Of a stretch of DNA of 64,000 nucleotides, positions 1-64,000 are shown in pieces. Position numbers and translations under genes: made by a program. Source of the DNA: Mesorhizobium ciceri WSM4083 (GTDB taxonomy: Bacteria; Pseudomonadota; Alphaproteobacteria; Rhizobiales; Rhizobiaceae); the NCBI RefSeq assembly GCF_000519305.1, contig NZ_KI912610.1:404862-468861 (forward strand). Direction: 5' to 3'. The notes under the pieces are model-generated. The model did not search any database, was not told where the DNA came from, and worked only from the letters and a program-made list of their open reading frames with translations. Position 1 is the stretch's first letter. Each line of letters begins with the position of its first letter.

Positions 1-992
1 TTCAACCCGACCGATCCCGGCTCGCCGATCTCGGGCTGATCCGCCGGCGGCTGCTCGGCCACCTTGTCGTAACGGTAGACGATCATGTCCTCGAGGAAAT
101 TGCCGGGCGCCGTCGACAGATGGCCGTAGAACAGGCCGATCTCCTTGTTCGGCTCCAGCACCTCGGCGAAGAACTTCGGAAAATCGTCCGATCTGATGAT
201 TTCGCGCGAGGTGCGGTAGACGGCGTTGTCGACGATATCGAGCGTCGCCTCCAGCACCACGCCGAACAGGCCATAGCCGCCGACGACGTGGCGGAACAGA
301 TCGGTGTTCTCGGTGGGCGAGCAGGTCGTCACCGAGCCGTCGGCCAGCATCACCCGCATCGAGCGGATCGAGCCCGCCACCGAACCTGCCTGGTGGTCCA
401 TGCCGTGCGCATTGACCGACAGCGAGCCGCCGACCGAGAAGATGTCGGTTGATTGCATGGCCTTCACCGCAAAGTGCGGATGCAGAAGGTTCTGGATGTC
501 GTGCCAGCACGCGCCCGGCTGCAAGGTCATGGTCTTCGCCGCAGCATCCACGGTCACCTTGTTGAACTTTCTGAGGTCGAGTACCAGAGCGTTGTCGTCG
601 AAGGCATGCCCGCCCATCGAATGGCGGATGGCGGCCAGTGAGACTTTCAGGCCATTGGCATGCGCGAAGGCCAGCGCCTTGGCGATGTGCTCGTCCTCGC
701 TGACCTCGACGACGCCGTAGACCGGCGTCCTCGACAGGCCGCTGGCATCGTTGATGTCGCCGCCTTTTGCCGACCAGGGCAGCGACGCATCGAAGGCCGG
801 CGCATTGTCCGGCAGCTTCAGAGGCAGCGGGAAGCCGTCTATATCGGCTATCCGTCCTGCGTTCTTTGGGCCCGAAGGCCCGCGCGCCAGCCGCGCCACC
901 GTGTTGCCGCCCCACAGCATCGCGCCGCCGACGACAGCCGCACCCAGCAGCAGTCGCCGCGACAGGCGAAACCCCTTTTGTTCGTCAGCCAT
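1..992 (-). CDS. FAD-binding oxidoreductase, Tat-exported (3' end outside window)
   Basis: The reading frame opens at ATG 992 and runs left off the window edge, so only about 330 N-terminal residues are visible. The N-terminus carries a twin-arginine export signal (SRRLLLGAAVVGGA), which suggests export of a folded flavoprotein. It is followed by a VAO/PCMH-type FAD-binding domain, with a nucleotide-binding stretch IRHSMGGHAFDDN and an FAD-contacting region SVGGSLSVNAHGMDH near residues 150-165. The family oxidises sugars, lactones or alcohols using covalent or tight FAD. The substrate cannot be told from this fragment. No partner gene is visible to its left. Confidence 0.82.
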   Translation of the reverse strand, partial: MADEQKGFRLSRRLLLGAAVVGGAMLWGGNTVARLARGPSGPKNAGRIADIDGFPLPLKLPDNAPAFDASLPWSAKGGDINDASGLSRTPVYGVVEVSEDEHIAKALAFAHANGLKVSLAAIRHSMGGHAFDDNALVLDLRKFNKVTVDAAAKTMTLQPGACWHDIQNLLHPHFAVKAMQSTDIFSVGGSLSVNAHGMDHQAGSVAGSIRSMRVMLADGSVTTCSPTENTDLFRHVVGGYGLFGVVLEATLDIVDNAVYRTSREIIRSDDFPKFFAEVLEPNKEIGLFYGHLSTAPGNFLEDMIVYRYDKVAEQPPADQPEIGEPGSVGL

Positions 993-1097
993 GAATATCC
1001 CCGTTGGCCAAGGGATAGCGCGGCTCTTTGGCAAAAACCATAGCGGTGCCGCCGGACAGCGTTCCGCCTGGCATCGAGGGGTGGAGAGTACGAAAGT

Positions 1098-1121
1098 GGC
1101 CGGTTCCCGGAGGAACCGGCC
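1098..1121 (-). terminator. hairpin downstream of the DUF1344 gene
   Basis: A perfect 10-bp stem (GGCCGGTTCC / GGAACCGGCC) with a 4-nt loop lies just past the stop of the DUF1344 gene on the minus strand. A second 10-bp stem (GCGTCAGCAG / CTGCTGACGC) lies at 1147-1168. There is no good T-tract, so termination is likely but not certain. Confidence 0.45.
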
Positions 1122-1182
1122 AGAAATGGAGCAGGGTCTGAAAATTGCGTCAGCAGGTCTGCTGACGCACGGCGCTCACGCC

Positions 1183-1425
1183 TTACGAAGCCTTCTTGAT
1201 CGACGTCACGATGCCGGTCTTGTCATCGACGGTCACTGCTACCTTGGCGCCGACCTTCAATTTGCCGACCGCCGCTTCCGGCGATAGCTGGTAGATCTTG
1301 CCGTCGTCGAGGGTGATCGACTTGGTCGTCGGGTCGACGGCCTGGATGGTGCCCTGAACAGTCGCGGCATAGGCGGTGCCTAGGAAGGCGAGCAGAGCGG
1401 CGGTGGTTGCGAGGGTCTTCTTCAT
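1183..1425 (-). CDS. DUF1344 family small periplasmic protein
   Basis: An 80-residue protein with a clear Sec signal peptide (MKKTLATTAALLAFLGTAYA) and a short beta-rich mature part containing VDPTTKSITLDDGKIYQL, the hallmark of DUF1344. The family is common in rhizobia and its function is not known. I chose ATG 1425 because a GGAG ribosome site lies about 9 nt upstream and the signal peptide starts there. The frame is open to 1482, but that part is not signal-peptide-like. It is a single-gene unit followed by hairpins. Confidence 0.85.
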   Translation of the reverse strand: MKKTLATTAALLAFLGTAYAATVQGTIQAVDPTTKSITLDDGKIYQLSPEAAVGKLKVGAKVAVTVDDKTGIVTSIKKAS

Positions 1426-1867
1426 GGTAAGCACTCCGTGCTGTTTCACTTTCCGGACCGCCGCCTTGGGAAACGACAGCACCGGACGGCCTGAAACTGG
1501 AACGGAAAGCGCTCCCTCCGCAAATCACGTTGGGTGAATTTTCGCAAACAATATCATAGGCTTAATTCCGACACATTGTCTGCGGCCAAGATCATTTCAG
1601 GCCGCTTCGGCTCCCCCAATGGCGCACTTCTGTCCACGAAAAGAGTCGTTTAGCCTAGATGTGGCGGGCGGTTTCGATCACGGCGCGGCCGCCGCAATCC
1701 GTCTCGGGCGGCATCACGAAACAGACTGCCGACCGGTCTTCGGTACACATTTTGTTTCATGGATCAGTTCAAAACCGCAACTCCAAAGCGGATCAAAACT
1801 CGCGCTCCGGTTGCAAATCGGGAACGGATGCAGGATGGTGCGTCGTTACGATGAAGGGGGGCCTTCC
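1426..1867. other. intergenic region, divergent promoters
   Basis: About 440 bases separate the divergent DUF1344 and DUF2314 genes. A plus-strand frame is open from 1619, but it lacks a ribosome site and does not look protein-like before 1868. The region is likely to hold both promoters. I see no repeat or RNA gene in it. Confidence 0.4.
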
Positions 1868-2362
1868 ATGAAGCTTGCAGTCCGGGCCATGATATCCCTG
1901 ATGCTCGCGCTTGCTCCGGGATCGGCCGGCGCACAAGGCGCGGATTCGGGCGACGACAAAACGGTTATGTTTGCCAGGGACGATCCCGAGATGGCGGTAG
2001 CGACTGCGAAGGCGCATGCCAGCTTGGATGAGTTCCTGGCCCTGGCCGAAGCACCGCCCTCGGGCACGGACAGGTTCAAATTGAAGGTCGAGGTGCGCGA
2101 TGGGAATGTCCGCGAGCACTTCTGGGTCATCCCGTTCCGCCGCACGGAAACCGGCTTCGTCGGCATATTGGCAAACCAGCCGGAGGCAGTGCGCAATGTC
2201 GTCCTCGGCCAGAATATAGAATTCACCAGGGACGATGTTTCCGACTGGGGATACAGACGCGACGGGCGGCAAGTCGGCAGCTTCACCGTCTGTGTGATGT
2301 TCAAGAGAATGTCGAAGGATGAAGCGGACTATATGCGTGACAACTCCGGTTACGATTGTTGA
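1868..2362 (+). CDS. DUF2314 domain protein with signal peptide
   Basis: A 164-residue protein. Residues 1-21 form a Sec signal (MKLAVRAMISLMLALAPGSA), and the rest matches the DUF2314/YegJ type: an acidic start (FARDDPEMAVATAKAHASL), a central KLKVEVRDGNVREHFWV strand pair, and a C-terminal DVSDWGYRRDGRQVGSFT segment. The family has no assigned activity. ATG 1868 was chosen because a purine-rich AAGGGGGG site lies just upstream and it begins the signal peptide. The frame is open upstream to 1619 without support. Export to the periplasm is inferred from the signal. Confidence 0.8.
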   Translation: MKLAVRAMISLMLALAPGSAGAQGADSGDDKTVMFARDDPEMAVATAKAHASLDEFLALAEAPPSGTDRFKLKVEVRDGNVREHFWVIPFRRTETGFVGILANQPEAVRNVVLGQNIEFTRDDVSDWGYRRDGRQVGSFTVCVMFKRMSKDEADYMRDNSGYDC

Positions 2363-2379
2363 TCGTATGCTCGGCCGGA

Positions 2380-3378
2380 CTAGCTTGCCTCGTCCCTCCC
2401 GCCGATCTTTCGCACCAGCGCCGCCGTCGCCAGCATCGCGCCCATGTCCGATATCATCGGCGCGACATGCCTGCTGTAGTCGAGCGGCACCGAAATATCC
2501 GGCAGTTCGAAGAAGTTCTTCGTCTGCGGCAGCAGCAGGAACCCATCGCTGCCATTGAGCGCGACACGGGCCGGATCGTCGGGCCAGGTTTCGCCAAGCC
2601 ATTTCAGCGCCTGCGCCAGCCGGCCGCTCACCAGTGGCTGTGCCGCTCCGAGATTGTCGGTGCGGAACTCGTAGGCGGCATCGAGCAAAGCATCGCCACT
2701 GGACAGCTCCTGCAGCTTGCTGGCGAATATGCCGCGAAAGAAGCTGATGACCGCGTTGGTCCGGCGCGTCGCCACCAATATGCCGGGGAACGGCGCGATG
2801 GTCTCGAAGGCGACGATGACGCCCTGGAAGGCGGTCGACGAGCCCTTGCCCGACCCTTCCCGCAGATGCGCCTCGTAGAGTTCGAACGGAAACCCTTCGT
2901 AGCGGCCCGCGACGATGTCGTCGAACGCCTGGCGGTTGAACGGACCAACCGCTGTGCGCGGCAACCGGTCGAAGGAATTCGGCGTCACGCCATGCTGGTA
3001 GCGCATGTCGGCGATGAAGCCGAAGATGATCGGCAGCAGCGTCTCGCGGAACGATTGCTGCAGCCGCGTCGCCGGTTTCCTGGCCTGGAAATAGAGCAGG
3101 ATCGAAGCCGCGAAGCCGATCACATAGAGAAATACATGCGGCGTCGAGACCCATTGCTCGTTGGGGTCGGCGACCTTGTTGAACAGCCACGCGACCAGCA
3201 CCACGGCCACCAGCACCAGCCCCACGAACACCGGCACCCGCCAGCGCACCTGCCGGACCGCCGAAGCCCTCGCCGTTTCATAGGCCTCGATGTCTTTCCG
3301 GATGCCGGCGATGACCGTTTCGCTCGGCATGAAATCCGCTGTTTCCACCGCTACCCCCGCAAGCCTCGACAAATTCAT
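2380..3378 (-). CDS. DUF3137 membrane protein
   Basis: A 332-residue protein convergent with the DUF2314 gene. Two hydrophobic segments near residues 49-64 (VPVFVGLVLVAVVLVAWLF) and 80-97 (VFLYVIGFAASILLYF) form a hairpin anchor. The larger soluble C-terminal part has the DUF3137 pattern (FELYEAHLRE, FQGVIVAFE, LLLPQTKNFFELPD). Galanin-like or Kelch-like roles proposed for the wider family are not supported here, so the function is unknown. ATG 3378 is the likeliest start; the frame extends to 3483 into the repeat region. An alternative start is the internal Met at residue 17. Confidence 0.75.
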   Translation of the reverse strand: MNLSRLAGVAVETADFMPSETVIAGIRKDIEAYETARASAVRQVRWRVPVFVGLVLVAVVLVAWLFNKVADPNEQWVSTPHVFLYVIGFAASILLYFQARKPATRLQQSFRETLLPIIFGFIADMRYQHGVTPNSFDRLPRTAVGPFNRQAFDDIVAGRYEGFPFELYEAHLREGSGKGSSTAFQGVIVAFETIAPFPGILVATRRTNAVISFFRGIFASKLQELSSGDALLDAAYEFRTDNLGAAQPLVSGRLAQALKWLGETWPDDPARVALNGSDGFLLLPQTKNFFELPDISVPLDYSRHVAPMISDMGAMLATAALVRKIGGRDEAS

Positions 3379-3451
3379 GATAGCTGGTTTTGTTCGATGT
3401 ATCGACTGCAGTGCCTCTTCAACAAATGTCCACGCCTGATTACCACGTGGT

Positions 3452-3614
3452 TCCCCCAATCCGTCGCTGCTTCGCAGCGCCACCTTCCCCCCTCCGGAGG
3501 GAAAGGAAAGGAGCGTTGCTGGACGAGCGCTGACGGCAAAAAGCTTGGCGCCTTTCCTCTACCCCGTCGATCGGGGGAGAGAGGTGGCTCGGCGAAGCCG
3601 AGACGGAGTGGGGG
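3452..3614. repeat. rhizobial palindromic intergenic element (mosaic type)
   Basis: An imperfect inverted repeat of about 160 bases: the left arm (CCCCCAATCCGTCG ... GCCACCTTCC) pairs with the right arm (AGGTGGC ... GACGGAGTGGGGG). Short inner hairpins occur, such as CTGCTTCGCAG and CTCGGCGAAGCCGAG. It lies between two genes and is related in style to the elements at 11274, 11472 and 49391. Open frames through it are artefacts of its GC content. Confidence 0.7.
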
Positions 3615-3687
3615 TCGACCAGCGCAGCAAAAGACAATGCATGCGCCAGCCATGGACCCCATAGGCAACGTCTCGTCACTTGCAGCA

Positions 3688-4716
3688 CTAAGGAAAGATC
3701 GCTTTCAGTCGCCTCTCGACCTTGTCACGCACTCGGCCCTCCAAAGCCTTCACCAACACCAACCGCTCATGGTCGCCGGCGCGCAGGCGCATGAAGGGAT
3801 GCAGCCGGTAAGACGCGATCGTCCCGCGCATACCGGCATCGGCACTGACATCGACAGTGAGGATAGACCCGATGCGGCCCGGCCATGGCTGGCGGGCAAA
3901 GGCGGTACCGAGGAAATCGCCGAGCCCATAGGCGACGATCGTCCCGTCGATCTTTTCCACCGGTTGAACGACATGGGCGTGATGGCCGGCGATCAGTCCG
4001 ACGCCTTGCCCGGCCAGCCGCCTGGCCAGCGCTCGCGTCCCGTCGCGCGGAAAATGTCGGAACTCCCAGTCCCAATGCGGCACGGCGCAGAGAAGGTCGG
4101 AACCATCGCGCGGCCAGCCGGCCGGATCGCTGTCCATCGACACCCGCCCGGCAAACAGTTTTTCATCGGCGTTGCGCCACAGCGTGAATGCGGCGAAGCC
4201 GATATCAAGCGATCCAACCTGGACCGGCACCACAGGACCGTCGGCGGCCAGGCCGATCGTGCGGATGCCGAGCCGCTGCAACGCCGCGACCGTCTCGTCG
4301 AAACCGGCGACGCCCTGATCCAGCACATGGTTGTTGGCCAGCGACAGCACGAGCCTTTCCCGCGCAATACCAGCCGCCGCCAGTGCCTCGGCCAGAAATG
4401 ACTCGCTCATGGCATGATGCGTGCCAAGCCTTGTCCCCAGCGCCGCGCTTGGTCTGTCCACCACAGGGCTTTCGCAATTGCCGATCACCAGATCGGCAGC
4501 GACGAGCAACGCCTTGATCGCCGGGTCGCAATTCGGCGCGCTGCGGTTGGCTACTGCCGAGATGTCGCCGACAAAGGCAAGCCGCACAGCCTGCTTCGGC
4601 GGCGGATCCATCAGCATCCCAGCCGCCGGCGCAAAGTCTCGCACGTCTCCGGCCAGCGACGGCTTCAGGAAACGCGGCAGCCAGGACAGCTTGTAGGAAA
4701 GCGGATAATTCGACAC
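3688..4716 (-). CDS. CapA family metallophosphatase-like protein
   Basis: About 342 residues with the CapA/PgsA fold of the calcineurin-like superfamily. Motifs are AFVGDISAV near the start, GNCESPVV, LANNHVLDQG, then GHHAHVVQPVEKIDG and YGLGDFLGT at the C-terminal side. These supply the Asp/Asn/His residues expected to bind metals. CapA proteins act in polyglutamate capsule synthesis, but in rhizobia most homologues have unknown roles and no capsule genes lie nearby. The start is uncertain: GTG 4716 gives a plausible N-terminus ending the divergent intergenic gap, ATG 4620 would give a shorter one, and the frame is open to 4950 inside the divergent gene. Confidence 0.78.
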   Translation of the reverse strand: MSNYPLSYKLSWLPRFLKPSLAGDVRDFAPAAGMLMDPPPKQAVRLAFVGDISAVANRSAPNCDPAIKALLVAADLVIGNCESPVVDRPSAALGTRLGTHHAMSESFLAEALAAAGIARERLVLSLANNHVLDQGVAGFDETVAALQRLGIRTIGLAADGPVVPVQVGSLDIGFAAFTLWRNADEKLFAGRVSMDSDPAGWPRDGSDLLCAVPHWDWEFRHFPRDGTRALARRLAGQGVGLIAGHHAHVVQPVEKIDGTIVAYGLGDFLGTAFARQPWPGRIGSILTVDVSADAGMRGTIASYRLHPFMRLRAGDHERLVLVKALEGRVRDKVERRLKAIFP

Positions 4717-4822
4717 GAAGCGCCCAATTGTTTGCCTTGTGTAGACCGTCCGCGGGGCGGGTTGAAGCGCGGCGCTGCAAATGGTGTATATTTGCGCTGC
4801 GCGACAAATATTGGGGGAAAAG

Positions 4823-6088
4823 ATGACACCACTGGCAGGCCTGCTGACATCCGCTTTCATTCTGCTCCTGCCGCTGTCTTCCGCGTCGGCGGCAATGCCT
4901 GAAGCGGCAACCGCACTGTTTAAGGCGAAGACCGTGGCCGCGCGCGACACTGCCCTGTCAGTGCTGGAGACCGCCGCGCCAAAAGACCCGGCATCCGCCT
5001 ATGCGGCCGGGGCGGGCGAGTTCTTCACCGCATTGGAGATCCTGGCCACCGGTCTGCACCGTCATGGTTTCGAAAGCCCGCAATCCTTCATGCTGCCGCT
5101 GATGCGGTTGCCGGTGCCGGAGAATCCCAATCCCGAGCCGCTGACCTACGAGCAGTTCCGCGCCATCCTGGTCGGCTTCCGCGACCGGCTGGAAAAATCC
5201 GCGGCCACGTTTGCGTCGGTGCCGGCGAACGCCGATATCGGCATGGCGATCGATCTCACCCATGCCGGCATCGACCTCAACGAGGACGGCACCATCGCGC
5301 CGGACGAGAGCATGGCGGCGATCATCGCCGCGTTGTCCCGCGGCGGCATTACATCGGACGCCGCCGCCCCCACGCTCACCTTCCGTTTCGACCGCGCCGA
5401 CGGGTACTGGCTGCAGGGCTATGCCGAGTTCCTGATGGCCCAGGCCGATTTCTGGCTGGCGCATGATTTCAGGAGCACCTTCGACGGCTCGTTCCACATG
5501 CTGTTCCCACGCGCCAAGCTGCCGTTGCAGGATGTTCTCGTGCCGCCGGCCGGCGACATGGGCTCGAGCATCTTCTCGTCGGAATGGCGCATCGCCGATT
5601 TCATCTCCATGGTGCATCTCATCAACTGGCCCGTGGTCGAACCGGAGCGCCGGCAAGCGGCGCGCCGTCATCTGCTGGAAATGATCCGGCTGTCGCGCGA
5701 GGACTGGAAGGCGATCCGCGCCGAGACCGACAATGACCGCGAATGGCTGCCTGGACCGCAGCAGAAGGGCGAGAACCCGCTCACCGGCCTCGAAGTCGGC
5801 GAGGAGCAGGTCCAGGCCTGGCTCGCCGCCCTGACCATGGCCGAGGATCTCCTGGAAGGCCGCAAGCTGCTGCCGCATTTCCGCGTCACCGCCAGCACTG
5901 GGCTTGGCATCAACATGAAGCGCTTCTTCGATGACCCGAAAAACTTCGATCTCGTGCTGTCGATCACCGGCCCGGCCATCGCGCCCTACCTCGAAAGCGG
6001 CGAGCTCGTGACCAGCGACGATTTCGACCAGATCCAGCGCCAGTTCGGCGGCGGCGGGTTTCTGACTTTTGCGCTCTGGTTCAACTGA
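4823..6088 (+). CDS. secreted protein of unknown function
   Basis: A 421-residue protein with a clear Sec signal (MTPLAGLLTSAFILLLPLSS, cleavage near ASA-AMPEA). The mature part is rich in helices and conserved-looking Trp and Pro motifs. One segment, HAGIDLNEDGTIAPDES near residue 150, resembles an EF-hand calcium loop (D-x-N-x-D-G-x-I), as seen in some periplasmic calcium-binding proteins. I do not recognise a named family. ATG 4823 follows a GGGGGAAAAG ribosome site and starts the signal peptide. It is transcribed divergently from the CapA-like gene. Confidence 0.75.
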   Translation: MTPLAGLLTSAFILLLPLSSASAAMPEAATALFKAKTVAARDTALSVLETAAPKDPASAYAAGAGEFFTALEILATGLHRHGFESPQSFMLPLMRLPVPENPNPEPLTYEQFRAILVGFRDRLEKSAATFASVPANADIGMAIDLTHAGIDLNEDGTIAPDESMAAIIAALSRGGITSDAAAPTLTFRFDRADGYWLQGYAEFLMAQADFWLAHDFRSTFDGSFHMLFPRAKLPLQDVLVPPAGDMGSSIFSSEWRIADFISMVHLINWPVVEPERRQAARRHLLEMIRLSREDWKAIRAETDNDREWLPGPQQKGENPLTGLEVGEEQVQAWLAALTMAEDLLEGRKLLPHFRVTASTGLGINMKRFFDDPKNFDLVLSITGPAIAPYLESGELVTSDDFDQIQRQFGGGGFLTFALWFN

Positions 6089-6524
6089 GGGCGGGATGTT
6101 TGAGGCCCTTCCGCAGGGGGAAATCTTGGCAAGACCGGCAACATTTTTACTGGAAGCAGGCGCCATTCCCAGGCGATGTCTGCTGCCAGTCACCTCACTG
6201 CATATGCCGCGCGGAGGCGCTCGCAAAAATTAGCAGCGGCTGTTTTGCTTGACTCGGCCGCCAAAAACAGGCAGCAAAACCAGGTCGGAAGGGCGACAAC
6301 ACCACTTTCCTGGCCGTGGACGAAGCCAAATTTGGCCCAAATCCACATCTCGTCGTTGGTTTTGAGAGGAATTGATTAACCAACTTTGTCCATATTTTGA
6401 AGCAATCGGCAACCAACTACAGACGCGGCAAACGCGTCGGGGACCACCTGGGATCACTCACAGAATGGTCGTCGCGGCTCTCAAGGCCACGTACGGGGAA
6501 ACCGATTGAAGCGAGATTGGTTGC
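6089..6524. other. intergenic region
   Basis: About 435 bases before the DUF2778 gene. Short open frames on both strands have no ribosome sites or recognisable products. The stretch around 6330-6420 is relatively AT-rich and is the likeliest place for the downstream promoter. No repeat or RNA gene is apparent. Confidence 0.35.
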
Positions 6525-8147
6525 ATGGCGTTGTTGAGTACACACAAAAAAATCCATGGACTGCGTGAGGGCGGCGAGTTCGTCGATGCTCCGCGTTCCT
6601 CTTCCTTCAACGCTGGCCGGGTGGCCCGCTGGGTCGCGCTGCCTTGCGCCAGCACCGCCATCGGCCTTTGGCTGATCGGCACCATGGCCGGCCTCAGTTC
6701 CGTCGGCGCCTCGCTGTCGGCGACTTCGGTTGGCCTGCCCCAGACGCTGTCCATGCCGGGATCGCTCGCACTTACCGATCCGCTGAAACAGCACTTTTTG
6801 AAAGCACCCTTCGTGCTGGCCAATGCCAATGGCGGCACTCAGGCCCTGCATGATCATTCGGTGCAGTGCGGTGCCAGCTGTTTCAAGCTGGCCAGGGTAA
6901 GCTCGCAGGCGGAAAAGTCCGAACGCCTTGTGGCGCAGGCAAAGCCGACGCCCGCCGCCGTGAAGTCGAAGGCGCAAGAGCGCTTCGAACGCATGGAAGC
7001 GTCGCTTTCGCCGATGAAGCTGGCCGCTGCCTTTGTCGACGCCGGAAAGCCTGCCGCCAGTGCCAACACCCGCCCGGTGATCTCCACCGTCGCACCGCGA
7101 ATTGCCGAGGCGTCGTTGGTGCCCTCCGTCCCGGTCACAGCCAGCCTGTCCGACAGCATGCCAGTTCCGGCGACCGAACGTTTCGCCCGGCTGGATACCG
7201 ACTCGGTGGTCGTGCAGACCGCACCGCCGCCGATGGGCTTCGCCCAATCCGATACGCCAGACAATTCGCAGTTGGCGCTTGCCCTGGTGCAGTCGCTGCC
7301 GGCCGACGATGAGGCGTTCGCCTCACCGCTGCCGATCGAGGAATCGTCAGCCGACGTCGCGGTTTCACCCGTCGAAACCCAGCAGGATCAGCCCGGCGAT
7401 GCCGCCTCGCTGCCGGACGCGCTGACCGACGACGTGCCGTTGCCGACCCGCCGCCCGAAATTCGACGCACCGCAGCCCAAAATCGTGCAGCAGCAGCCTA
7501 AGTCCGTTCAGCAGCCCAAATCTGTTCAGCAGCCCAAGCTCGCCCAGCAATCGAAGCCGGCACGCGAGTCGGTCCAGCAGGCCCAGCCGGCAAAACCGGC
7601 GCGGCAAGGCCGGCCGGCCGATGGCGGCGACGTGCTGGCCTATGCCAAGCCGGACACGCCTTCGGGCGGCCTTGGCAAGGCGTTCAGGAACCTGTTCAAC
7701 TCGCCAGGGTCCAGGAGCGGCGCGGGAAATGGCGTCGCCGTCTATGACATCAGCAGCGCGACCGTCTACATGCCTGACGGCTCGAAGCTCGAGGCGCATT
7801 CAGGCATCGGCGCCATGGCGGATCAGCCGCGTTATGCCGACCAGAAGAACCGCGGGCCGACGCCGCCCAACACCTACAATCTGTCGATGCGCGAGTCGCG
7901 CTTCCACGGAGTGGAGGCCTTGCGCCTGACACCGGTCGATGGCCGCAACAAATACAATCGCGACGGCCTGCTGGCTCATACCTACCTGCTTCGGGGCCGC
8001 TACGCCCAGTCGAGCGGCTGCGTCGCCTTCAAGGACTATGCGCGCTTCCTCGCCGCCTTCAAGAAGGGCAAAATCAAGCGCCTCGTCGTGGTGCCGCGCC
8101 TGAACGGATCGGCGACGCAGGTCGCGTCAGCAGCCAGGGGCGTGTAG
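6525..8147 (+). CDS. DUF2778 (L,D-transpeptidase-like) membrane-anchored protein
   Basis: A 540-residue protein with three parts. An N-terminal transmembrane anchor lies around residues 27-55. A long low-complexity linker (about 100-400) includes a Gln/Pro/Lys tract with QPKSVQQPK-type repeats. The C-terminal DUF2778 domain (about 405-530) contains YDISSATVYMPDG, NTYNLSMRES and QSSGCVAFKDYARF; the S-x-G-C core with an upstream His resembles the active site of YkuD-type L,D-transpeptidases. This suggests a cell-wall role, by inference. The start at 6525 has only a weak ribosome site. A strong hairpin follows the stop. Confidence 0.78.
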   Translation: MALLSTHKKIHGLREGGEFVDAPRSSSFNAGRVARWVALPCASTAIGLWLIGTMAGLSSVGASLSATSVGLPQTLSMPGSLALTDPLKQHFLKAPFVLANANGGTQALHDHSVQCGASCFKLARVSSQAEKSERLVAQAKPTPAAVKSKAQERFERMEASLSPMKLAAAFVDAGKPAASANTRPVISTVAPRIAEASLVPSVPVTASLSDSMPVPATERFARLDTDSVVVQTAPPPMGFAQSDTPDNSQLALALVQSLPADDEAFASPLPIEESSADVAVSPVETQQDQPGDAASLPDALTDDVPLPTRRPKFDAPQPKIVQQQPKSVQQPKSVQQPKLAQQSKPARESVQQAQPAKPARQGRPADGGDVLAYAKPDTPSGGLGKAFRNLFNSPGSRSGAGNGVAVYDISSATVYMPDGSKLEAHSGIGAMADQPRYADQKNRGPTPPNTYNLSMRESRFHGVEALRLTPVDGRNKYNRDGLLAHTYLLRGRYAQSSGCVAFKDYARFLAAFKKGKIKRLVVVPRLNGSATQVASAARGV

Positions 8148-8180
8148 CGACAAGAGGCTTTCGGGCGCACCTTCCCGCCT

Positions 8181-8206
8181 GCTCCTGACAGCCTGCTGTC
8201 AGGAGC
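8181..8206 (+). terminator. perfect hairpin after the DUF2778 gene
   Basis: An 11-bp perfect stem (GCTCCTGACAG / CTGTCAGGAGC) with a CCTG loop, 33 bases past the stop and about 70 bases before uvrB. It has no T-run, so it may terminate inefficiently or protect the 3' end of the transcript. Confidence 0.5.
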
Positions 8207-8275
8207 AGCGCTGTCCGGCACGCCTCTCCCCACCGCACTCTTTCCATTTTGGCCAGGAAATCCCATATTCGGGAC

Positions 8276-11200
8276 ATGGCCAAATCTCCCGACAAAAAAA
8301 CGCCGCCGACGGCGAATGATGACCGCGCCGCGCCGAAGCGGCGCAGTCCGCTGACCGATTTCCTCGACGCTTCGGAGCCGCTGCACAGAGGCGGCTTTGC
8401 CGAGATGCCGCAGCCAGAGCTCTCTGGCACGCCGCTGACCGGTTCGATCGCGGACTGGGCCGAGCAGATCGAGGAGGAAGCCGAAAAGGAAGGACGTCTT
8501 GCCGGCAAGGGCGACGGCGGCAAATCGCCGAAGCCGTCGAAGAAGATACCCGAGCGCTCAAGCTCGCCCGGACGCAGTTCGCGCGGCACCTCGATGGGTG
8601 GCGCGGCGTCAGCCAGGGAGCGCACGGCAGCCGGCCTCAATCCGGTCGCCGGCCTCGACATTTCGCTGGAAGACGCCGAGACGATGGCTTCAGGAAGCGT
8701 CACTGCGACCGTAGCCGCACTGTCGGCGCTGATCGAATCCGGCAATCCGCTGCACAAGGACGGCGTGCTGTGGACGCCGCACCGCCCCGCCCGCCCGGAA
8801 AAGTCCGAAGGCGGCATTGCCATCAAGATGGTGTCGGACTTCGAGCCGGCCGGCGACCAGCCGACCGCCATCAAGGATCTGGTCGAAGGCGTCGACAACA
8901 ACGACCGCACCCAGGTGCTGCTCGGCGTCACCGGCTCCGGAAAAACCTTCACCATGGCCAAGGTGATCGAGGAGACGCAGCGCCCTGCTTTGATCCTGGC
9001 GCCGAACAAGACGCTTGCCGCGCAGCTCTATTCCGAGTTCAAGAAATTCTTCCCGGAAAACGCCGTCGAGTATTTCGTCTCCTACTACGACTATTACCAG
9101 CCGGAAGCCTACGTCCCGCGCACCGACACTTTCATCGAGAAGGAATCCTCGATCAACGAGCAGATCGACCGCATGCGCCATTCGGCGACGCGTTCGCTGC
9201 TCGAGCGCGACGACGTCATCATCGTCGCCTCTGTGTCCTGCATCTACGGTATCGGCTCGGTCGAGACCTATACGGCGATGACCTTCCAGATGCAGATCGG
9301 CGACCGGCTCGACCAGCGCGCGCTGCTCGCCGATCTCGTCGCCCAGCAGTACAAGCGCCAGGACATCAATTTCGTCCGCGGCTCGTTCCGGGTGCGCGGC
9401 GACACGATCGAGATCTTCCCGGCCCACCTGGAAGACCGCGCCTGGCGCATCTCGATGTTCGGCGACGAGATCGAGCAGATCACCGAGTTCGACCCGCTCA
9501 CTGGCCAGAAGACCGGCGAGCTGAAAAGCGTCAAGATCTACGCCAATTCGCACTATGTGACGCCGCGCCCGACGCTGAACCAGGCGATCAAGTCGATCAA
9601 GGAAGAGCTCAAGCACCGGCTGGTCGAACTGGAGCGGGCCGGCCGCCTGCTTGAGGCGCAGCGGCTGGAACAGCGCTGCCGCTTCGACCTCGAAATGCTG
9701 GAAGCCACCGGCTCCTGCGCCGGCATCGAGAACTATTCGCGCTATCTCACCGGCCGCCAGCCGGGCGATCCGCCGCCGACCTTGTTCGAGTACATTCCCG
9801 ACAACGCACTGGTCTTCATCGACGAAAGCCATGTCACCGTGCCGCAGATCGGCGGCATGTATCGAGGCGACTTTCGTCGCAAGGCGACGCTCGCCGAATA
9901 CGGCTTCCGTCTGCCGTCCTGCATGGACAACCGGCCGCTGCGCTTCGAGGAATGGGACGCCATGCGTCCGCTTTCGGTCGCCGTCTCGGCGACCCCTGGC
10001 GGCTGGGAGATGGAGCAGGCCGGTGGCGTCTTCGCCGAGCAGGTCATCCGCCCCACCGGCCTGATCGACCCGCCGGTCGAAGTGCGCCCGGCCAAAAACC
10101 AGGTCGACGATGTCGTCGGCGAGATCCGCGACACCACCAAGGCCGGCTACCGCACGCTGGTCACCGTGTTGACCAAACGTATGGCCGAGGACCTGACCGA
10201 ATATCTGCATGAGCAAGGCATCCGGGTCCGCTACATGCACTCCGACATCGACACGCTGGAGCGCATCGAGATCCTGCGCGACCTGCGCCTCGGCGCCTTC
10301 GACGTGCTGGTCGGCATCAACTTGCTGCGCGAAGGCCTCGACATTCCCGAATGCGGCTTCGTCGCCATTCTCGATGCCGACAAGGAAGGTTTTCTGCGCT
10401 CGGAAACCTCGCTGATCCAGACCATCGGCCGCGCCGCTAGAAACGTCGACGGCAAGGTCATCCTCTATGCCGACCAGGTGACCGGCTCGATGGAACGGGC
10501 AATGGCCGAAACCAACCGTCGCCGCGAAAAGCAGGTGGAGTGGAACGAAGCCAACGGCATCACCCCGGAATCGGTCAAATCGCGCATCTCCGACATCCTG
10601 GATTCGGTCTACGAGAAGGACCACGTCCGCGCCGACATCTCGCAGTTCACCGACAGTGCCGGCGCCATGATGGGCAACAACCTCAAGGCCCATCTCGACG
10701 CGATGGAAAAGCAGATGCGCGATGCCGCGGCCAATCTCGACTTCGAGAAGGCGGCTCGCATCCGCGACGAGATCAAGCGCCTGCGCGAGATGGAACTGTC
10801 CATCTCCGAAGACCCACTGGCCAAATACGCCGATATGGAAAGTCCTGCCTCAGGTCGCGAAAAGGGCAAGCACAACAAGGGCGTGGCCAAACATCGGACA
10901 GCAGAGGAACAGGAGCGTTTCCGCAAGCTCGACGCGGCGCGTGCCGCAGAAGAGGCGGCCAAGGCTGCCCGGCCCAACCTCTTCCGCAAGCCTGATCTCG
11001 ACGAGATGGGCGCCGATGGCGCCATACCGGTGAAGAAGCCGCTGTTTTCGAAACCCTCGATCGACGACATGGGTCCGGGCACCGACATGCCGACGCCGGC
11101 CGGCGCGGTGTCGCGCTCGCTGTTCAAGAAACAGTCGGCCGAAGAGGCGCACGGTTCCGACTTCGGCATTCCCGGCGACGCCACCAAGCCGCTGTTCAAG

Positions 11201-11446
11201 AAGAACTCGCTGGATGAGATGACCGTGCGGCGCACGGAAAAACCGGTCGAAGGAAAAGTGCCGGCCAAGCCGCAGCCAATCTCCCCCCAAGTGGGGGAGA
11301 TGCCCGGCAGGGCAGAGGGGGGCGCGAAGGAACGCGACGGCAAACCAATCGTTCGCCAGCGCGCCGGCATCGGCTCCTACGAGGACCCAGGCGACGCCCG
11401 CCGCGAGAAGCGCCGGCCTGGCAAGACGGGCAGACCGGGGAAGTAG
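8276..11446 (+). CDS. uvrB: excinuclease ABC subunit B, with long N- and C-terminal extensions
   Basis: UvrB is the DNA-damage recognition helicase of nucleotide excision repair and works with UvrA and UvrC. The core is intact: Walker A GVTGSGKT at about 217-224, the beta-hairpin region [12 protein letters not shown], the DESH box at about 516, helicase motifs through RAARNVDG, and the C-terminal UVR domain ([19 protein letters not shown]) at about 815-845. At 1056 residues it is far longer than the usual 670. About 180 low-complexity residues precede the core and about 210 follow it. The tail holds four degenerate copies of an LFxKxSxDEM motif and an in-frame palindromic repeat (11274-11325). 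ATG 8276 is chosen; a TTG at 8249 is possible. Confidence 0.97.
11274..11325. repeat. palindromic repeat inside the uvrB coding sequence
   Basis: This segment (CAATCTCCCCCC ... GTGGGGGAGATG followed by CAGAGGGGGGCG) belongs to a family of rhizobial intergenic elements but is read in frame as [16 protein letters not shown] in the UvrB tail. An inverted, diverged copy lies at 11472-11525, just past the stop codon. Confidence 0.75.
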
Positions 11447-11471
11447 GTTCAAATTATTCGAGACGCTGGCG

Positions 11472-11525
11472 GGACAGCCCCCCTCTGTCGTGCCGGACAT
11501 CTCCCCCACGAGGGGGGAGATTGGC
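11472..11525. repeat. inverted partner of the uvrB repeat
   Basis: Its reverse complement (GCCAATCTCCCCCCTCGTGG ... GGGGGAGATGTCCGGCA ... AGAGGGGGGCTG) closely matches 11274-11325. The two copies flank the last 120 bases of uvrB in opposite orientation and could pair in the mRNA. Confidence 0.7.
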
Positions 11526-11627
11526 AGCTTCACCGCATCGCTCCCTCCTGGGCCGCCCCCCTTGCCTCCACCCCCGCCTTTGGTGTAATCGCTCCGCACA
11601 CTCGAACGTCTCGAAAGGAGGGCTCAC

Positions 11628-11699
11628 GTGTTTACGTTTCATCGTCACCATCGTCAGCGTGGCCCGATTTCTGCCCTGCGAGCTTGCTTGCAGGGCTGA
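11628..11699 (+). CDS. candidate 23-residue leader peptide upstream of the ABC-F gene
   Basis: GTG 11628 is preceded by an excellent ribosome site (AAAGGAGGG, 6 nt away), better than that of most genes in this window. The 23 codons encode a basic, His/Arg-rich start (VFTFHRHHRQR) and end RGPISALRACLQG before TGA 11697-11699. The stop codon lies between two alternative RNA stems. Upstream ORFs that sense ribosome stalling are known before several ABC-F genes (for example msrD and vmlR-type systems), so a regulatory leader is a reasonable inference. The sequence itself matches no leader that I recognise. Confidence 0.55.
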   Translation: MFTFHRHHRQRGPISALRACLQG

Positions 11700-11740
11700 C
11701 CAGGGACGGGTTTTTCCCGCTTCGATTTTTTGGTCTGCCC
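11673..11740 (+). promoter_or_regulatory. two mutually exclusive hairpins (attenuator-like) before the ABC-F gene
   Basis: Hairpin A pairs GCCCTGC (11673-11679) with GCAGGGC (11690-11696). Hairpin B pairs GGGCTGACCA (11693-11702) with TGGTCTGCCC (11731-11740), nine pairs around one T-T mismatch, and encloses a CGGG/CCCG stem and T-tracts. Both need bases 11693-11696, so they cannot form together. The leader stop codon sits in the shared region, so a ribosome there could shift the balance. This is the geometry of a translation-coupled attenuator. Confidence 0.5.
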
Positions 11741-11836
11741 TTCGTGGTGCTGCAACGCCGAGCCTGATGGCCAGCACGCGCACCGTCAAAGTGCATTGAG
11801 CCGGACTTTTCCTCCGGCAAGACCAGAGAAATCAAA

Positions 11837-13363
<1,527 letters not shown>

Positions 13364-13389
13364 TCGGTGAACAAAACTGCCGATGAAGT

Positions 13390-13419
13390 TCCGGCCTGTC
13401 GAGCGCAGGCCGGAGTTTC
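13390..13419 (+). terminator. terminator after the ABC-F gene
   Basis: A 9-bp stem (TCCGGCCTG / CAGGCCGGA) with a 7-nt loop, followed by GTTTCG. It lies 26 bases past the ABC-F stop and ahead of the HigBA promoter. Confidence 0.55.
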
Positions 13420-13456
13420 GTATCATGTTACGAGACGTCTTCTTGACTTCCGAAGC

Positions 13457-13473
13457 GTATCATGCCATGGTAC
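13457..13473. promoter_or_regulatory. inverted-repeat operator of the HigBA operon
   Basis: GTATCATG-C-CATGGTAC is an 8+1+8 palindrome with one mismatch, 19 bases upstream of higB. A related half-site GTATCATG occurs at 13420-13427. A TTGACT at 13443-13448 placed 17 bases before CATGGT would put the palindrome over the -10 box, as expected for autorepression by the antitoxin. Confidence 0.5.
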
Positions 13474-13491
13474 GCCACTCGGGTCGGCAAG

Positions 13492-13773
13492 ATGATACGC
13501 TCGTTCAAAGACAAGACCAGCGAAGCCGTTTCGAACGGCAAGGCTCCGAAGGGCTTCCCCTCGGACCTTGTCCGCTCAGCCCAGCGGAAGCTGTTCATGA
13601 TCGACAACGCCGCCGAATTGTCGGATCTGAAGATGCCTCCCGGCAACAGGCTTGAGCCGCTGAAAGGTAACCGTGCGGGCCAGCATTCGATCCGCATCAA
13701 CGATCAATTCCGCGTCTGCTTTCGGTGGGTGGAAGGGCAAGCGGAGGATGTTGAAATCACCGACTATCATTGA
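13492..13773 (+). CDS. higB: type II toxin, RelE/HigB family
   Basis: A 93-residue protein with the HigB mRNA-interferase pattern: MIRSFKDKTSEAV at the start, RSAQRKLFMIDNA, then PPGNRLEPLKGNRAGQHSIRIN and the C-terminal strand QFRVCFRW near residues 72-80 with ITDYH at the end. HigB toxins cut mRNA on the ribosome. The toxin gene precedes its antitoxin, the order typical of higBA. ATG 13492 fits the family length; the frame is open ten codons further up, inside the operator. Neutralised by the protein encoded 13 bases downstream. Confidence 0.88.
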   Translation: MIRSFKDKTSEAVSNGKAPKGFPSDLVRSAQRKLFMIDNAAELSDLKMPPGNRLEPLKGNRAGQHSIRINDQFRVCFRWVEGQAEDVEITDYH

Positions 13774-13785
13774 AGAGGGTTCAAA

Positions 13786-14085
13786 ATGCTGAACATCAAC
13801 CCACCTATCCATCCCGGAGAAATTCTCCGTGAGGAATATCTCGTGCCGCTCAATCTGAAGCCTTACACGCTGGCCAAAAAGCTGCATGTGCCCCGCACAC
13901 GCATCGAGCGCCTGGCCAGCGAGACGACACCGGTAACGCCCGATACCGCTTTGCGCCTTGCGAAGTTCTTCGGAACCACGCCGCAGTTCTGGATGAATAT
14001 GCAGGCGAGCTACGACCTCGCCGTAGAGGGAGAGGCGAAGAAGGCCGATCTTGAAACAATCGAACGTCTACAAACCGCGGCCTGA
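13786..14085 (+). CDS. higA: HigA family antitoxin, XRE-type
   Basis: A 99-residue protein. The start NPPIHPGEILREEYLVPLNL is the classic HigA/VapI opening, followed by a helix-turn-helix (YTLAKKLHVPRTRIERLAS) at about 27-46 and the family's TALRLAKFFGTTPQFWMN segment. It should bind and inhibit HigB and repress the operon through the palindrome at 13457. It begins 13 bases after higB, with a GAAGAGGG ribosome site, so the two are co-transcribed. Confidence 0.92.
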   Translation: MLNINPPIHPGEILREEYLVPLNLKPYTLAKKLHVPRTRIERLASETTPVTPDTALRLAKFFGTTPQFWMNMQASYDLAVEGEAKKADLETIERLQTAA

Positions 14086-14230
14086 AATAATCGCGTTGGC
14101 AACAACCCGCTTCAAGCAGGCTACGAAGGTAGCGATTAAAAAATTTCGACGGTCTGTCGGATAGCCTCAGCCAGCCCCGTCCTTGGGATGCCGACACGAT
14201 GATGCCGGCGCCAACCCAGGGAGAATTATC

Positions 14231-14389
14231 ATGTCGGTTCTTTCATCCATCGGTCGCATCGCAACTCGATATGCGGCAGCGCGCGCTCGTCACCGCAGCG
14301 AGCGCATCCTGCTTTCACTGCCTGCCTCGCTGCGCAAGGATATCGGCTTTCCGGACGTCTTCGACGCGCAAAACGGCCGCCGCCCCTGA
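14231..14389 (+). CDS. DUF1127 small protein
   Basis: A 52-residue basic protein with a helical N-terminus and the DUF1127 core (RILLSLPASLRKDIGF, where the usual motif is L-x-D-I-G). Proteins of this family in Agrobacterium affect phosphate and carbon metabolism and RNA turnover, but the role of this copy is unknown. ATG 14231 has a good AGGGAGAA ribosome site 6 nt upstream; the longer frame from 14183 is not supported. It ends 14 bases before the convergent glutathione transferase gene. Confidence 0.78.
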   Translation: MSVLSSIGRIATRYAAARARHRSERILLSLPASLRKDIGFPDVFDAQNGRRP

Positions 14390-14403
14390 CCTCGCGAGGC
14401 CAG

Positions 14404-15018
14404 TCAGTCATGCGTATCGCCTGAAAGCGGCGTCGCCTGCATCGATACGCGTTTTTCGAAAGCCTCGAACCAGTGCGTCAGCCGCGCCCGCGAGCGAAAA
14501 GGCGGCAGGTGGCGGAATGCCATCCAGGACAGCGTGGTGGCCAAGGCGATGTGGCCGACATGGAGCGGTGCCTCGTCGTCCAGCGTGCTTTCGATCCAGT
14601 CGTAGCTCGCCTCGATCTTTTCCCGGTATCCATCGGCGAGAGCACTATAACGCAGCTGTTCAGGTCTTCTCTCTGTCTCCCAGCGCAACGCGATGCCGGT
14701 CTGCGCCAAGCCCTGGGCGACCGACTGCAGCCGCAACGCCTGCCAGCGCGCCTCGCCGTCCTGCGGCAGCAGCTTGCGGCCGTCATGCAGTGTGTCGAGA
14801 TAGGCGCAGATGACATCGGAATCGAAGATCGGCGACGCGTCGGGCCGCAACAACACCGGCACCTTGCCAAGCGGATTTTCGGCGTAGACGCGAGCATTGC
14901 GCAAGGTTGGACTGGTCTCGTGATGAATGACCTCGAGCCGATCGGCAATGCCAACCTCATGGGCAAAGACGAGCGCCTTGCGCGCGAAGGGTGAGTGGGT
15001 CTGATAGTAGAGGATCAT
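14404..15018 (-). CDS. glutathione S-transferase family protein
   Basis: A 204-residue protein with a thioredoxin-fold N-terminal domain (MILYYQTHSPFARKALVFA) and an all-helical C-terminal domain. The cis-Pro motif PLGKVPVL and the glutathione-binding FDSDVICAYLD follow the GST pattern; Ser9 or Tyr5 could be the catalytic residue, as there is no Cys in the usual place. Such enzymes conjugate or reduce electrophiles in the cytoplasm. ATG 15018 gives the standard N-terminus. The frame is open to 15123 without homologous-looking sequence. Confidence 0.88.
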   Translation of the reverse strand: MILYYQTHSPFARKALVFAHEVGIADRLEVIHHETSPTLRNARVYAENPLGKVPVLLRPDASPIFDSDVICAYLDTLHDGRKLLPQDGEARWQALRLQSVAQGLAQTGIALRWETERRPEQLRYSALADGYREKIEASYDWIESTLDDEAPLHVGHIALATTLSWMAFRHLPPFRSRARLTHWFEAFEKRVSMQATPLSGDTHD

Positions 15019-15255
15019 TGTCGTCCCGGGGTTGAAGCGGCGTTCGGGTGATCCATCTGTTCTAGCCTGCGAGCCGCGAGAATTGCGCTCTGATTGGGGG
15101 CGGTCGACGCAAGTTCGTTTCACGTCTCTCGTTCAGCTGCCGGCTGCCTGGCCAGTCCAGGGTCGGTCGGCCAAAAAAATCTCCCGGCCATGTAGGATCG
15201 CCGGCGCCTCATCCGTCCTATGGCTCGCAAGGCCAAACGCAAAGAGGAGCAAGAT

Positions 15256-15684
15256 ATGACCGACCAGACCCCCGTTCAGCCCGCGGCCAAAGTGCTCGGC
15301 GGATTGACCCCCTATCTGCAACTGGATGGCGCCTTCAAGGCTGCCGAATTCTACAAGAAGGCCTTCGGCGCGGAGCAGGTCTTTGCCTATCCGGCGGACG
15401 AAAAAGGCCGCACCATGCACATTCACCTCCACATCAACGGCTCGACGCTGATGCTCTCCGACTTCTATCCCGAAAACGGCATGCCCGCCGTCAAGCCGCA
15501 GGGTTACACCATGCAGCTTCACCTCGGCAGCGACGATATCGAAGCCTGGTGGAAGCGCGCCGTCGATGCCGGCTGCGAAGTCGCCGTGCCGCTCCAAATC
15601 ATGTTCTGGGGTGACCAGTGGGGCAATATGCGCGACCCGTTCGGCGTCGAGTGGGCGATGAACGCGCCGGTGAAGAAAACCTGA
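15256..15684 (+). CDS. VOC family protein (PhnB/glyoxalase-like)
   Basis: A 142-residue protein of the vicinal-oxygen-chelate fold. PhnB-like features are LTPYLQLDGAFKAAEFYKKA at the start, MHIHLHINGSTLMLSD in the middle and WGDQWGNMRDPFGVEWAMN at the end, where the family's last metal-site or substrate residues lie. The substrate is unknown. ATG 15256 has a GAGGAG site 7 nt upstream and is preferred to ATG 15220. It may be co-transcribed with the DUF1428 gene 75 bases downstream, though a hairpin lies between them. Confidence 0.85.
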   Translation: MTDQTPVQPAAKVLGGLTPYLQLDGAFKAAEFYKKAFGAEQVFAYPADEKGRTMHIHLHINGSTLMLSDFYPENGMPAVKPQGYTMQLHLGSDDIEAWWKRAVDAGCEVAVPLQIMFWGDQWGNMRDPFGVEWAMNAPVKKT

Positions 15685-15706
15685 CCTATCGCCAATGGCG
15701 CAAGCC

Positions 15707-15730
15707 CCTCACCGGTTGGCACCGGTGAGG
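15707..15730 (+). terminator. hairpin between the VOC and DUF1428 genes
   Basis: A perfect 10-bp stem (CCTCACCGGT / ACCGGTGAGG) with a TGGC loop, followed by CCCTTTG. It could terminate the VOC transcript or only stabilise it. Confidence 0.5.
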
Positions 15731-15758
15731 CCCTTTGAACTTCAGGAGGAGACCCGAA

Positions 15759-16112
15759 ATGTCCTATGTCGATGGCTTCGTGCTTGCCGTATCCAAGGCA
15801 AAACTCGATGACTACAAGAAGCTGGCCAACCTCGCAGGCCCTATCTGGATGGAACACGGCGCGCTCGCCTATGTCGAATGCATCGGCGACGACGTGCCTT
15901 ATGGCGAGGTCACGTCCTTCCCGCGTGCCGTGCAGGCCAAGGATGACGAGATCGTCGTCTTCGCCTGGGCCGTCTATGAATCGCGTGAGAGCCGGGATGC
16001 CGTCATGGCCAAGGTCATGGCAGACCCGCGCTTGAAAGCCGATTGGGCGGACATGCCGTTCGACGGCAAGCGCATGATCTTCGGTGGCTTCAAGCCATTC
16101 ATTGAGCTTTGA
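15759..16112 (+). CDS. DUF1428 family protein
   Basis: A 117-residue protein matching DUF1428 (E. coli YbaA-like): MSYVDGFVLAVSKAKLDDY at the start, YVECIGDDVPYGEVTSFP, VVFAWAVYESRESRD, and MPFDGKRMIFGGFKPF at the end. The fold is a dimeric alpha/beta barrel and no reaction is established. ATG 15759 has an AGGAGGAG ribosome site at ideal spacing. Confidence 0.9.
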   Translation: MSYVDGFVLAVSKAKLDDYKKLANLAGPIWMEHGALAYVECIGDDVPYGEVTSFPRAVQAKDDEIVVFAWAVYESRESRDAVMAKVMADPRLKADWADMPFDGKRMIFGGFKPFIEL

Positions 16113-16148
16113 GCAGCCGGTAGCAGATTAGAAGAAGCCCCACAGCTT

Positions 16149-16202
16149 CGTCATCCTAGGGCAAGCAGGAGCGAAGCTCCGTCGCAAAGACCTAGGATGA
16201 CG
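16149..16202. repeat. 54-base palindromic repeat
   Basis: A perfect 12-bp terminal inverted repeat (CGTCATCCTAGG / CCTAGGATGACG) encloses a smaller hairpin (GGAGC-GAA-GCTCC). It lies between convergent genes, so it may also act as a bidirectional terminator. It looks like a member of a dispersed rhizobial palindrome family. Confidence 0.75.
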
Positions 16203-16255
16203 ACGCGGGTGCTTAGGCCAATCTCTAAGGCCACGATCAGCTAGATAGCGTTGCG

Positions 16256-17890
16256 CTAATCCAGCTTGTCCAGCAACGGCTTGAGCCGGTCTCCATAGCG
16301 CTTCCACAGATCGACCGACCCCTGATACATCGGCTGGCGCACCTGTGCGGCTGAAGCCGTGCGCACCGGTCGGTCGGTTTCGTGGAACGATAGTGCCGCA
16401 TCGTCCCAGGGCAGGCCGAGATGGGCGATCAGGGCCCGCGTCTGTCCTTCCTGGTCGGCGACAAAATCCTCGTAGCGTACATCATGCACGACGCCCGGCA
16501 GCACCGTGTGCCAATGCTTCATGATGTCGGTGTAGAGATTGTGGAAGTCGGCGAGCTCGCCGAGATCGTAGCCATAGCGGTGGCTGTCGCCGCGGAAATG
16601 CACCTTGTAGATCGACAGGCAGGTGGCCGCCGCATCGCGCGCGCAGTGGATGATCCTGGCCTTGGGCATCATCATATGGATGAAGCCAACAAGCAGGAAG
16701 TTGCCCGGCATTTTGTCGGTGACGTGGCGCATGTTCGGATAGCGGGCATGCAGCATGTCGAGATAGGCTTGGCCGGCCTCGGCAAAATCCGCATCGCCGG
16801 TATCCGATACGCCCCATGGGAAGCCACCCGGCATGGTCGCCGGGAACTGCTTGCCGACCGCCTTCTTCAAGATGCTGAGCTCGCCTGCGCCGTAGACCTG
16901 CGGATGGCTGGCAATGATCTGCTCGACCAGCGTCGTGCCCGAACGCGGCATGCCGACAATGAAGATCGGCGTGTCGTCGCTGATTGAGCTGGGCTTGTGC
17001 TTCTCGAAGAAGCCGGCATCGAAGGTGGCCTTCATCGCCTCGAACTCGGCCCGCGTCCTGGCCTGGTCGTAGTCGATGCCTTTGCGGCGGATCGCATTGC
17101 CTTCGGCGAAATAGTCGAAGGCCCGGCCATAATCCCTGAGATCGTCATTCGCCTTGCCGAGTCCGAAGGACAGCTGCATGCGTGCCAGACTGTCCTGCGG
17201 CGCCTTGGCATGCTGGGCTTCCATGCCCCCAAGCTCGCTGTCGCGCTCCTTCTGGCGCTTGACCTGCGTCAGCATCAGCCAGGCTGTGGCCATGGCGGGG
17301 TTGATCGCCAACGCCTGCCGGAACAGGTCGGCCGCCTCGTCGAGCTTGCCCTTTTCCATCAACCCGACGCCGAGCCCGTGCAGCAGGTCGGCATCCTTGG
17401 GACGTATCGCCAGCGCTTCGCGGAAGGCAGCCAGCGCCTCATCCAGCCGCCCGGCTTCCTGCATGGTTTCGGCAAGCCCGATGCGGGCGCGCACATGAAA
17501 TGGGTTGCGTGCAACCGTGCCGCGATAAATCTCTTCGGCCTCTTCGAACTGGCCGACCTGCTTCAGCGATGAGCCGAGATTGTCGCGCGCCGCGAGCTGG
17601 TCCGGCCGCAGATCCACCGCCCCGCGGAAGAAATCGATGGCCGCAGCAGGGCGGCCGAGGTCGCGCATCACCGTACCGAAATTGTTGAGGAAATCGGGAT
17701 TCGTCGGCTGCAGGCTCACCGACCGTTCGATGAGATCCAGCCCTTCTTCGCTGCGCCCGGTCTGGTGCAGCAGCAGTCCCAGGAAATGCGCGGCGGCGGC
17801 GTGCTTGGGCTGACGCGCCAGCACCTGCCGGTAGATCGTCTCAGCCTCTTGCCGGCGCCCGGCCTGATGCAGTTGCAACGCCTGCTGCAC
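16256..17890 (-). CDS. tetratricopeptide-repeat sulfotransferase
   Basis: About 544 residues. The N-terminal half holds at least five TPR units (GRRQEAETIYRQVLARQPKH, GRPAAAIDFFRGAVDLRPDQ and similar). The C-terminal half is a sulfotransferase domain: FIVGMPRSGTTLVEQIIASH near residue 300 is the 5'-PAPS phosphosulfate loop, and RIIHCARDAAATCLSIY the 3'-phosphate site. It probably transfers sulfate to a protein or glycan. The start is uncertain. The GTG at 17890 has no ribosome site, while the frame continues 28 codons upstream to an ATC codon (17972-17974) at the head of INRDQRRAA, where homologues usually begin MNRxxRRAA. Confidence 0.85.
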   Translation of the reverse strand: MQQALQLHQAGRRQEAETIYRQVLARQPKHAAAAHFLGLLLHQTGRSEEGLDLIERSVSLQPTNPDFLNNFGTVMRDLGRPAAAIDFFRGAVDLRPDQLAARDNLGSSLKQVGQFEEAEEIYRGTVARNPFHVRARIGLAETMQEAGRLDEALAAFREALAIRPKDADLLHGLGVGLMEKGKLDEAADLFRQALAINPAMATAWLMLTQVKRQKERDSELGGMEAQHAKAPQDSLARMQLSFGLGKANDDLRDYGRAFDYFAEGNAIRRKGIDYDQARTRAEFEAMKATFDAGFFEKHKPSSISDDTPIFIVGMPRSGTTLVEQIIASHPQVYGAGELSILKKAVGKQFPATMPGGFPWGVSDTGDADFAEAGQAYLDMLHARYPNMRHVTDKMPGNFLLVGFIHMMMPKARIIHCARDAAATCLSIYKVHFRGDSHRYGYDLGELADFHNLYTDIMKHWHTVLPGVVHDVRYEDFVADQEGQTRALIAHLGLPWDDAALSFHETDRPVRTASAAQVRQPMYQGSVDLWKRYGDRLKPLLDKLD

Positions 17891-18076
17891 ATACTGGTCG
17901 AGGCCCAGCGGCGGCTGTCCGCCTGCGCCAGACCTGGCTCCTGCACTCGCCGCTCGTCTTTGATCTCTGTTGATGGGAAACCTGCCGTGTTTTGTCCGCC
18001 TGTGGCGATCTAGGCCATCGGCGCCGCAGGTTCAAGGCTTCGCTTGCTGTCTCGTCCTTTCGTCGGTGCGGAAAGA

Positions 18077-18271
18077 TCAAATCAGGCGATTGGTCTCGGC
18101 AACCTGCCTGGCACGCCGGACCGTTCCATCGGTGTCGGCGATCCTTCGCTTTGCCGCCTCGTCACTCCTGACGGTCAGCCGGGGCGACTGGATAACGGTC
18201 GGCTTTGCCATTGCCGGTTTTGCGATCGGCGTAATCGTTACGGGGGTGCCTGTTGGCGTCATTACGGACAT
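18077..18271 (-). CDS. small basic protein of unknown function
   Basis: A 64-residue protein with a strong ribosome site (GAAGGAG, 8 nt upstream of ATG 18271). The N-terminal half is Thr/Pro/Ala-rich (VTITPIAKPAMAKPTVIQ), the C-terminal half is charged. No family is recognised. It lies upstream of, and could be co-transcribed with, the sulfotransferase gene. The quality of the ribosome site is the main argument that it is real. Confidence 0.5.
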   Translation of the reverse strand: MSVMTPTGTPVTITPIAKPAMAKPTVIQSPRLTVRSDEAAKRRIADTDGTVRRARQVAETNRLI

Positions 18272-18602
18272 CACGAGATCTCCTTCTTCAATTTACAAGA
18301 AAAGTGAGAATACCGGGAGAATTATTCCCGCAAGGTTTCAAACAATTTTTTGAATTGTGTGAATTTGTATCATCATTTTTCTGATATTTACAGCGCGCAA
18401 TTTTTTGAATGATGCCCAATTTTATTTTAAAACGCCTTGATTAAATTGCGACAAAGGCATATCTGTACGAGATCGCTTTGGGCCAGAATTGGCATCTCGC
18501 GGCGTCAGAGGTTCTCGACCCGCCAATCTCATTCCAAATCTTCGATACCGGGCGCGCGGCATATTCGCTCCGCGGCCATGTCTCATTCTTCGAAAGATCC
18601 AC
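18272..18602. other. AT-rich intergenic region, divergent promoters
   Basis: This stretch is markedly richer in A and T than its surroundings (18330-18440 especially). It contains an ACAATT/AATTGT inverted repeat at 18342-18358 and GGGA/TCCC symmetry near 18316. It separates the minus-strand small ORF from the first cold-shock gene and should carry both promoters and the cold-shock 5' leader. Confidence 0.45.
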
Positions 18603-18809
18603 ATGAACACCGGAACCGTGAAGTTCTCAAATGGCCAGAAGGGCTTTGGCTTCATTCAGCCGACCGATGGTGGCAAGGACGTTTTCGTCCATGTCAGCGC
18701 GCTGGAGCGCGCCGGCTTCCCCGGGCTCGCCGAAGGCCAGAAGCTGCAGTTCGAGTTGGAGCGTGACACCAAGGGCCGCGAGTCGGCCGCCAATTTGCAA
18801 TTGATCTGA
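18603..18809 (+). CDS. cold-shock protein, CspA family
   Basis: A 68-residue single-domain nucleic-acid chaperone. RNP1 (KGFGFIQP) and RNP2 (DVFVHVSAL) are intact. It binds single-stranded RNA and DNA and melts structured mRNA. This copy differs from the two below: it starts MNTGTVKFSNGQKG and ends with RESAANLQLI. Its long AT-rich leader is typical of cold-induced genes. A strong terminator follows at 18894. Confidence 0.95.
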   Translation: MNTGTVKFSNGQKGFGFIQPTDGGKDVFVHVSALERAGFPGLAEGQKLQFELERDTKGRESAANLQLI

Positions 18810-18893
18810 TCCGGCCGAATTCGATGAACGCTGACCACGGATGTACTGGCAGCTCTCGAAAGCGGCTTATTTCCAGCGACTGCCGGAAATAGG

Positions 18894-18919
18894 AAAGCGG
18901 GGCTCGTCCCCGCTTTTTT
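18894..18919 (+). terminator. rho-independent terminator
   Basis: A 9-bp stem (AAAGCGGGG / CCCCGCTTT) with a CTCGT loop runs straight into a T-tract. It lies 85 bases past the cold-shock stop. Confidence 0.85.
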
Positions 18920-18953
18920 GTTTTCAGGACCGCTGCTTTGCACAGGTAAGACA

Positions 18954-19223
18954 ATGCCGGACCGCACAACCCACTCCATCGCGCACTTCACGGCACCTTT
19001 CGTGCTCGGCGGACTGGAAGGGCAGCTGCCGGCCGGCGACTACGACATCGATCACGACGAAGAGCTGATCGAGGGCATGTCGCGGCTTGCCTGGCGCCGC
19101 GTCGCGACCTTCATCCATCTGCCGGCAAGGGCAGTGAAAAACCCGCCCACCAGCCAGCTTGTCGCCATCGATTACCTCGAACTCGAAACAGCGCTGAAGC
19201 GCGACAGGGAGAATGCAGCATGA
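18954..19223 (+). CDS. hypothetical protein (89 aa)
   Basis: An 89-residue protein that begins MPDRTTHSIAHFTAPFVLGG and has an acidic stretch (DYDIDHDEELIEGM). No domain is recognised, though the style is that of small, conserved rhizobial proteins. Its stop overlaps the start of the next gene (ATGA type, 19220-19223), which points to translational coupling and supports both genes. ATG 18954 has only a weak ribosome site. Confidence 0.6.
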   Translation: MPDRTTHSIAHFTAPFVLGGLEGQLPAGDYDIDHDEELIEGMSRLAWRRVATFIHLPARAVKNPPTSQLVAIDYLELETALKRDRENAA

Positions 19224-19489
19224 TCCGTTTCCAGCAGAATGTGCGCCCGCGCACCGACACGCCCGCGCACCAGTTTGCGATCGGTCAGACCGTGCGCATG
19301 AAGAGCCGCACCGGCCTCGTCCAGAAGACCGCCGAACTGTTCCAGATCAAGAGCAGGCTGCCGGTCAAGGACGGCTCGCCGCAGTACCGCATCCGCAGCG
19401 AGCAGGAGACCCATGAGCGGGTCACCACCGAAGACAATCTCGAACCGGCCGATCCGGTTGTTGCCGACAGCCCGGTTGTCACCGTCTGA
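19220..19489 (+). CDS. hypothetical protein (89 aa), coupled to the gene before
   Basis: An 89-residue basic protein (MIRFQQNVRPRTDTPAHQFA). The middle, FAIGQTVRMKSRTGLVQKTAELFQI, reads like a small beta-barrel with the pattern 'G-Q-x-V-R-x', as seen in KOW/SH3-like folds, but I cannot assign a family. It starts inside the stop of the upstream gene. Its C-terminal 20 residues are acidic and Val-rich. Confidence 0.6.
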   Translation: MIRFQQNVRPRTDTPAHQFAIGQTVRMKSRTGLVQKTAELFQIKSRLPVKDGSPQYRIRSEQETHERVTTEDNLEPADPVVADSPVVTV

Positions 19490-19533
19490 GATCCCCACCG
19501 CAAAGCCAAGCCAACAACCAGCAGGAGCACGAC

Positions 19534-19671
19534 ATGTCCAAGGGTCAACAGCGAAGCAACCGTGAGACACGCAAGCCGAAGAAGGACAAGGTCGTGGCCA
19601 AGCCCGCCTCCCCGTTCGGCTCGTCGGTCAAGCAGGCCGAGAGCAGCCTGAAGCCGAAATCGAAGGGCTGA
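19534..19671 (+). CDS. 45-residue basic protein
   Basis: ATG 19534 follows a GCAGGAG ribosome site and opens a 45-codon frame: MSKGQQRSNRETRKPKKDK, then AKPASPFGSSV, ending in KPKSKG. It is Lys/Arg/Ser-rich and probably disordered, like small nucleic-acid-associated proteins found beside rhizobial cold-shock genes. It is the third gene in the small-protein operon that begins at 18954. No function can be assigned. Confidence 0.55.
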   Translation: MSKGQQRSNRETRKPKKDKVVAKPASPFGSSVKQAESSLKPKSKG

Positions 19672-19777
19672 CAAACTGGAGGGCGCGCCTCGTGCGCCCT
19701 CTCCGTCGCCCACCCCATGTGAGGCGACGGACGGACACAACAGGCCTGCGCAACACCTGCCCACCACGGAGGCGCGC

Positions 19778-20002
19778 TTGAACTTCGTCATCGAGTTCTA
19801 CCGGTCGCGCGACGCTGACGAAGCCACCCTCGACAAGGTGTCGCTGGAGGCGCCGAACCTGCGCGCCGCGCTGCAGGGTGCCACGGCACTGTTCCACACG
19901 CTGGCCATGCCGCAAATCCCCGATCGCCTGCGCATTTGCGACCAAGACGGTAGCGAGCTTTACGCCGGCCCGGCCGACGGAGCATATCCAGCGGAAGCGT
20001 GA
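19778..20002 (+). CDS. hypothetical protein (74 aa), TTG start
   Basis: A 74-residue protein that starts at TTG 19778 behind a good CGGAGG ribosome site. The fold looks like a short alpha/beta unit (NFVIEFYRSRDADEATLDKV, then RLRICDQDGSELY). Similar short proteins are found in rhizobial small-gene clusters, but I recognise no named family. Confidence 0.55.
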   Translation: MNFVIEFYRSRDADEATLDKVSLEAPNLRAALQGATALFHTLAMPQIPDRLRICDQDGSELYAGPADGAYPAEA

Positions 20003-20111
20003 GAAGCGCCGCCCCTTTTGGTGGAAGCTCCCGTCATCGGGTGAGATTCCCGCGCAACGGTAAGCGCCTCGCAACGTTGAGCCTGCACAGCCACATGCAG
20101 GAGCTCCCACA

Positions 20112-20732
20112 ATGTCCCTCACCGGTTTTGCCATCAACTGCTCGCTGAAAGCCTCCAGCGACAAGGAAAAATCCTCCACCGACAAGATCATCGCCGATCT
20201 GCTTTCAGCCCTGAAACCGTATGGCGTGAAGGGCGAGGTCGTGCGCGCCCTCGATCATGACATCAAGCCCGGCGTGCTCTCCGACATGGGCAAGGGCGAC
20301 GACTGGCCGAAGCTGCGCCAAAAGATCGTCGCCGCCGATATCTTCATCCTGGGCCTCCCGATCTGGATGGGCCAGCCGTCGAGCGTCGCCAAGCGCGTCA
20401 TGGAGCGCATGGACGCCTTTCTCGAGGAAACCGACGACAAGGGCCGCATGCCTGCGGCCGGCAAGGTGGCGCTGGTGGCGATCGTCGGCAACGAGGATGG
20501 CGCGCATCATTGCCACGCTGCATGCTTTCAGTCGCTCAACGATGTCGGCTTCACCATTCCGGCCAATGGCGGCGTCTACTAGGTCGGCGAAGCAATGGGC
20601 GACGTCAACTATGTCGACCTGCCGAAGACCCCGGAAGCGGTCGCCGGCATGATCGAGATGGCCGCGTCAAATGCCGCTCATCTGGCCGCCCTGCTGAAGG
20701 GCAAGGCCTATGTCGGCGTGGTGGATCAGTAG
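20112..20732 (+). pseudogene. NAD(P)H-dependent oxidoreductase, flavodoxin fold, interrupted by an amber codon
   Basis: The frame encodes a WrbA/FMN-reductase-like flavoprotein: NCSLKASSDKEKSSTDKII (phosphate-binding loop), FILGLPIWMGQPSSVAKRVM and VALVAIVGNEDGAHH. After 156 codons it hits TAG at 20580-20582 in PANGGVY-stop-VGEAMGDVNY. The same frame stays open with family-like sequence to a second stop at 20730-20732. Homologues have Trp at this position, so TGG to TAG is the simplest explanation. The truncated product would lose about 50 C-terminal residues. A sequencing error or suppression is possible. The ribosome site GCAGGAG is intact. Confidence 0.75.
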
Positions 20733-20748
20733 CCCGATCCCAGCCTTC

Positions 20749-21192
20749 TCAGCACGGCCCGTCGCCAACGACGCGATAGTCCGCGGCACGGGCTTCGCAG
20801 GAATTGGGGAAGGTGCGCATCTCGCCATGCCGGCGCGCGCACACCGGCGCATATTCGCGGGTGCAGAACGTCTGCTCTTCACCGCCACCGCCACCGCCAC
20901 CGCCACCGCCACTGCCACCGCCGCCACCACCGCCGTCGCGGCACGGACCGTCGCGCACGATGCGGTAGCCGGCCCGGTCGGCAAGACAGGCATTGGCGAA
21001 GGTCTGGCGGTCGCCGCCGCGCCGGGCACAGACCGGCTCGTACTGCTTGCTGCAATATTGCGGTTCCGGCCGTGGCGGACGCGGACGTGGCCCCGGTCCC
21101 TCATCGACGACGACGGTGCAGGCGGCAAGAACTGCCGACAGCAATAGGATGACAAAACCCTGCCGCGAAAAGATTGCCGCCAGAAATTTCAT
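20749..21192 (-). CDS. lipoprotein with two Kazal-type domains
   Basis: A 147-residue protein. Residues 1-26 are a lipoprotein signal with lipobox LAAC. Two Kazal-like modules follow, each with the C-x3-Y-x-PVCA core: YCSKQYEPVCARRGGDRQTF and FCTREYAPVCARRHGEMRTF, each ending in DGPC. They are joined by a linker of 18-20 residues that is almost all glycine. Kazal modules inhibit serine proteases, and a surface-anchored double inhibitor is plausible but unproven. ATG 21192 has a GGGAG ribosome site. It is a single-gene unit convergent with the broken oxidoreductase. Confidence 0.85.
   Translation of the reverse strand: MKFLAAIFSRQGFVILLLSAVLAACTVVVDEGPGPRPRPPRPEPQYCSKQYEPVCARRGGDRQTFANACLADRAGYRIVRDGPCRDGGGGGGGSGGGGGGGGGGEEQTFCTREYAPVCARRHGEMRTFPNSCEARAADYRVVGDGPC
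20881..20936. repeat. GCCACC-type tandem repeat encoding the Gly linker
   Basis: About nine copies of a CCACCG/GCCACC hexanucleotide with a few substitutions, read on the minus strand as glycine codons. Such a tract can change length by slippage in steps of two codons without breaking the frame. Confidence 0.8.
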
Positions 21193-21683
21193 GATGATCT
21201 CCCACGATCGGTCCCCGGTTACCGATCCTCGCCATTCCTTTGCCAAATGCAACCCCGTTTGAGCCTCGCAAACGACAACGGCGCCTGGACCGCAAGGGAG
21301 GGCAGCGCGCCGCCGATGTCTGGCCCATTCGTGGACCGGCTCTGGCCGATGACCCGGCCGGCAAGCAAGCCTATGCCGAGCCCATCGATGCTCAGGTCAG
21401 TCGATTGATGCGTCGGGATGCGCCAGTACGGCGGCCCGCGGCGGTATCTTGCAACCATCACGTTTCCGTGCGATAAATTCCGTGTTCGGGCATTTGCGAC
21501 CCGGAGAGCGGAACGTTTTGGACGACCTTTCCCCGATACTGTGAATCTCTGACGGCCCCGTTTTCGGCGGGGGGTTTGACCATGCGCCAATGCATGACTG
21601 CCGAAGCAACCACCGGGAACTGCCCTTTGCGCCAGGCGGCGGGCAGGACCAACAAAGACTGAACGGGTGAAGGAGTTTCCCCA
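21193..21683. other. intergenic region with cold-shock 5' leader
   Basis: About 490 bases between the divergent Kazal lipoprotein and a cold-shock gene. The right half should be the cold-shock promoter and long 5' untranslated region. It includes TCGGGCATTTGC (21486-21497), which recurs before the next cold-shock gene. Open frames here lack ribosome sites. Confidence 0.4.
21486..21497 (+). promoter_or_regulatory. conserved upstream element of duplicated cold-shock genes
   Basis: TCGGGCATTTGC occurs about 190 bases before one cold-shock gene and again at 22167-22178, about 40 bases before the other, each followed by a CCGGAGA/CCCGAGA-like stretch. It may be a leftover of the duplication or a shared 5' leader motif. 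Confidence 0.35.
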
Positions 21684-21896
21684 ATGGCCCAGACCGGCAC
21701 CGTTAAATTCTTCAACGCGACCAAAGGCTTCGGTTTCATCACGCCCGATGGTGGCGCCAAGGATGTGTTCGTCCATATCTCCGCGATCGAAGCCTCCGGC
21801 TTGCGCACGCTCGTTGACGGCCAGAAGGTCACCTTCGACGTCGAGCCGGACCGCATGGGCAAGGGTCCCAAGGCCGTCAACCTCCGCGCAGCCTGA
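21684..21896 (+). CDS. cold-shock protein, CspA family
   Basis: A 70-residue single-domain cold-shock protein with RNP1 KGFGFITP and RNP2 DVFVHISAI. It is a close paralogue of the protein encoded at 22218 (about four residues in five alike by eye). ATG 21684 has a GAAGGAG site upstream. A strong terminator follows at 21979. Confidence 0.96.
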
Positions 21897-21978
21897 GCCA
21901 TCGGCGCGCCGCATGTCACTCGGACGTGCGACGGAGGCTCCACGCCTGTAACCGGCCTGGAGAGGGATTTGAATTTTG

Positions 21979-22010
21979 AAAGGCGCGGCGATCTTCGTCG
22001 CGCCTTTTCC
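21979..22010 (+). terminator. rho-independent terminator
   Basis: A long stem (AAAGGCGCG-G-CGA / TCG-T-CGCGCCTTT) with one internal mismatch, then TTCC. It separates the two cold-shock genes into independent units. Confidence 0.75.
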
Positions 22011-22217
22011 TTATCGAAGGCACGGGCCAGTGCATGTGGTCCCAGCGGCGCGGTTCTGGGCAACGACTTGCATAAAAACAAAGACCCAAAGCATGCCGCA
22101 ACGTGCTTTAGACGCCCGCAAAACTTTCCCTTGCCGATGACGCTAAAATAAAGGACAAATTTCCACTCGGGCATTTGCCGGCCCGAGACTGGAGTCTATG
22201 GGACAAAGGAGCTTCCC

Positions 22218-22430
22218 ATGCCGCAGACCGGCACCGTCAAATTCTTCAACCATGCCAAGGGCTTCGGCTTCATCACGCCCGATGATGGCGCGAAGGATGT
22301 TTTCGTCCATATTTCAGCTGTGCAAGCGTCCGGCCTTCCCGGTCTCGAGGATGGCCAGAAAGTGTCGTTCGACACCGAGCCGGACAAACGCGGCAAGGGT
22401 CCCAAGGCCGTCAACCTGTCAGTCGGCTGA
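22218..22430 (+). CDS. cold-shock protein, CspA family
   Basis: A 70-residue paralogue of the previous gene with RNP1 KGFGFITP and RNP2 DVFVHISAV. The loop after RNP2 and the C-terminus differ. It has its own leader with the shared TCGGGCATTTGC element at 22167 and a strong AAAGGAG ribosome site. With the genes at 18603 and 21684 it makes three cold-shock genes within 4 kb. Confidence 0.96.
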
Positions 22431-22613
22431 GCCGGCTTCAAACGGGCGATCCCGGGCAGGTCGCTGCCTTGAGAGCCTATGATTTTTGACGTCTGTTTTG
22501 AAAAAACACGTAAAAATCCGTTCAGCCCCCGTTCAGCCACGGTCGCATATTAGTCTTCGGTAAAGCCGGACCGCATCCCCGAAACTGCACGGGCCGGCAC
22601 GAAGGAGACCGAC

Positions 22614-23042
22614 ATGAACCGAATTTTCAAAACCGCCGTCCTGGCCGCTGCCGTGGTCGCTACCACGCTCACGGCCTTGCCCGCCGCCAATGCGCGCGAC
22701 TGGCGCCGTCATCATGGCCATCATGGCAACGGCGATGCCATTGCCGCCGGCGTGCTCGGCCTCGCGGCCGGCGCGCTGATCGGTGGTGCATTGGCCAACG
22801 ACCGGCCGCCGCCCGGCGCTGACCGCTACTACGATGACGGTTACGATCGTGACGTCGTGATACGCCCGGCCCCGGTGCGCCGCTACTATGCGGAGCCGCG
22901 AGTGGTCTACGCCGATCGTTATGCCGAACCATGGACGCGTGACTGGTACGAATACTGCTCGGACCGCTACCGCAGCTTCAATTCCCGTACCGGCACGTTC
23001 ACCGGCAATGACGGCGAACAGCATTTCTGCACCGCCAATTAA
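22614..23042 (+). CDS. BA14K family protein
   Basis: A 142-residue secreted protein. A Sec signal (TAVLAAAVVATTLTALPAANA) leads into a His-rich stretch (RRHHGHHGNG), a Gly/Ala hydrophobic segment (GVLGLAAGALIGGALA) and the C-terminal BA14K motif YCSDRYRSFNSRTGTFTGND with a final Cys. Brucella BA14K is an immunoreactive protein with lectin-like activity. In rhizobia the family is numerous and of uncertain role. A strong terminator follows. Confidence 0.92.
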   Translation: MNRIFKTAVLAAAVVATTLTALPAANARDWRRHHGHHGNGDAIAAGVLGLAAGALIGGALANDRPPPGADRYYDDGYDRDVVIRPAPVRRYYAEPRVVYADRYAEPWTRDWYEYCSDRYRSFNSRTGTFTGNDGEQHFCTAN

Positions 23043-23069
23043 ACCAAGGGCTTCCCTGCCCCAAAACAG

Positions 23070-23102
23070 AAAAGCGCTGACCGCAAGGCCAGCGCTTTTT
23101 TG
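23070..23102 (+). terminator. rho-independent terminator
   Basis: A 10-bp stem (AAAAGCGCTG / CAGCGCTTTT) followed by a T-run, 27 bases past the BA14K stop. Confidence 0.85.
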
Positions 23103-23170
23103 TTGTGGTCTCTACAATGTCAACCGTCTGCTTGAGGCTGATGAAAAACTGCTGCGGTTCCGAGCCTGGT

Positions 23171-23809
23171 TCAAGTCAAAAACGGATTGGTCCGCCTCTC
23201 CTCGCCAAAACGTCCGCCGGGACCGTGGCCACAGATGAAGCCGATGTCGTCGCCGAGCGGCAGGAGCTTGTCCTTGATCGAAGCGATCAGCGCCGCGTGG
23301 TCGCCGCCCGGCAAGTCGGTGCGGCCGACCGAGCCGCGGAACAGCACGTCGCCGACATGGGCGAACTTGGCTGCGCGGTTGTAATAAACGACGTGACCTG
23401 GTGCATGGCCGGGGCAGTGCAGCACCTCGAACACATGGCCGCCGAACGACACGGTCTCGCCTTCGGCCAGGAACCGGTCGGGCACGCAGTTGCGTGCTCC
23501 GGCGATGCCGTAGCGCTTGCCCTGGTTTTCCAGATTGTCGAGCAGCGACTTGTCGGCCTCATGCGGACCGATGATCTCGACGCCGAGCGCCTCCTTCAAC
23601 TCCATTGCGCCGCCGGCATGGTCGATGTGGCCATGCGTTATCCAGATAGCTCCGGCTGAGATCGCATTGTCCTTCAGCACCGCCAGCACCTTGTCGATAT
23701 CGCCGCCCGGATCGACGACGACGCCATGCTTGTCATCCATGTCGAACAGGATAGTGCAATTCTGCTGGAAGGGTGTGACCGGCACGATGCCGGCATTGAG
23801 CTGACCCAT
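23171..23809 (-). CDS. MBL-fold metallo-hydrolase (glyoxalase II-like, YcbL type)
   Basis: A 212-residue protein with all metallo-beta-lactamase-fold metal ligands: THGHIDHAGG (the HxHxDH site), HCPGHAPGH, GDVLFRGSVGRTDLPGG (the bridging Asp) and CGHGPGG. The short length without the glyoxalase II C-terminal domain and the GRTDLPGGD motif point to the YcbL/GloB-like group, which hydrolyses thioesters such as S-lactoylglutathione. The exact substrate is unknown. It begins at ATG 23809. Confidence 0.9.
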   Translation of the reverse strand: MGQLNAGIVPVTPFQQNCTILFDMDDKHGVVVDPGGDIDKVLAVLKDNAISAGAIWITHGHIDHAGGAMELKEALGVEIIGPHEADKSLLDNLENQGKRYGIAGARNCVPDRFLAEGETVSFGGHVFEVLHCPGHAPGHVVYYNRAAKFAHVGDVLFRGSVGRTDLPGGDHAALIASIKDKLLPLGDDIGFICGHGPGGRFGEERRTNPFLT

Positions 23810-23900
23810 GATCGTCCTTTCGATGTTCCCGCGGTGATGTAGAGGCGCGGGCGAAGGGCGTCCACCCCTCGAAAGGCGAACAGTCAGTAGCCCAAAACGG

Positions 23901-23926
23901 AAATGGGCGGCCGAAGCCGCCCATTT
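23901..23926 (-). terminator. terminator hairpin after the Gly/Ala-rich protein gene
   Basis: A perfect 11-bp stem (AAATGGGCGGC / GCCGCCCATTT) with a 4-nt loop lies between the small hydrophobic protein gene and the MBL gene, followed on the minus strand by CCGTTTTGG. Confidence 0.65.
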
Positions 23927-23947
23927 GAAAAGACCGAAACGGCCTGC

Positions 23948-24265
23948 TTACTTCTTCATGGCGCCCATGACCGCGCCGAGAATGGCGGTCAGGATCGCGC
24001 CGCCGCCGGCGCCACCGACGATGTTCTGCAGGTTCAGCGCGCTACCGAGACCGCTCGTTGCTGCTGCCGCAGCCGCCGGATCGACCGCACCGCCACCCAG
24101 CAGGCTGCCGAGGATCGCCGCACCGCCGACACCGCCAATGGCTCCGCCCAGGATTTTGGGAAGCTGACCCATCGCCGCCGTCTTGAGCGCCGCACCGACC
24201 GCCTGACCACCGATGACGCCAGTAATCACCTGTATGATGATCGGAAGAAGCGTGTTCATGTCCAT
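23948..24265 (-). CDS. small hydrophobic Gly/Ala-rich protein
   Basis: A 105-residue protein made almost wholly of Gly, Ala, Leu and Ile: IIIQVITGVIGGQAVGAAL, then IGGVGGAAILGSLLGGG and GGAGGGAILTAILGAVMG. It may insert in the membrane or form a bacteriocin-like or 'glycine-zipper' helix bundle. No family is assigned. ATG 24265 has a GGAGGG ribosome site 9 nt upstream; Met at 24259 is an alternative. Confidence 0.65.
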   Translation of the reverse strand: MDMNTLLPIIIQVITGVIGGQAVGAALKTAAMGQLPKILGGAIGGVGGAAILGSLLGGGAVDPAAAAAATSGLGSALNLQNIVGGAGGGAILTAILGAVMGAMKK

Positions 24266-24356
24266 ATGATTAGTCCCTCCATAGCTGTCAGCCTCCCGGG
24301 CCGACACCATCATGAGACGCCGAATTGGACGAAAGTCAAATGCAGAAACGCTGAAA

Positions 24357-24384
24357 TAAAAGGGGCGGCCCGAAAACCGCCCCT
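24357..24384 (-). terminator. terminator of the aminotransferase gene
   Basis: A stem of GGGGCGG / CCGCCCC with an 8-nt loop followed on the minus strand by TTTTATTT, 27 bases past the ilvE stop. Confidence 0.8.
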
Positions 24385-24410
24385 ACTTCCTAAAAAAGCT
24401 GTGACTTTCG

Positions 24411-25304
24411 TTATTCTGCGGCGATCGCGTGCTTGGGCTGAACGGCCGCAGAATAGTCATTCATAAGATTCTTGGCTATTTCGCCGACCTCGAATCGGTA
24501 AGGTCCGATCTCTGAAACCGGCGTCACTTCCGCTGCCGTCCCGGTCAGGAAGCACTGCTCGAAGCTTTCCAGCTCTTCCGGCAAGATGGCGCGTTCGATC
24601 ACCTCCAGGCCACGATCCTTGGCCAGCCCAATGACCGTGCGGCGGGTGATGCCGTCGAGGAAGCAGTCGGGCTTGGGTGTGTGGATCTTGCCGTCCTTGA
24701 CGAAGAAGATGTTGGCTCCTGTCGCTTCGGCGACCTGGCCACGCCAGTCGAGCATCATGGCGTCGGCATAGCCCTTGGCCTCGGCGGCATGCTTGGACAT
24801 GGTGCAGATCATATAGAGCCCGGCGGCCTTCGACTTGGAAGGCGCGGTGCGCGGGTCGGGCCGGCGCCATTCCGCCACATCGAGACGGATGCCTTTCAGC
24901 TTCTGCGCAGGATCGAAATAGCTCGGCCATTGCCAAATTGCGATGGCACAGTTGATGCGGTTGTTCTGCGCCGAGACGCCCATCTGCTCACTGCCGCGCC
25001 AGGCGATCGGCCGGACATAGGCGTCCTGGAAACCCTGCTTCTTGAGAAGCGTGGAAGAGGCGTCGTTGAGTTCGGCTACCGAATAGGGGATCTTGAAACC
25101 GAGCAGGCGTGCCGATTCATGCAGGCGCTCGGTGTGTTCGTTGAGCTTGAATATCTCGCCGCCATAGGCGCGCTCTCCCTCGAAAACAGCGCTGGCGTAA
25201 TGCAGCCCGTGCGTCAGCACATGGATCTTGGCGTCACCCCATTGGACGAATTCGCCGTTCATCCAGATGAAGCCATCGAGTTGATCGAAGGGAACGGATG
25301 CCAT
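24411..25304 (-). CDS. ilvE: branched-chain amino acid aminotransferase
   Basis: A 297-residue fold-type IV PLP enzyme. It makes or degrades Leu, Ile and Val by transamination with glutamate and 2-oxoglutarate. Motifs are THGLHYASAVFEGERAYGG at about 32-50, YVRPIAWRGSEQMGV, the PLP-lysine region SKSKAAGLYMICTMSKHAA (family lysine near 160), then EATGANIFFVKDG and LDGITRRTV, and the phosphate-binding LTGTAAEVTPV. The length fits the family. It is divergent from the MarR-type gene at 25549. Confidence 0.93.
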   Translation of the reverse strand: MASVPFDQLDGFIWMNGEFVQWGDAKIHVLTHGLHYASAVFEGERAYGGEIFKLNEHTERLHESARLLGFKIPYSVAELNDASSTLLKKQGFQDAYVRPIAWRGSEQMGVSAQNNRINCAIAIWQWPSYFDPAQKLKGIRLDVAEWRRPDPRTAPSKSKAAGLYMICTMSKHAAEAKGYADAMMLDWRGQVAEATGANIFFVKDGKIHTPKPDCFLDGITRRTVIGLAKDRGLEVIERAILPEELESFEQCFLTGTAAEVTPVSEIGPYRFEVGEIAKNLMNDYSAAVQPKHAIAAE

Positions 25305-25508
25305 GTTAACCTCCCACGGGCGGCAGCCCGGATAGTTTTATCGTTGTGTGTTTCGTGTCGGCCGCCCAAAGCGGCTTTTGTGGTGGAGCGTAGGCGGATA
25401 ATTGCGCTCTGGCAAACTCAGGAAGTTCCGGAAAAACCGGCTTCCCTTGCCTTTTCGTTCGCAATCCGCCCAAAAGCTTGTCAAAAATTACCATTGCAGG
25501 GAAATTAC

Positions 25509-25523
25509 GTCAATAGTACTGAC
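25509..25523. promoter_or_regulatory. candidate operator in the ilvE/petP-like divergent region
   Basis: GTCAATAGTACTGAC is a 15-base near-palindrome (12 of 15 positions symmetric), 26 bases upstream of the MarR-type start. It would suit autoregulation by the MarR protein, by inference. Confidence 0.35.
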
Positions 25524-25548
25524 ATAATCTCTTTCCCACGGAGAAATA

Positions 25549-26082
25549 ATGACGGATCGAAGCCCAGCCGCCGGAAAACCGATCAGGACCGCGATGTCGG
25601 TCGAGGACGGCATCGACTTCGCCATCATTGAGCTGCTCTTCTTTGCCTATCGCGACTTCACCTCCGATCCGGACCAGATCCTGGCCGATTACGGCTTCGG
25701 CCGGGCCCACCACCGGGTGCTGCATTTCGTCAACCGCAGGCCGGGCCTGACGGTCGCCGAACTGCTCGACGTGCTGAAGATCACCAAGCAGAGCCTGGCC
25801 CGTGTGCTCAAGCAACTGATCGACACCGACCATGTCGTGCAGTTGCAAGGTCCGCGCGACCGCCGCCAGCGCGAACTTTATCCGACAGCCAAAGGCCGTG
25901 CGCTGGCGCTGGCGCTGGCGCGGCCACAGTCGCGCCGCATCCATGCTGCATTGGGGGATTCCGGAGTAACCGAACGGACCTTGGTGGAACGGTTCCTCGA
26001 AGCGATGGTCAATCCGGAACTGAGGGCGCAGATCGACGTTGGGTCCGCAAAAATGTCAGGGAAAAGCCATGGAGAGCACTGA
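25549..26082 (+). CDS. petP: MarR family transcriptional regulator, PetP-like
   Basis: A 177-residue winged-helix regulator. The dimerisation helices come first (IDFAIIELLFFAYRDFTSDP), then the HTH (LTVAELLDVLKITKQSLARV) at about 65-84 and the wing (DRRQRELYPTAKGRAL). A MarR gene overlapping an OmpR-type response-regulator gene matches the petP-petR pair of Rhodobacter, where the pair controls cytochrome bc1 expression. The symbol is given on that arrangement and the overall type and is not certain. It overlaps the next gene by 14 bases. Confidence 0.75.
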   Translation: MTDRSPAAGKPIRTAMSVEDGIDFAIIELLFFAYRDFTSDPDQILADYGFGRAHHRVLHFVNRRPGLTVAELLDVLKITKQSLARVLKQLIDTDHVVQLQGPRDRRQRELYPTAKGRALALALARPQSRRIHAALGDSGVTERTLVERFLEAMVNPELRAQIDVGSAKMSGKSHGEH

Positions 26083-26788
26083 ACGGGTCGATCACGCAGC
26101 CGCGCCGGACGACGACGCGCCGCATCTGCTTGTCGTCGACGACGACACCCGCATCCGCAATCTTCTCAAGCAGTATCTGACCGAAAATGGCTTTCGCGTC
26201 ACCGTCGCCGGCAATGCCGGCGAAGCCAGGCGCAAGCTTGCCGGCCTCGACTTCGACCTTCTGGTGCTGGACGTCATGATGCCCGGCGAGACGGGCGTCG
26301 ACCTGACCAAGTCGCTGCGGGCCGAAAAGAACGTACCGATCCTGATGCTGACGGCGCTATCGGAGACCGACAGCCGCATCTCAGGATTGGAGGCTGGCGC
26401 AGACGACTACTTGCCAAAGCCGTTCGATCCGCGCGAGTTGATCCTGCGCATCAACAACATCCTGCGCCGCGGAGGCCCTGCGACCACGCCCAAGGTCGAG
26501 CAGCTGGTCTTCGGCCCCTACACCTTCCAGATCGCCCGGCGCGAATTGAAGCGCGGCGGCGAGGCGTTGAAGCTGACCGACCGCGAGCAGGAGATCCTGG
26601 CGATCTTCGCCGCGCGGGCGGGCGAGACGATACCCCGCCACGAGCTTGTCGGCGACGATTCGGAAGTCGGCGAGCGCACCATCGACGTCCAGATCAACCG
26701 GCTGCGCCGCAAGATCGAGCGCGATCCGTCCAACCCGGTCTGGCTGCAGACCGTACGCGGTATTGGGTATCGGCTCAGCGTGGAATAG
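26069..26788 (+). CDS. petR: OmpR family response regulator, PetR-like
   Basis: A 239-residue two-domain regulator. The receiver (about 25-145) has acidic VDDDTRIR, the phosphorylated Asp near residue 68 in LLVLDVMMPGETG, TALSE and the KPFDPRELILRI lysine. The OmpR winged helix (about 150-239) has LTDREQEILAIFAARAG and VQINRLRRKIERDP. ATG 26069 is chosen with an AGGGAAAA site. The start lies inside the upstream MarR gene, so the two are coupled. The sensor partner follows 49 bases downstream. Confidence 0.9.
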   Translation: MESTERVDHAAAPDDDAPHLLVVDDDTRIRNLLKQYLTENGFRVTVAGNAGEARRKLAGLDFDLLVLDVMMPGETGVDLTKSLRAEKNVPILMLTALSETDSRISGLEAGADDYLPKPFDPRELILRINNILRRGGPATTPKVEQLVFGPYTFQIARRELKRGGEALKLTDREQEILAIFAARAGETIPRHELVGDDSEVGERTIDVQINRLRRKIERDPSNPVWLQTVRGIGYRLSVE

Positions 26789-26837
26789 AATGCCGCCTGC
26801 GGCCGGCTGAACGGCTGCGGGCAAGCGAAAAGAGCGA

Positions 26838-28253
26838 ATGGCAACCACGGAACTGGAACAGCCGGGCAATGGCGGCTTGAGCGCACGCGCCGCGCGGACG
26901 CTGAAGGCGGTGCCGCGCGCCTGGAACCGCTTCTGGCGCCTTGTCTCGCTCTATATGCCCAAGCGGCTCTATGCCCGCTCGCTGATCATCGTCATCGCGC
27001 CGATGATCCTGCTGCAATCGGTCGTTGCCTTCGTCTTCATGGAACGTCATTGGGCAACCGTGACGCAGCGCCTGTCGCAGGCCACCGTGCGCGACATCGC
27101 CGCCATCATCGACCTGATCGAGACCTATCCGCGCGATGCCGACTACACCAACATCATCCGCATCGCCCAGGACCGCATGCAGCTGAAGGTCGACCTCCTG
27201 CCGCCCGACCCGCTGCCCGCGCCCGGCCCAAAACCGTTTTTCTCGATTTTGGATGATGTTCTCTCGTCGGAGATCACCCGCCAGATCAACCGGCCGTTCT
27301 GGATCGACACGGTCGGCAACTCCAACATCGTCGAGGTGCGCGTGCAGCTCGAGGGCAAGGTGCTGCGCGTCTTCGTGCGCCGCAGCCAGGCCTATGCCTC
27401 CAACACCCACATCTTCCTGATCTGGATGGTCGGCACCTCGCTGGTGCTCCTGATGATCGCCATTCCCTTCCTGCGCAACCAGATCCGGCCGATCCTGATG
27501 CTCGCCGAAGCCGCCGAAAGTTTCGGCAAGGGCCGGCCGATGCCGCGCGACTTCCGGCCGCGCGGCGCCGAGGAGGTTCGCCGCGCCGGCTTTGCCTTCA
27601 TGCAGATGCGCGAGCGCATCGAGCGCCAGATCGAGCAACGCACCGCCATGCTGACCGGCGTCAGCCATGACCTGCGAACCATCCTCACCCGCTTCAAGCT
27701 GCAGTTGGCGCTTTCCGGCGGCAAGGCCGAGACCAAGGCCGCGCTCGACCAGGACATCGACGATATGCAGTCGATGCTCGAAGGCTATCTCGCCTTTGCC
27801 CGTGGCGAGGCTTCGGAAGACGCCGGACGGTTCGATCTCGAGGCCTATTTCGAGAAGCTCGACGAGGAAGCCAGGCTGCGCAAGCGCAAGCTGTCGACGA
27901 CGCTTGCCGGAGAGCCCGATGTGCATGTGCGGCCCAATGCCTTTGCCCGGCTGATGTCCAACGTCATCGGCAACGCCTTCCGCTATGCCAAGACGGTGGA
28001 GGTCAACGCCACCCATGGCCGCGGCTCGCTGCTGGTCACCATCGACGACGATGGTCCGGGCATTCCCGCCGACCGACGCGAAGACGTGTTCAAGCCTTTC
28101 GTGCGGCTCGACGAGGCCCGCAACCTCGATGCCAGCGGCACCGGGCTCGGCCTGTCGATCGCCCGCGACATCGCCCGCTCGCATGGCGGCGACATCACTC
28201 TTGAAGACAGCCCGCTCGGCGGACTGCGCGCCATCATCAAGGTTCCCGCATAA
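26838..28253 (+). CDS. sensor histidine kinase (partner of PetR-like regulator)
   Basis: A 471-residue membrane kinase. Two transmembrane segments (about 48-68 and 192-212) flank a 120-residue periplasmic sensor. A HAMP domain follows, then the H-box GVSHDLRTILTRFK (His near 277), N-box NVIGNAFRYA, G1 DDDGPGIP and G2 GTGLGLSIARDIA. It should phosphorylate the regulator encoded just upstream. The Rhodobacter petPR locus is not known to contain this kinase, so its presence here completes a three-gene system. The signal is unknown. Confidence 0.92.
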   Translation: MATTELEQPGNGGLSARAARTLKAVPRAWNRFWRLVSLYMPKRLYARSLIIVIAPMILLQSVVAFVFMERHWATVTQRLSQATVRDIAAIIDLIETYPRDADYTNIIRIAQDRMQLKVDLLPPDPLPAPGPKPFFSILDDVLSSEITRQINRPFWIDTVGNSNIVEVRVQLEGKVLRVFVRRSQAYASNTHIFLIWMVGTSLVLLMIAIPFLRNQIRPILMLAEAAESFGKGRPMPRDFRPRGAEEVRRAGFAFMQMRERIERQIEQRTAMLTGVSHDLRTILTRFKLQLALSGGKAETKAALDQDIDDMQSMLEGYLAFARGEASEDAGRFDLEAYFEKLDEEARLRKRKLSTTLAGEPDVHVRPNAFARLMSNVIGNAFRYAKTVEVNATHGRGSLLVTIDDDGPGIPADRREDVFKPFVRLDEARNLDASGTGLGLSIARDIARSHGGDITLEDSPLGGLRAIIKVPA

Positions 28254-28256
28254 CCG

Positions 28257-28290
28257 GCACGATTCCGAAAAGTGGAGACTGGCTTCATCC
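28257..28290. repeat. partial copy of the 'CCGAAAAGTGGA' rhizobial repeat
   Basis: ATTCCGAAAAGTGGAGACTGG matches the core of the palindromes at 35858 and 44406 but lacks the right arm. Confidence 0.55.
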
Positions 28291-28473
28291 GCCCGTCATG
28301 AAACCATGATCAAGAGCGCGCATGAAGCGCGCGACCTCAATTGATTCGGTCTTGCCGCCTCCCTTCGACCCCGTACCCGTCCGGGTGCGCTGGAGCGAAG
28401 CGAGAGCAGCAGGCTGGTCGCCGTTCCGGCATCGTCTCAAGGCAACCGTCGACCTTTCCTGCAAAGGGCCGCC

Positions 28474-29496
28474 ATGCGCATATTGATGGTCACCGACGCC
28501 TGGCGCCCGCAAGTCAACGGCGTCGTCCACACGCTGGAGCGGCTCACCGAGACGCTGAAATCCTTCGATGTCGCGGTGGATTTCCTGACGCCGAACATCT
28601 TTCGCACCCTGCCCTTGCCGACCTACCCCGACATCAGGCTGGCGCTGACCACGCCCGGCCATGTCGCGCGCCTGATCGACGCCGGCAAGGCCGACCACAT
28701 CCACATCGTCACCGAAGGACCGCTCGGCATCATGGCGCGGCGCTATTGCCGCAATGCCGACCGTCCGTTCACCACCAGCTATCACACGCGCTTTCCCGAA
28801 TATCTCAGCGCACGGTTGCCGGTGCCGGAAAGCTGGGCCTATCGCTGGCTGCGCGATTTCCACAATTCCGGCCAGGGCACGCTGGTCGCCACCCAGTCGC
28901 TCGCAGACGACCTCTCGGCGCGCGGCTTCACCAAGCTGCGGCCGTGGACGCGCGGCGTCGACACCGACCATTTCCGGCCCGACAAGAAGAAGGACCTCGG
29001 CTTCCCGGGCCCGGTCTTCCTCTGCGTCGGCCGCGTCGCCATCGAAAAGAACCTCTCCGCCTTCCTCGACCTCGACCTGCCGGGCAGCAAGGTGATCGTC
29101 GGCGAAGGCCCCGAGCTTGCCAGGCTCAAGGCGAAATACCCGCAAGCACATTTCCTCGGCCACCGCCCCAATGACGAACTGGCCGAGATCTATGCCTCGG
29201 CCGACGTCTTCGTCTTCCCCAGCCGCACCGACACCTTCGGCAACGTCATCATAGAGGCGCTGGCCAGCGGCACACCGGTCGCCGCCTATCCGGTGACCGG
29301 GCCGATCGACATCGTCGGCGACGGCTTTGGCGGCGCGGTCTCCAACGATCTGCGCGAGGCCTCACTCGCCGCGCTCAACGTCGACCGTGCCGAAGCCCGC
29401 GAACGCGCCATGCGCTACAGCTGGAAGGTCTGTGCGGAAATGTTCATGGATACGGTCGAGGAAGCGCTGGGCACGACGCGCAAGCTGGCGGCCTAA
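28474..29496 (+). CDS. glycosyltransferase family 4 (mannosyltransferase-like)
   Basis: A 340-residue GT-B enzyme. The acceptor-domain start is [20 protein letters not shown], with the HTRFPEYL motif at about 105. The donor domain has [13 protein letters not shown] at about 188, [15 protein letters not shown] and [20 protein letters not shown], whose E-x7-E pair binds the nucleotide sugar. This pattern is that of GDP-mannose-dependent alpha-mannosyltransferases and sulfoquinovosyl/digalactosyl lipid synthases. The product could be a membrane glycolipid. The substrate is not certain. It ends overlapping the convergent CsaA-like gene by 3 bases. Confidence 0.9.
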
Positions 29497-29852
29497 AACA
29501 GCCGCCCGCCATCCGGCACCTTACGCTCGATCGCGCCGAGCACCACGGCGCCCTCTTCGTCGGGAAAGCCGAGCGTGAGCACTTCCGACATGAATGGACC
29601 GATCTGGCGCGGCGGGAAATTGACCACCGCAAACACCTGCCGGCCGATCAGCGTCTCCGGTGTATAGTATTTGGTGATCTGCGCCGACGATTTCTTGATG
29701 CCGATGCCGGCGCCGAAATCGATCTTCAGCTTGAATGCGGGCTTGCGCGCCTCCGGAAACGGTTCGGCCTCGACGATCGTGCCGGCACGGATGTCGACAC
29801 GATCGAAATCGGCAAAAATGATCTCGGGCTTGCGCTCGCTGTTCGAACTCAT
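29493..29852 (-). CDS. tRNA-binding (CsaA-like) protein
   Basis: A 119-residue OB-fold protein of the tRNA-binding domain family: [20 protein letters not shown] at the start, [20 protein letters not shown] in the middle, and [18 protein letters not shown] at the end. CsaA-type proteins bind tRNA and show export-chaperone activity in Bacillus. ATG 29852 gives the usual length; the frame is open to 30221 without support. It lies 26 bases downstream of the YbjN gene. Confidence 0.85.
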
Positions 29853-29878
29853 CTTGGTCTTGTCTGCCTTAGGGGGAC

Positions 29879-30379
29879 TCAGGCGTTGCCGTAGGTCTCG
29901 AACAGCACGCCGGCCAGGGCGTCCTTGGCCGAGGTTCCCGACCAGACGACGAACTGGAACGCCTGGAAATAGCATTCGCAGGCTTCCAGCGCCGACGACA
30001 GCAACACTTCGACCTGCTGGCTCGACGGCTCGACCCCGCCGGCCAGCAGCAGCGACTGGCGGAACATGATCGCGCCCTCCTGCTCCCAGAGGTCGAAATG
30101 GCCAAACAGCATCTGCTCGTTGATCAGCGACAAGAGCCGCATCACTTCCAGCGCGCGGGTCTCCGGCACCTTGATGTCGAAGGCGCAGGCCAGGTGCAGC
30201 GCCTCGAAATCCTCCATCCACGAAAAGGAGACGTGATAGTCGGTCCAGCTTCCGGCAACCGAGATCGAAATCTCGTCGTCGCCGGCCCGCTCAAAGGACC
30301 AGTCGTTGTTGTGGGCCACCTGCTCGATAACATCCACCGGATGGATTTCGCGGGAGAATTCGAGTTCGAGAAGTTCCAT
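29879..30379 (-). CDS. YbjN domain protein
   Basis: A 166-residue protein with the YbjN/T3SS-chaperone-like fold: a start of [20 protein letters not shown], then [20 protein letters not shown], a [19 protein letters not shown] helix and a C-terminal Cys-rich [17 protein letters not shown]. YbjN proteins suppress temperature-sensitive mutants when overproduced and affect stress and motility, but their mechanism is not known. ATG 30379 has a CAGGAAGC site. It probably forms an operon with the CsaA-like gene. Confidence 0.85.
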
Positions 30380-30724
30380 GGAATGCTTCCTGTCGTTCTG
30401 TACGAGCGCCGCCACACGCTCCGCGGGAGGGCACACACAACGAACAATCTTGTCTAGAACTCGGACGGCCAGGACTTTCTTCGCGCAAAAGACTACTTCT
30501 CGACGCAAAGACCCCAGACCGGACCCCACCGCCCGGTCGCATGACCCAGCTCCGAATCATGCAACAAATTCAGTCTATTGATCGGGAGTCGCGTGAACAG
30601 CCCAATTTTTCGCACTGCGTCATTCGCATGTGGAAAGCCGCTGTCACAAAGATTCATGCAATGCCGTTAAGCGATTCACGGCAAAGCGCTTTTCAGGATC
30701 GGGCTATGTGGAAAAGTTTAACGA
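30380..30724. other. intergenic region without a recognisable gene
   Basis: About 345 bases between the ubiK and YbjN genes, both on the minus strand. It should hold the YbjN promoter. Open frames on the plus strand lack ribosome sites and family-like sequence. No repeat is evident. Confidence 0.35.
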
Positions 30725-31027
30725 TTATTTTTTTGTGCGCGGCTTGGCCGCCGTCGCCGGTGTGGCGTCGCCGGCCAGTTCGGCAAGCTTCGCCTCGAGC
30801 GCCTCGATGCGGGCGGCAAGGCGGGTGTTTTCTTCCCGCGCCTTGGCGGCCATCTCGCGCGCGGCTTCGAACTCTTCGCGCTGCACCACGTCCATGGTGT
30901 TGAGAATGCGTTCGGCCTGCCCCTTGAAGGCCGTCTCCACCTCCCGGCGCACGCCCTGGGCGGCGCCGGCGGCGTCGGTCATCAGCTTGGCGAATTCATC
31001 GAGAATGCGGTTCGGTCCGGTCGACAT
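30725..31027 (-). CDS. ubiK: accessory factor UbiK family protein
   Basis: A 100-residue helical protein: MSTGPNRILDEFAKLMTDAA, a central amphipathic helix, and a coiled coil (REENTRLAARIEALEAKLAE) at about 62-85, ending in a Lys-rich tail. This is the UbiK/YqiC (formerly BMFP) type, which trimerises and helps UbiJ in aerobic ubiquinone synthesis in Enterobacteria. Whether it does so in rhizobia is not established. It is divergent from lgt, an arrangement frequent in related genomes. Confidence 0.85.
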   Translation of the reverse strand: MSTGPNRILDEFAKLMTDAAGAAQGVRREVETAFKGQAERILNTMDVVQREEFEAAREMAAKAREENTRLAARIEALEAKLAELAGDATPATAAKPRTKK

Positions 31028-31193
31028 GGCAAATCCTCGCTTGCTTGAATTGAGTTAGTGGCGCTGCGCGTCGAATGCAAGCATGTTGCGCCGCGCTGCG
31101 GCATCAAGTCGAGGGCGCCCACCTTGCCTTGACCCTGCCAAAACCCTGCCGCATGGTCCGCGACCAAATGCGATCGCAACCGAGAGCTCCCCG

Positions 31194-32048
31194 TTGAACG
31201 AATATTTCCTGCTGCCGCTGGCCTCCCTGCCCTTCCCCAACATCAACCCGATCCTCATCCAGATCGGGCCGCTGGCGGTGCACTGGTACGGCGTCGGCTA
31301 TATCGTCGGCATCCTGTTTGCCTGGTGGTATGCCAAGCGGCTCGCCGGCAATGCCAGGCTGTGGCCGAACGGCGTCCTGCCGATGAAGCCGGAGGATCTC
31401 GACGATTTCATCGTCTGGGCGGCCATCGGCGTCGTGCTGGGCGGCCGCACCGGCTATGTCCTGTTCTATGATCTGGCGCGCTACATCGCCCACCCGCTCG
31501 ACATCTTGGCGGTCTGGCAAGGCGGTATGTCGTTCCATGGCGGCCTGCTCGGCGTCATCCTCGCCATGACTCTGTTTTCCATCAAGCGCGGCATCCGCAC
31601 CTGGTCTCTGTTTGACGTCGTGGCGGCCGGCGTGCCGGTCGGCCTTGGCCTGGTGCGCGTCGCCAATTTCATCAATTCCGAGCTTTGGGGGCGGCCAACC
31701 GACGTGCCCTGGGCTTTCGAGTTTCCCAATGGCGGGCCGTTTGCCCGCCATCCGAGCCAGCTCTACGAGGCGCTGCTCGAGGGTGTGGTGCTGTTCCTCG
31801 TGCTGCGCGTCCTCACCCATTCGCGCCTCAAGCTGAAGACGCCGCGCTTCGTCGGCGGCGCCTTCATCTGCGGCTATGGCCTGTCGCGCATCTTCGTCGA
31901 GTTCTTCCGCGAGCCCGACCAGCAGCTCGGCTATCTCCTCGGCACCAACTGGCTGACCATGGGCATGATCCTGTCGTCGCCGATGGTGCTGGCCGGCATC
32001 TGGGCGATGGCGACCGCCAAGCCGGTGACACAGCCGCAGCCGGCATGA
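31194..32048 (+). CDS. lgt: prolipoprotein diacylglyceryl transferase
   Basis: A 284-residue inner-membrane enzyme with about seven transmembrane helices. It transfers diacylglycerol from phosphatidylglycerol to the lipobox Cys, the first step of lipoprotein maturation. The essential signature is present ([16 protein letters not shown] at about 150), with [13 protein letters not shown] carrying the conserved His near 107 and the C-terminal [15 protein letters not shown]. The best start is TTG 31194, which opens [19 protein letters not shown], with GAGAGC upstream. It overlaps the next gene by 4 bases (ATGA). Confidence 0.95.
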
Positions 32049-33133
32049 CACGGCTGAAGACCCGCATCGTCGACCTGATCGAGGCCCTGGGGCCGCTTCC
32101 CGTCAACGAGTACATGGCGCTCTGCCTGTTCGACCCGGCGGACGGCTACTACACGACGCGCGAGCCTTTTGGTGCGGGCGGCGACTTCATCACCGCGCCG
32201 GAGATCAGCCAGATGTTCGGCGAACTGGTCGCCGTGTGGCTTTATCAAGCCTGGCTGGCGAGCGGCCGGCCGCGGTCGGCCACCATCGCTGAGATCGGAC
32301 CCGGCCGCGGCACGCTGATGAAGGACATGCTGCGCACGCTGTCGCGGCTCGATCCTGACCTGGCCAACGGCGCCACCTTCGCCATGATCGAGACCAGCCC
32401 GCGCCTGACCGAGGTGCAAAAAAAGACGCTTGGCGTCACACCTTTCGCGGTTGGCTGGCATGAAACCATCGAGACCTTGCCGCAACAATCGCTGTTCATC
32501 GTCGGCAACGAACTGTTCGACGCCGTGCCCATCCGCCAGTTCATCCGCGCCGGCGCCGGCTGGCGCGAGCGCATGGTCGGCCTCGACGAGACCAACGACC
32601 TTTGCTTCTTCGCCGGCGCCGGCGCGGTCGACCCGACGCTGCTGCCCGCCGATGCCGCTGACGCGCCCCAAGGTTCGATCGCCGAAGTGGCGCCAGCCCG
32701 CACCGCGCTCATGGCAACAATCGCCGAGCGCATATTCAGGCATGGTGGCGCCGGCCTGTTTCTCGACTACGGCCATCTCCAGTCGGGTGTCGGGGACACG
32801 CTGCAGGCCTTGCGCAGCCACGATCACGAAGATGTGCTGGCCAATCCCGGTGAGGCCGACCTCACCTCTCACGTCGATTTCGCCGCCCTTGCCGCGATCG
32901 TGCGTGCACATGGCCTCGAAGCCCATCTGACGACACAGGGCGACTTCCTGCTCGGCATGGGCATCCTCGAGCGCGCCGGCCGGCTTGGCGCCGATGCCGG
33001 CCAGGCGGCGCGCGAAAAGATCGCCGGCGACGTCGAGCGCCTCGCAGGGCCGCAAGCCATGGGCGAGCTGTTCAAGGTGCTTGCGGTACTGCCTCGCGGC
33101 GTGGCGGTTCGGCCCTTCGCCGGGGCGGATTGA
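32045..33133 (+). CDS. class I SAM-dependent methyltransferase, NDUFAF7 type
   Basis: A 362-residue protein of the SAM-dependent methyltransferase MidA/NDUFAF7 family (old DUF185). The N-terminus has [20 protein letters not shown] and [19 protein letters not shown]. The SAM site is [16 protein letters not shown] at about 82-97, and [13 protein letters not shown] at about 160 is the family's catalytic-side motif. The mitochondrial homologue dimethylates an arginine of complex I. The bacterial substrate may also be NuoC/D, by inference. It is translationally coupled to lgt and followed closely by pgeF. Confidence 0.9.
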
Positions 33134-33240
33134 CTTTTTACCGCCGCCCCTCCCAATCTCCCGTCCGCGCTTTGCGGCGCCTGTTCTCGACCAAGCACCT
33201 TCTTCTTGACGAAACCGCCCACACGGACAACAACGCCCGC

Positions 33241-34035
33241 ATGCTGAATCAGACCAAACCGGATCCCGTTCGGTCGCCGCTGCTGGACAAGGCGCAGGCA
33301 CAAGGCATCCGCCACGGCTATTTCACCCGCATCGGCGGTGTCTCCAGCGGCATCTACCAGGGCCTCAACATCGGCACCGGATCGAATGACGACCAGGCGC
33401 TGGTCGCCGAGAACCGCGGCCGCGTCGCCGCCTGGATGGGCGTGCCGGCGAGCCATCTGTTGACCGCCTGGCAGGTCCATTCGCCCGACGTCATCATCGT
33501 CAGCGAACCCTTTGCCGGCGAGCGACCCAAGGCAGACGCCATCGTCACCGACCGGCCGGGCATCGCCATCGGCGCCTCGACCGCCGATTGCGGCCCCGTG
33601 CTGTTCGCGGATGCTGAGGCGCGCATCATCGGCGCCGCGCATGCCGGCTGGAAAGGCGCGTTCACCGGCGTGCTCGAAAACACCATCCTGGCGATGGAAA
33701 GCCTCGGGGCCCGGCGCCAAAACATCGTCGCCGTGCTAGGCCCCTCCATCGGCCCGCAAAGCTACGAGGTCGGCCCGGAATTCGTCGCCCGCTTTGTCGA
33801 AGCCGACGCCGAAAACATCGTCTATTTCGCACCGTCCGCCAATGCCGGCCATGCCATGTTCGACCTCAACCGCTACACGGTTGACCGGCTGGCCAAGGCC
33901 GGCGTGACGGCTGAGGGGCTCGACCGCTGCACTTACGCCGAGGAAGGCCTGTTCTACTCCTACCGGCGCACCACGCATCGCAAGGAGCCCGATTACGGCC
34001 GGCAGGTTTCGGCAATTGTCTTGGAGAGGGAATAA
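33241..34035 (+). CDS. pgeF: peptidoglycan editing factor PgeF / purine nucleoside phosphorylase YfiH
   Basis: A 264-residue protein of the multicopper-oxidase-like YfiH family (also called polyphenol oxidase or laccase domain). Motifs are HGYFTRIGGVSSGIYQGLN at the start, LTAWQVHSPDV, STADCGPVLFAD and IGAAHAGWKGAFTGVL; the His, Cys and His of these bind zinc. Members remove L-Ser-containing muropeptides and show nucleoside phosphorylase activity. ATG 33241 fits the family length. A TTG at 33130 inside the upstream stop would add 37 unlikely residues. Its stop overlaps the next start. Confidence 0.92.
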   Translation: MLNQTKPDPVRSPLLDKAQAQGIRHGYFTRIGGVSSGIYQGLNIGTGSNDDQALVAENRGRVAAWMGVPASHLLTAWQVHSPDVIIVSEPFAGERPKADAIVTDRPGIAIGASTADCGPVLFADAEARIIGAAHAGWKGAFTGVLENTILAMESLGARRQNIVAVLGPSIGPQSYEVGPEFVARFVEADAENIVYFAPSANAGHAMFDLNRYTVDRLAKAGVTAEGLDRCTYAEEGLFYSYRRTTHRKEPDYGRQVSAIVLERE

Positions 34036-35186
34036 TGGCGCTGCATTTTGAACGATCTGAATTTGACGCGCGGCGTGACCGGCTGATCATCGAGATGGCC
34101 GAAAAGAAGCTCGACGCCATCCTGCTGTTCGCGCAGGAGAGCATGTACTGGCTGACCGGCTACGACACGTTCGGCTTCTGCTTCTTCCAGTGCCTGGTGG
34201 TGAAGGCCGACGGTTCGATGGTGCTCCTGACCCGCTCGGCCGATCTGCGCCAGGCGCGTCAGACCTCGATTATCGACAACATCGTCTTGTGGACGGACCG
34301 TAATGGCGCCAATCCGGCGGTAGACCTGCGCAATCTGCTCAACGAACTCGACCTGCTCGGTGCCCGCATCGGTGTCGAATACGACACCCACGGCCTGACC
34401 GCGTTCAATGGCCGCCGCCTGGACGAGCAGTTGCAGACCTTCGGCCAGATCGCCGATGCGTCCGGCATTGTCGGGCGGCTGCGCCTGTTCAAGAGTCCGG
34501 CCGAGATCGCCAAGGCCGAAAAGGCCGCCAATCTCTCCGACGATGCGCTCGACGCGGCGCTGCCGCTGATCAAGCAAGGCGGCGACGAAGCCCTGATCCT
34601 GGCCGCCATGCAGGGTGCGATCTTTGCCGGCGGCGGCGACTATCCGGCCAACGAATTCATCATCGGCTCCGGCGTCGATGCGCTGCTGTGCCGCTACAAG
34701 GCCGGCCGCCGCAAGCTTACCAAGAACGACCAGCTGACGCTCGAATGGGCCGGCGTCTTCAACCACTACCATGCGCCGATGATGCGCACGGTGCTGACCG
34801 GCAAGGTGTCGAAGCGCCATCAGGAACTGTTCGACGCCGCCCGCGCGGCACTCCTGGCTGTCGAGAAGGCGATGATGCCGGGCAACAGCTTCGGCGACGT
34901 CTTCGATGCGCATGCCCGCACCATGGAGGCGCACGGCCTCACCAAGCACCGGCTGAACGCCTGCGGCTATTCGGTCGGCGCCCGCTTCACCCCGTCCTGG
35001 ATGGACATGCCGATGTTCTACCAGGGCAATCCCGAACCGATCGCGCCCAACATGACGCTGTTCGCCCATATGATCATCATGGACTCCGACACCGAGACGG
35101 CGATGACGCTTGGCCGCACCTACCTGACCACCGAATCCCAGCCCAAGCCGCTGTCCCGCCATGATCTCGACTTGATCGTAAAGTGA
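34035..35186 (+). CDS. M24 (pita-bread) family protein, ectoine-hydrolase/creatinase-like
   Basis: A 383-residue protein with a creatinase N-terminal domain (about 1-135) and an M24 catalytic-fold domain. The five metal ligands of true M24 aminopeptidases are not in their usual contexts: LEWAGVFNHYHAPMMRT replaces the D-x-G...S-D-x-T-R-T pattern, GYSVGARF replaces G-H-G-I-G, and neither C-terminal Glu is apparent. Creatinase and ectoine hydrolase DoeA are known non-metal members with a similar HYHA-x2-M-R-T motif, so a C-N hydrolase is more likely than a peptidase. No ectoine genes are nearby. It starts inside the pgeF stop (TAATG). Confidence 0.82.
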   Translation: MALHFERSEFDARRDRLIIEMAEKKLDAILLFAQESMYWLTGYDTFGFCFFQCLVVKADGSMVLLTRSADLRQARQTSIIDNIVLWTDRNGANPAVDLRNLLNELDLLGARIGVEYDTHGLTAFNGRRLDEQLQTFGQIADASGIVGRLRLFKSPAEIAKAEKAANLSDDALDAALPLIKQGGDEALILAAMQGAIFAGGGDYPANEFIIGSGVDALLCRYKAGRRKLTKNDQLTLEWAGVFNHYHAPMMRTVLTGKVSKRHQELFDAARAALLAVEKAMMPGNSFGDVFDAHARTMEAHGLTKHRLNACGYSVGARFTPSWMDMPMFYQGNPEPIAPNMTLFAHMIIMDSDTETAMTLGRTYLTTESQPKPLSRHDLDLIVK

Positions 35187-35229
35187 ATCCACAATGGGAG
35201 GCGTTCTTCGCCAAGGAGTTAGAAGGCAA

Positions 35230-35856
35230 ATGAGACGATCGCATGTGACGACCGTGTCATTGCTTGTGGCATTGGCTCTTGCCGCCTGCACCAACGCAAA
35301 GGACGTGCTCGAACCGTCGGCGATCACCCCGCCGGCGTCGTCGACCCAGACGCCCGCAACGTCAGGCAACACGGCAGCAACGGTTCCGGCCGGGCCCGCC
35401 ACCAGCACGGCGGGCGCTCCCGCAACCACCGCCGCACCGGTCACTTCAGCCCAAAGCGCCGCCATCCTGTCGAAGACCCGCCTGCAGATCGCGCCGATCG
35501 TCGGCGCTTCGGTGGAAGCCGCGACACCTCTGACGGCGGAATTGCAGACCCGCGCCAGGCAGCGCGGCATCACGCTCGCCGGCAGCGCCGACCAGACCGT
35601 GACACATGTGCTGAAGGGCTATTTCTCGACGATGTCGGAAGGCGCCGACACCACCGTCATCTATGTCTGGGACGTCTATGATCCCGCCGGCAACCGCCTG
35701 CACCGCATCAACGGCCAGCAGAAGGCGCCGTCGGTGAAATCCGGTGCCAGCGCGGGGGGCGACAGCTGGAAGGGGGTCTCGCCGGCCACCATGCAGGCGA
35801 TCGCCGACCAGACCATCGACCAATTCGCGGCCTGGCTCGGCGGCAAGGCGGGCTAG
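35230..35856 (+). CDS. lipoprotein of unknown function
   Basis: A 208-residue lipoprotein with lipobox LALAAC (Cys20). A Thr/Ala/Pro-rich linker (about 30-80) leads to a compact domain that begins KTRLQIAPIVGASVEAATPL and ends TMQAIADQTIDQFAAWLGG. The layout suits an envelope-anchored protein. I recognise no family, though the domain resembles penicillin-binding-protein-activator LpoB-like folds in outline only. ATG 35230 has a GAAGGC site 4 nt upstream, and a better AAGGAG lies before the alternative start. It lies 43 bases after the M24 gene. Confidence 0.72.
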   Translation: MRRSHVTTVSLLVALALAACTNAKDVLEPSAITPPASSTQTPATSGNTAATVPAGPATSTAGAPATTAAPVTSAQSAAILSKTRLQIAPIVGASVEAATPLTAELQTRARQRGITLAGSADQTVTHVLKGYFSTMSEGADTTVIYVWDVYDPAGNRLHRINGQQKAPSVKSGASAGGDSWKGVSPATMQAIADQTIDQFAAWLGGKAG

Positions 35857-35857
35857 A

Positions 35858-35903
35858 GGCATCGGACCCCAAAGTGGAGACGGTTTTGGGAAAATCCGAT
35901 GCC
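35858..35903. repeat. 46-base palindromic rhizobial repeat
   Basis: A 9-bp inverted repeat (GGCATCGGA / TCCGATGCC) surrounds a core (CCCAAAGTGGAGACGGTTTTGGG) shared with the elements at 44406 and 52261. It begins 2 bases past the lipoprotein stop and may act as a terminator. Confidence 0.75.
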
Positions 35904-36093
35904 CAACGGGAAGAAGGAGCAGCACAAGTCCGCTGCTCCCTGTTGCAGCCCGGCGATGGCGCGGAGCTTTCTTGAGTTTAGCCGGCGGATTCCCGATCTC
36001 GGCGCTTGCAATACCGGCGCGGGCCGCTAAAAGCCCGGTTAAAGGGCGCAAGCGAGTCCGTCAGGTCTCATCATCCTCCACCAGGAACCGTGC

Positions 36094-37029
<936 letters not shown>

Positions 37030-37050
37030 TTTAGGATCGGCACCCGCTCC

Positions 37051-37935
37051 CTAAGGCGCAGGGATTTCCAACCGAACCGGCCCGATCAGGCGACGAGCGA
37101 CTTCGACGCTCTCGCGTGCGCCGCGCATATAGCCGCGCGGCGAGGTCCCCAGCATGCGCTTGAACATGGTGATGAAGGCCGGCACGCTGTCATAGCCGAG
37201 ATCAAGCGCCACCCTGGTGATCGGCTCGCCGTCCGCCAGCCTGGGCAGCGCCGCGAACAGGCAGGCCTGCTGGCGCCATGTCGACAGCGACAGGCCGGTC
37301 TGGCGCTGGAAAGCGCGCGTGAACGAACGCCGGCTCATGCCGGTTGCATCGGCCCATTCATCGATCGTCGCGTGCGGCGATGGTGCTGCGACGAAGCGCC
37401 GGCACAGCGCCGACAGCCTTGGGTCGGACGGGAATGGCAGCCCGAGCGGCCGTTCCGGCAAGGTCGGGATTTCGTGCAGCAAAAGGTTCATGATCAGCCC
37501 ACCACGTCCTTCCAGAACGCCGCCTTGCGGCAGCTTTTCCGATTCCACGATCAGGCTGTGCATCAGGTCGGTGACGCCGACGACGCGCAAGCCTTCGGGC
37601 AGCCCGGGGATCGCCTGTGGCATGACATACACCGAACGCATCGAGACATCGCCCAGCATCTCGACGGAATGCTCGGTGCCGGCTGGAATCCACATCGCGT
37701 GGTCGGGCGGCACCATCCAGCGCCCGTAGCGCGTCGTCACCAGCACCACGCCGACAAGCGCATGCAAGAGCTGGCTGCGGCTGTGGCGGTGCTGCGGCAC
37801 GCGGTAGCCGTCGGGATATTCGGTCGGCAATGCCACCGCCGGCCCCGCCACTTGCTCAAGCCACTGCCAGCGGCTCTCGTGCAACTGGCCGAGATTGGCA
37901 TTGCCGGCGTGAAAGACTTCTTTGCCGTGCGGCAT
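37051..37935 (-). CDS. AraC family transcriptional regulator
   Basis: A 294-residue regulator. An N-terminal cupin-like sensor (about 50-140, with HRHSRSQLLHALVGVVLV and PAGTEHSVEM) precedes an AraC DNA-binding domain with two HTH motifs: IDEWADATGMSRRSFTRAFQ at about 190-210 and ITRVALDLGYDSVPAFITMF near 245. The His-rich cupin core suggests a small ligand or metal. It is divergent from the Fsr-like efflux gene, which is the obvious target (inference). ATG 37935 is preferred; a GTG lies at 37974. Confidence 0.9.
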   Translation of the reverse strand: MPHGKEVFHAGNANLGQLHESRWQWLEQVAGPAVALPTEYPDGYRVPQHRHSRSQLLHALVGVVLVTTRYGRWMVPPDHAMWIPAGTEHSVEMLGDVSMRSVYVMPQAIPGLPEGLRVVGVTDLMHSLIVESEKLPQGGVLEGRGGLIMNLLLHEIPTLPERPLGLPFPSDPRLSALCRRFVAAPSPHATIDEWADATGMSRRSFTRAFQRQTGLSLSTWRQQACLFAALPRLADGEPITRVALDLGYDSVPAFITMFKRMLGTSPRGYMRGARESVEVARRLIGPVRLEIPAP

Positions 37936-38108
37936 TCGATATGGCCCACTCGCGAAACTATTGGACCAAACCACGAAAGAAGTCGTGTCGCAAGCGGCTT
38001 ATAAGGCACCGTCCCCAGGCGCTCCACAGGAGCGTCCGACAAGGCGGCCGCAGGAGCGTCCGTCAACTGCCTGCGGGTGTGCCCGCCAAAAAGACCACGG
38101 AGCCTACC

Positions 38109-39350
38109 TTGACCGATACGACAGCGGCCAGCGTCGCCCCACCGGCGACCACCAGTCACGCTTCAGCCCAGGCGACGGCCTTCACCGTCATCCTGGCGGT
38201 GAGCTTTTGCCACTGCATCAACGACATCATGCAGTCGCTGCTATCGGCCATTTACCCGCTCCTGAAAGAGAATTATGGCCTCGATTTCTGGCAGATCGGC
38301 TTGTTGACCTTCACCTTCCAGGTGACCGCGTCGCTGCTGCAGCCCGTGATCGGCATGATCACCGACAAGCGGCCAATGCCCTATTCGCTGCCCTACGGCA
38401 TGGCGTCATCGCTGATCGGCCTGATCGTGCTCGCCTATGCCGGGCATTATTCGCTGCTCCTGATCGGCGCCTCGCTGATCGGCATCGGCTCCGCGATCTT
38501 CCATCCGGAATCCTCGCGCATCGCCCGCTTCGCCTCCGGCGGCCGCTTCGGCCTGGCGCAGTCGCTGTTCCAGGTTGGCGGCAATTTCGGACAGTCCATG
38601 GGGCCGCTGCTGGCGGCCTTCATCGTCGTGCCGTTCGGCCAGACCAGCATTTCCTGGTTCGCCATCGGCTCGCTGATCGGCATCATCGTCTTGTGGCAGG
38701 TCGGCGGCTGGTACAGCCGGCTGCGTGCCGCGCAGGGCACCCGCAAGGCGCCAAGCTTCGTTTCGCCCTTCCCGCGCCGCAAGGTGATGAACGCATTGAT
38801 CGTGCTGACACTGCTGGTGCTGAGCAAGAATGCCTACATCGCCAGCCTCGCCAGCTACTACACCTTTTATTCCATGCATAAGTTCGGCGTTTCGGTGCAG
38901 ATGAGCCAAGTCATGCTGTTCCTGTTCCTCGGTGCCTCGGCGCTGGGCATCCTGCTCGGCGGCCCGTTCGGCGACCGCTATGGGCAGAAGGCGATGATCT
39001 GGTTCTCCATCGTCGGCGTGCTGCCTTTCACGCTCGCCTTGCCCTACGCCAATCTGGAATGGACGATGGTGCTGACGGTGCTGATCGGGCTGATCCTGTC
39101 CTCGGCCTTCTCCAACATCGTCGTCTTTGCGCAGGAACTCGTGCCGGGCCGCGTCGGCATGATCGCCGGCATCTTCTTCGGCTTCGCCTTCGGCATGGGC
39201 GGCATCGCGGCGGCCGTGCTCGGCGTCGTCGCCGACATGAAGGGCATCGATTATGTCTTCCAGATCTGCTCCTATTTGCCGTTCCTTGGATTGCTGACCG
39301 TGTTCCTGCCGAACATGAAGGAAGCACGCAAGGCGCAGGCAGCCGCCTAG
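38109..39350 (+). CDS. MFS transporter, fosmidomycin-resistance (Fsr) family
   Basis: A 413-residue protein with twelve predicted transmembrane segments. Fsr-type features are FCHCINDIMQSLLSAIYPLL near the start, LIGIGSAIFHPESSRIARF and GGRFGLAQSLFQVGGNFGQS, and the central loop before SKNAYIASLASYYTFY. E. coli Fsr exports fosmidomycin, so this should be a drug or metabolite efflux pump. The start TTG 38109 has a CGGAGCC site; longer frames upstream are open but unsupported. Likely regulated by the divergent AraC protein. Confidence 0.9.
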   Translation: MTDTTAASVAPPATTSHASAQATAFTVILAVSFCHCINDIMQSLLSAIYPLLKENYGLDFWQIGLLTFTFQVTASLLQPVIGMITDKRPMPYSLPYGMASSLIGLIVLAYAGHYSLLLIGASLIGIGSAIFHPESSRIARFASGGRFGLAQSLFQVGGNFGQSMGPLLAAFIVVPFGQTSISWFAIGSLIGIIVLWQVGGWYSRLRAAQGTRKAPSFVSPFPRRKVMNALIVLTLLVLSKNAYIASLASYYTFYSMHKFGVSVQMSQVMLFLFLGASALGILLGGPFGDRYGQKAMIWFSIVGVLPFTLALPYANLEWTMVLTVLIGLILSSAFSNIVVFAQELVPGRVGMIAGIFFGFAFGMGGIAAAVLGVVADMKGIDYVFQICSYLPFLGLLTVFLPNMKEARKAQAAA

Positions 39351-39376
39351 ATCAGGCGGGGCTGAACCCACAAACT

Positions 39377-39398
39377 GCACCCGCCTGAGGGCGGGTGC
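39377..39398. terminator. bidirectional terminator between convergent genes
   Basis: A perfect 9-bp stem (GCACCCGCC / GGCGGGTGC) with a TGAG loop, TTTG on the right and CAGTTTGTG on the minus strand. It serves the Fsr and alpha/beta-hydrolase genes. Confidence 0.75.
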
Positions 39399-39421
39399 TT
39401 TGTAGTCCCTTCGGAAAGGCC

Positions 39422-40279
39422 TTAAGCCTTGAAGAAGGCCAGCAGGTCGGCGTTGATGACGTCCGCATGGGTCGTGGCCATGCCGTGCGGGAAGCCCTTG
39501 TAGACCTTGAGTTCGCCCTTCTTGAGCAGCTTGATCGTCAGCAGCGCCGAGTCGGCGATGGGAACGATCTGGTCGTCGTCGCCGTGCATGACCAGCACAG
39601 GCACGTCGATCGCCTTCAGATCCTCGGTGAAGTCGGTTTCCGAGAAGGCCTTGATACAATCATAATGCGCCTTGGTGCCGCCCATCATGCCCTGGCGCCA
39701 CCAATTGTCGATGACGCCCTGCGATACCTCCGCACCGGGGCGATTGAAGCCGTAGAACGGACCTGATGGAACGTCGCGGAAGAACTGGGCGCGATTGGCT
39801 GCCTGGGCGGAGCGGAAGCCATCGAAAACCTCGATCGGCAGGCCGTCGGGATTGGCCGCGGTCTTGAGCATGATTGGCGGTACCGCGCCGATCAGCACTG
39901 CCTTGGCGACACGACCGCCGGCGCCATATTGAGCGACATAACGTGCCACTTCGCCGCCGCCGGTCGAATGGCCGACATGAATGGCGTTCTTGAGACCCAG
40001 ATGGGCGGCAAGTTCCGCCACATCGGCGGCATAGGTATCCATCTCGTTACCGATATCCGTCTGGGTCGAGCGGCCGTGGCCTCGGCGATCATGGGCAATG
40101 ACACGGTAGCCCTGTGACAGGAAGAACAGCATCTGGGCGTCCCAATCGTCGCTGCTCAACGGCCAGCCGTGATGAAAGACGACAGGCTGCCCGGTCCCCC
40201 AGTCCTTGTAGTAAATCTGGGTTCCGTCCTTGGTGGTGATCGTGCCGCTGCCGGAGCTGGGCTTGGTTTGCGAGGTCAT
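39422..40279 (-). CDS. alpha/beta hydrolase, non-haem chloroperoxidase-like
   Basis: A 285-residue enzyme with the cofactor-free haloperoxidase/esterase pattern: [20 protein letters not shown] (oxyanion hole) at about 24-43, [10 protein letters not shown], the nucleophile Ser in [12 protein letters not shown] near 106, the acid in [11 protein letters not shown] near 230 and the base in [14 protein letters not shown] near 265. Members act as esterases with perhydrolase side activity. It is divergent from an OhrR-like regulator, so induction by organic peroxides is likely (inference). Confidence 0.92.
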
Positions 40280-40314
40280 CTCAATCTCCTTCTGGTAATT
40301 TCCGCGATAAACAA

Positions 40315-40324
40315 TATCGCGATA
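40315..40324. promoter_or_regulatory. TATCGCGATA operator, site 1
   Basis: A perfect 10-base palindrome TATCGCGATA, 36 bases from the hydrolase start. An identical copy lies at 40370-40379. Confidence 0.6.
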
Positions 40325-40369
40325 ACGATACAGCTAACGAGGCCCAAAACCCTTGTCTACAAAAATATG

Positions 40370-40379
40370 TATCGCGATA
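40370..40379. promoter_or_regulatory. TATCGCGATA operator, site 2
   Basis: The second perfect copy, extended to GTATCGCGATATC, 50 bases before the ohrR-like start. Centre-to-centre distance is 55 bases (about five helical turns). Confidence 0.6.
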
Positions 40380-40428
40380 TCATTTTTCGTGGTATCGAAT
40401 TGATGCCCATTGGCAAAAGGAATGCGCC

Positions 40429-40857
40429 GTGCCTCTCCCGTTGGACAATCAGCTCTGTTTCACGCTCTATGCCACCAGCATGGCGATCAACCGCACCTAC
40501 AAGCCGATGCTGGACGAGATGGGCATCACCTATCCGCAGTACCTGGTGCTGAACGCACTTGGAGAGGCCGACGGCATGTCGGTCGGCACCATCGCCCACA
40601 GGCTCGCTCTGGAATCGAGCACCGTCACGCCGTTGGTGAAGCGAATGGAACAGGCCGGGCTGGTGACCCGCCAGCGCAGTCAGACCGACGAACGCCAGGT
40701 GCAGGTCGATCTGACATCAGCCGGGCGCGGGCTGCTGGTGCAATGCACCTGTCTGAACGAGACCTTGGTCGAACGCTCGGGCATGACGCTGGCCGAGCTC
40801 GATGCCTTGAACCGGCAGATCCAGGCGCTACGCAACGCGTTGACCGGCGACCGGTAG
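40429..40857 (+). CDS. MarR family regulator, OhrR-like
   Basis: A 142-residue regulator of the OhrR group. The peroxide-sensing N-terminal Cys is present in DNQLCFTLYATSMAINRTYK (Cys10), together with LGITYPQYLVLNAL-type sequence at about 33-46 and the HTH MSVGTIAHRLALESSTVTPLV. Two more Cys lie in LVQCTCLNETL near 105. OhrR represses genes for organic hydroperoxide defence until its Cys is oxidised. GTG 40429 has an AAAAGG site. It is likely to act on the two TATCGCGATA sites. Confidence 0.88.
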   Translation: MPLPLDNQLCFTLYATSMAINRTYKPMLDEMGITYPQYLVLNALGEADGMSVGTIAHRLALESSTVTPLVKRMEQAGLVTRQRSQTDERQVQVDLTSAGRGLLVQCTCLNETLVERSGMTLAELDALNRQIQALRNALTGDR

Positions 40858-40948
40858 CCCCTACGTAGCCGCTTGGCCAGTCATGGGTTGATTGCAATCA
40901 GCACGGCTTTTGAGGGCGGCTAAGCCAAACGTCGGAAAGAGGCCACCA

Positions 40949-42955
40949 TCATGCGGACTTAAGCACGGCAAATGACCGTTTGCGCATGGCCCGCTTTGCC
41001 TGGAAACTGACGGCGGGAGCGGGGCGGCCGACATGGAAGCCCTGGATCTTGTCTATGCCGAATTCGCGCATCAGAGCCATCTGTTCGTCGGTTTCCACCC
41101 CTTCGACCAGGATCTTGTGGCCGCGATTTCGAACCAGGGTGATGATGTCCTGCAGCATCGCCTTGCCGCTCAGGGAGCTGCAGTCGTGCAGAAAAGAGCG
41201 GTCGATCTTCACCGTGTCGAAATCGATCAGGCGAAGCCACGAAAGGCCCGCAAAGCCCGTCCCGAAATCATCAAGCCATATCTTGATCCCGAGCAGCTTC
41301 AGGTCGCTGATGCAGCGCAGAATGTCCGAGTGCATCTCCATCTCCAGCCCTTCGGTGATCTCGAAGGCCAGCCTGCTGCCGGCGACGCCGGTTTCGCCCA
41401 GAATGGTCGCGACAGACGTTGCGAAGCCAGGCGTCTTAAGCTGGATCGGGGAGACGTTGACGCTGACGACACGGACGTGGTCGTCAGCCAGGAGTTCGGC
41501 GCACACCGTCCTTATCGCCCAACGCCCGAGTTCCAGGATCGCGCCTGTTCGTTCCGCGACGGGAATGAACAGGCTCGGCGGAACCGATGTGCCGTCCAGC
41601 ATTTTGAGGCGCATCAGAGCCTCTACCGCTTCAACCCGGTCCGATTTGACATCCTGGATAGGCTGATAAACCAGTGAAACGAGATTCTGGCCGATCGCTA
41701 TCTTCAGCAAAGCCGCAATGTTCTCGCTCTCGTCGCTGCTTTGCGGATCGGTTGGGTCGAACAGCCGGGCACAGTTTCGGCCACCGGCTTTTGCCAGATA
41801 AAGCGCGCGGTCGGCCTCGTGGATGATCTTCTCAAGCTTGGCGCCGGTCTGCGTCCTGGTGAATGCCGCGCCAACGCTCACGGTTACGATCGAGACGCCG
41901 TCGCGCCGCAGCTCGTGCGTCAGCGCCAGGTTCTCGACCGTACTGCAAATGGCTTCCGCTATATCCAGGATCTGCTCTTTTTTCTCCATGCGAGCCAGGA
42001 CGATGAACTCTTCACCGCCATAGCGGCCTATGGAGCCATTGTACTGTTTGATCATCTCGCTAAGGGCATTGGCGACATGGATCAGGCAGCGGTCGCCTTC
42101 CTGATGGCCGTAGCAGTCGTTGAATTTCTTGAAGAAGTCCACGTCGATGAGGATTGCCCCGAAACTGGTGCCGACCTTTTGCCAATCGCTCCAGTAGTCC
42201 CGCAGCTTCTCGTCGATCGCGCGCCGGTTCTCCAGACCTGTAAGCGGATCGGTCCGCGACAATCTCAGCAGGGCCTTGCCGCGTTCGGTCGCCTCATTGT
42301 GCTGGATCTTGGCTTCCAGGGCATTCAGGAAGACGTTGTAGCGTTCCTCATTCAGCTTCCAGTTCACATACGAGGTGAACGTGAAACAGGATATATAGAA
42401 AGCCCCGAATACCATTTTGTATGTAAGGGTTGAAGGAACGAAATAATTCACGATGTAAAGTATGCACAATATTATTGCGGAAGTTACGATGGAAAGCTTG
42501 AAATTGAACGTAAAGAAAAGGTTTGCGCTCATCATGAATATGGTCCCGAAGACCATATAGTAGGAGACGCTTTCCTTGTCCGCGCCAAGAACCGCTGGGC
42601 ACAACCAACCAACATAGCCGAAGATGATGGCTCCGGCACAGGTCACGTCGAGCCATTCCGTTCCAATCCCCCGGCGAAGCTGTGCTTCGAGGATCAAAAG
42701 CGCGCTCAAGCCGACCGCGAAGCGCGCCGTGATCGTGTAGGCCGCAACATCCGGGATCAGCAGCAGATCGGTTGCCGAAAACAAGAGATAGATGGCAACC
42801 GCGATCCAAAGCCCTGGCCTGGCTTCTCCTCTTCGCGTCGCCTGCGCTTCGGTGCGGTAAAGGGTGCGGAGCTCGTCGGCGCTCAGTTCATAGCGCGGCT
42901 CGTACGGCTCCGCATCAACCGCATCGACCAACACGGATGACAGGTGTTCGTTCAT
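40949..42955 (-). CDS. membrane GGDEF-EAL cyclic-di-GMP protein
   Basis: A 668-residue protein. Six or so N-terminal transmembrane helices (about 48-200) precede a GGDEF domain with an intact GGEEF at about 313 and then an EAL domain with EALMRL at about 443, FEITEG, LDDFGTGFAGLS, VKIDRSF and VEGVET. All catalytic motifs of both domains are present; the inhibitory RxxD site before GGEEF is not seen. It could therefore both make and break c-di-GMP. ATG 42955 is the best start; the frame is open to 43087. It is divergent from the methyltransferase at 43249. Confidence 0.93.
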   Translation of the reverse strand: MNEHLSSVLVDAVDAEPYEPRYELSADELRTLYRTEAQATRRGEARPGLWIAVAIYLLFSATDLLLIPDVAAYTITARFAVGLSALLILEAQLRRGIGTEWLDVTCAGAIIFGYVGWLCPAVLGADKESVSYYMVFGTIFMMSANLFFTFNFKLSIVTSAIILCILYIVNYFVPSTLTYKMVFGAFYISCFTFTSYVNWKLNEERYNVFLNALEAKIQHNEATERGKALLRLSRTDPLTGLENRRAIDEKLRDYWSDWQKVGTSFGAILIDVDFFKKFNDCYGHQEGDRCLIHVANALSEMIKQYNGSIGRYGGEEFIVLARMEKKEQILDIAEAICSTVENLALTHELRRDGVSIVTVSVGAAFTRTQTGAKLEKIIHEADRALYLAKAGGRNCARLFDPTDPQSSDESENIAALLKIAIGQNLVSLVYQPIQDVKSDRVEAVEALMRLKMLDGTSVPPSLFIPVAERTGAILELGRWAIRTVCAELLADDHVRVVSVNVSPIQLKTPGFATSVATILGETGVAGSRLAFEITEGLEMEMHSDILRCISDLKLLGIKIWLDDFGTGFAGLSWLRLIDFDTVKIDRSFLHDCSSLSGKAMLQDIITLVRNRGHKILVEGVETDEQMALMREFGIDKIQGFHVGRPAPAVSFQAKRAMRKRSFAVLKSA

Positions 42956-43248
42956 CACAATAGACCCCGTTTGAAAGGGATTTTGTTTTCCGAACTCATT
43001 TCCAGCTTCTGCCCCCACGCGGGCCGGCTCCTTAGGACGGGACGGCGATTGCGACGCCGGGCAAACAAATGCAATCGGGCAAGACAAGTTTCCGTTAACT
43101 CGAACCCGGAATTCGGGCCGGAAGCCGTCTAAAGAGGAACATGGTTTGCGGGAAATTAATCATAAAGATAAAATGCCGTCGGCCCGACATTGGCAAAGGG
43201 AGCATTCTACGCAATAAGTTAACCGACTGTTAACTATGGAGTGATGGC

Positions 43249-44283
43249 GTGCAGACCGTTCTTGATGGCAAAAGCTTGATTACTGCCGAGATGCTCGCCG
43301 GCACGCTGCCTCGGGGAAAGCTCGAGCATCATGGGGAGGCGTTCGAAACCGCGCGCGCGGAGCTGGCGCTCATTCTCCACGCGACACAGCAGCAGATCGA
43401 ACAGGACAAGAACCCCGCCGAGATCGTCGGTCGCTTGCTGTCCTTCCTCAATGGCCTGCATTCCAAGGTTCATCCCGACGTTTGGCATGCGTTGATACCG
43501 GTGGCGCAGAACCATCCGATCCTGAAGTATTTTCTCGAGGATCCGCTGACGCACTGGTCCTTCACCAAGCCCAGGGGCTATTCCGGCGACGCGCAGTTGC
43601 TTGATTACATCTATTGCGATCCGCACGTGGCAGAGAGCGTGGCGAACGCCTCGGAGGTCGGCAAGGCGCTCTATAGCCATACCCAGAACGTACCGTCATG
43701 CGTCGCTGCGCGGGAACGGCGCGATCTCTTGACCCGATATGTCGATGAGATCGCAACCAAGAATGGACCGCAAACCGAGGTCCTGGCGATCGCGGCCGGC
43801 CATTTGCGCGAGGCCAATCGCTCGGTCGCCCTGGCGGAGGGCCGTCTCAAGCGCTGGGTTGCGCTCGATCAGGATCCCCAGAGCGTCGGATTGATCTCAC
43901 GCGACTTCCAGGGCACCGTGGTCGAAGCCATCGACGGCTCGGTGCGAACCGTGCTCACGCGGGGCCACAAGCTCGGCAAATTCGATTTCATCTACGCCTC
44001 CGGCCTTTACGACTACCTCGCCCACAACGTCGCCGTGAAACTCACGAAAACCTGCCTGCAGATGCTGAAGCCGAACGGGACGTTCCTGTTTGCAAACTAC
44101 GCCGAGGGCACGCCTGACGCCGGCTACCGGGAGACATTCATGGACTGGGTGTTGCTGCTGCGATCGGAGATCGATATGTGGAACATCGTCAATGCCAGCG
44201 TCGACCGCAACACCGTCGAGGCGCAGGTGTTCTTCGGCGAGAACCGCAACGTGCTTTATGCCGTCATCGAAAAGCGCGGATAG
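43249..44283 (+). CDS. SAM-dependent methyltransferase, 3-hydroxypalmitate methyl ester (EF) biosynthesis type
   Basis: A 344-residue protein. The N-terminal half contains FTKPRGYSGDAQLLDYIY at about 103-120, typical of the family annotated for extracellular-factor (3-OH palmitic acid methyl ester) synthesis, and the C-terminal half is a SAM-binding Rossmann fold (VLAIAAGHLREAN at about 182, WVALDQDPQSVGLI, FDFIYASGLYDYLA). In Ralstonia the PhcB methyltransferase makes a quorum signal of this kind; whether this protein does is unknown. GTG 43249 has a GGAGTG site. It is divergent from the c-di-GMP gene. Confidence 0.8.
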   Translation: MQTVLDGKSLITAEMLAGTLPRGKLEHHGEAFETARAELALILHATQQQIEQDKNPAEIVGRLLSFLNGLHSKVHPDVWHALIPVAQNHPILKYFLEDPLTHWSFTKPRGYSGDAQLLDYIYCDPHVAESVANASEVGKALYSHTQNVPSCVAARERRDLLTRYVDEIATKNGPQTEVLAIAAGHLREANRSVALAEGRLKRWVALDQDPQSVGLISRDFQGTVVEAIDGSVRTVLTRGHKLGKFDFIYASGLYDYLAHNVAVKLTKTCLQMLKPNGTFLFANYAEGTPDAGYRETFMDWVLLLRSEIDMWNIVNASVDRNTVEAQVFFGENRNVLYAVIEKRG

Positions 44284-44405
44284 CGCCCCCCTGGACTGCA
44301 CCAGGCCGGGCGTGCCTTTGGCTTGCACCTCCGGCCGCCTTCCGCTATAGAGCCGCCACCCGCGTAGACACCCTTGGAGGCAACGCGGCGGAAGGCCGCC
44401 TTCCC

Positions 44406-44450
44406 GCATGATCCCGAAAAGTGGATTCCGGTTTTCGGACCAGATCATGC
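44406..44450. repeat. 45-base palindromic rhizobial repeat
   Basis: GCATGATC at the left pairs with GATCATGC at the right around CCGAAAAGTGGATTCCGG and TTTTCGG. It is the best-formed copy of the family in this window and lies in the leader before rplY. Confidence 0.8.
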
Positions 44451-44530
44451 ATGGGTATGTCGGCTTTCGACGTTTACGGTCCAGGCTCTGCCAACCGTGA
44501 GCGCTCCAGAACAAACCGAAAGGAAATGCC

Positions 44531-45172
44531 ATGAGCCACGACACTTACGAGCTCAAGGCCGAAGCACGCGAACAGGTCGGTAAGGGGTCCGCCCGTGCAG
44601 TTCGCCGCAACGGTAAAGTGCCTGCAGTAATCTATGGTGACAAGCAGCCTCCCCTGGCTATCGCGCTCACCTACAAGGACATCTACTACAAGATCCATGG
44701 CGGCGGGTTCCTGACCACGATCGCCACGATCGATGTCGACGGCAAGAAGATCCAGGTCCTGCCGAAGGACTTCCAGCTCGACCCGGTCAAGGATTTCCCT
44801 GTCCATGTCGACTTCCTGCGCATCGGCAAGGACACCCAGGTCAATGTCGACGTGCCTGTCCACTTCATCAATGAGGACAAGTCGCCCGGCATCAAGCGCG
44901 GCGGCGTGCTCAACATCGTCCGTCACGAAGTCGAGTTCCACTGCCCGGCCAATGCGATCCCGGAATTCATCACCGTCGATCTCACCGGCGCCAACATTGG
45001 CGACTCGATCCACATCTCGGCGGTCAAGCTGCCGGCTGGTGTGAAGCCTGTGATCTCCGACCGCGACTTCACCATCGCGACTATTGCCGGTTCGTCGGCG
45101 ATGAAGCCGGAGACGGAAGAGACGGCTGAAGCGGCTGCACCTGAAGCGGCTCCTGCCGCCGAAGAGAAGTAA
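44531..45172 (+). CDS. rplY: 50S ribosomal protein L25/general stress protein Ctc
   Basis: A 213-residue protein, the long (CTC) form of L25 that binds 5S rRNA. The N-terminal L25 domain ([31 protein letters not shown]) is followed by a TL5-type beta domain ([18 protein letters not shown]) and an acidic Ala/Glu tail. The gene has a GAAAGG site and is followed 23 bases later by pth, a pairing found widely in Proteobacteria. Confidence 0.97.
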
Positions 45173-45195
45173 CTCTTTCCCGCCCGGAGCAGACG

Positions 45196-45921
45196 ATGCT
45201 TGTCTTTGCAGGCCTCGGCAATCCGGGCGCGAAATATGCCAACAACAGGCACAATGTCGGTTTCATGGCGGCGGACGCAATCGCCCGCCGCCATTCCTTT
45301 TCGCCCTGGTCGAAGAAATTCCAGGGCCTGATCGCCGAGGGCACGCTCGGCGGCGAAAAGATCGTCCTGATCAAGCCGCAGACCTTCATGAACCTGTCCG
45401 GCCAGTCGGTCGGCGAAGCGCTGCGCTTCTACAAGCTCGAGCTTTCCGCGCTCACCGTCTTCTATGACGAGATCGACCTTGCCGAAGGCAAGCTGCGCAT
45501 CAAGACCGGCGGCGGCGCCGGCGGCCACAATGGCATCCGCTCGATCGACGGCCATGTCGGCAATGCCTATCGCCGCGTGCGCATCGGCGTCGGCCATCCC
45601 GGCGTCAAGGAAATGGTCCAGCATCATGTGCTCGGCGATTTCGACAAGGCCGACCGCGAATGGCTCGAACCGCTGCTCGACGCGATCGCCGACAACGCCG
45701 CCATGATCGCCAAGGGCGACGAATCCGGTTTCATGAACAAGGCCAGCCTCGCCGTTCAGGGCAAGGCCGGCGCGGAACCGGAAAAGCCGGCGCCAAAGCA
45801 GCAAGGCTCAAAGCAGCAGAGCCACATCCGCCAGGCCCGCCCGCAACAGGTGCCCGCCAAGCTGCCGGAATCCGGCCCGATGGCCGCCATGCTGAAGAAG
45901 CTGTTCGGCGGCAAGGACTGA
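45196..45921 (+). CDS. pth: peptidyl-tRNA hydrolase
   Basis: A 241-residue enzyme that frees tRNA from stalled peptidyl-tRNA. Key residues are in [20 protein letters not shown] (Asn10 and His20 region), [34 protein letters not shown] (Asp near 94) and [14 protein letters not shown]. The catalytic core ends near 190; a 45-residue Gln/Lys/Pro-rich tail (AKPAPKQQ-like) is an extension common in rhizobia. ATG 45196 matches the standard start. Confidence 0.97.
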
Positions 45922-46011
45922 GCGGGATCGGCGCCGCAGGGCTTGACGTTCATCACCCCTATCGCCCATAGCCCTGATCAAATTTCGATTTTCCCGATAG
46001 GACCGATAACA

Positions 46012-47115
46012 ATGGGTTTCAAATGCGGCATCGTTGGCTTGCCCAACGTCGGCAAGTCGACGCTTTTCAACGCGTTGACCAGGACGGCGGCGGCGCAGGC
46101 CGCCAACTATCCGTTCTGCACCATCGAACCGAACACCGGCGAGGTCGCGGTGCCCGATCCGCGCCTGCAGAAGATCGCGGCCATCGGCAAGTCGAAGGAG
46201 ATCATTCCGACCCGCATCTCCTTCGTCGACATTGCCGGCCTGGTGCGTGGCGCCTCGAAAGGCGAAGGGCTGGGCAACCAGTTCCTTGCCAACATCCGCG
46301 AGGTCGACGCCATCGTGCATGTGCTGCGTTGCTTCGAGGATGACGACATCACCCATGTCGAAGGCCGCATCGACCCGGTGGCCGATGCCGAGACGGTCGA
46401 AACCGAGCTGATGCTCGCCGATCTCGACAGCCTCGAGCGCCGCATCGTGCAATTCCGCAAGCGCGCCGGCAGCAAGGACAAGGAAGCAACCACCGTGCTG
46501 CCGATGATGGAGGCGGCGCTCGAACTGCTGCAAGCCGGCAAGCCGACCCGCGTCCTGCTCAAGGGCATCTCGGCGGAAGACCTGCGCATCCTGCAGGGGC
46601 TCAATCTTTTGACCTCGCACCCGGTCCTCTACGTCTGCAACGTCGCCGAAGCCGACGCCGCCACCGGCAACGAGCACACCAAAGTCGTGGAGAACATGGC
46701 TGCGGCGCAAGGCGCCAGCACCGTCGTCATCTCGGCCGCGATCGAGGCCGAGGTCGCCCAACTCTCCGATGAGGAAGAGATGGAATTCCTGTCCTCGCTC
46801 GGCCTCGACGAGCCCGGCCTGAACAAGGTGATCCGCGCCGGCTACGAGTTGCTGCACCTCATCACCTATTTCACCGTCGGGCCGAAGGAGACGCGCGCCT
46901 GGACCATCCATAAGGGCGACAAGGCCCCTCAAGCCGCCGGCGTCATCCACACCGATTTCGAGCGCGGCTTCATCCGCGCCCAGACCATCGCCTACAACGA
47001 CTTCGTTACATTGGGCGGCGAAGTGGCGGCCAAGGAAGCCGGCAAGGCGCGCGACGAAGGCAAGGAATATGTCGTCCAGGACGGCGACATCCTGCTGTTC
47101 AAGTTCAATACTTGA
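46012..47115 (+). CDS. ychF: redox-regulated ATPase/GTPase YchF (Obg family)
   Basis: A 367-residue Obg-like ATPase. It has G1 GIVGLPNVGKSTLFNAL at about 6-22, switch region NYPFCTIEPNTGEV, G3 DIAGLVRGASKGEGLGN at about 69, and the ATP-specific NVAEAD in place of NKxD. A coiled-coil insert follows and a C-terminal TGS domain has YFTVGPKETRAWTI and DFERGFIRAQTI. YchF binds ribosomes and responds to oxidative stress. It follows pth after 90 bases. ATG 46012 gives the conserved start MGFKCGIVG. Confidence 0.97.
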   Translation: MGFKCGIVGLPNVGKSTLFNALTRTAAAQAANYPFCTIEPNTGEVAVPDPRLQKIAAIGKSKEIIPTRISFVDIAGLVRGASKGEGLGNQFLANIREVDAIVHVLRCFEDDDITHVEGRIDPVADAETVETELMLADLDSLERRIVQFRKRAGSKDKEATTVLPMMEAALELLQAGKPTRVLLKGISAEDLRILQGLNLLTSHPVLYVCNVAEADAATGNEHTKVVENMAAAQGASTVVISAAIEAEVAQLSDEEEMEFLSSLGLDEPGLNKVIRAGYELLHLITYFTVGPKETRAWTIHKGDKAPQAAGVIHTDFERGFIRAQTIAYNDFVTLGGEVAAKEAGKARDEGKEYVVQDGDILLFKFNT

Positions 47116-47348
47116 CGCCTCGGCGGCCGGGCATCCAAAACATCTCGGCGAGCTGTCTGCGAAGCTTTCTCGACGAGTTTTCCAAGCGGACGGCGGCCAT
47201 CCGCCGGACGGCAGCTTGTCTTGATTTTGTCATGTCACAGGTCTAAGCGGCAGACGCACGGTCGGCGCTGGCGCCGAGAACCGTGGCAATCCGACACGAC
47301 GCGTCCATTCTGAACGCACCCTTTGACCCCAGCAAGGGATATCAGGCG

Positions 47349-48323
47349 ATGATCAAGGCCTTCGTCGTGGACAATGACCGCCTGCGCGCCGTCGACGATC
47401 TCTTGCAAGACGGCGACAATGTCGTCTGGGCCGACCTGCTCAACCCGTCAAAGGAAGAGGAAGCGACGATCGAGACCTGGCTCGGCGTTGCCATTCCGAC
47501 GCGCGAGGAGATGGAGGAGATCGAGATTTCGAGCCGCCTCTATGTCGAGGACGGCGCCTATTTCATGACCGCCACCCTGCCCGCCCAGACCGAGGTCGAC
47601 GATCCCCTGATGTCGCCTGTCACCTTCGTGCTCGCCGGCACCAGGCTGATCACCGTGCGCTATCACGAACCGAAAGCGTTCAAGACCTTTCCGCAGCGCG
47701 CCGAGAAGGTGGCGACCGGCTGCACCAGCGGCGACACCATCCTGATCGGCTTGCTGGAGGCGATCGTCGACCGCCTCGCCGATATTCTGGAACGTGCCGG
47801 CCGCGACATCGAGGCAATCTCGCGCGATATCTTCGAAGCGCGCTCGACCAAGGTTTCCAAGCGCAATCGCGACTTCCAGGAGTTGTTGAAAGCCATCGGC
47901 CGCAAGGAAGACATCGCGTCTTCGATCCGCGACAGCCTTATCTCGCTGCAGCGCCTGGCAGGCTTTTTCGCCCATGCCTCGACCCGCACCAAGATGAGCA
48001 AGGACACCAAGGCGCGCATCAAGACGCTGTCTCGCGACGTGCTGTCGCTCGCCGACCACGCCACCTTCCTGTCGCAGAAGATCTCCTTCCTGCTAGACGC
48101 CACGCTCGGCATGATCTCGATCGAGCAGAACGCCATCATCAAGATCTTCTCGGTCGCCGCCGTCATTTTCCTGCCGCCGACGCTGGTCGCCTCGATCTAC
48201 GGTATGAATTTCGACGTCATCCCGGAGCTGAAATGGGAACTTGGCTATCCCTTCGCCATCGCCATGATGGTGCTGTCGGCGATCCTGCCCTTCTGGTATT
48301 TCCGCCGCCGCGGCTGGCTCTGA
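47349..48323 (+). CDS. corA: magnesium transporter CorA family
   Basis: A 324-residue protein: a cytoplasmic N-terminal domain (MIKAFVVDNDRLRAVDDLLQ), long stalk helices (KVSKRNRDFQELLKAIGRKE) and two C-terminal transmembrane helices. The pore signature YGMNFDVIPEL follows the first helix at about 290 and the protein ends FRRRGWL. CorA forms pentameric channels for Mg2+ and sometimes Co2+ or Ni2+. ATG 47349 has an AAGGGATATCAGG leader and fits the family; GTG 47283 is an alternative. Confidence 0.94.
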   Translation: MIKAFVVDNDRLRAVDDLLQDGDNVVWADLLNPSKEEEATIETWLGVAIPTREEMEEIEISSRLYVEDGAYFMTATLPAQTEVDDPLMSPVTFVLAGTRLITVRYHEPKAFKTFPQRAEKVATGCTSGDTILIGLLEAIVDRLADILERAGRDIEAISRDIFEARSTKVSKRNRDFQELLKAIGRKEDIASSIRDSLISLQRLAGFFAHASTRTKMSKDTKARIKTLSRDVLSLADHATFLSQKISFLLDATLGMISIEQNAIIKIFSVAAVIFLPPTLVASIYGMNFDVIPELKWELGYPFAIAMMVLSAILPFWYFRRRGWL

Positions 48324-48446
48324 GTGGCCTTGTCGATCGGCTGCCCCAGGCTGGCGCAGTAGAAATCGCTTGACCAAATGAACGCCGGCCTGCATCCGGA
48401 AACCCCGATCCTGGGGATTGTGGGTCGACAAGCCGGATTCCAGACC

Positions 48447-48917
48447 ATGACTGCAGAGATAAAGACATGGGCCTATGAGGACTTCATCGAGGGCGCATCG
48501 ATCGACCTCGGCTCGAAACTCGTGAGTGCCGCCGAGATCGTCGAATTCGCCGGAGAATTCGACCCACAGCCGATGCATCTCGACGAGGAGGCCGGCAAGG
48601 CCAGCATCCTCGGCGGGCTGGCCGCGTCGGGCTGGCACACCTGCGCCATGTTCATGCGCATGCTGTGCGACGCGTTCCTGCTGGACTCGACCTGCCAGGG
48701 CGCGCCCGGAGTCGATCAGGTCAAATGGAAGAAGCCGGTCCTGGCCGGCGACCAACTGACCGGGACCCTGGTGGTTGTTGCCAAGCGCCTGTCGAAATCG
48801 AAGCCGCAACTCGGCTTCGTCACCATGCGCAGCGAACTGTTCAACCAGCGTGGCGAAAGCGTCTTCGAACTCGAGAACTCGGTCATGTTCCTAACGCGCG
48901 ATGCCGCGGGGAGCTAA
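48447..48917 (+). CDS. MaoC family dehydratase (first of a tandem pair)
   Basis: A 156-residue hot-dog-fold protein. The R-hydratase-like motif is AGEFDPQPMHLDEEAGKASI at about 39-58, in which Asp and His form the catalytic pair of enoyl-CoA hydratases, followed by GGLAASGWHTCAMFMRML and VKWKKPVLAGDQLTGTL. The substrate is unknown; 2-enoyl-CoA hydration is the family reaction. ATG 48447 begins MTAEIKTWAYEDF. It is 2 bases from the start of a paralogue and surely co-transcribed. Confidence 0.9.
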   Translation: MTAEIKTWAYEDFIEGASIDLGSKLVSAAEIVEFAGEFDPQPMHLDEEAGKASILGGLAASGWHTCAMFMRMLCDAFLLDSTCQGAPGVDQVKWKKPVLAGDQLTGTLVVVAKRLSKSKPQLGFVTMRSELFNQRGESVFELENSVMFLTRDAAGS

Positions 48918-48919
48918 GC

Positions 48920-49390
48920 ATGACACTGGACGAGTTCTTCCGTATCGGCACCACCGTCACGCTCGGCTCGCACACATTCGAGCCCGAGGCGATCAAGGTC
49001 TTCGCCCGCAAATACGATCCGCAAATCTTCCATATCGACGAGGAGGCTGCAAAGAAAAGCGTGCTCGGTGGGCTCTGCGCATCCGGCTGGCACACGGCCG
49101 CGACCTGGATGAAACTCAATCTGGAAAACCGTATGGACGCCGAGATCGCTGCGTGGAGCGGTCCCGGTCCGGTACCGGAATTCGGCCCCTCGCCCGGCTT
49201 CAAGAACCTGAAATGGCTGAAGCCGGTCTATGCCGGGCAAACCATCACTTTCACGCGCACCGCGCTGTCGCACCGCCCGATCGCCTCACGCCCCGGCTGG
49301 CGGCTTCTGGCGCTGCGTTCGGAAGCTTTCGATTCCACCGGCGACAAGGTGCTCGAGTTCGAAAGCGCCGTTCTGGTGAAGGTGGAGTAG
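48920..49390 (+). CDS. MaoC family dehydratase (second of a tandem pair)
   Basis: Another 156-residue hot-dog-fold protein, with the equivalent motif ARKYDPQIFHIDEEAAKKSV, GGLCASGWHTAATWMKL and LKWLKPVYAGQTITFTRT. It is the same length as its neighbour and clearly homologous, so the two arose by tandem duplication and may form a heterodimer, as MaoC half-domains often do. ATG 48920 lies 2 bases past the upstream stop. A repeat element follows directly. Confidence 0.9.
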   Translation: MTLDEFFRIGTTVTLGSHTFEPEAIKVFARKYDPQIFHIDEEAAKKSVLGGLCASGWHTAATWMKLNLENRMDAEIAAWSGPGPVPEFGPSPGFKNLKWLKPVYAGQTITFTRTALSHRPIASRPGWRLLALRSEAFDSTGDKVLEFESAVLVKVE

Positions 49391-49555
49391 CTTTTTCCTT
49401 CGCCCCGTTTACGGGGAGAAGGTGCCCGAAGGGCGGATGAGGGGCGGCGCCAGCGTTGGTGTCTTAAACTCGACGGTCGTACTTACCCATCACCCTGCTC
49501 CGCTCGCGTTGCTCGCTTCGCTTCCCTCTCCCCGTAAACGGGGCGAGGGAGAAAC
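49391..49555. repeat. palindromic mosaic element between MaoC and apt
   Basis: The left end TTCGCCCCGTTTACGGGGAG and the right end CTCTCCCCGTAAACGGGGCG are inverted copies, with inner segments CGAAGGGCGGATGAGGGGCG and CACCCTGCTCCGCTCGCG. It fills nearly the whole gap between convergent genes and reaches the apt stop codon. Confidence 0.75.
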
Positions 49556-50101
49556 CTAATGTCCTTCGAACCCTATCAGCGTCCTGACCGGCACGCCGAG
49601 CGCCTCCAGCTTGGCGCGGCCGCCGAGGTCCGGCAAGTCGATGACGAAACAGGCGGCGAGGATGTCGGCGCCGATCTGGCGCAGCAGCTTGACCGCCGCT
49701 TCCGCGGTGCCGCCGGTGGCGATCAGATCGTCGACAAGGATCACCTTCTCGCCCGGAGCAACGCCGTCCTTGTGCATCTCCATCTCGTCCAGCCCATATT
49801 CCAGGCTATAGGCGACGCGCACCGTCTCGTAGGGCAGCTTGCCTTTCTTGCGGATCGGCACGAAGCCGGCCGAGAGCTGATGGGCGACGGCGCCGCCAAG
49901 GATGAACCCGCGTGCCTCGATGCCGGCGATCTTGTCGATCTTCTGGCCGGCATAGGGATGCACCAGTTCGTCGATGGCGCGGCGGAAGGCGCGCGCATTG
50001 CCGAGCAGGGTGGTGATGTCGCGAAACAGGATGCCGGGCTTGGGATAATCCGGAATGGTACGGATCGCGGCAAGCAGCGTGTCTTCAAGGGAGGATTTCA
50101 T
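49556..50101 (-). CDS. apt: adenine phosphoribosyltransferase
   Basis: A 181-residue type I PRTase that salvages adenine to AMP with PRPP. The PRPP-binding motif is [20 protein letters not shown] at about 119-138. The N-terminal hood has [20 protein letters not shown], and [15 protein letters not shown], with [11 protein letters not shown] as the flexible loop, completes the family pattern. It lies 9 bases after the hydroxyacid dehydrogenase gene's stop, which is on the same strand, so the two may be co-transcribed. Confidence 0.97.
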
Positions 50102-50110
50102 GGTTCGAGA

Positions 50111-51259
50111 TTACCTGAAACGGAGGTTGTTGCGCGACAATTGTTCGATCGAACTGCAGCCCATCAGCTTCATGCCGCGTTCGATCTCGACCCGCATCTG
50201 CTCAAGCGCCCGTTCGACGCCGGGCTGGCCGGCCGCCGCGAGCGGAAACAGATAATAGCGGCCGAGCCCAACGGCCTTGGCACCGAGCGACAGCGCCTTC
50301 AGCACATGGGTCCCGCGCTGCACGCCGCCATCCATGATGACGTCGATCCTGTCGCCAACGGCGTCGACGATCTCGGCAAGCTGGTCGAACGCCGCCCGCG
50401 AACCGTCCAGCTGCCGGCCGCCATGGTTCGACAGCACGATGCCGCTGCAGCCGATGTCGACGGCGCGTCTTGCATCCTCCACCGACATGACGCCCTTGAG
50501 GCAGAACGGACCCGCCCAAAGCTTGACCATCTCGGCGACGTCGTCCCACGTCATCGACGGGTCTAGCATCTCGGTGAAGTAGTGGCTGATCGACATCGTG
50601 CCGCCACCCATGTCGACATGCTCGTCGAGCTGCGGCAGCTTGAACCCCTCATGGGTGAAATAGTTGATCGCCCAGGCCGGCTTGAGCGCGAACTGCGCCA
50701 TTCCGGCGAGGTTGAGCTTGAAGGGAATGGCAAAGCCGGTGCGTTTGTCGCGCTCGCGGTTTCCTCCGGTGATGCTGTCGACGGTCAGCATCATCACCTC
50801 CACGCCGACCGCCTTTGCCCGCTGCATCATCGCCCGGTTAAGACCGCGATCCCGGTGGAAATAGAACTGGTAGACCTGCGGGCTGCTGCTGATGCTGCGC
50901 GCCTCCTCGAGGCTGACGGTGCCCAGCGAGGAGACGCCGAACATGGTGCCGTATTTGGCGGCGGCCCTGGCAACCGCGCGCTCCCCCTGATGGTGGAACA
51001 GGCGCTGCAAGGCGGTCGGCGAGCAATAGAACGGCATCGCCAGCTTCTGGCCCATGACCGTCACCGACATGTCGACCTCGCTCACCCCGCGCAGCACGTT
51101 GGGAACCAGATCGCAGGTCTCGAAGCTTTCGGCGTTGCGGCGGTAGGTGACCTCGTCGTCCGCCGCGCCGTCGATGTAATTGAAGATCGGCCCCGGCAGC
51201 CGCTGCTGCGCCATCCGCCGGAAATCGGAAAAGTTGTGACAGTCGCTGAGCCGCATCAT
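50111..51259 (-). CDS. FMN-dependent alpha-hydroxy-acid dehydrogenase (LldD-like)
   Basis: A 382-residue TIM-barrel flavoenzyme. The start LSDCHNFSDFRRMAQQRLPG and FNYIDGAADDEVTYRRN is characteristic. The active-site His and Arg are in LSNHGGRQLDGSRAAFDQL near 290, the phosphate site in DVIMDGGVQRGTHVLKAL, and AVGLGRYYLFPLAA completes the barrel. It oxidises an L-2-hydroxy acid, most likely L-lactate, and feeds electrons to quinone or cytochrome. ATG 51259 has a TTTGGAATTC site; a TTG at 51319 is possible. The symbol lldD is likely but the substrate is unproven. Confidence 0.9.
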   Translation of the reverse strand: MMRLSDCHNFSDFRRMAQQRLPGPIFNYIDGAADDEVTYRRNAESFETCDLVPNVLRGVSEVDMSVTVMGQKLAMPFYCSPTALQRLFHHQGERAVARAAAKYGTMFGVSSLGTVSLEEARSISSSPQVYQFYFHRDRGLNRAMMQRAKAVGVEVMMLTVDSITGGNRERDKRTGFAIPFKLNLAGMAQFALKPAWAINYFTHEGFKLPQLDEHVDMGGGTMSISHYFTEMLDPSMTWDDVAEMVKLWAGPFCLKGVMSVEDARRAVDIGCSGIVLSNHGGRQLDGSRAAFDQLAEIVDAVGDRIDVIMDGGVQRGTHVLKALSLGAKAVGLGRYYLFPLAAAGQPGVERALEQMRVEIERGMKLMGCSSIEQLSRNNLRFR

Positions 51260-51383
51260 CGAATTCCAAAGGCCATGCCGGGGCAAGTCGCTCGCCGCCG
51301 TTGATGCGTCGAATATCAACCTGATGCCGCCATGCCAACGGACTATTTTTCGAGCTGCCCTCCGGACATGGCCATGAGCAAAA

Positions 51384-51407
51384 AAAGGGACGCCGAAGCG
51401 CCCCTTT
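51384..51407 (-). terminator. terminator of the PAP2 phosphatase gene
   Basis: AAAGGG / CCCTTT arms around GACGC-CGAA-GCGCC form a stem with one mismatch, followed on the minus strand by TTTTGC. It lies 24 bases past the phosphatase stop. Confidence 0.7.
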
Positions 51408-51431
51408 CTGGTCTAATCCGGCTGACGAGGA

Positions 51432-52127
51432 TTACATGCCGAGATCGGAACGAAGCTCGGCCCTGGCCACTTCATATTCAGCCTTGAAGTCGTCCCGGTT
51501 GAGCAGGACTGCGGCAATGACGCTGCCGGAAATCCTGCCCATCTCGACATCGGACGCAAAATGGATGCCGCCAACCACGCGGTTGTGAGCGTATTTGCTC
51601 GCGCGTGCCATGATCTCGGCGCGCTTTTCCGGTACCATGTCGGACAGAATGATGCCCATCATGGTGCCGACGGTGGCGTGGCCGGACGGCCAGGAACCGG
51701 AACTCGACAGCTTGACCGCCGGCTTGACGAGGTCGCTGAGCTGGTGCGGGCGCGGGCGCTTCCAGACATCCTTGGCCGGATCGACGACGGCGCCTTCGGT
51801 GGCAACGACGCGATCGAAGAAGGCGCTGAATTTTGGCAGCGTTTCCTTGTTGAATTTCGGCCCCATGACGTCGGCAAAGCGCCAGACATTCTCCTCGGCG
51901 TCGGCCACGGCGCTGGCTACCATCTCGGGCGTGCGTGTGACCTGCAGCGTCAGCACCTCGCCGAGTTCGGCCTTGGTCTGTGCCGAATCGTTTGCCGGCG
52001 GCGGCGGCAGGATCATCGTCAGGTCGATATCCTTGTTGGTGACGAAGGGCTGGGCGTCTTCCGCTTGCGCGGCCGAGCCGACGATGAGCAGCAAAAGGCC
52101 TGCCGCGAGCGATGCGTATCTTTTCAT
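51432..52127 (-). CDS. PAP2 acid phosphatase, class A type, periplasmic
   Basis: A 231-residue enzyme with a Sec signal (MKRYASLAAGLLLLIVGSAA). All three parts of the PAP2 signature are present: K-x6-RP in VWKRPRPHQLSD near 123, PSGH in SGSWPSGHATVGT near 147, and the S/N-R-x5-H-x3-D in NRVVGGIHFASDVEMG near 185. Class A acid phosphatases cleave phosphomonoesters in the periplasm. ATG 52127 begins the signal and has an AAAGGAT site; the frame is open to 52544, through the petC terminator, which makes longer starts implausible. Confidence 0.92.
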   Translation of the reverse strand: MKRYASLAAGLLLLIVGSAAQAEDAQPFVTNKDIDLTMILPPPPANDSAQTKAELGEVLTLQVTRTPEMVASAVADAEENVWRFADVMGPKFNKETLPKFSAFFDRVVATEGAVVDPAKDVWKRPRPHQLSDLVKPAVKLSSSGSWPSGHATVGTMMGIILSDMVPEKRAEIMARASKYAHNRVVGGIHFASDVEMGRISGSVIAAVLLNRDDFKAEYEVARAELRSDLGM

Positions 52128-52209
52128 GAATGCGATCCTTTGATGAGAGCAGCACAGGATCGCCGGATGCGGTGACGGCCATGTGACACGACCGGCATCC
52201 GGAAATGCA

Positions 52210-52233
52210 AAAGGGCGCCTCTCGGCGCCCTTT
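52210..52233 (-). terminator. terminator of the petABC operon
   Basis: A perfect 10-bp stem (AAAGGGCGCC / GGCGCCCTTT) with a TCTC loop, about 120 bases past the cytochrome c1 stop on the minus strand, followed by TGCATTTCC. Confidence 0.75.
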
Positions 52234-52260
52234 GCGTTCACTTGATTGTGTGGCCTGGAG

Positions 52261-52306
52261 AAATTCCAGGAAAAGTGTGAAACGGTTTTCCGTCCGGAAT
52301 TGCGCC
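52261..52306. repeat. palindromic rhizobial repeat, diverged copy
   Basis: AAATTCC and GGAATTG arms flank AGGAAAAGTGTGAAACGG and TTTTCCG, the same core as the elements at 35858 and 44406. It lies between the petC stop and its terminator. Confidence 0.6.
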
Positions 52307-52356
52307 AAAACAAGGAGCTGGAGCGGTTCCCCGTTTCCGTGAAACGGTGAACCGGT

Positions 52357-53229
52357 CTAGTGGGCCACGCCTTCCCACACCTTGCGCTTGGTGAGATAGA
52401 CCAGCGCGCCGAACAAAAGCAGGAACACCAGAACGCGAAAACCGGTCTTCTTGCGGTCTTCCATATGCGGCTCGGCCGCCCACGCCAGGAAGGCGGAGAC
52501 GTCGCGGGAATACTGGTCCACGGTCTGCGGCGCACCGTCATCATAGGTCACCTGGCCGTCGGAGAGCGGGTTGGGCATCTTCAGCGACACGCCGGACATG
52601 AAGTACGGATTGTAGTGGGTGCCTTCCGGGATGACCATGCCGGCAGGCGGTGTCTCGTTATAGCCTGTCAGCAGCGAGTGGATATAGTCGGGCCCGCCCG
52701 CGTCATACTGGGTGAAGATGTCGAAGACGAATTGCGGAAAGCCGCGCTCGACGCCGCGCGCCTTGGCCAGCAGCGACATGTCGGGCGGAGCAGCACCGCC
52801 ATTGGAGGCAGCGGCGGCTTCCTCATTGGCAAAGGGCGGCGGGAAGTGGTCGGACGGCTTGCCGGGACGGTCGAACATGTCGCCGGCATCGTTGGGGCCG
52901 TCGTGGATCGTGTACTCGGCCGACAGCGTCTTGATCTGCGCATCGGAATAGCCGAGGTCCGACAGCGTGCGGAACGCCACCAGGTTCATCGAATGGCAGG
53001 CCGAGCAGACTTCCTTGTAGACCTTGAGGCCACGCTGCAGCTGCGCCTTGTCGTAAGTGCCGAATGGGCCGGTGAAACTCCAGTCCATTTCCTTCGGCTC
53101 GTCGATCGGGAAATGCGTCGGATTGGCCACATTGTGTGCCTCTTCGGCGGCGATCGCCCGAGTGCCCGCGGCCCCAGCGGCGACAGCCACAAGGCCGATC
53201 AGCGCCAGCGAGGTGAGAATCTTTTTCAT
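52357..53229 (-). CDS. petC: cytochrome c1 of the bc1 complex
   Basis: A 290-residue membrane-anchored c-type cytochrome. An N-terminal signal (MKKILTSLALIGLVAVAAGA) exports it. The haem-binding motif is VCSACHSMN at about 74-82 and the axial Met lies in YFMSGVSLKMPNPLSDGQV near 210. A C-terminal helix (GFRVLVFLLLFGALVYLTKR) anchors it. It passes electrons from the Rieske centre to soluble cytochrome c. Third gene of petABC, 28 bases after petB. The separate b and c1 genes differ from the fused fbcH of Bradyrhizobium. Confidence 0.97.
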   Translation of the reverse strand: MKKILTSLALIGLVAVAAGAAGTRAIAAEEAHNVANPTHFPIDEPKEMDWSFTGPFGTYDKAQLQRGLKVYKEVCSACHSMNLVAFRTLSDLGYSDAQIKTLSAEYTIHDGPNDAGDMFDRPGKPSDHFPPPFANEEAAAASNGGAAPPDMSLLAKARGVERGFPQFVFDIFTQYDAGGPDYIHSLLTGYNETPPAGMVIPEGTHYNPYFMSGVSLKMPNPLSDGQVTYDDGAPQTVDQYSRDVSAFLAWAAEPHMEDRKKTGFRVLVFLLLFGALVYLTKRKVWEGVAH

Positions 53230-53257
53230 GCCAAATCCCCTTAGATTCTCTACCCGC

Positions 53258-54559
53258 TCAGCCTTTGGTTTCCGGAGCCGCCGTAGCGCCCGCCGGATGT
53301 CCGCTGCCGCCCTTGTTCTTCTCGAGCACCGCCTCGGTGATCGAATTCGGCAGCCGTCGCGGCGTCTCGATCAGGCCGAGCACCGGCAGCGCGATCAGGA
53401 AGAAGGCGAAGTAGAACAATGTCGCCATCTGCGCCATGAACACATAGCTGCCTTCCGCCGGCTGCGAGCCCAGCCAGCCAAGCAGAATGGCATCGGCCAC
53501 GAACAACCAGAAGAACAGCTTGTACCAGGGCCGGTAAACCGCCGAGCGCACCTTCGAAGTGTCGAGCCACGGCACCAGGAACAACATGACGATGGCGCCG
53601 AACATGCATAGCACGCCGCCGAGCTTGGAGTTGATCGGCCCGACATTGAAGGTGATGGCGCGCAGGATCGCGTAGAACGGCAGGAAATACCATTCGGGCA
53701 CGATGTGGGCCGGCGTCTTCAGCGGGTTGGCGACGATGTAGTTGTCGGGATGGCCGAGATAGTTCGGCAGGTAGAAGACGAAATAGGCGAAGAAGAACAG
53801 GAACACGATCATGCCGAACGCGTCCTTGATGGTCGCGTAGGGGGTGAAGGCGACGGTGTCGGTCTTGGACTTGACCTCGATGCCCGTCGGGTTCGACTGG
53901 CCGACGACATGCAGCGCCCAGATGTGCAAAACGACGACGCCGGCAATCATGAACGGCAACAGATAGTGCAGCGCAAAGAAGCGGTTCAGCGTCGGGTTGT
54001 CGACGGCAAAGCCGCCGAGCAGCAGCTGCTGGATCCAGTCGCCGACCAGCGGAATGGCACTGAAGAAGCCGGTGATGACGGTGGCGCCCCAGAAGCTCAT
54101 CTGGCCCCATGGCAGCACGTATCCCATGAAGCCGGTCGCCATCATCAGGAGATAGATGATGCAGCCGAGGATCCACAGCAGCTCGCGCGGCGCCTTGTAG
54201 GAGCCGTAATAGAGGCCACGGAAGATGTGGATGTAGACGGCGACGAAGAAGAACGAGGCGCCGTTCGAATGCATGTAGCGCAGCAGCCAGCCCGAATTCA
54301 CGTCGCGCATGATCTTCTCGACCGAGCCGAAGGCCAGATTGGTGTCGGCCGTGTAGTGCATGGCCAGCACGATGCCGGTCAGGATCTGCGCCACCAGCAT
54401 GATCGACAGGATGCCGCCAAACGTCCAGGCGTAGTTGAGGTTGCGCGGCACCGGATAGGCAACGAAGCTGTCATAGACCAGCCGCGGCAGCGGCATGCGG
54501 GCGTCGAACCAGCGTCCGAGACCGGTTTTGGGCGTATAGGTCGAGTGTCCCTCGCTCAT
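53258..54559 (-). CDS. petB: cytochrome b of the bc1 complex
   Basis: A 433-residue integral protein with eight transmembrane helices. The four haem-ligand His lie in helices B and D (AMHYTADT and [14 protein letters not shown] on one side, [15 protein letters not shown] and [11 protein letters not shown] on the other). The quinol-oxidation PEWY motif is [15 protein letters not shown] near 288. It oxidises quinol at the Qo site and reduces it at Qi. ATG 54559 gives the standard start [10 protein letters not shown]. It follows petA by 16 bases. Confidence 0.98.
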
Positions 54560-54575
54560 CGAAATATCCCCTGCC

Positions 54576-55136
54576 TCAACCGATAAGGATCTTGGTATCG
54601 GAAATGAACTTGAATACCGGAACCGCCATGTTCTCAGGCGCCGGGCCTTTGCGGATGCGGCCGGCCGTATCGTAGACCGAGCCGTGGCACGGGCAGAACC
54701 AGCCGCCGAAATCGCCTTCCTGGCCAAGCGGAATGCAGCCGAGATGCGTGCAGACCTGAACCATCACCATCCAGGCTTCCTTGCCGGGCGTGGTGCGATT
54801 GGCATCGGTCGCGGGTGCGTCGGCCGGCAGATTGGCGTTGCGCGCGATCGGGTCCTTGAGATCGGCCAGCTTGACCGCCTCGCCGTCCTTCATTTCCTGT
54901 TCGGTGCGGTTGCGGACCACGACCGGCTTACCGCGCCATTTGACGATCAGCGACATGCCCGGCGTCAGCGAGGCAACGTCGACTTCGACCGAGGCGAGCG
55001 CCAGCGTCGAGGCGTCAGGGCGCATCTGGTCGATGAACGGCCACGCGAAAGCACCCGCGCCGACCACTGCGGCCATGCCGGTGGCGACGTAGAGAAAATC
55101 ACGACGGTTGGGATCCTGGGTGTCGGTTGCGCTCAC
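54576..55136 (-). CDS. petA: Rieske iron-sulfur subunit of the bc1 complex
   Basis: A 186-residue protein. A Tat signal-anchor is present ([20 protein letters not shown]). The Rieske cluster ligands are in [10 protein letters not shown] at about 130-139 and [10 protein letters not shown] at about 150-160, two Cys and two His. The start is GTG 55136 ([10 protein letters not shown]). It is the first gene of petABC; its upstream region faces the VapBC-like operon. Confidence 0.97.
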
Positions 55137-55355
55137 GGGTGCCTGATCCTTTCGCCTCTTCCGTGCCGGTGGTTGAGCCTTGTTCCCCGCTCAATTACGC
55201 CAACCCGACAGCGCATGGCGAACAGGCTTGCGAATTCCTCCGGCATTTGGACTTCGGTTTATGCGTGAAGCCCGTTTTTGTCCAGACGGGTGAAGGCACA
55301 AGGGCAGATTGTCGCGGGGGTTCCGCACAGCGATGAATTTGACGGGCTTGGCTGA

Positions 55356-55375
55356 ATGTAGCAATATGTCTACAT
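55356..55375. promoter_or_regulatory. operator of the Phd/VapC-type toxin-antitoxin operon
   Basis: ATGTAG and CTACAT form a perfect 6-bp inverted repeat with an 8-base spacer. TTGACG at 55339-55344, 17 bases before CAATAT, would place the repeat over the -10 box, fitting autorepression. Confidence 0.5.
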
Positions 55376-55396
55376 CTTCTCCAGGGAGGTGCTGAA

Positions 55397-55687
55397 ATGA
55401 ACATCTCGACGAAGACGATCACCATCATGTCGAGCCGTGAATTCAACCAGGACACGGCGCTTGCCAAGCGGGCTGCCAGGAACGGACCGGTCATCATCAC
55501 CGACCGTGGCAAGCCATCCCATGTGCTGATGTCGATGGAGGAATTTGAGAAACTGAAAGCCTTGGGCAAATCAGAGAAGCATAGAAGCCTTGCGGACGTT
55601 CTGGCGGATGATCGGCCGGAAGCGGATTTTGATTTCGAAATCCCGCAACTCAAGGGCTTTTCCCTGCGTCCGCCCGAGTTCGACTGA
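55397..55687 (+). CDS. antitoxin, Phd/YefM family
   Basis: A 96-residue protein with the Phd/YefM DNA-binding N-terminus (SSREFNQDTALAKRAARNGP, VIITDRGKPSHVLMSMEEFE) and a disordered C-terminal half (DRPEADFDFEIPQLKGFSLR) that should wrap the toxin. It overlaps the toxin gene by 1 base (TGATG), typical for toxin-antitoxin pairs. ATG 55397 follows a CAGGGAGG site. Confidence 0.88.
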   Translation: MNISTKTITIMSSREFNQDTALAKRAARNGPVIITDRGKPSHVLMSMEEFEKLKALGKSEKHRSLADVLADDRPEADFDFEIPQLKGFSLRPPEFD

Positions 55688-56106
55688 TGTATCTGCTCGA
55701 TACGAATGTCATTTCCGAACTCAGGCGAAGGGACCGATGCGACCCGAACGTTCGGACCTGGGCAGAGGACCGAAATCCAGCCGAATTTCATGTTTCGGCC
55801 GTCAGTATTCTCGAAGCCCAGATCGGCGCTCTGAGAGCCGAGCGAAAGGACACGAAGAAAGCAGCCGTTCTGCGCGCCTGGATCGACGGATTGGTTGCCG
55901 AAATTGCAGAGCGCATATTGCCCGTGGATCTCGCTGTCGCGCTGCGCTGCGCACCCCTCCACGTTCCGGATCCAAAGCCAGACCGCGACGCCTACATCGC
56001 CGCCACAGCGCTCGTCAATAATTTGACGGTCGTGACTCGCAACACGAGGGATTTCGAAGGTACCGGCGTGAAGCTTTTCAATCCATGGATACCGGCGAAG
56101 GGTTAG
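55687..56106 (+). CDS. PIN-domain toxin, VapC/FitB type
   Basis: A 139-residue PIN ribonuclease. The four acidic metal-binding residues are visible: Asp5 in YLLDTNVISELRRR, Glu near 43 in SILEAQIGAL, Asp near 99 in PDRDAYIAATALV and Asp near 118 in TRNTRDFEGTGV. VapC toxins cleave tRNA or rRNA. The pair with a Phd/YefM-type antitoxin is common in rhizobia (ntrPR and vapBC loci). It ends 5 bases before the cupin gene. Confidence 0.9.
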   Translation: MYLLDTNVISELRRRDRCDPNVRTWAEDRNPAEFHVSAVSILEAQIGALRAERKDTKKAAVLRAWIDGLVAEIAERILPVDLAVALRCAPLHVPDPKPDRDAYIAATALVNNLTVVTRNTRDFEGTGVKLFNPWIPAKG

Positions 56107-56111
56107 GGCCC

Positions 56112-56456
56112 ATGGCACATATCATCGACCGCGACACCTGGGCCGTTCGCTCCGACCATTGGAAGGGCGAATTGCAATGTGGCGCCTACGGCTCCAACTC
56201 CTGCCTGATCTTCAACCACCTGCCTGATGTCGGCGGCGGTCCACGGCTGCACACACATCCCTACGCGGAGATTTTCATCATCCGCCAGGGCACCGGCCTG
56301 TTCACCGTCGGCGACCAGGAGATCGAGGCATCCGCCGGCCAGATCCTGATCGTGCCGCCCAACACGCCGCACAAATTCACCAATCTCGGCCCAGGCCCGC
56401 TGGAAACGACCGACATCCATGAAAACGGCAGCTTTATCACCGAATGGCTGGAGTGA
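56112..56456 (+). CDS. cupin domain protein
   Basis: A 114-residue single-cupin protein: GGPRLHTHPYAEIFIIRQGT at about 44-63 is motif 1 with the metal-binding His and Glu, and AGQILIVPPNTPHKFTNLGP near 80 is motif 2. The role (isomerase, dioxygenase or sensor) is not known. It lies 5 bases after the toxin gene and could be read in the same transcript. The ATG at 56112 has only a weak site. Confidence 0.88.
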   Translation: MAHIIDRDTWAVRSDHWKGELQCGAYGSNSCLIFNHLPDVGGGPRLHTHPYAEIFIIRQGTGLFTVGDQEIEASAGQILIVPPNTPHKFTNLGPGPLETTDIHENGSFITEWLE

Positions 56457-56459
56457 TCC

Positions 56460-56771
56460 CTATTTCGCGCCGAGCCTGGCCAGCACCGCTTTCGGGATGT
56501 TGTATTCACGAATGACGGCATCGTGCTTGCGCAAGCCGCACAGCTCGCGCTGGATGAAATAGCCATGCACCGCCTCGGCGGCATCCTTGAGCAGCCGGGG
56601 GCGCAGTTGCTCGTCGGCATTGTCGCGCAGCCTGGCCAGCGTTTCCTCTACCCGCTGGCCGGCGCGGCCAAGTGCTGCCGCCTTTTCCGCCAATATTTCA
56701 TGGCCGAGCGCGTCGAAGGCGGCTTCGGCAGCGGTAGCACTCGTTGGACCGTGAGGGGATCGCAGAGACAT
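56460..56771 (-). CDS. DUF6665 family protein
   Basis: A 103-residue all-helical protein: FDALGHEILAEKAAALGRAG at about 19-38, a RVEETLARLRDNADEQLRP helix and the end of the type VIREYNIPKAVLARLG. It matches the DUF6665 pattern known from rhizobia, of unknown function. It starts at once after the next-upstream gene's stop (TGAATG), so the two are translationally coupled. Confidence 0.75.
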   Translation of the reverse strand: MSLRSPHGPTSATAAEAAFDALGHEILAEKAAALGRAGQRVEETLARLRDNADEQLRPRLLKDAAEAVHGYFIQRELCGLRKHDAVIREYNIPKAVLARLGAK

Positions 56772-57113
56772 TCAGCGGGCCTCCAAGTCCTTAGCTTCAG
56801 GAAAAGACAAAATAGGAGCGAAATCGTATCTCCAAAAATCCACAACGGAAATAATGTGTCCATCCGAAAACGCGGACACCAAAACGCCCATACCGTCGAT
56901 ATCCGTGTAGGTGAAATCAGAGATGAGTCGCGGCTTGGCCGCCAAAGAATATCCAACAGTTACGACTTCGAAGCTTCCCATGCCCCCATCGTCCAGTGTT
57001 GTAAACGAGACGGCGACCGGCGTGGAAAGCCCCGAACAGTCGGAGAGGAATGTAAGCAAGCCAAACCGTAACTCATTGAGCGCTTCAGTCTGAAGCGGCA
57101 AGACAGCAGTCAT
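56772..57113 (-). CDS. hypothetical protein (113 aa)
   Basis: A 113-residue protein: MTAVLPLQTEALNELRFGLL at the start, a beta-rich middle (VVTVGYSLAAKPRLISDFTY) and an Asp-rich segment (TDIDGMGVLVSAFSDG). I recognise no family. It lies 5 bases after the ABC exporter stop and directly before the DUF6665 gene, all on the minus strand, so it may belong to that operon. Codon use has slightly more A and T than its neighbours. Confidence 0.6.
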   Translation of the reverse strand: MTAVLPLQTEALNELRFGLLTFLSDCSGLSTPVAVSFTTLDDGGMGSFEVVTVGYSLAAKPRLISDFTYTDIDGMGVLVSAFSDGHIISVVDFWRYDFAPILSFPEAKDLEAR

Positions 57114-57118
57114 AAAAG

Positions 57119-59002
57119 CTACTCCGCCGGGCGTGTCTCTTCGAGCACGCTGTCCTCGTGATAGAGAAAACCGCCGGACTGCCGCTTCCAGAGCCGCGCA
57201 TAGAGCCCGTCGAGCGCCACCAACTCGTCATGCGTGCCTTGCTCGACGATGCGGCCGCCATCGAGCACCACCAGCCGGTCGAGTGCCGCGATCGTCGACA
57301 GCCGGTGGGCGATGGCGATGACCGTCTTGTTTTCCATCAGCCGCGTCAGATTCTCCTGGATCGCCGCCTCGATGTCGGAATCGAGTGCCGAGGTCGCTTC
57401 GTCGAGGATCAGGATCGGCGCATCCTTGAGAAACACGCGGGCGATCGCCACGCGCTGGCGCTGGCCGCCCGACAATTTGACGCCGCGCTCGCCGACAAAG
57501 GCCTCGTAGCCGGCGCGGTCCCTGTTGTCGCGCAAGGTCAGGATGAACTCGTGCGCCTCGGCCTTTTTCGCCGCCGCGATCACCTCCGCATCGGTCGCGT
57601 CAGGCATGCCGAGCTTGATGTTGTCGCGCAGTGAACGGTGGAACAGCGCCGTGTCCTGGCTGACGACGCCGATATTGGCGCGCAGCGAATTCTGCGTGAC
57701 TTTGGCGACATCCTGGCCATCGATGGTGATCGACCCGCTCTCCAGATCGTAGAGCCGCAGGATCAGGTTCGCGAGCGTCGTCTTGCCGGCCCCGGACGGC
57801 CCGACCAGCCCGACCTTCTCGCCCGGCTTGACGACAAGGTCGATGCCGTTCAGCACGCCGAAACCTTTGCCGTAATGGAACTCGACGTTGTTCACCTCGA
57901 TACGACCGCCTGCCACCACGAGTTCCTTGGCGTCGGGCGCATCGGTGAGGCCGAGCGGCTGCGAAATCAGCGCCTTGGAGTTCTCCAGCACGCCGAGGTT
58001 TCGCAAGATGCTGTTGAGCTGCATCATCAGCCGACCGAGCAGCATGTTGAGCCGCAGCACCAGCGACAGGGTGAAGGCAACCGCGCCGACGGTGATCGAG
58101 CCCTCGACCCAGAGATAGACGGCAAAACAGCCGATCGCCGTGATCATGATGCCCGACAGCGTCGTCAGCGCCATGCGCACGCCCGTCAGCCGGCGGGTGA
58201 ACGGGCGCAATGCGTCGAGGTAGATGTCGAAACCGTTCCTGATGTAGCGATCGTCGCCGTCGGCCGAGAACAGTTTCAGCGTCTGCACGTTGGAATAGGA
58301 ATCGACGATGCGGCCGGTGATCATCGAGCCGGCCTCGGCGGTTTCCTCGGCATGCTTGCGGATTGCCGGCAAATAGAGCTTGGCCAGCCAAGCGAAAGCG
58401 GAAATCCAGATCACCACCAGCACCGCCAGCCTGAGATCGAGGCCTGCGACCAGCGCCAGCGTCGTCACCGTGTAGACGATCATGAACCAGACGACCTCGA
58501 TGAAGCTTTCCATCAGGTCGCCGGTGGCTTGCCCCGCCTGCCAGACCTTTGTCGCGATGCGGCCGGCGAAATCGTTCTGGAAGAAGGCGTAGGACTGGCG
58601 CGAGACATGCCGGTGAGCCTGCCAGCGCACCAGATTGTAGAAGCCCGGCGTGATCGTCTGTTCGTCGACCAGGGCAGAAAGGCCAACGACAACGGTGCGG
58701 ATGACCAGCACCACCACGGCCATGAAAACCAGTTCAGGGCCGGCGGCGGCCCACAATGCGTGCCAGCTGCGCTCGGCGGGAAGCTGGTCGAGAATATCGA
58801 CCAGCCGCCCGACGAAGTAGAACAGACCGGCCTCGACCAGCGGCGCGATGCCGCCGATGACCAGCATGGCGAAGAAGGCGAACTTCGCCTGGCCGACATA
58901 GTGCCAGAGAAAACCGCCGACGCTGGTCGGTGGCCGAAGATTCGCTGGCTCCCTGAACGGATAGACCCAGTTCTCGAACCAGCGATAGACGGCTGTCATC
59001 AT
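57119..59002 (-). CDS. ABC exporter half-transporter (second of a pair)
   Basis: A 627-residue type IV ABC exporter. Six transmembrane helices (about 40-330) precede the ATPase domain: Walker A GLVGPSGAGKTTL near 400, Q-loop VVSQDTALF, signature LSGGQRQRVAIAR, Walker B ILILDEATSALD and H-loop AIAHRLST, all complete. It lies 10 bases downstream of a paralogue and the two probably form a heterodimer for lipid or drug export, with the substrate unknown. ATG 59002 is chosen over the longer frame that runs into the neighbour. Confidence 0.93.
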   Translation of the reverse strand: MMTAVYRWFENWVYPFREPANLRPPTSVGGFLWHYVGQAKFAFFAMLVIGGIAPLVEAGLFYFVGRLVDILDQLPAERSWHALWAAAGPELVFMAVVVLVIRTVVVGLSALVDEQTITPGFYNLVRWQAHRHVSRQSYAFFQNDFAGRIATKVWQAGQATGDLMESFIEVVWFMIVYTVTTLALVAGLDLRLAVLVVIWISAFAWLAKLYLPAIRKHAEETAEAGSMITGRIVDSYSNVQTLKLFSADGDDRYIRNGFDIYLDALRPFTRRLTGVRMALTTLSGIMITAIGCFAVYLWVEGSITVGAVAFTLSLVLRLNMLLGRLMMQLNSILRNLGVLENSKALISQPLGLTDAPDAKELVVAGGRIEVNNVEFHYGKGFGVLNGIDLVVKPGEKVGLVGPSGAGKTTLANLILRLYDLESGSITIDGQDVAKVTQNSLRANIGVVSQDTALFHRSLRDNIKLGMPDATDAEVIAAAKKAEAHEFILTLRDNRDRAGYEAFVGERGVKLSGGQRQRVAIARVFLKDAPILILDEATSALDSDIEAAIQENLTRLMENKTVIAIAHRLSTIAALDRLVVLDGGRIVEQGTHDELVALDGLYARLWKRQSGGFLYHEDSVLEETRPAE

Positions 59003-59012
59003 GCGGCGGCCA

Positions 59013-60899
59013 TCATTCTGCGGCTTGCCCCTTTGCAAGTGCGTCGTTGGCGGCGTCGGCGGGACCGTCCTCAAGCAGGAACCCGCCCGACTGGCGCTGC
59101 CAGAGCTGCGCGTAGAGCCCGCCCTTGGCGACGAGTTCCTCGTGCGAACCTTCCTCGATGACACGCCCCTTGTCCATCACCACCAGCCTATCCATCGCCG
59201 CGATGGTCGACAGCCGGTGCGCTATGGCGATGACGGTTTTGCCTTGCATGAGCTTGTAGAGATTCTCCTGGATCGCCGCCTCGGCTTCGGAATCAAGCGC
59301 CGAGGTCGCTTCGTCAAGGATAAGTATAGGTGCGTCCTTCAACATAACGCGAGCAATCGCGACGCGTTGCCGCTGGCCACCGGACAATTTGACGCCGCGG
59401 TCACCGACATGGGCATCGAAGCCCTTGCGGCCGCTGGCATCCGAAAGCCCTGATATGAAGTCCAGCGCCTCGGCGCGCCGCGCCGCCTCGACAAGCATCT
59501 CGTCGGTGGCATCGGGCCGGCCATAAAGGATGTTCTCGCGCACCGAACGATGCAGCAGCGATGTGTCCTGCGTGACCATGCCGATCTGCGCACGCAGCGA
59601 ATCCTGCTTCACACCGGCGATCTCCTGGCCGTCGATCAATATCTGCCCGGCTTCGAGGTCGTAGAAGCGCAGCAACAGGTTGACCAGCGTCGACTTGCCG
59701 GCGCCGGAGCGGCCGACGATGCCGACCTTCTCGCCCGGCTTCACCGCCAGCGACAGGCCTTCGATCACACCCTTCTGCTTGCCGTAGTGGAAGCGGATAT
59801 CCTCGAAGCGGATCTCACCCCTGGAAACGCTGATCTCCTTCGCGTCCGGCCTGTCCTCGACAAGGCGCGGCAGCGAAATCGAGGCAATGCCGTCCTGCAC
59901 CGTGCCGATGTTCTCGAACAGGCCCGACATTTCCCACATGATCCATTGCGACATGCCCCACAACCTGAGCACAAGGCCGATGACCACGGCGACCGCGCCG
60001 ATCGTCACGGCTTGCCCCAGCCACAGCCACAGCGCCATCGCGGTCACCGAGAACAAGAGCAGCGCGTTCAGTATGTAGAGCGAGCCGAAAAGCACTGTCA
60101 CCAGCCGCATCGACCGGTAGACCGTTTCGAGAAAGCCGGACATGCCGTCTTTGGCGAATGACGCTTCGCGGCGCGCGTGGCTGAACAGCTTGACCGTCTG
60201 GATGTTGGAGTAGCTGTCGACGACCCGGCCTGTCATGATCGAGCGCGCATTGGCCTGTTCCTCGCCGACCTTGCCCAGCCGGGGAATGAAAAAACGCAGC
60301 AAAAGGATATAGCCGACCAGCCAGACGCCGAGCGGCGCGGCCAGCCGCCAGTCGGCCGAGCCGACGATGAGCAGCATGCCGAGGAAATAGACGATAACGT
60401 AGTTCAGGACGTCGATCACCTTGATGACGCACTCGCGCACGGCGAGAGCCGTCTGCATCAGCTTGGTCGCGATGCGGCCGGCGAACTCGTCCTGGTAGAA
60501 ACTCATCGACTGCTTGAGCAGATAGCGGTGCACCTGCCAGCGGATGCGCATGGGATAATTGCCCATCAGCGTCTGCTGATTGAGGAGCGAATGCAGCCAT
60601 ACCGTGCCCGGCAGCGCGAACAGCACGATGAAGGCCATGCCGGCGAGCTTCCAGGCTTCCGTCTGCAGGAAGGTTTCGCGATTCTGCCCCGACAGCCAGT
60701 CGACGATGCGCCCGAGGAAGCCGAACATCCATACTTCCGCGATCGCGATGGCCGTCACCAGCACCGCGTCGAAAAGAATGTAGGGCCACGCGCCGCGCGT
60801 ATAATGCACGCAGAAGGCAACCAGCGTCTTGGGCGGCTCGACCGGTTCCGCCGCGGGGAACGGATCGAGCCTTTTTTCAAACCAGCTAAACAACAACAT
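59013..60899 (-). CDS. ABC exporter half-transporter (first of a pair)
   Basis: A 628-residue paralogue of the protein above with the same layout. The ATPase motifs are Walker A GIVGRSGAGKSTL near 400, MVTQDTSLL, LSGGQRQRVAIAR, ILILDEATSALD and AIAHRLST, again all complete, so neither partner has the degenerate catalytic Glu seen in many heterodimeric exporters. ATG 60899 starts MLLFSWFEKRLDPFP. Its start overlaps the stop of the 207-codon frame by 14 bases. Confidence 0.93.
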   Translation of the reverse strand: MLLFSWFEKRLDPFPAAEPVEPPKTLVAFCVHYTRGAWPYILFDAVLVTAIAIAEVWMFGFLGRIVDWLSGQNRETFLQTEAWKLAGMAFIVLFALPGTVWLHSLLNQQTLMGNYPMRIRWQVHRYLLKQSMSFYQDEFAGRIATKLMQTALAVRECVIKVIDVLNYVIVYFLGMLLIVGSADWRLAAPLGVWLVGYILLLRFFIPRLGKVGEEQANARSIMTGRVVDSYSNIQTVKLFSHARREASFAKDGMSGFLETVYRSMRLVTVLFGSLYILNALLLFSVTAMALWLWLGQAVTIGAVAVVIGLVLRLWGMSQWIMWEMSGLFENIGTVQDGIASISLPRLVEDRPDAKEISVSRGEIRFEDIRFHYGKQKGVIEGLSLAVKPGEKVGIVGRSGAGKSTLVNLLLRFYDLEAGQILIDGQEIAGVKQDSLRAQIGMVTQDTSLLHRSVRENILYGRPDATDEMLVEAARRAEALDFISGLSDASGRKGFDAHVGDRGVKLSGGQRQRVAIARVMLKDAPILILDEATSALDSEAEAAIQENLYKLMQGKTVIAIAHRLSTIAAMDRLVVMDKGRVIEEGSHEELVAKGGLYAQLWQRQSGGFLLEDGPADAANDALAKGQAAE

Positions 60900-61509
60900 A
60901 GGTCATGCCTGTGAAATGTGTTTGCCGCTTACGCGGCACGTGAGCGTACGAAGTCCCCGGAACCCATGGCGTCAAGGGCCGACGGTCTGGAATCATCCGG
61001 ACCGTCGGCCTGCTTCGCGCAATATAGGGGCTCGCGGGCTTTTCGCCGACAGGCGCGCCTGACGATCCTGACGGCGCACTGTTCACGATCCGGATTTTCG
61101 CGCCGGGCCGGATCAAACGGATGATCCGGCGCACCAGCGACGGCCGGCCCGGGTCGGGAACCGCGCGCGAGAAATCGACGTCCGGCAGCATGCCGCGATG
61201 TGGCCGGCGGCGGATCTCGGCGTGAACCGCCGACGAATAGGTATCGCCGATCAGCAGCGCCCAGGTAGGCAGTCGGTGGATATGCAGGCTCCTTGAGCCC
61301 GGTATTCTGTAGGGATCGAACATCGGTCCGTCCTCCGTGTGAAAATAGAGATAAAAAGGCGAAGCAATTTCGTCCGCCGGCATTCGGCCGGAGGCACGCA
61401 TTGCGTCGGTCTGAACATGACGACGATCGTCGGTCCGGACACGATGGCGAGCATCGGTCTGGACAGGTTCAGGTGGGGCGTTCAGCCCTTTTGACTTTTT
61501 GAAAAACAT
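60886..61509 (-). CDS. hypothetical protein (207 aa)
   Basis: A 207-residue frame with a good ribosome site (TGAAGGAATCC before ATG 61509). The product starts MFFKKSKGLNAPPEPVQ, is rich in Arg, Pro and His, and has no recognisable domain or membrane segment; LPTWALLIGDTYSSAVHAEI is the only well-ordered looking piece. Arg/Pro richness may mean it is only an open frame in GC-rich DNA, but the ribosome site, the overlap with the ABC gene and the lack of any alternative gene favour a real one. The function is unknown. Confidence 0.4.
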   Translation of the reverse strand: MFFKKSKGLNAPPEPVQTDARHRVRTDDRRHVQTDAMRASGRMPADEIASPFYLYFHTEDGPMFDPYRIPGSRSLHIHRLPTWALLIGDTYSSAVHAEIRRRPHRGMLPDVDFSRAVPDPGRPSLVRRIIRLIRPGAKIRIVNSAPSGSSGAPVGEKPASPYIARSRPTVRMIPDRRPLTPWVPGTSYAHVPRKRQTHFTGMTYVVV

Positions 61510-61575
61510 CGCAGGATTCCTTCAAGAGCCGGAAAATCGTTTCGGCGGGAATCGGTGCGATCAAGTCTTAGAGAG

Positions 61576-61653
61576 TCAGGAGAATCGTCGTACCGAAGCC
61601 GCCGGCAGGCAGGTAAGCCCACGAGAGGGGCGCTGGATGTGCATGGTCATCAT
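61576..61653 (-). CDS. candidate 25-residue peptide with strong ribosome site
   Basis: ATG 61653 (with a second ATG directly after) lies 7 nt behind GGAGGGG. The 25 codons encode MMTMHIQRPSRGLTCLPAAS and a basic end. It precedes the 207-codon frame on the same strand by about 65 bases and might be its leader peptide. Evidence is limited to the ribosome site. Confidence 0.3.
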   Translation of the reverse strand: MMTMHIQRPSRGLTCLPAASVRRFS

Positions 61654-61793
61654 GAATTTCCCCTCCATCGGTTCGGGTTGACAATGGAACTGACATACCC
61701 GACTTCGCAGAAAATGGCCACCCGCAGGTCCAGCAATTTCCAAAACCGCTGATACGCTGTGGCCGATCTGCCACTTATTAGAAGGACGCGGAA

Positions 61794-62252
61794 ATGAACT
61801 GTCGTCTCCGCATCGCGCTCTACCAGCCGGATATTGCCGGCAACACCGGGACAATCCTGCGCTTCGCCGCTTGCCTCGGGCTCGGCGTCGACATCATCGA
61901 ACCGGCCGGCTTTCCGCTCTCCGACAAAGCGCTCAAGCGAGCCGGCATGGACTACCTCGAAATGGCTGCCCTGACCCGGCATGTCGACTGGCACGCCTTC
62001 GAGGACTGGCGGAAAGCCCGCGCGAACCGAGTGGTGCTGCTGTCGACCAAGGCCACGACCGCTTACACCAGCTTCACCTTCGCCGATGGCGACATTCTTC
62101 TGTTTGGCCGGGAATCCGCAGGCGTGCCGGATCCTGTCCATCAGGCGGCGGATGCGCGGCTGACCATTCCCATGCAGGGTACGGCGCGCAGCATCAACGT
62201 CGCGCTTTCCGTCGCCATGGTGGCGGGCGAAGCCATCCGGCAACTCGGATAA
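61794..62252 (+). CDS. trmL: tRNA (cytidine(34)-2'-O)-methyltransferase
   Basis: A 152-residue SPOUT methyltransferase. It methylates the 2'-hydroxyl of the wobble base in tRNA-Leu. Motif 1 is [20 protein letters not shown] near 9-28, motif 2 is [16 protein letters not shown] near 101 and the knot motif 3 is [20 protein letters not shown] near 123. The length matches E. coli TrmL. ATG 61794 has an AGAAGGACG site. Confidence 0.95.
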
Positions 62253-62335
62253 CGGCACTCCGTCTCCCGTCATCTTGACCCAGGCGCACATCGCCTTCTC
62301 CTTCGTTTGCACATCCAGGGTTTCTTCGCTACAAG

Positions 62336-62351
62336 CTCAACTTAACTTGAG
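62336..62351. promoter_or_regulatory. SoxR box upstream of soxR
   Basis: CTCAACTTAACTTGAG is a near-perfect palindrome that matches the known SoxR-box pattern (CCTCAA...TTGAGG). It is 31 bases before soxR, so autoregulation is likely. A TTGACC at the edge of the box reads on the minus strand. Confidence 0.75.
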
Positions 62352-62382
62352 GTCAAGCGCAAATTGGGGCGGAAAATCAGAC

Positions 62383-62826
62383 ATGGCGCCTGTAACGGAA
62401 TTGACGGTCGGCCAGGTGGCCATGCGCAGCGGGGTGGCGGTATCGGCATTGCATTTCTACGAGGCCCGCGGCCTGATCCGCAGCCACCGCACGTCGGGCA
62501 ACCAGCGCCGCTACGGCCGCGACGTGCTGCGACGTGTGGCGATCATCAAAGTGGCGCAGGAGGTCGGCATCTCGCTGGCCGAGATCGGTGAAGCCCTGGC
62601 ATCGCTGCCCGAAGGCCGCACGCCGACACGCGATGACTGGAACCTTTTGTCGACCGCCTGGCGCGACGGGCTCGATCACAAGATCGCCCAGTTGAAGAAA
62701 CTGCGCGACGGGCTGACCGACTGCATCGGCTGCGGCTGCATGTCGATCGACAAATGCCCGCTGCGCAATAAGGGCGACCGGCTGGCGAGGGAAGGCACAG
62801 GGGCTAGGCGGCTGGTGGCCGGCTGA
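62383..62826 (+). CDS. soxR: redox-sensitive transcriptional activator SoxR
   Basis: A 147-residue MerR-family regulator. The HTH lies in [20 protein letters not shown] and [20 protein letters not shown] (about 9-48), then a dimerisation helix, and the [2Fe-2S] cluster binding region [14 protein letters not shown] (C-x2-C-x-C-x5-C) near 115-128 is complete. SoxR senses redox-cycling compounds through oxidation of its cluster. ATG 62383 is chosen; the frame is open upstream across its own operator. Confidence 0.96.
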
Positions 62827-62853
62827 ACCCCTTGTCGGGAGGCAAGTCGCCTT

Positions 62854-63111
62854 TCAGTCCGCCGCCGGCAACCGCCTGATGGTGAACTCGATCAGGTCGC
62901 CCGGCCGCTCGAACCAGCTTTCGATCTCGGTCCAGTAGGCCTGCTTGGGAAAGCGCTCGAACCATTCCTTGGCCTTGAGCCGCGCATCCGAGCGCGGCAG
63001 CACGAAGGTCTCGCGCAGGAAACCATCGCGCGGCATGCGCGCGTGTTCGGCCCGGCTTTGGTCGAGCCTCTTCTTCAGGCCATCCAGCGGCGGTCTTGCC
63101 GGGGTGCGCAC
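62854..63111 (-). CDS. hypothetical protein (85 aa), GTG start
   Basis: An 85-residue protein with an excellent ribosome site (CAAGGAG, 7 nt before GTG 63111). It begins VRTPARPPLDGLKKRLDQSR and has an Arg/Phe-rich middle (DGFLRETFVLPRSDARLKAK, EWFERFPKQAYWTEIESWFE). It looks like a small conserved alphaproteobacterial protein but I cannot assign a family. It is convergent with soxR and divergent from hemF. A longer frame to 63744 runs antisense to hemF and is not real. Confidence 0.65.
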   Translation of the reverse strand: MRTPARPPLDGLKKRLDQSRAEHARMPRDGFLRETFVLPRSDARLKAKEWFERFPKQAYWTEIESWFERPGDLIEFTIRRLPAAD

Positions 63112-63225
63112 GAAACAACTCCTTGCACCGTTATGACACTTGACCCTGTCCCCTAAGAGATTAGGGATCGCGCCCGGAAAAGACGAGTCTTTTGTCGACT
63201 CACGCCCCGCAACCGGAGACGGCAC

Positions 63226-64000
63226 TTGGAACGACCTGAAATACCGGCAGGGCTGCCCGCCGACATCGAACAAAAGAAGATGAAGGCGCGCCTCTGGTTC
63301 GAGGCGCTGCGCGAACGCATCTGCGCCACCTTCGAGCAGATCGAGCAGGACCTTGGCGGGCCGCTGGCCTCGTGGTCGCCCGGCCGCTTCGAGAAGACGC
63401 CATGGGAACGTGACGAGGGGCGCGGCGGCGGCGGCACCATGTCGATGATGCACGGCCGCGTCTTCGAAAAGATCGGCGTTCACACTTCGACCGTCCATGG
63501 CGAGTTCTCGCCCGAATTCAGGAAGCAGATGCCCGGTGCCGAGGAAGACCCGCGCTTCTGGGCATCCGGCATTTCGCTGATCGCGCATCCCTGGAATCCC
63601 AACGTTCCGGCCGTGCACATGAACACGCGAATGGTGGTAACATCGCGCCAATGGTTCGGCGGCGGCGCCGATCTGACACCGGTGCTCGATCGCCGCCGCA
63701 CCCAGGACGACCCCGACACGGTCGCCTTCCACCGCGCCATGCAATTCGCTTGCGAGAAGAATGCCGCGGTCGCCGATTACCCGAAATTCAAAACCTGGTG
63801 CGACGAGTACTTCTATCTATCGCACCGCAACGAGCCGCGCGGCACCGGCGGCATCTTCTTCGACTGGCTGCATTCGGGCGAGGACAAAGGCGGCTGGAAT
63901 GCCGATTTCAACTTCGTCCAGGATGTCGGCCGCTCCTTTCTCGTCGTCTACGGTCACCTCGTGCGCGCCAACTTCAACGAGAACTGGACCGATGGCGACC
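63226..64000 (+). CDS. hemF: oxygen-dependent coproporphyrinogen III oxidase (3' end outside window)
   Basis: The frame starts at TTG 63226 behind a CCGGAG site and is still open at the window edge, giving 258 residues. The enzyme decarboxylates two propionates of coproporphyrinogen III to protoporphyrinogen IX, using O2. Family motifs are [20 protein letters not shown] near 62-81, [20 protein letters not shown] near 117, [12 protein letters not shown] near 145 and [16 protein letters not shown] near 202. It begins a unit divergent from the 85-residue gene. Confidence 0.96.

Follow-up and report, generated by a model that had tools for sequence, protein, structure and literature searches.

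A short open reading frame (ORF) and the RNA hairpins overlapping it, located in front of an ABC-F ATPase gene of Mesorhizobium ciceri WSM4083, most probably constitute a translational attenuator that would be induced by ribosome stalling around the codons GPxxAL. Comparison of sequences between relatives supports the leader ORF, the selection on the core of its peptide, the hairpin P1, the complementarity of RNA segments 2 and 3 as well as 3 and 4, and the linkage with the ABC-F gene. If true, this would mean that leader control of ABC-F genes, here with a deeply conserved longer leader and a fixed internal motif, reaches the alphaproteobacteria, far beyond the Gram-positives. All positions given below refer to the plus strand of the window, i.e. 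the whole stretch of 64,000 nucleotides that was analysed.

Organization of the leader

The leader ORF (11628-11699) counts 23 codons plus TGA. It starts with GTG at 11628, its stop codon ends at 11699 and the product is VFTFHRHHRQRGPISALRACLQG. A Shine-Dalgarno sequence, AAAGGAGGG, can be read directly at 11614-11622. The conserved core of the peptide, GPxxA(L/P), corresponds here to the codons Gly-Pro-Ile-Ser-Ala-Leu (11661-11678), which form the proposed stall region. From the stop of the ORF to the ATG of the ABC-F gene (11837) there are 137 nt, and the genome itself holds one copy of the leader. Re-reading of the Shine-Dalgarno sequence, the arms of both hairpins and the ATG in the window showed that the coordinates of ORF, hairpins and ABC-F gene in the earlier note were correct.

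A search of the whole window with the covariance models of Rfam 15 yielded no family at or above its gathering score; two irrelevant weak matches (E up to 5) both lie outside the leader. Scanning of 11440-11860 for promoters and terminators returned no promoter and no terminator-like site. A near-palindromic C/G-rich stretch (TCTCCCCC ... GGGGGAGAT) is present twice, at about 11278-11320 within the 3' end of the uvrB ORF and at about 11480-11535 immediately 5' of the leader.

Occurrence and linkage with the ABC-F gene

The ABC-F gene is accessory: at E 1e-80, protein searches detected it in 57 of the 297 family genomes; in the class (E 1e-120) it was found in 9 of 289, own genome counted, and in a draw from the phylum (E 1e-100) in 17 of 299. 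The uORF and hairpin precede 71 of the 72 orthologues reached in this way (family 57/57, new class loci 7/8, new phylum loci 7/7), far more than would be expected by chance. A strict automatic test recognizes the leader at 66 of the 72, and five of the six misses carry one on reading (L066, L084, L102, L107 and L074); the leader Shine-Dalgarno sequence is weak or absent in the first three. The sole orthologue lacking the leader is L101, with an identity of 61% and an AT-rich upstream region in which no leader is recognizable. At L074 the hairpin is normal and the peptide reads RQIRHLSAL instead of RQRGPVxAL; having no Gly-Pro, it is a natural variant that could serve to test the need for these residues.

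The converse scan used a pattern for the leader only, with one genome per species, and gave at least 118 loci, which are by definition picked for having the leader. Among the matches listed, an ABC-F gene is found at 118 of 118: within 900 bp at 116, and at the remaining two once more sequence was examined. Short DNA matches to the leader lie upstream of an ABC-F gene in 33 of 35 cases; the other two, L092 (26 bases) and L093 (21 bases), were rejected as chance matches and have no ABC-F gene as a neighbour. Within what was searched, the leader accompanies this ABC-F gene and nothing else.

Hosts among the matches listed include Mesorhizobium, Rhizobium, Ensifer, Aminobacter, Bradyrhizobium, Bosea, Devosia, Pelagibacterium, Phyllobacterium, Roseomonas and Nisaea, and among the named loci listed the highest ABC-F identity is seen in Mesorhizobium. 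The gene is also present on 12 plasmid records, and all six plasmids examined (two of Sinorhizobium and one each of Shinella, Rhizobium, Gemmobacter and Ketogulonicigenium) carry the leader. The arrangement had been proposed as a rhizobial one; it does occur in rhizobia but is not confined to them, as leaders are seen in Devosia, Bosea, Roseomonas, Nisaea, Gemmobacter and Ketogulonicigenium. At L034, L088, L234 (genome G217) and L086 (genome G178) the leader is intact, but the ABC-F match, which covers residues 236-507 or, with one TGA in it, 134-506, lacks the N-terminus. These loci are probably decaying copies that have retained their leader.

Samples used for comparison

After removal of duplicates, 218 loci gave 188 upstream regions. 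Detection of the leader required CC three codons ahead of Ala, and 186 regions passed; the other two were read by eye, resulting in a leader without Gly-Pro (L074) and no leader (L101). Dropping L101 leaves 187 non-identical leaders. The pattern scan supplied over half of them, which inflates conservation because such loci are selected for the leader; the 70 leaders that came from the protein search were consequently counted separately. Left out before this count were L034, L049, L086, L088, L107, L205, L225 and L234, where the N-terminus of the ABC-F protein is absent or the upstream sequence short (leaders were nonetheless seen). The leaders of L074, L170 and L212 were placed manually. The tree for codon changes includes 182 of the 187, five proteins under 350 aa being omitted, and the covariation alignment A1 holds 62 of 77 representatives, three with a poor segment 3 having already been set aside. 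Further tests relied on representatives of the 187: 68 for pairing against other species, 140 for the fold switch, 134 for prefix folds and 137 for the position control.

Pairing between the RNA segments

We adopt the four-segment naming that is in use for the ermC leader. Segment 1 (11673-11682) is the 5' arm of P1. Segment 2 (11687-11703) contains both the 3' arm of P1 (11687-11696) and the 5' arm of P2 (11693-11703, GGGC plus TGACCAG). Segment 3 with its U-run (11724-11740), defined by fold and conservation, contains the 3' arm of P2 (11731-11740) and the partner of segment 4, which in turn is the purine-rich region around the ABC-F ribosome site (11816-11833). The pairs 1:2, 2:3 and 3:4 can all form, and segment 4 contains the ribosome site. 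Support differs per pair: covariation for 1:2, conserved complementarity for 2:3, and a position control together with a cross-species test for 3:4.

P1 is a perfect 10-bp hairpin (11673-11696). In the alignment 98.4% of its cells are paired and six of the ten pairs have changes on both sides, for instance CTG/CAG to CCG/CGG in Gemmobacter (L097), Ketogulonicigenium (L098), L105 and L106. Its covariation score amounts to 0.280 against 0.151 for shuffled alignments, a value reached by none of 500 shuffles, and sliding the stem yields at most 0.084. For P2, 90.6% of the cells are paired against at most 56.2% when slid, and four pairs are doubly changed; the score of 0.160 is close to that of shuffles (0.148), 42 of 500 being as high. 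Also, segment 3 was located by its similarity to GGTCTGCCC, a choice that favours P2, and only 45 of 68 leaders show a better 2:3 pairing of their own than the average obtained with partners from other species. Whereas covariation, named in the earlier note as a check on both stems, thus argues for P1, P2 is conserved with weak covariation. The two hairpins had also been described as mutually exclusive. This holds for the lower part of P2 (GGGC:GCCC), which is barred by P1, but the upper part (GACCAG:CTGGTC) can stay.

The cross-species comparisons and the position control are based on the best local helix, scored with a simplified stacking table; shuffles in the former are plain letter shuffles. 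Duplex energies of whole segments were swamped by long spurious pairings and were replaced: for 2:3, a mean fraction of 0.52 of the cross pairs did as well as the own pair, with z < -1.65 in 21 of 93 cases, which by this measure is hardly a signal.

Segment 3 is in addition complementary to the ribosome site of the ABC-F gene, an element absent from the earlier note. In the window, GATTTTTTGGTCTGCC (11724-11739) lies opposite GGCAAGACCAGAGAAATC (11816-11833), three bases 5' of the ATG, and folding of the window leader pairs the U-run of segment 3 with this purine-rich start region. Over 137 leaders, the pairing of segment 3 with positions -26 to -1 has a mean of -18.0. The means of four control windows lie between -9.0 and -11.0, and the start-site pairing is the stronger one in 100/111, 118/132, 124/137 and 123/137 comparisons. 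Differences are smaller for 48 divergent leaders (mean -13.3 versus -10.2 to -10.5), where the start-site window is stronger in 13/23 (not significant), 31/43, 35/48 and 37/48. Of 68 leaders, 52 (26 of 39 divergent ones) have a better 3:4 pairing of their own than the average obtained with partners from other species, and 59 a better one than the average shuffle. In Gemmobacter the fold places GATGAGAC, directly 5' of the ATG, opposite GTCTCATC beside segment 3; judged from the sequences, the pairing is the same there and the letters are different.

It might be argued that the hairpins choose between termination and read-through, intrinsic or Rho-dependent, as for vmlR and msrD, and that the start-site pairing is secondary. 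Most published ABC-F leaders, in the excerpts of their accounts used here, indeed rely on transcription attenuation, often with translational control added, and so does, in the part of the report used, a rhizobial uORF elsewhere (PMC12218461). In the Mesorhizobium leader, a T-run even lies no more than 7 bases downstream of a CGGG/CCCG hairpin. This T-run, however, is absent from most other genera in the alignment and in the window is explained by the fold as the partner of the start site, with which segment 3 pairs specifically in the position control. Taken with the lack of a terminator-like site in the scan of 11440-11860, this makes transcription attenuation an improbable account of the leader, and control of translation the preferred one.

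Selection on the leader peptide

Of the 187 leaders, 185 have Gly, 186 Pro, 187 Ala and 182 Leu (the other five have Pro in place of Leu). Counts for the 70 leaders that were not chosen by pattern are 68, 69, 70 and 65, respectively. Pro is encoded by all four codons, both in the 187 leaders (94/56/25/11) and in those reached by protein search, and of the 39 changes that its codon underwent along the tree (182 ABC-F proteins), 38 concern the third base. On the same tree the amino acid changes once at Pro against 26.0 expected and twice at Gly against 15.4 expected; with the 70 leaders only, the numbers are 1 against 14.1 and 2 against 10.0. For codons -5 to -2 together, the changes at the three bases are 24, 19 and 116. 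Ala and Leu were excluded from this reading because P1 also fixes them. The comparison indicates that the peptide is under protein-level selection for the core GPxxA(L/P). The leader is selected as a coding sequence and is presumably translated. Synonymous changes thus prevail at Pro and Gly in relatives, which had been suggested as a check on the uORF, and as both the ORF and the stems are conserved there, one refuting condition of the earlier note, the absence of such conservation, does not apply.

Around the core the peptide is variable. It counts 15 to 28 residues; Pro sits three codons ahead of Ala in 186 of 187 leaders, and the length from the (assigned) start to Ala varies, with 13-16 codons in 184 of 187. 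The residue after Pro belongs in the six commonest classes to V, I, D, R, N or G. Arg is seen at -7 in 162 leaders and at -5 in 155, and His at -8 in 132 (of 187 each). Residues downstream of AL are free: L087 and L100 stop immediately after it (GPRLAL and GPRHAL) and further leaders stop within the hairpin loop, e.g. after GPDYALHH. The LQG end of the window peptide is missing from leaders with an early stop and therefore looks like an RNA constraint. Of the two ends that had been highlighted previously, the His/Arg-rich start is common and LQG is not part of the selected core.

The abundance of Arg and His before GP could point to sensing of amino acids or charged tRNA, ribosomes waiting at these codons under starvation as in biosynthetic attenuators. 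Yet it is Gly, Pro and Ala that are invariant, not Arg or His, Arg at -5 occurs in only 42 of the 70 non-pattern leaders with 13 changes on the tree, and the controlled gene is not biosynthetic, so that this explanation is very unlikely. We give equally little credence to the view that the product of the ORF functions as a small protein, or that the ORF is simply coupled to the ABC-F gene, with a hairpin that only stabilises the mRNA: conservation at the protein level would suit it, but the peptides end anywhere past AL (right after it in L087 and L100), the spacing from GP to the hairpin is fixed in the 187 leaders, which a free peptide does not need, the gaps to the ABC-F start (33-226 nt, 33 being the miscalled row L170) argue against simple coupling, and the start-site pairing would be left unexplained.

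Proposed mechanism and fold tests

We infer that the leader is translated, that ribosomes stall on it and at which site, what induces this, that the switch works in the cell, and what the ABC-F protein does there. Without inducer, ribosomes would complete the leader ORF and P1 (1:2) would form. Segment 2 would then be unable to pair fully with segment 3, which would pair with segment 4 and hide the ribosome site of the ABC-F gene. With an inhibitor, most likely one in the peptidyl-transferase centre or the exit tunnel, the ribosome would stall around the GPxxAL codons and cover segment 1. Segments 2 and 3 could pair fully once both are transcribed, segment 4 would stay open and the ABC-F protein would be made, which may then clear stalled ribosomes. 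The order of folding would have to contribute, as 2:3 can presumably form well ahead of the transcription of segment 4.

When segment 1 is covered in silico, equilibrium folding shows an increase of more than 0.1 in start-site accessibility for 35 of 140 leaders and a decrease for one. With spacers shuffled once per leader, 10 open and 15 close; averaging five shuffles per leader gives 1 up and 0 down, although averaging damps extremes. The direction of opening is clear, the size is small, and most leaders change little: 105 of 140 have no clear opening, including the window's own (0.40 to 0.40). Because of these 105 leaders, the model needs co-transcriptional folding. In prefixes that end before segment 4, the expected number of 2:3 pairs is 12.0 with segment 1 covered; shuffles give 7.6, and so do prefixes with P1 on. 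At least six 2:3 pairs are present in 130 of 134 covered prefixes, against 118 of 134 for shuffled spacers (shuffle mean). Part of P2 is retained in 113 of 134 prefixes with P1 on. Given the drop from 12.0 to 7.6 pairs, P1 weakens P2 rather than abolishing it.

A more specific reading can be offered only tentatively, and we hold it to be somewhat less probable than its opposite: GPxxA(L/P) might be a new inhibitor-dependent arrest motif, acting as an alphaproteobacterial sensor of a natural soil ribosome inhibitor and switching on, by translational control, a not-yet-described Gram-negative class of ribosome-protection ABC-F proteins. As leads, such an inhibitor could resemble the phenicols, or it could be a peptide of the type of the rhizobial azole peptides. 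Chloramphenicol is said, in the part of the source used, to stall most after Ala, Ser or Thr (PMC12121999). An invariant Ala ahead of the proposed stall would suit this, which is only a lead because Ala is also fixed by P1. Phazolicin, described in the excerpt used as a rhizobial azole peptide and ribosome inhibitor, represents another lead.

Relation to known leaders

Statements on published systems in this section are based on excerpts of the papers cited. In ermC, a ribosome stalled on the leader (ErmCL) alters the RNA fold and exposes the Shine-Dalgarno sequence of the next gene (PMC10219788). The leader described here is alike in its short ORF, the expected exposure of the next Shine-Dalgarno sequence and the 1:2 / 2:3 / 3:4 design; it differs in preceding an ABC-F ATPase instead of an rRNA methylase, in its occurrence in alphaproteobacteria and in its peptide.

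Closer in gene type are vmlR, cplR and msrD, whose leader ORFs with alternative RNA structures precede ABC-F genes and which use intrinsic terminators; cplR and vmlR combine transcription attenuation with translational control, and the cplR leader also hides a Shine-Dalgarno sequence (PMC9226507, PMC10201436, PMC10314930). The ABC-F genes reported under leader control (vmlR, vmlR2, cplR, lsaA, vgaA, lmo0919, msrD and lmrC) are Gram-positive, and the quoted ORFs, mefAL included, are tiny with 3 to 8 residues: MIN, MRI, MAGN, MYLIFM and MTASMRLR (PMC9226507, PMC10201436, PMC10314930). The present leader shares with those of vmlR, cplR, msrD and lsaA an ORF ahead of an ABC-F gene and alternative RNA structures, but has 15 to 28 residues with an internal GPxxA(L/P) core and, unlike the first three, shows no terminator-like site in 11440-11860.

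Arg is essential in the RAPP/RGPP class of arrest peptides (ApdP, ApdA, ApcA, SecM-type; PMC12992588). Most leaders do contain Arg-Gly-Pro, but a second Pro is lacking and Arg is found in only 155 of 187; membership of this class was rejected, the R-(A/G)-P-P core with essential Arg being absent. Two other uORFs are comparable in part. In Sinorhizobium meliloti the translation state of a DUF1127 uORF controls the next gene under tetracycline via C-rich codons (PMC12218461). Like the leader studied here, as we read it, this is a rhizobial uORF controlling a downstream gene under a ribosome inhibitor, though it uses transcription attenuation and tetracycline and the gene is unrelated. The TopAI-YjhQ uORF (toiL) of Escherichia coli senses several ribosome inhibitors and is linked to Rho-dependent termination (PMC12121999); a leader ORF with proposed sensing of inhibitors is shared, whereas that termination, the peptide and the gene set it apart.

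No account of a GPxxA(L/P) leader or of its alphaproteobacterial setting was found in Rfam or in open-licence full texts, which is not proof of absence from print. Those texts likewise yielded no data on expression, ribosome profiling or resistance for this gene. The relation between leader consensus and inducer has been flagged as a question that warrants follow-up (PMC10201436, in part). The 187 natural variants of one leader, including one without Gly-Pro, bear on it.

The ABC-F protein

The downstream gene (11837-13363) encodes 508 aa and was assigned by profile match as well as by comparison of a structural model with the PDB. Domain search reveals two ABC_tran stretches. In the model (pLDDT 90.5) a long helical-hairpin linker, with helices at 207-249 and 252-280, connects the two ABC domains and there is no membrane domain, as is characteristic of ABC-F proteins. 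The top PDB matches are ABC-F proteins too, with Z values of 33.7 for VgaL, 33.4 for VmlR2, 32.9 for VgaA-LC and 32.2 for EttA. Profile comparison ranks VmlR2 best (261.8 bits) and gives 242.2 bits for YheS. The model is only slightly further from EttA than from VgaL and VmlR2. Scored with the 'ribosomal protection-like' model NF000355 the protein reaches 294.3 bits, below the cut-off of 380, and it lies even further under the cut-offs of the named NCBIfam resistance models. The linker counts 74-75 residues across 37 relatives and, in the alignment, is without an insertion that is present in VmlR2. Database records name the family 'ABC-F family ATP-binding cassette domain-containing protein'. 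On account of the leader, the family probably consists of inducible factors for ribosome protection or rescue in rhizobia and their relatives.

Directly 3' of the gene, at 13462-14085 of the window, a HigB-like toxin gene and a HigA-like antitoxin gene are located.
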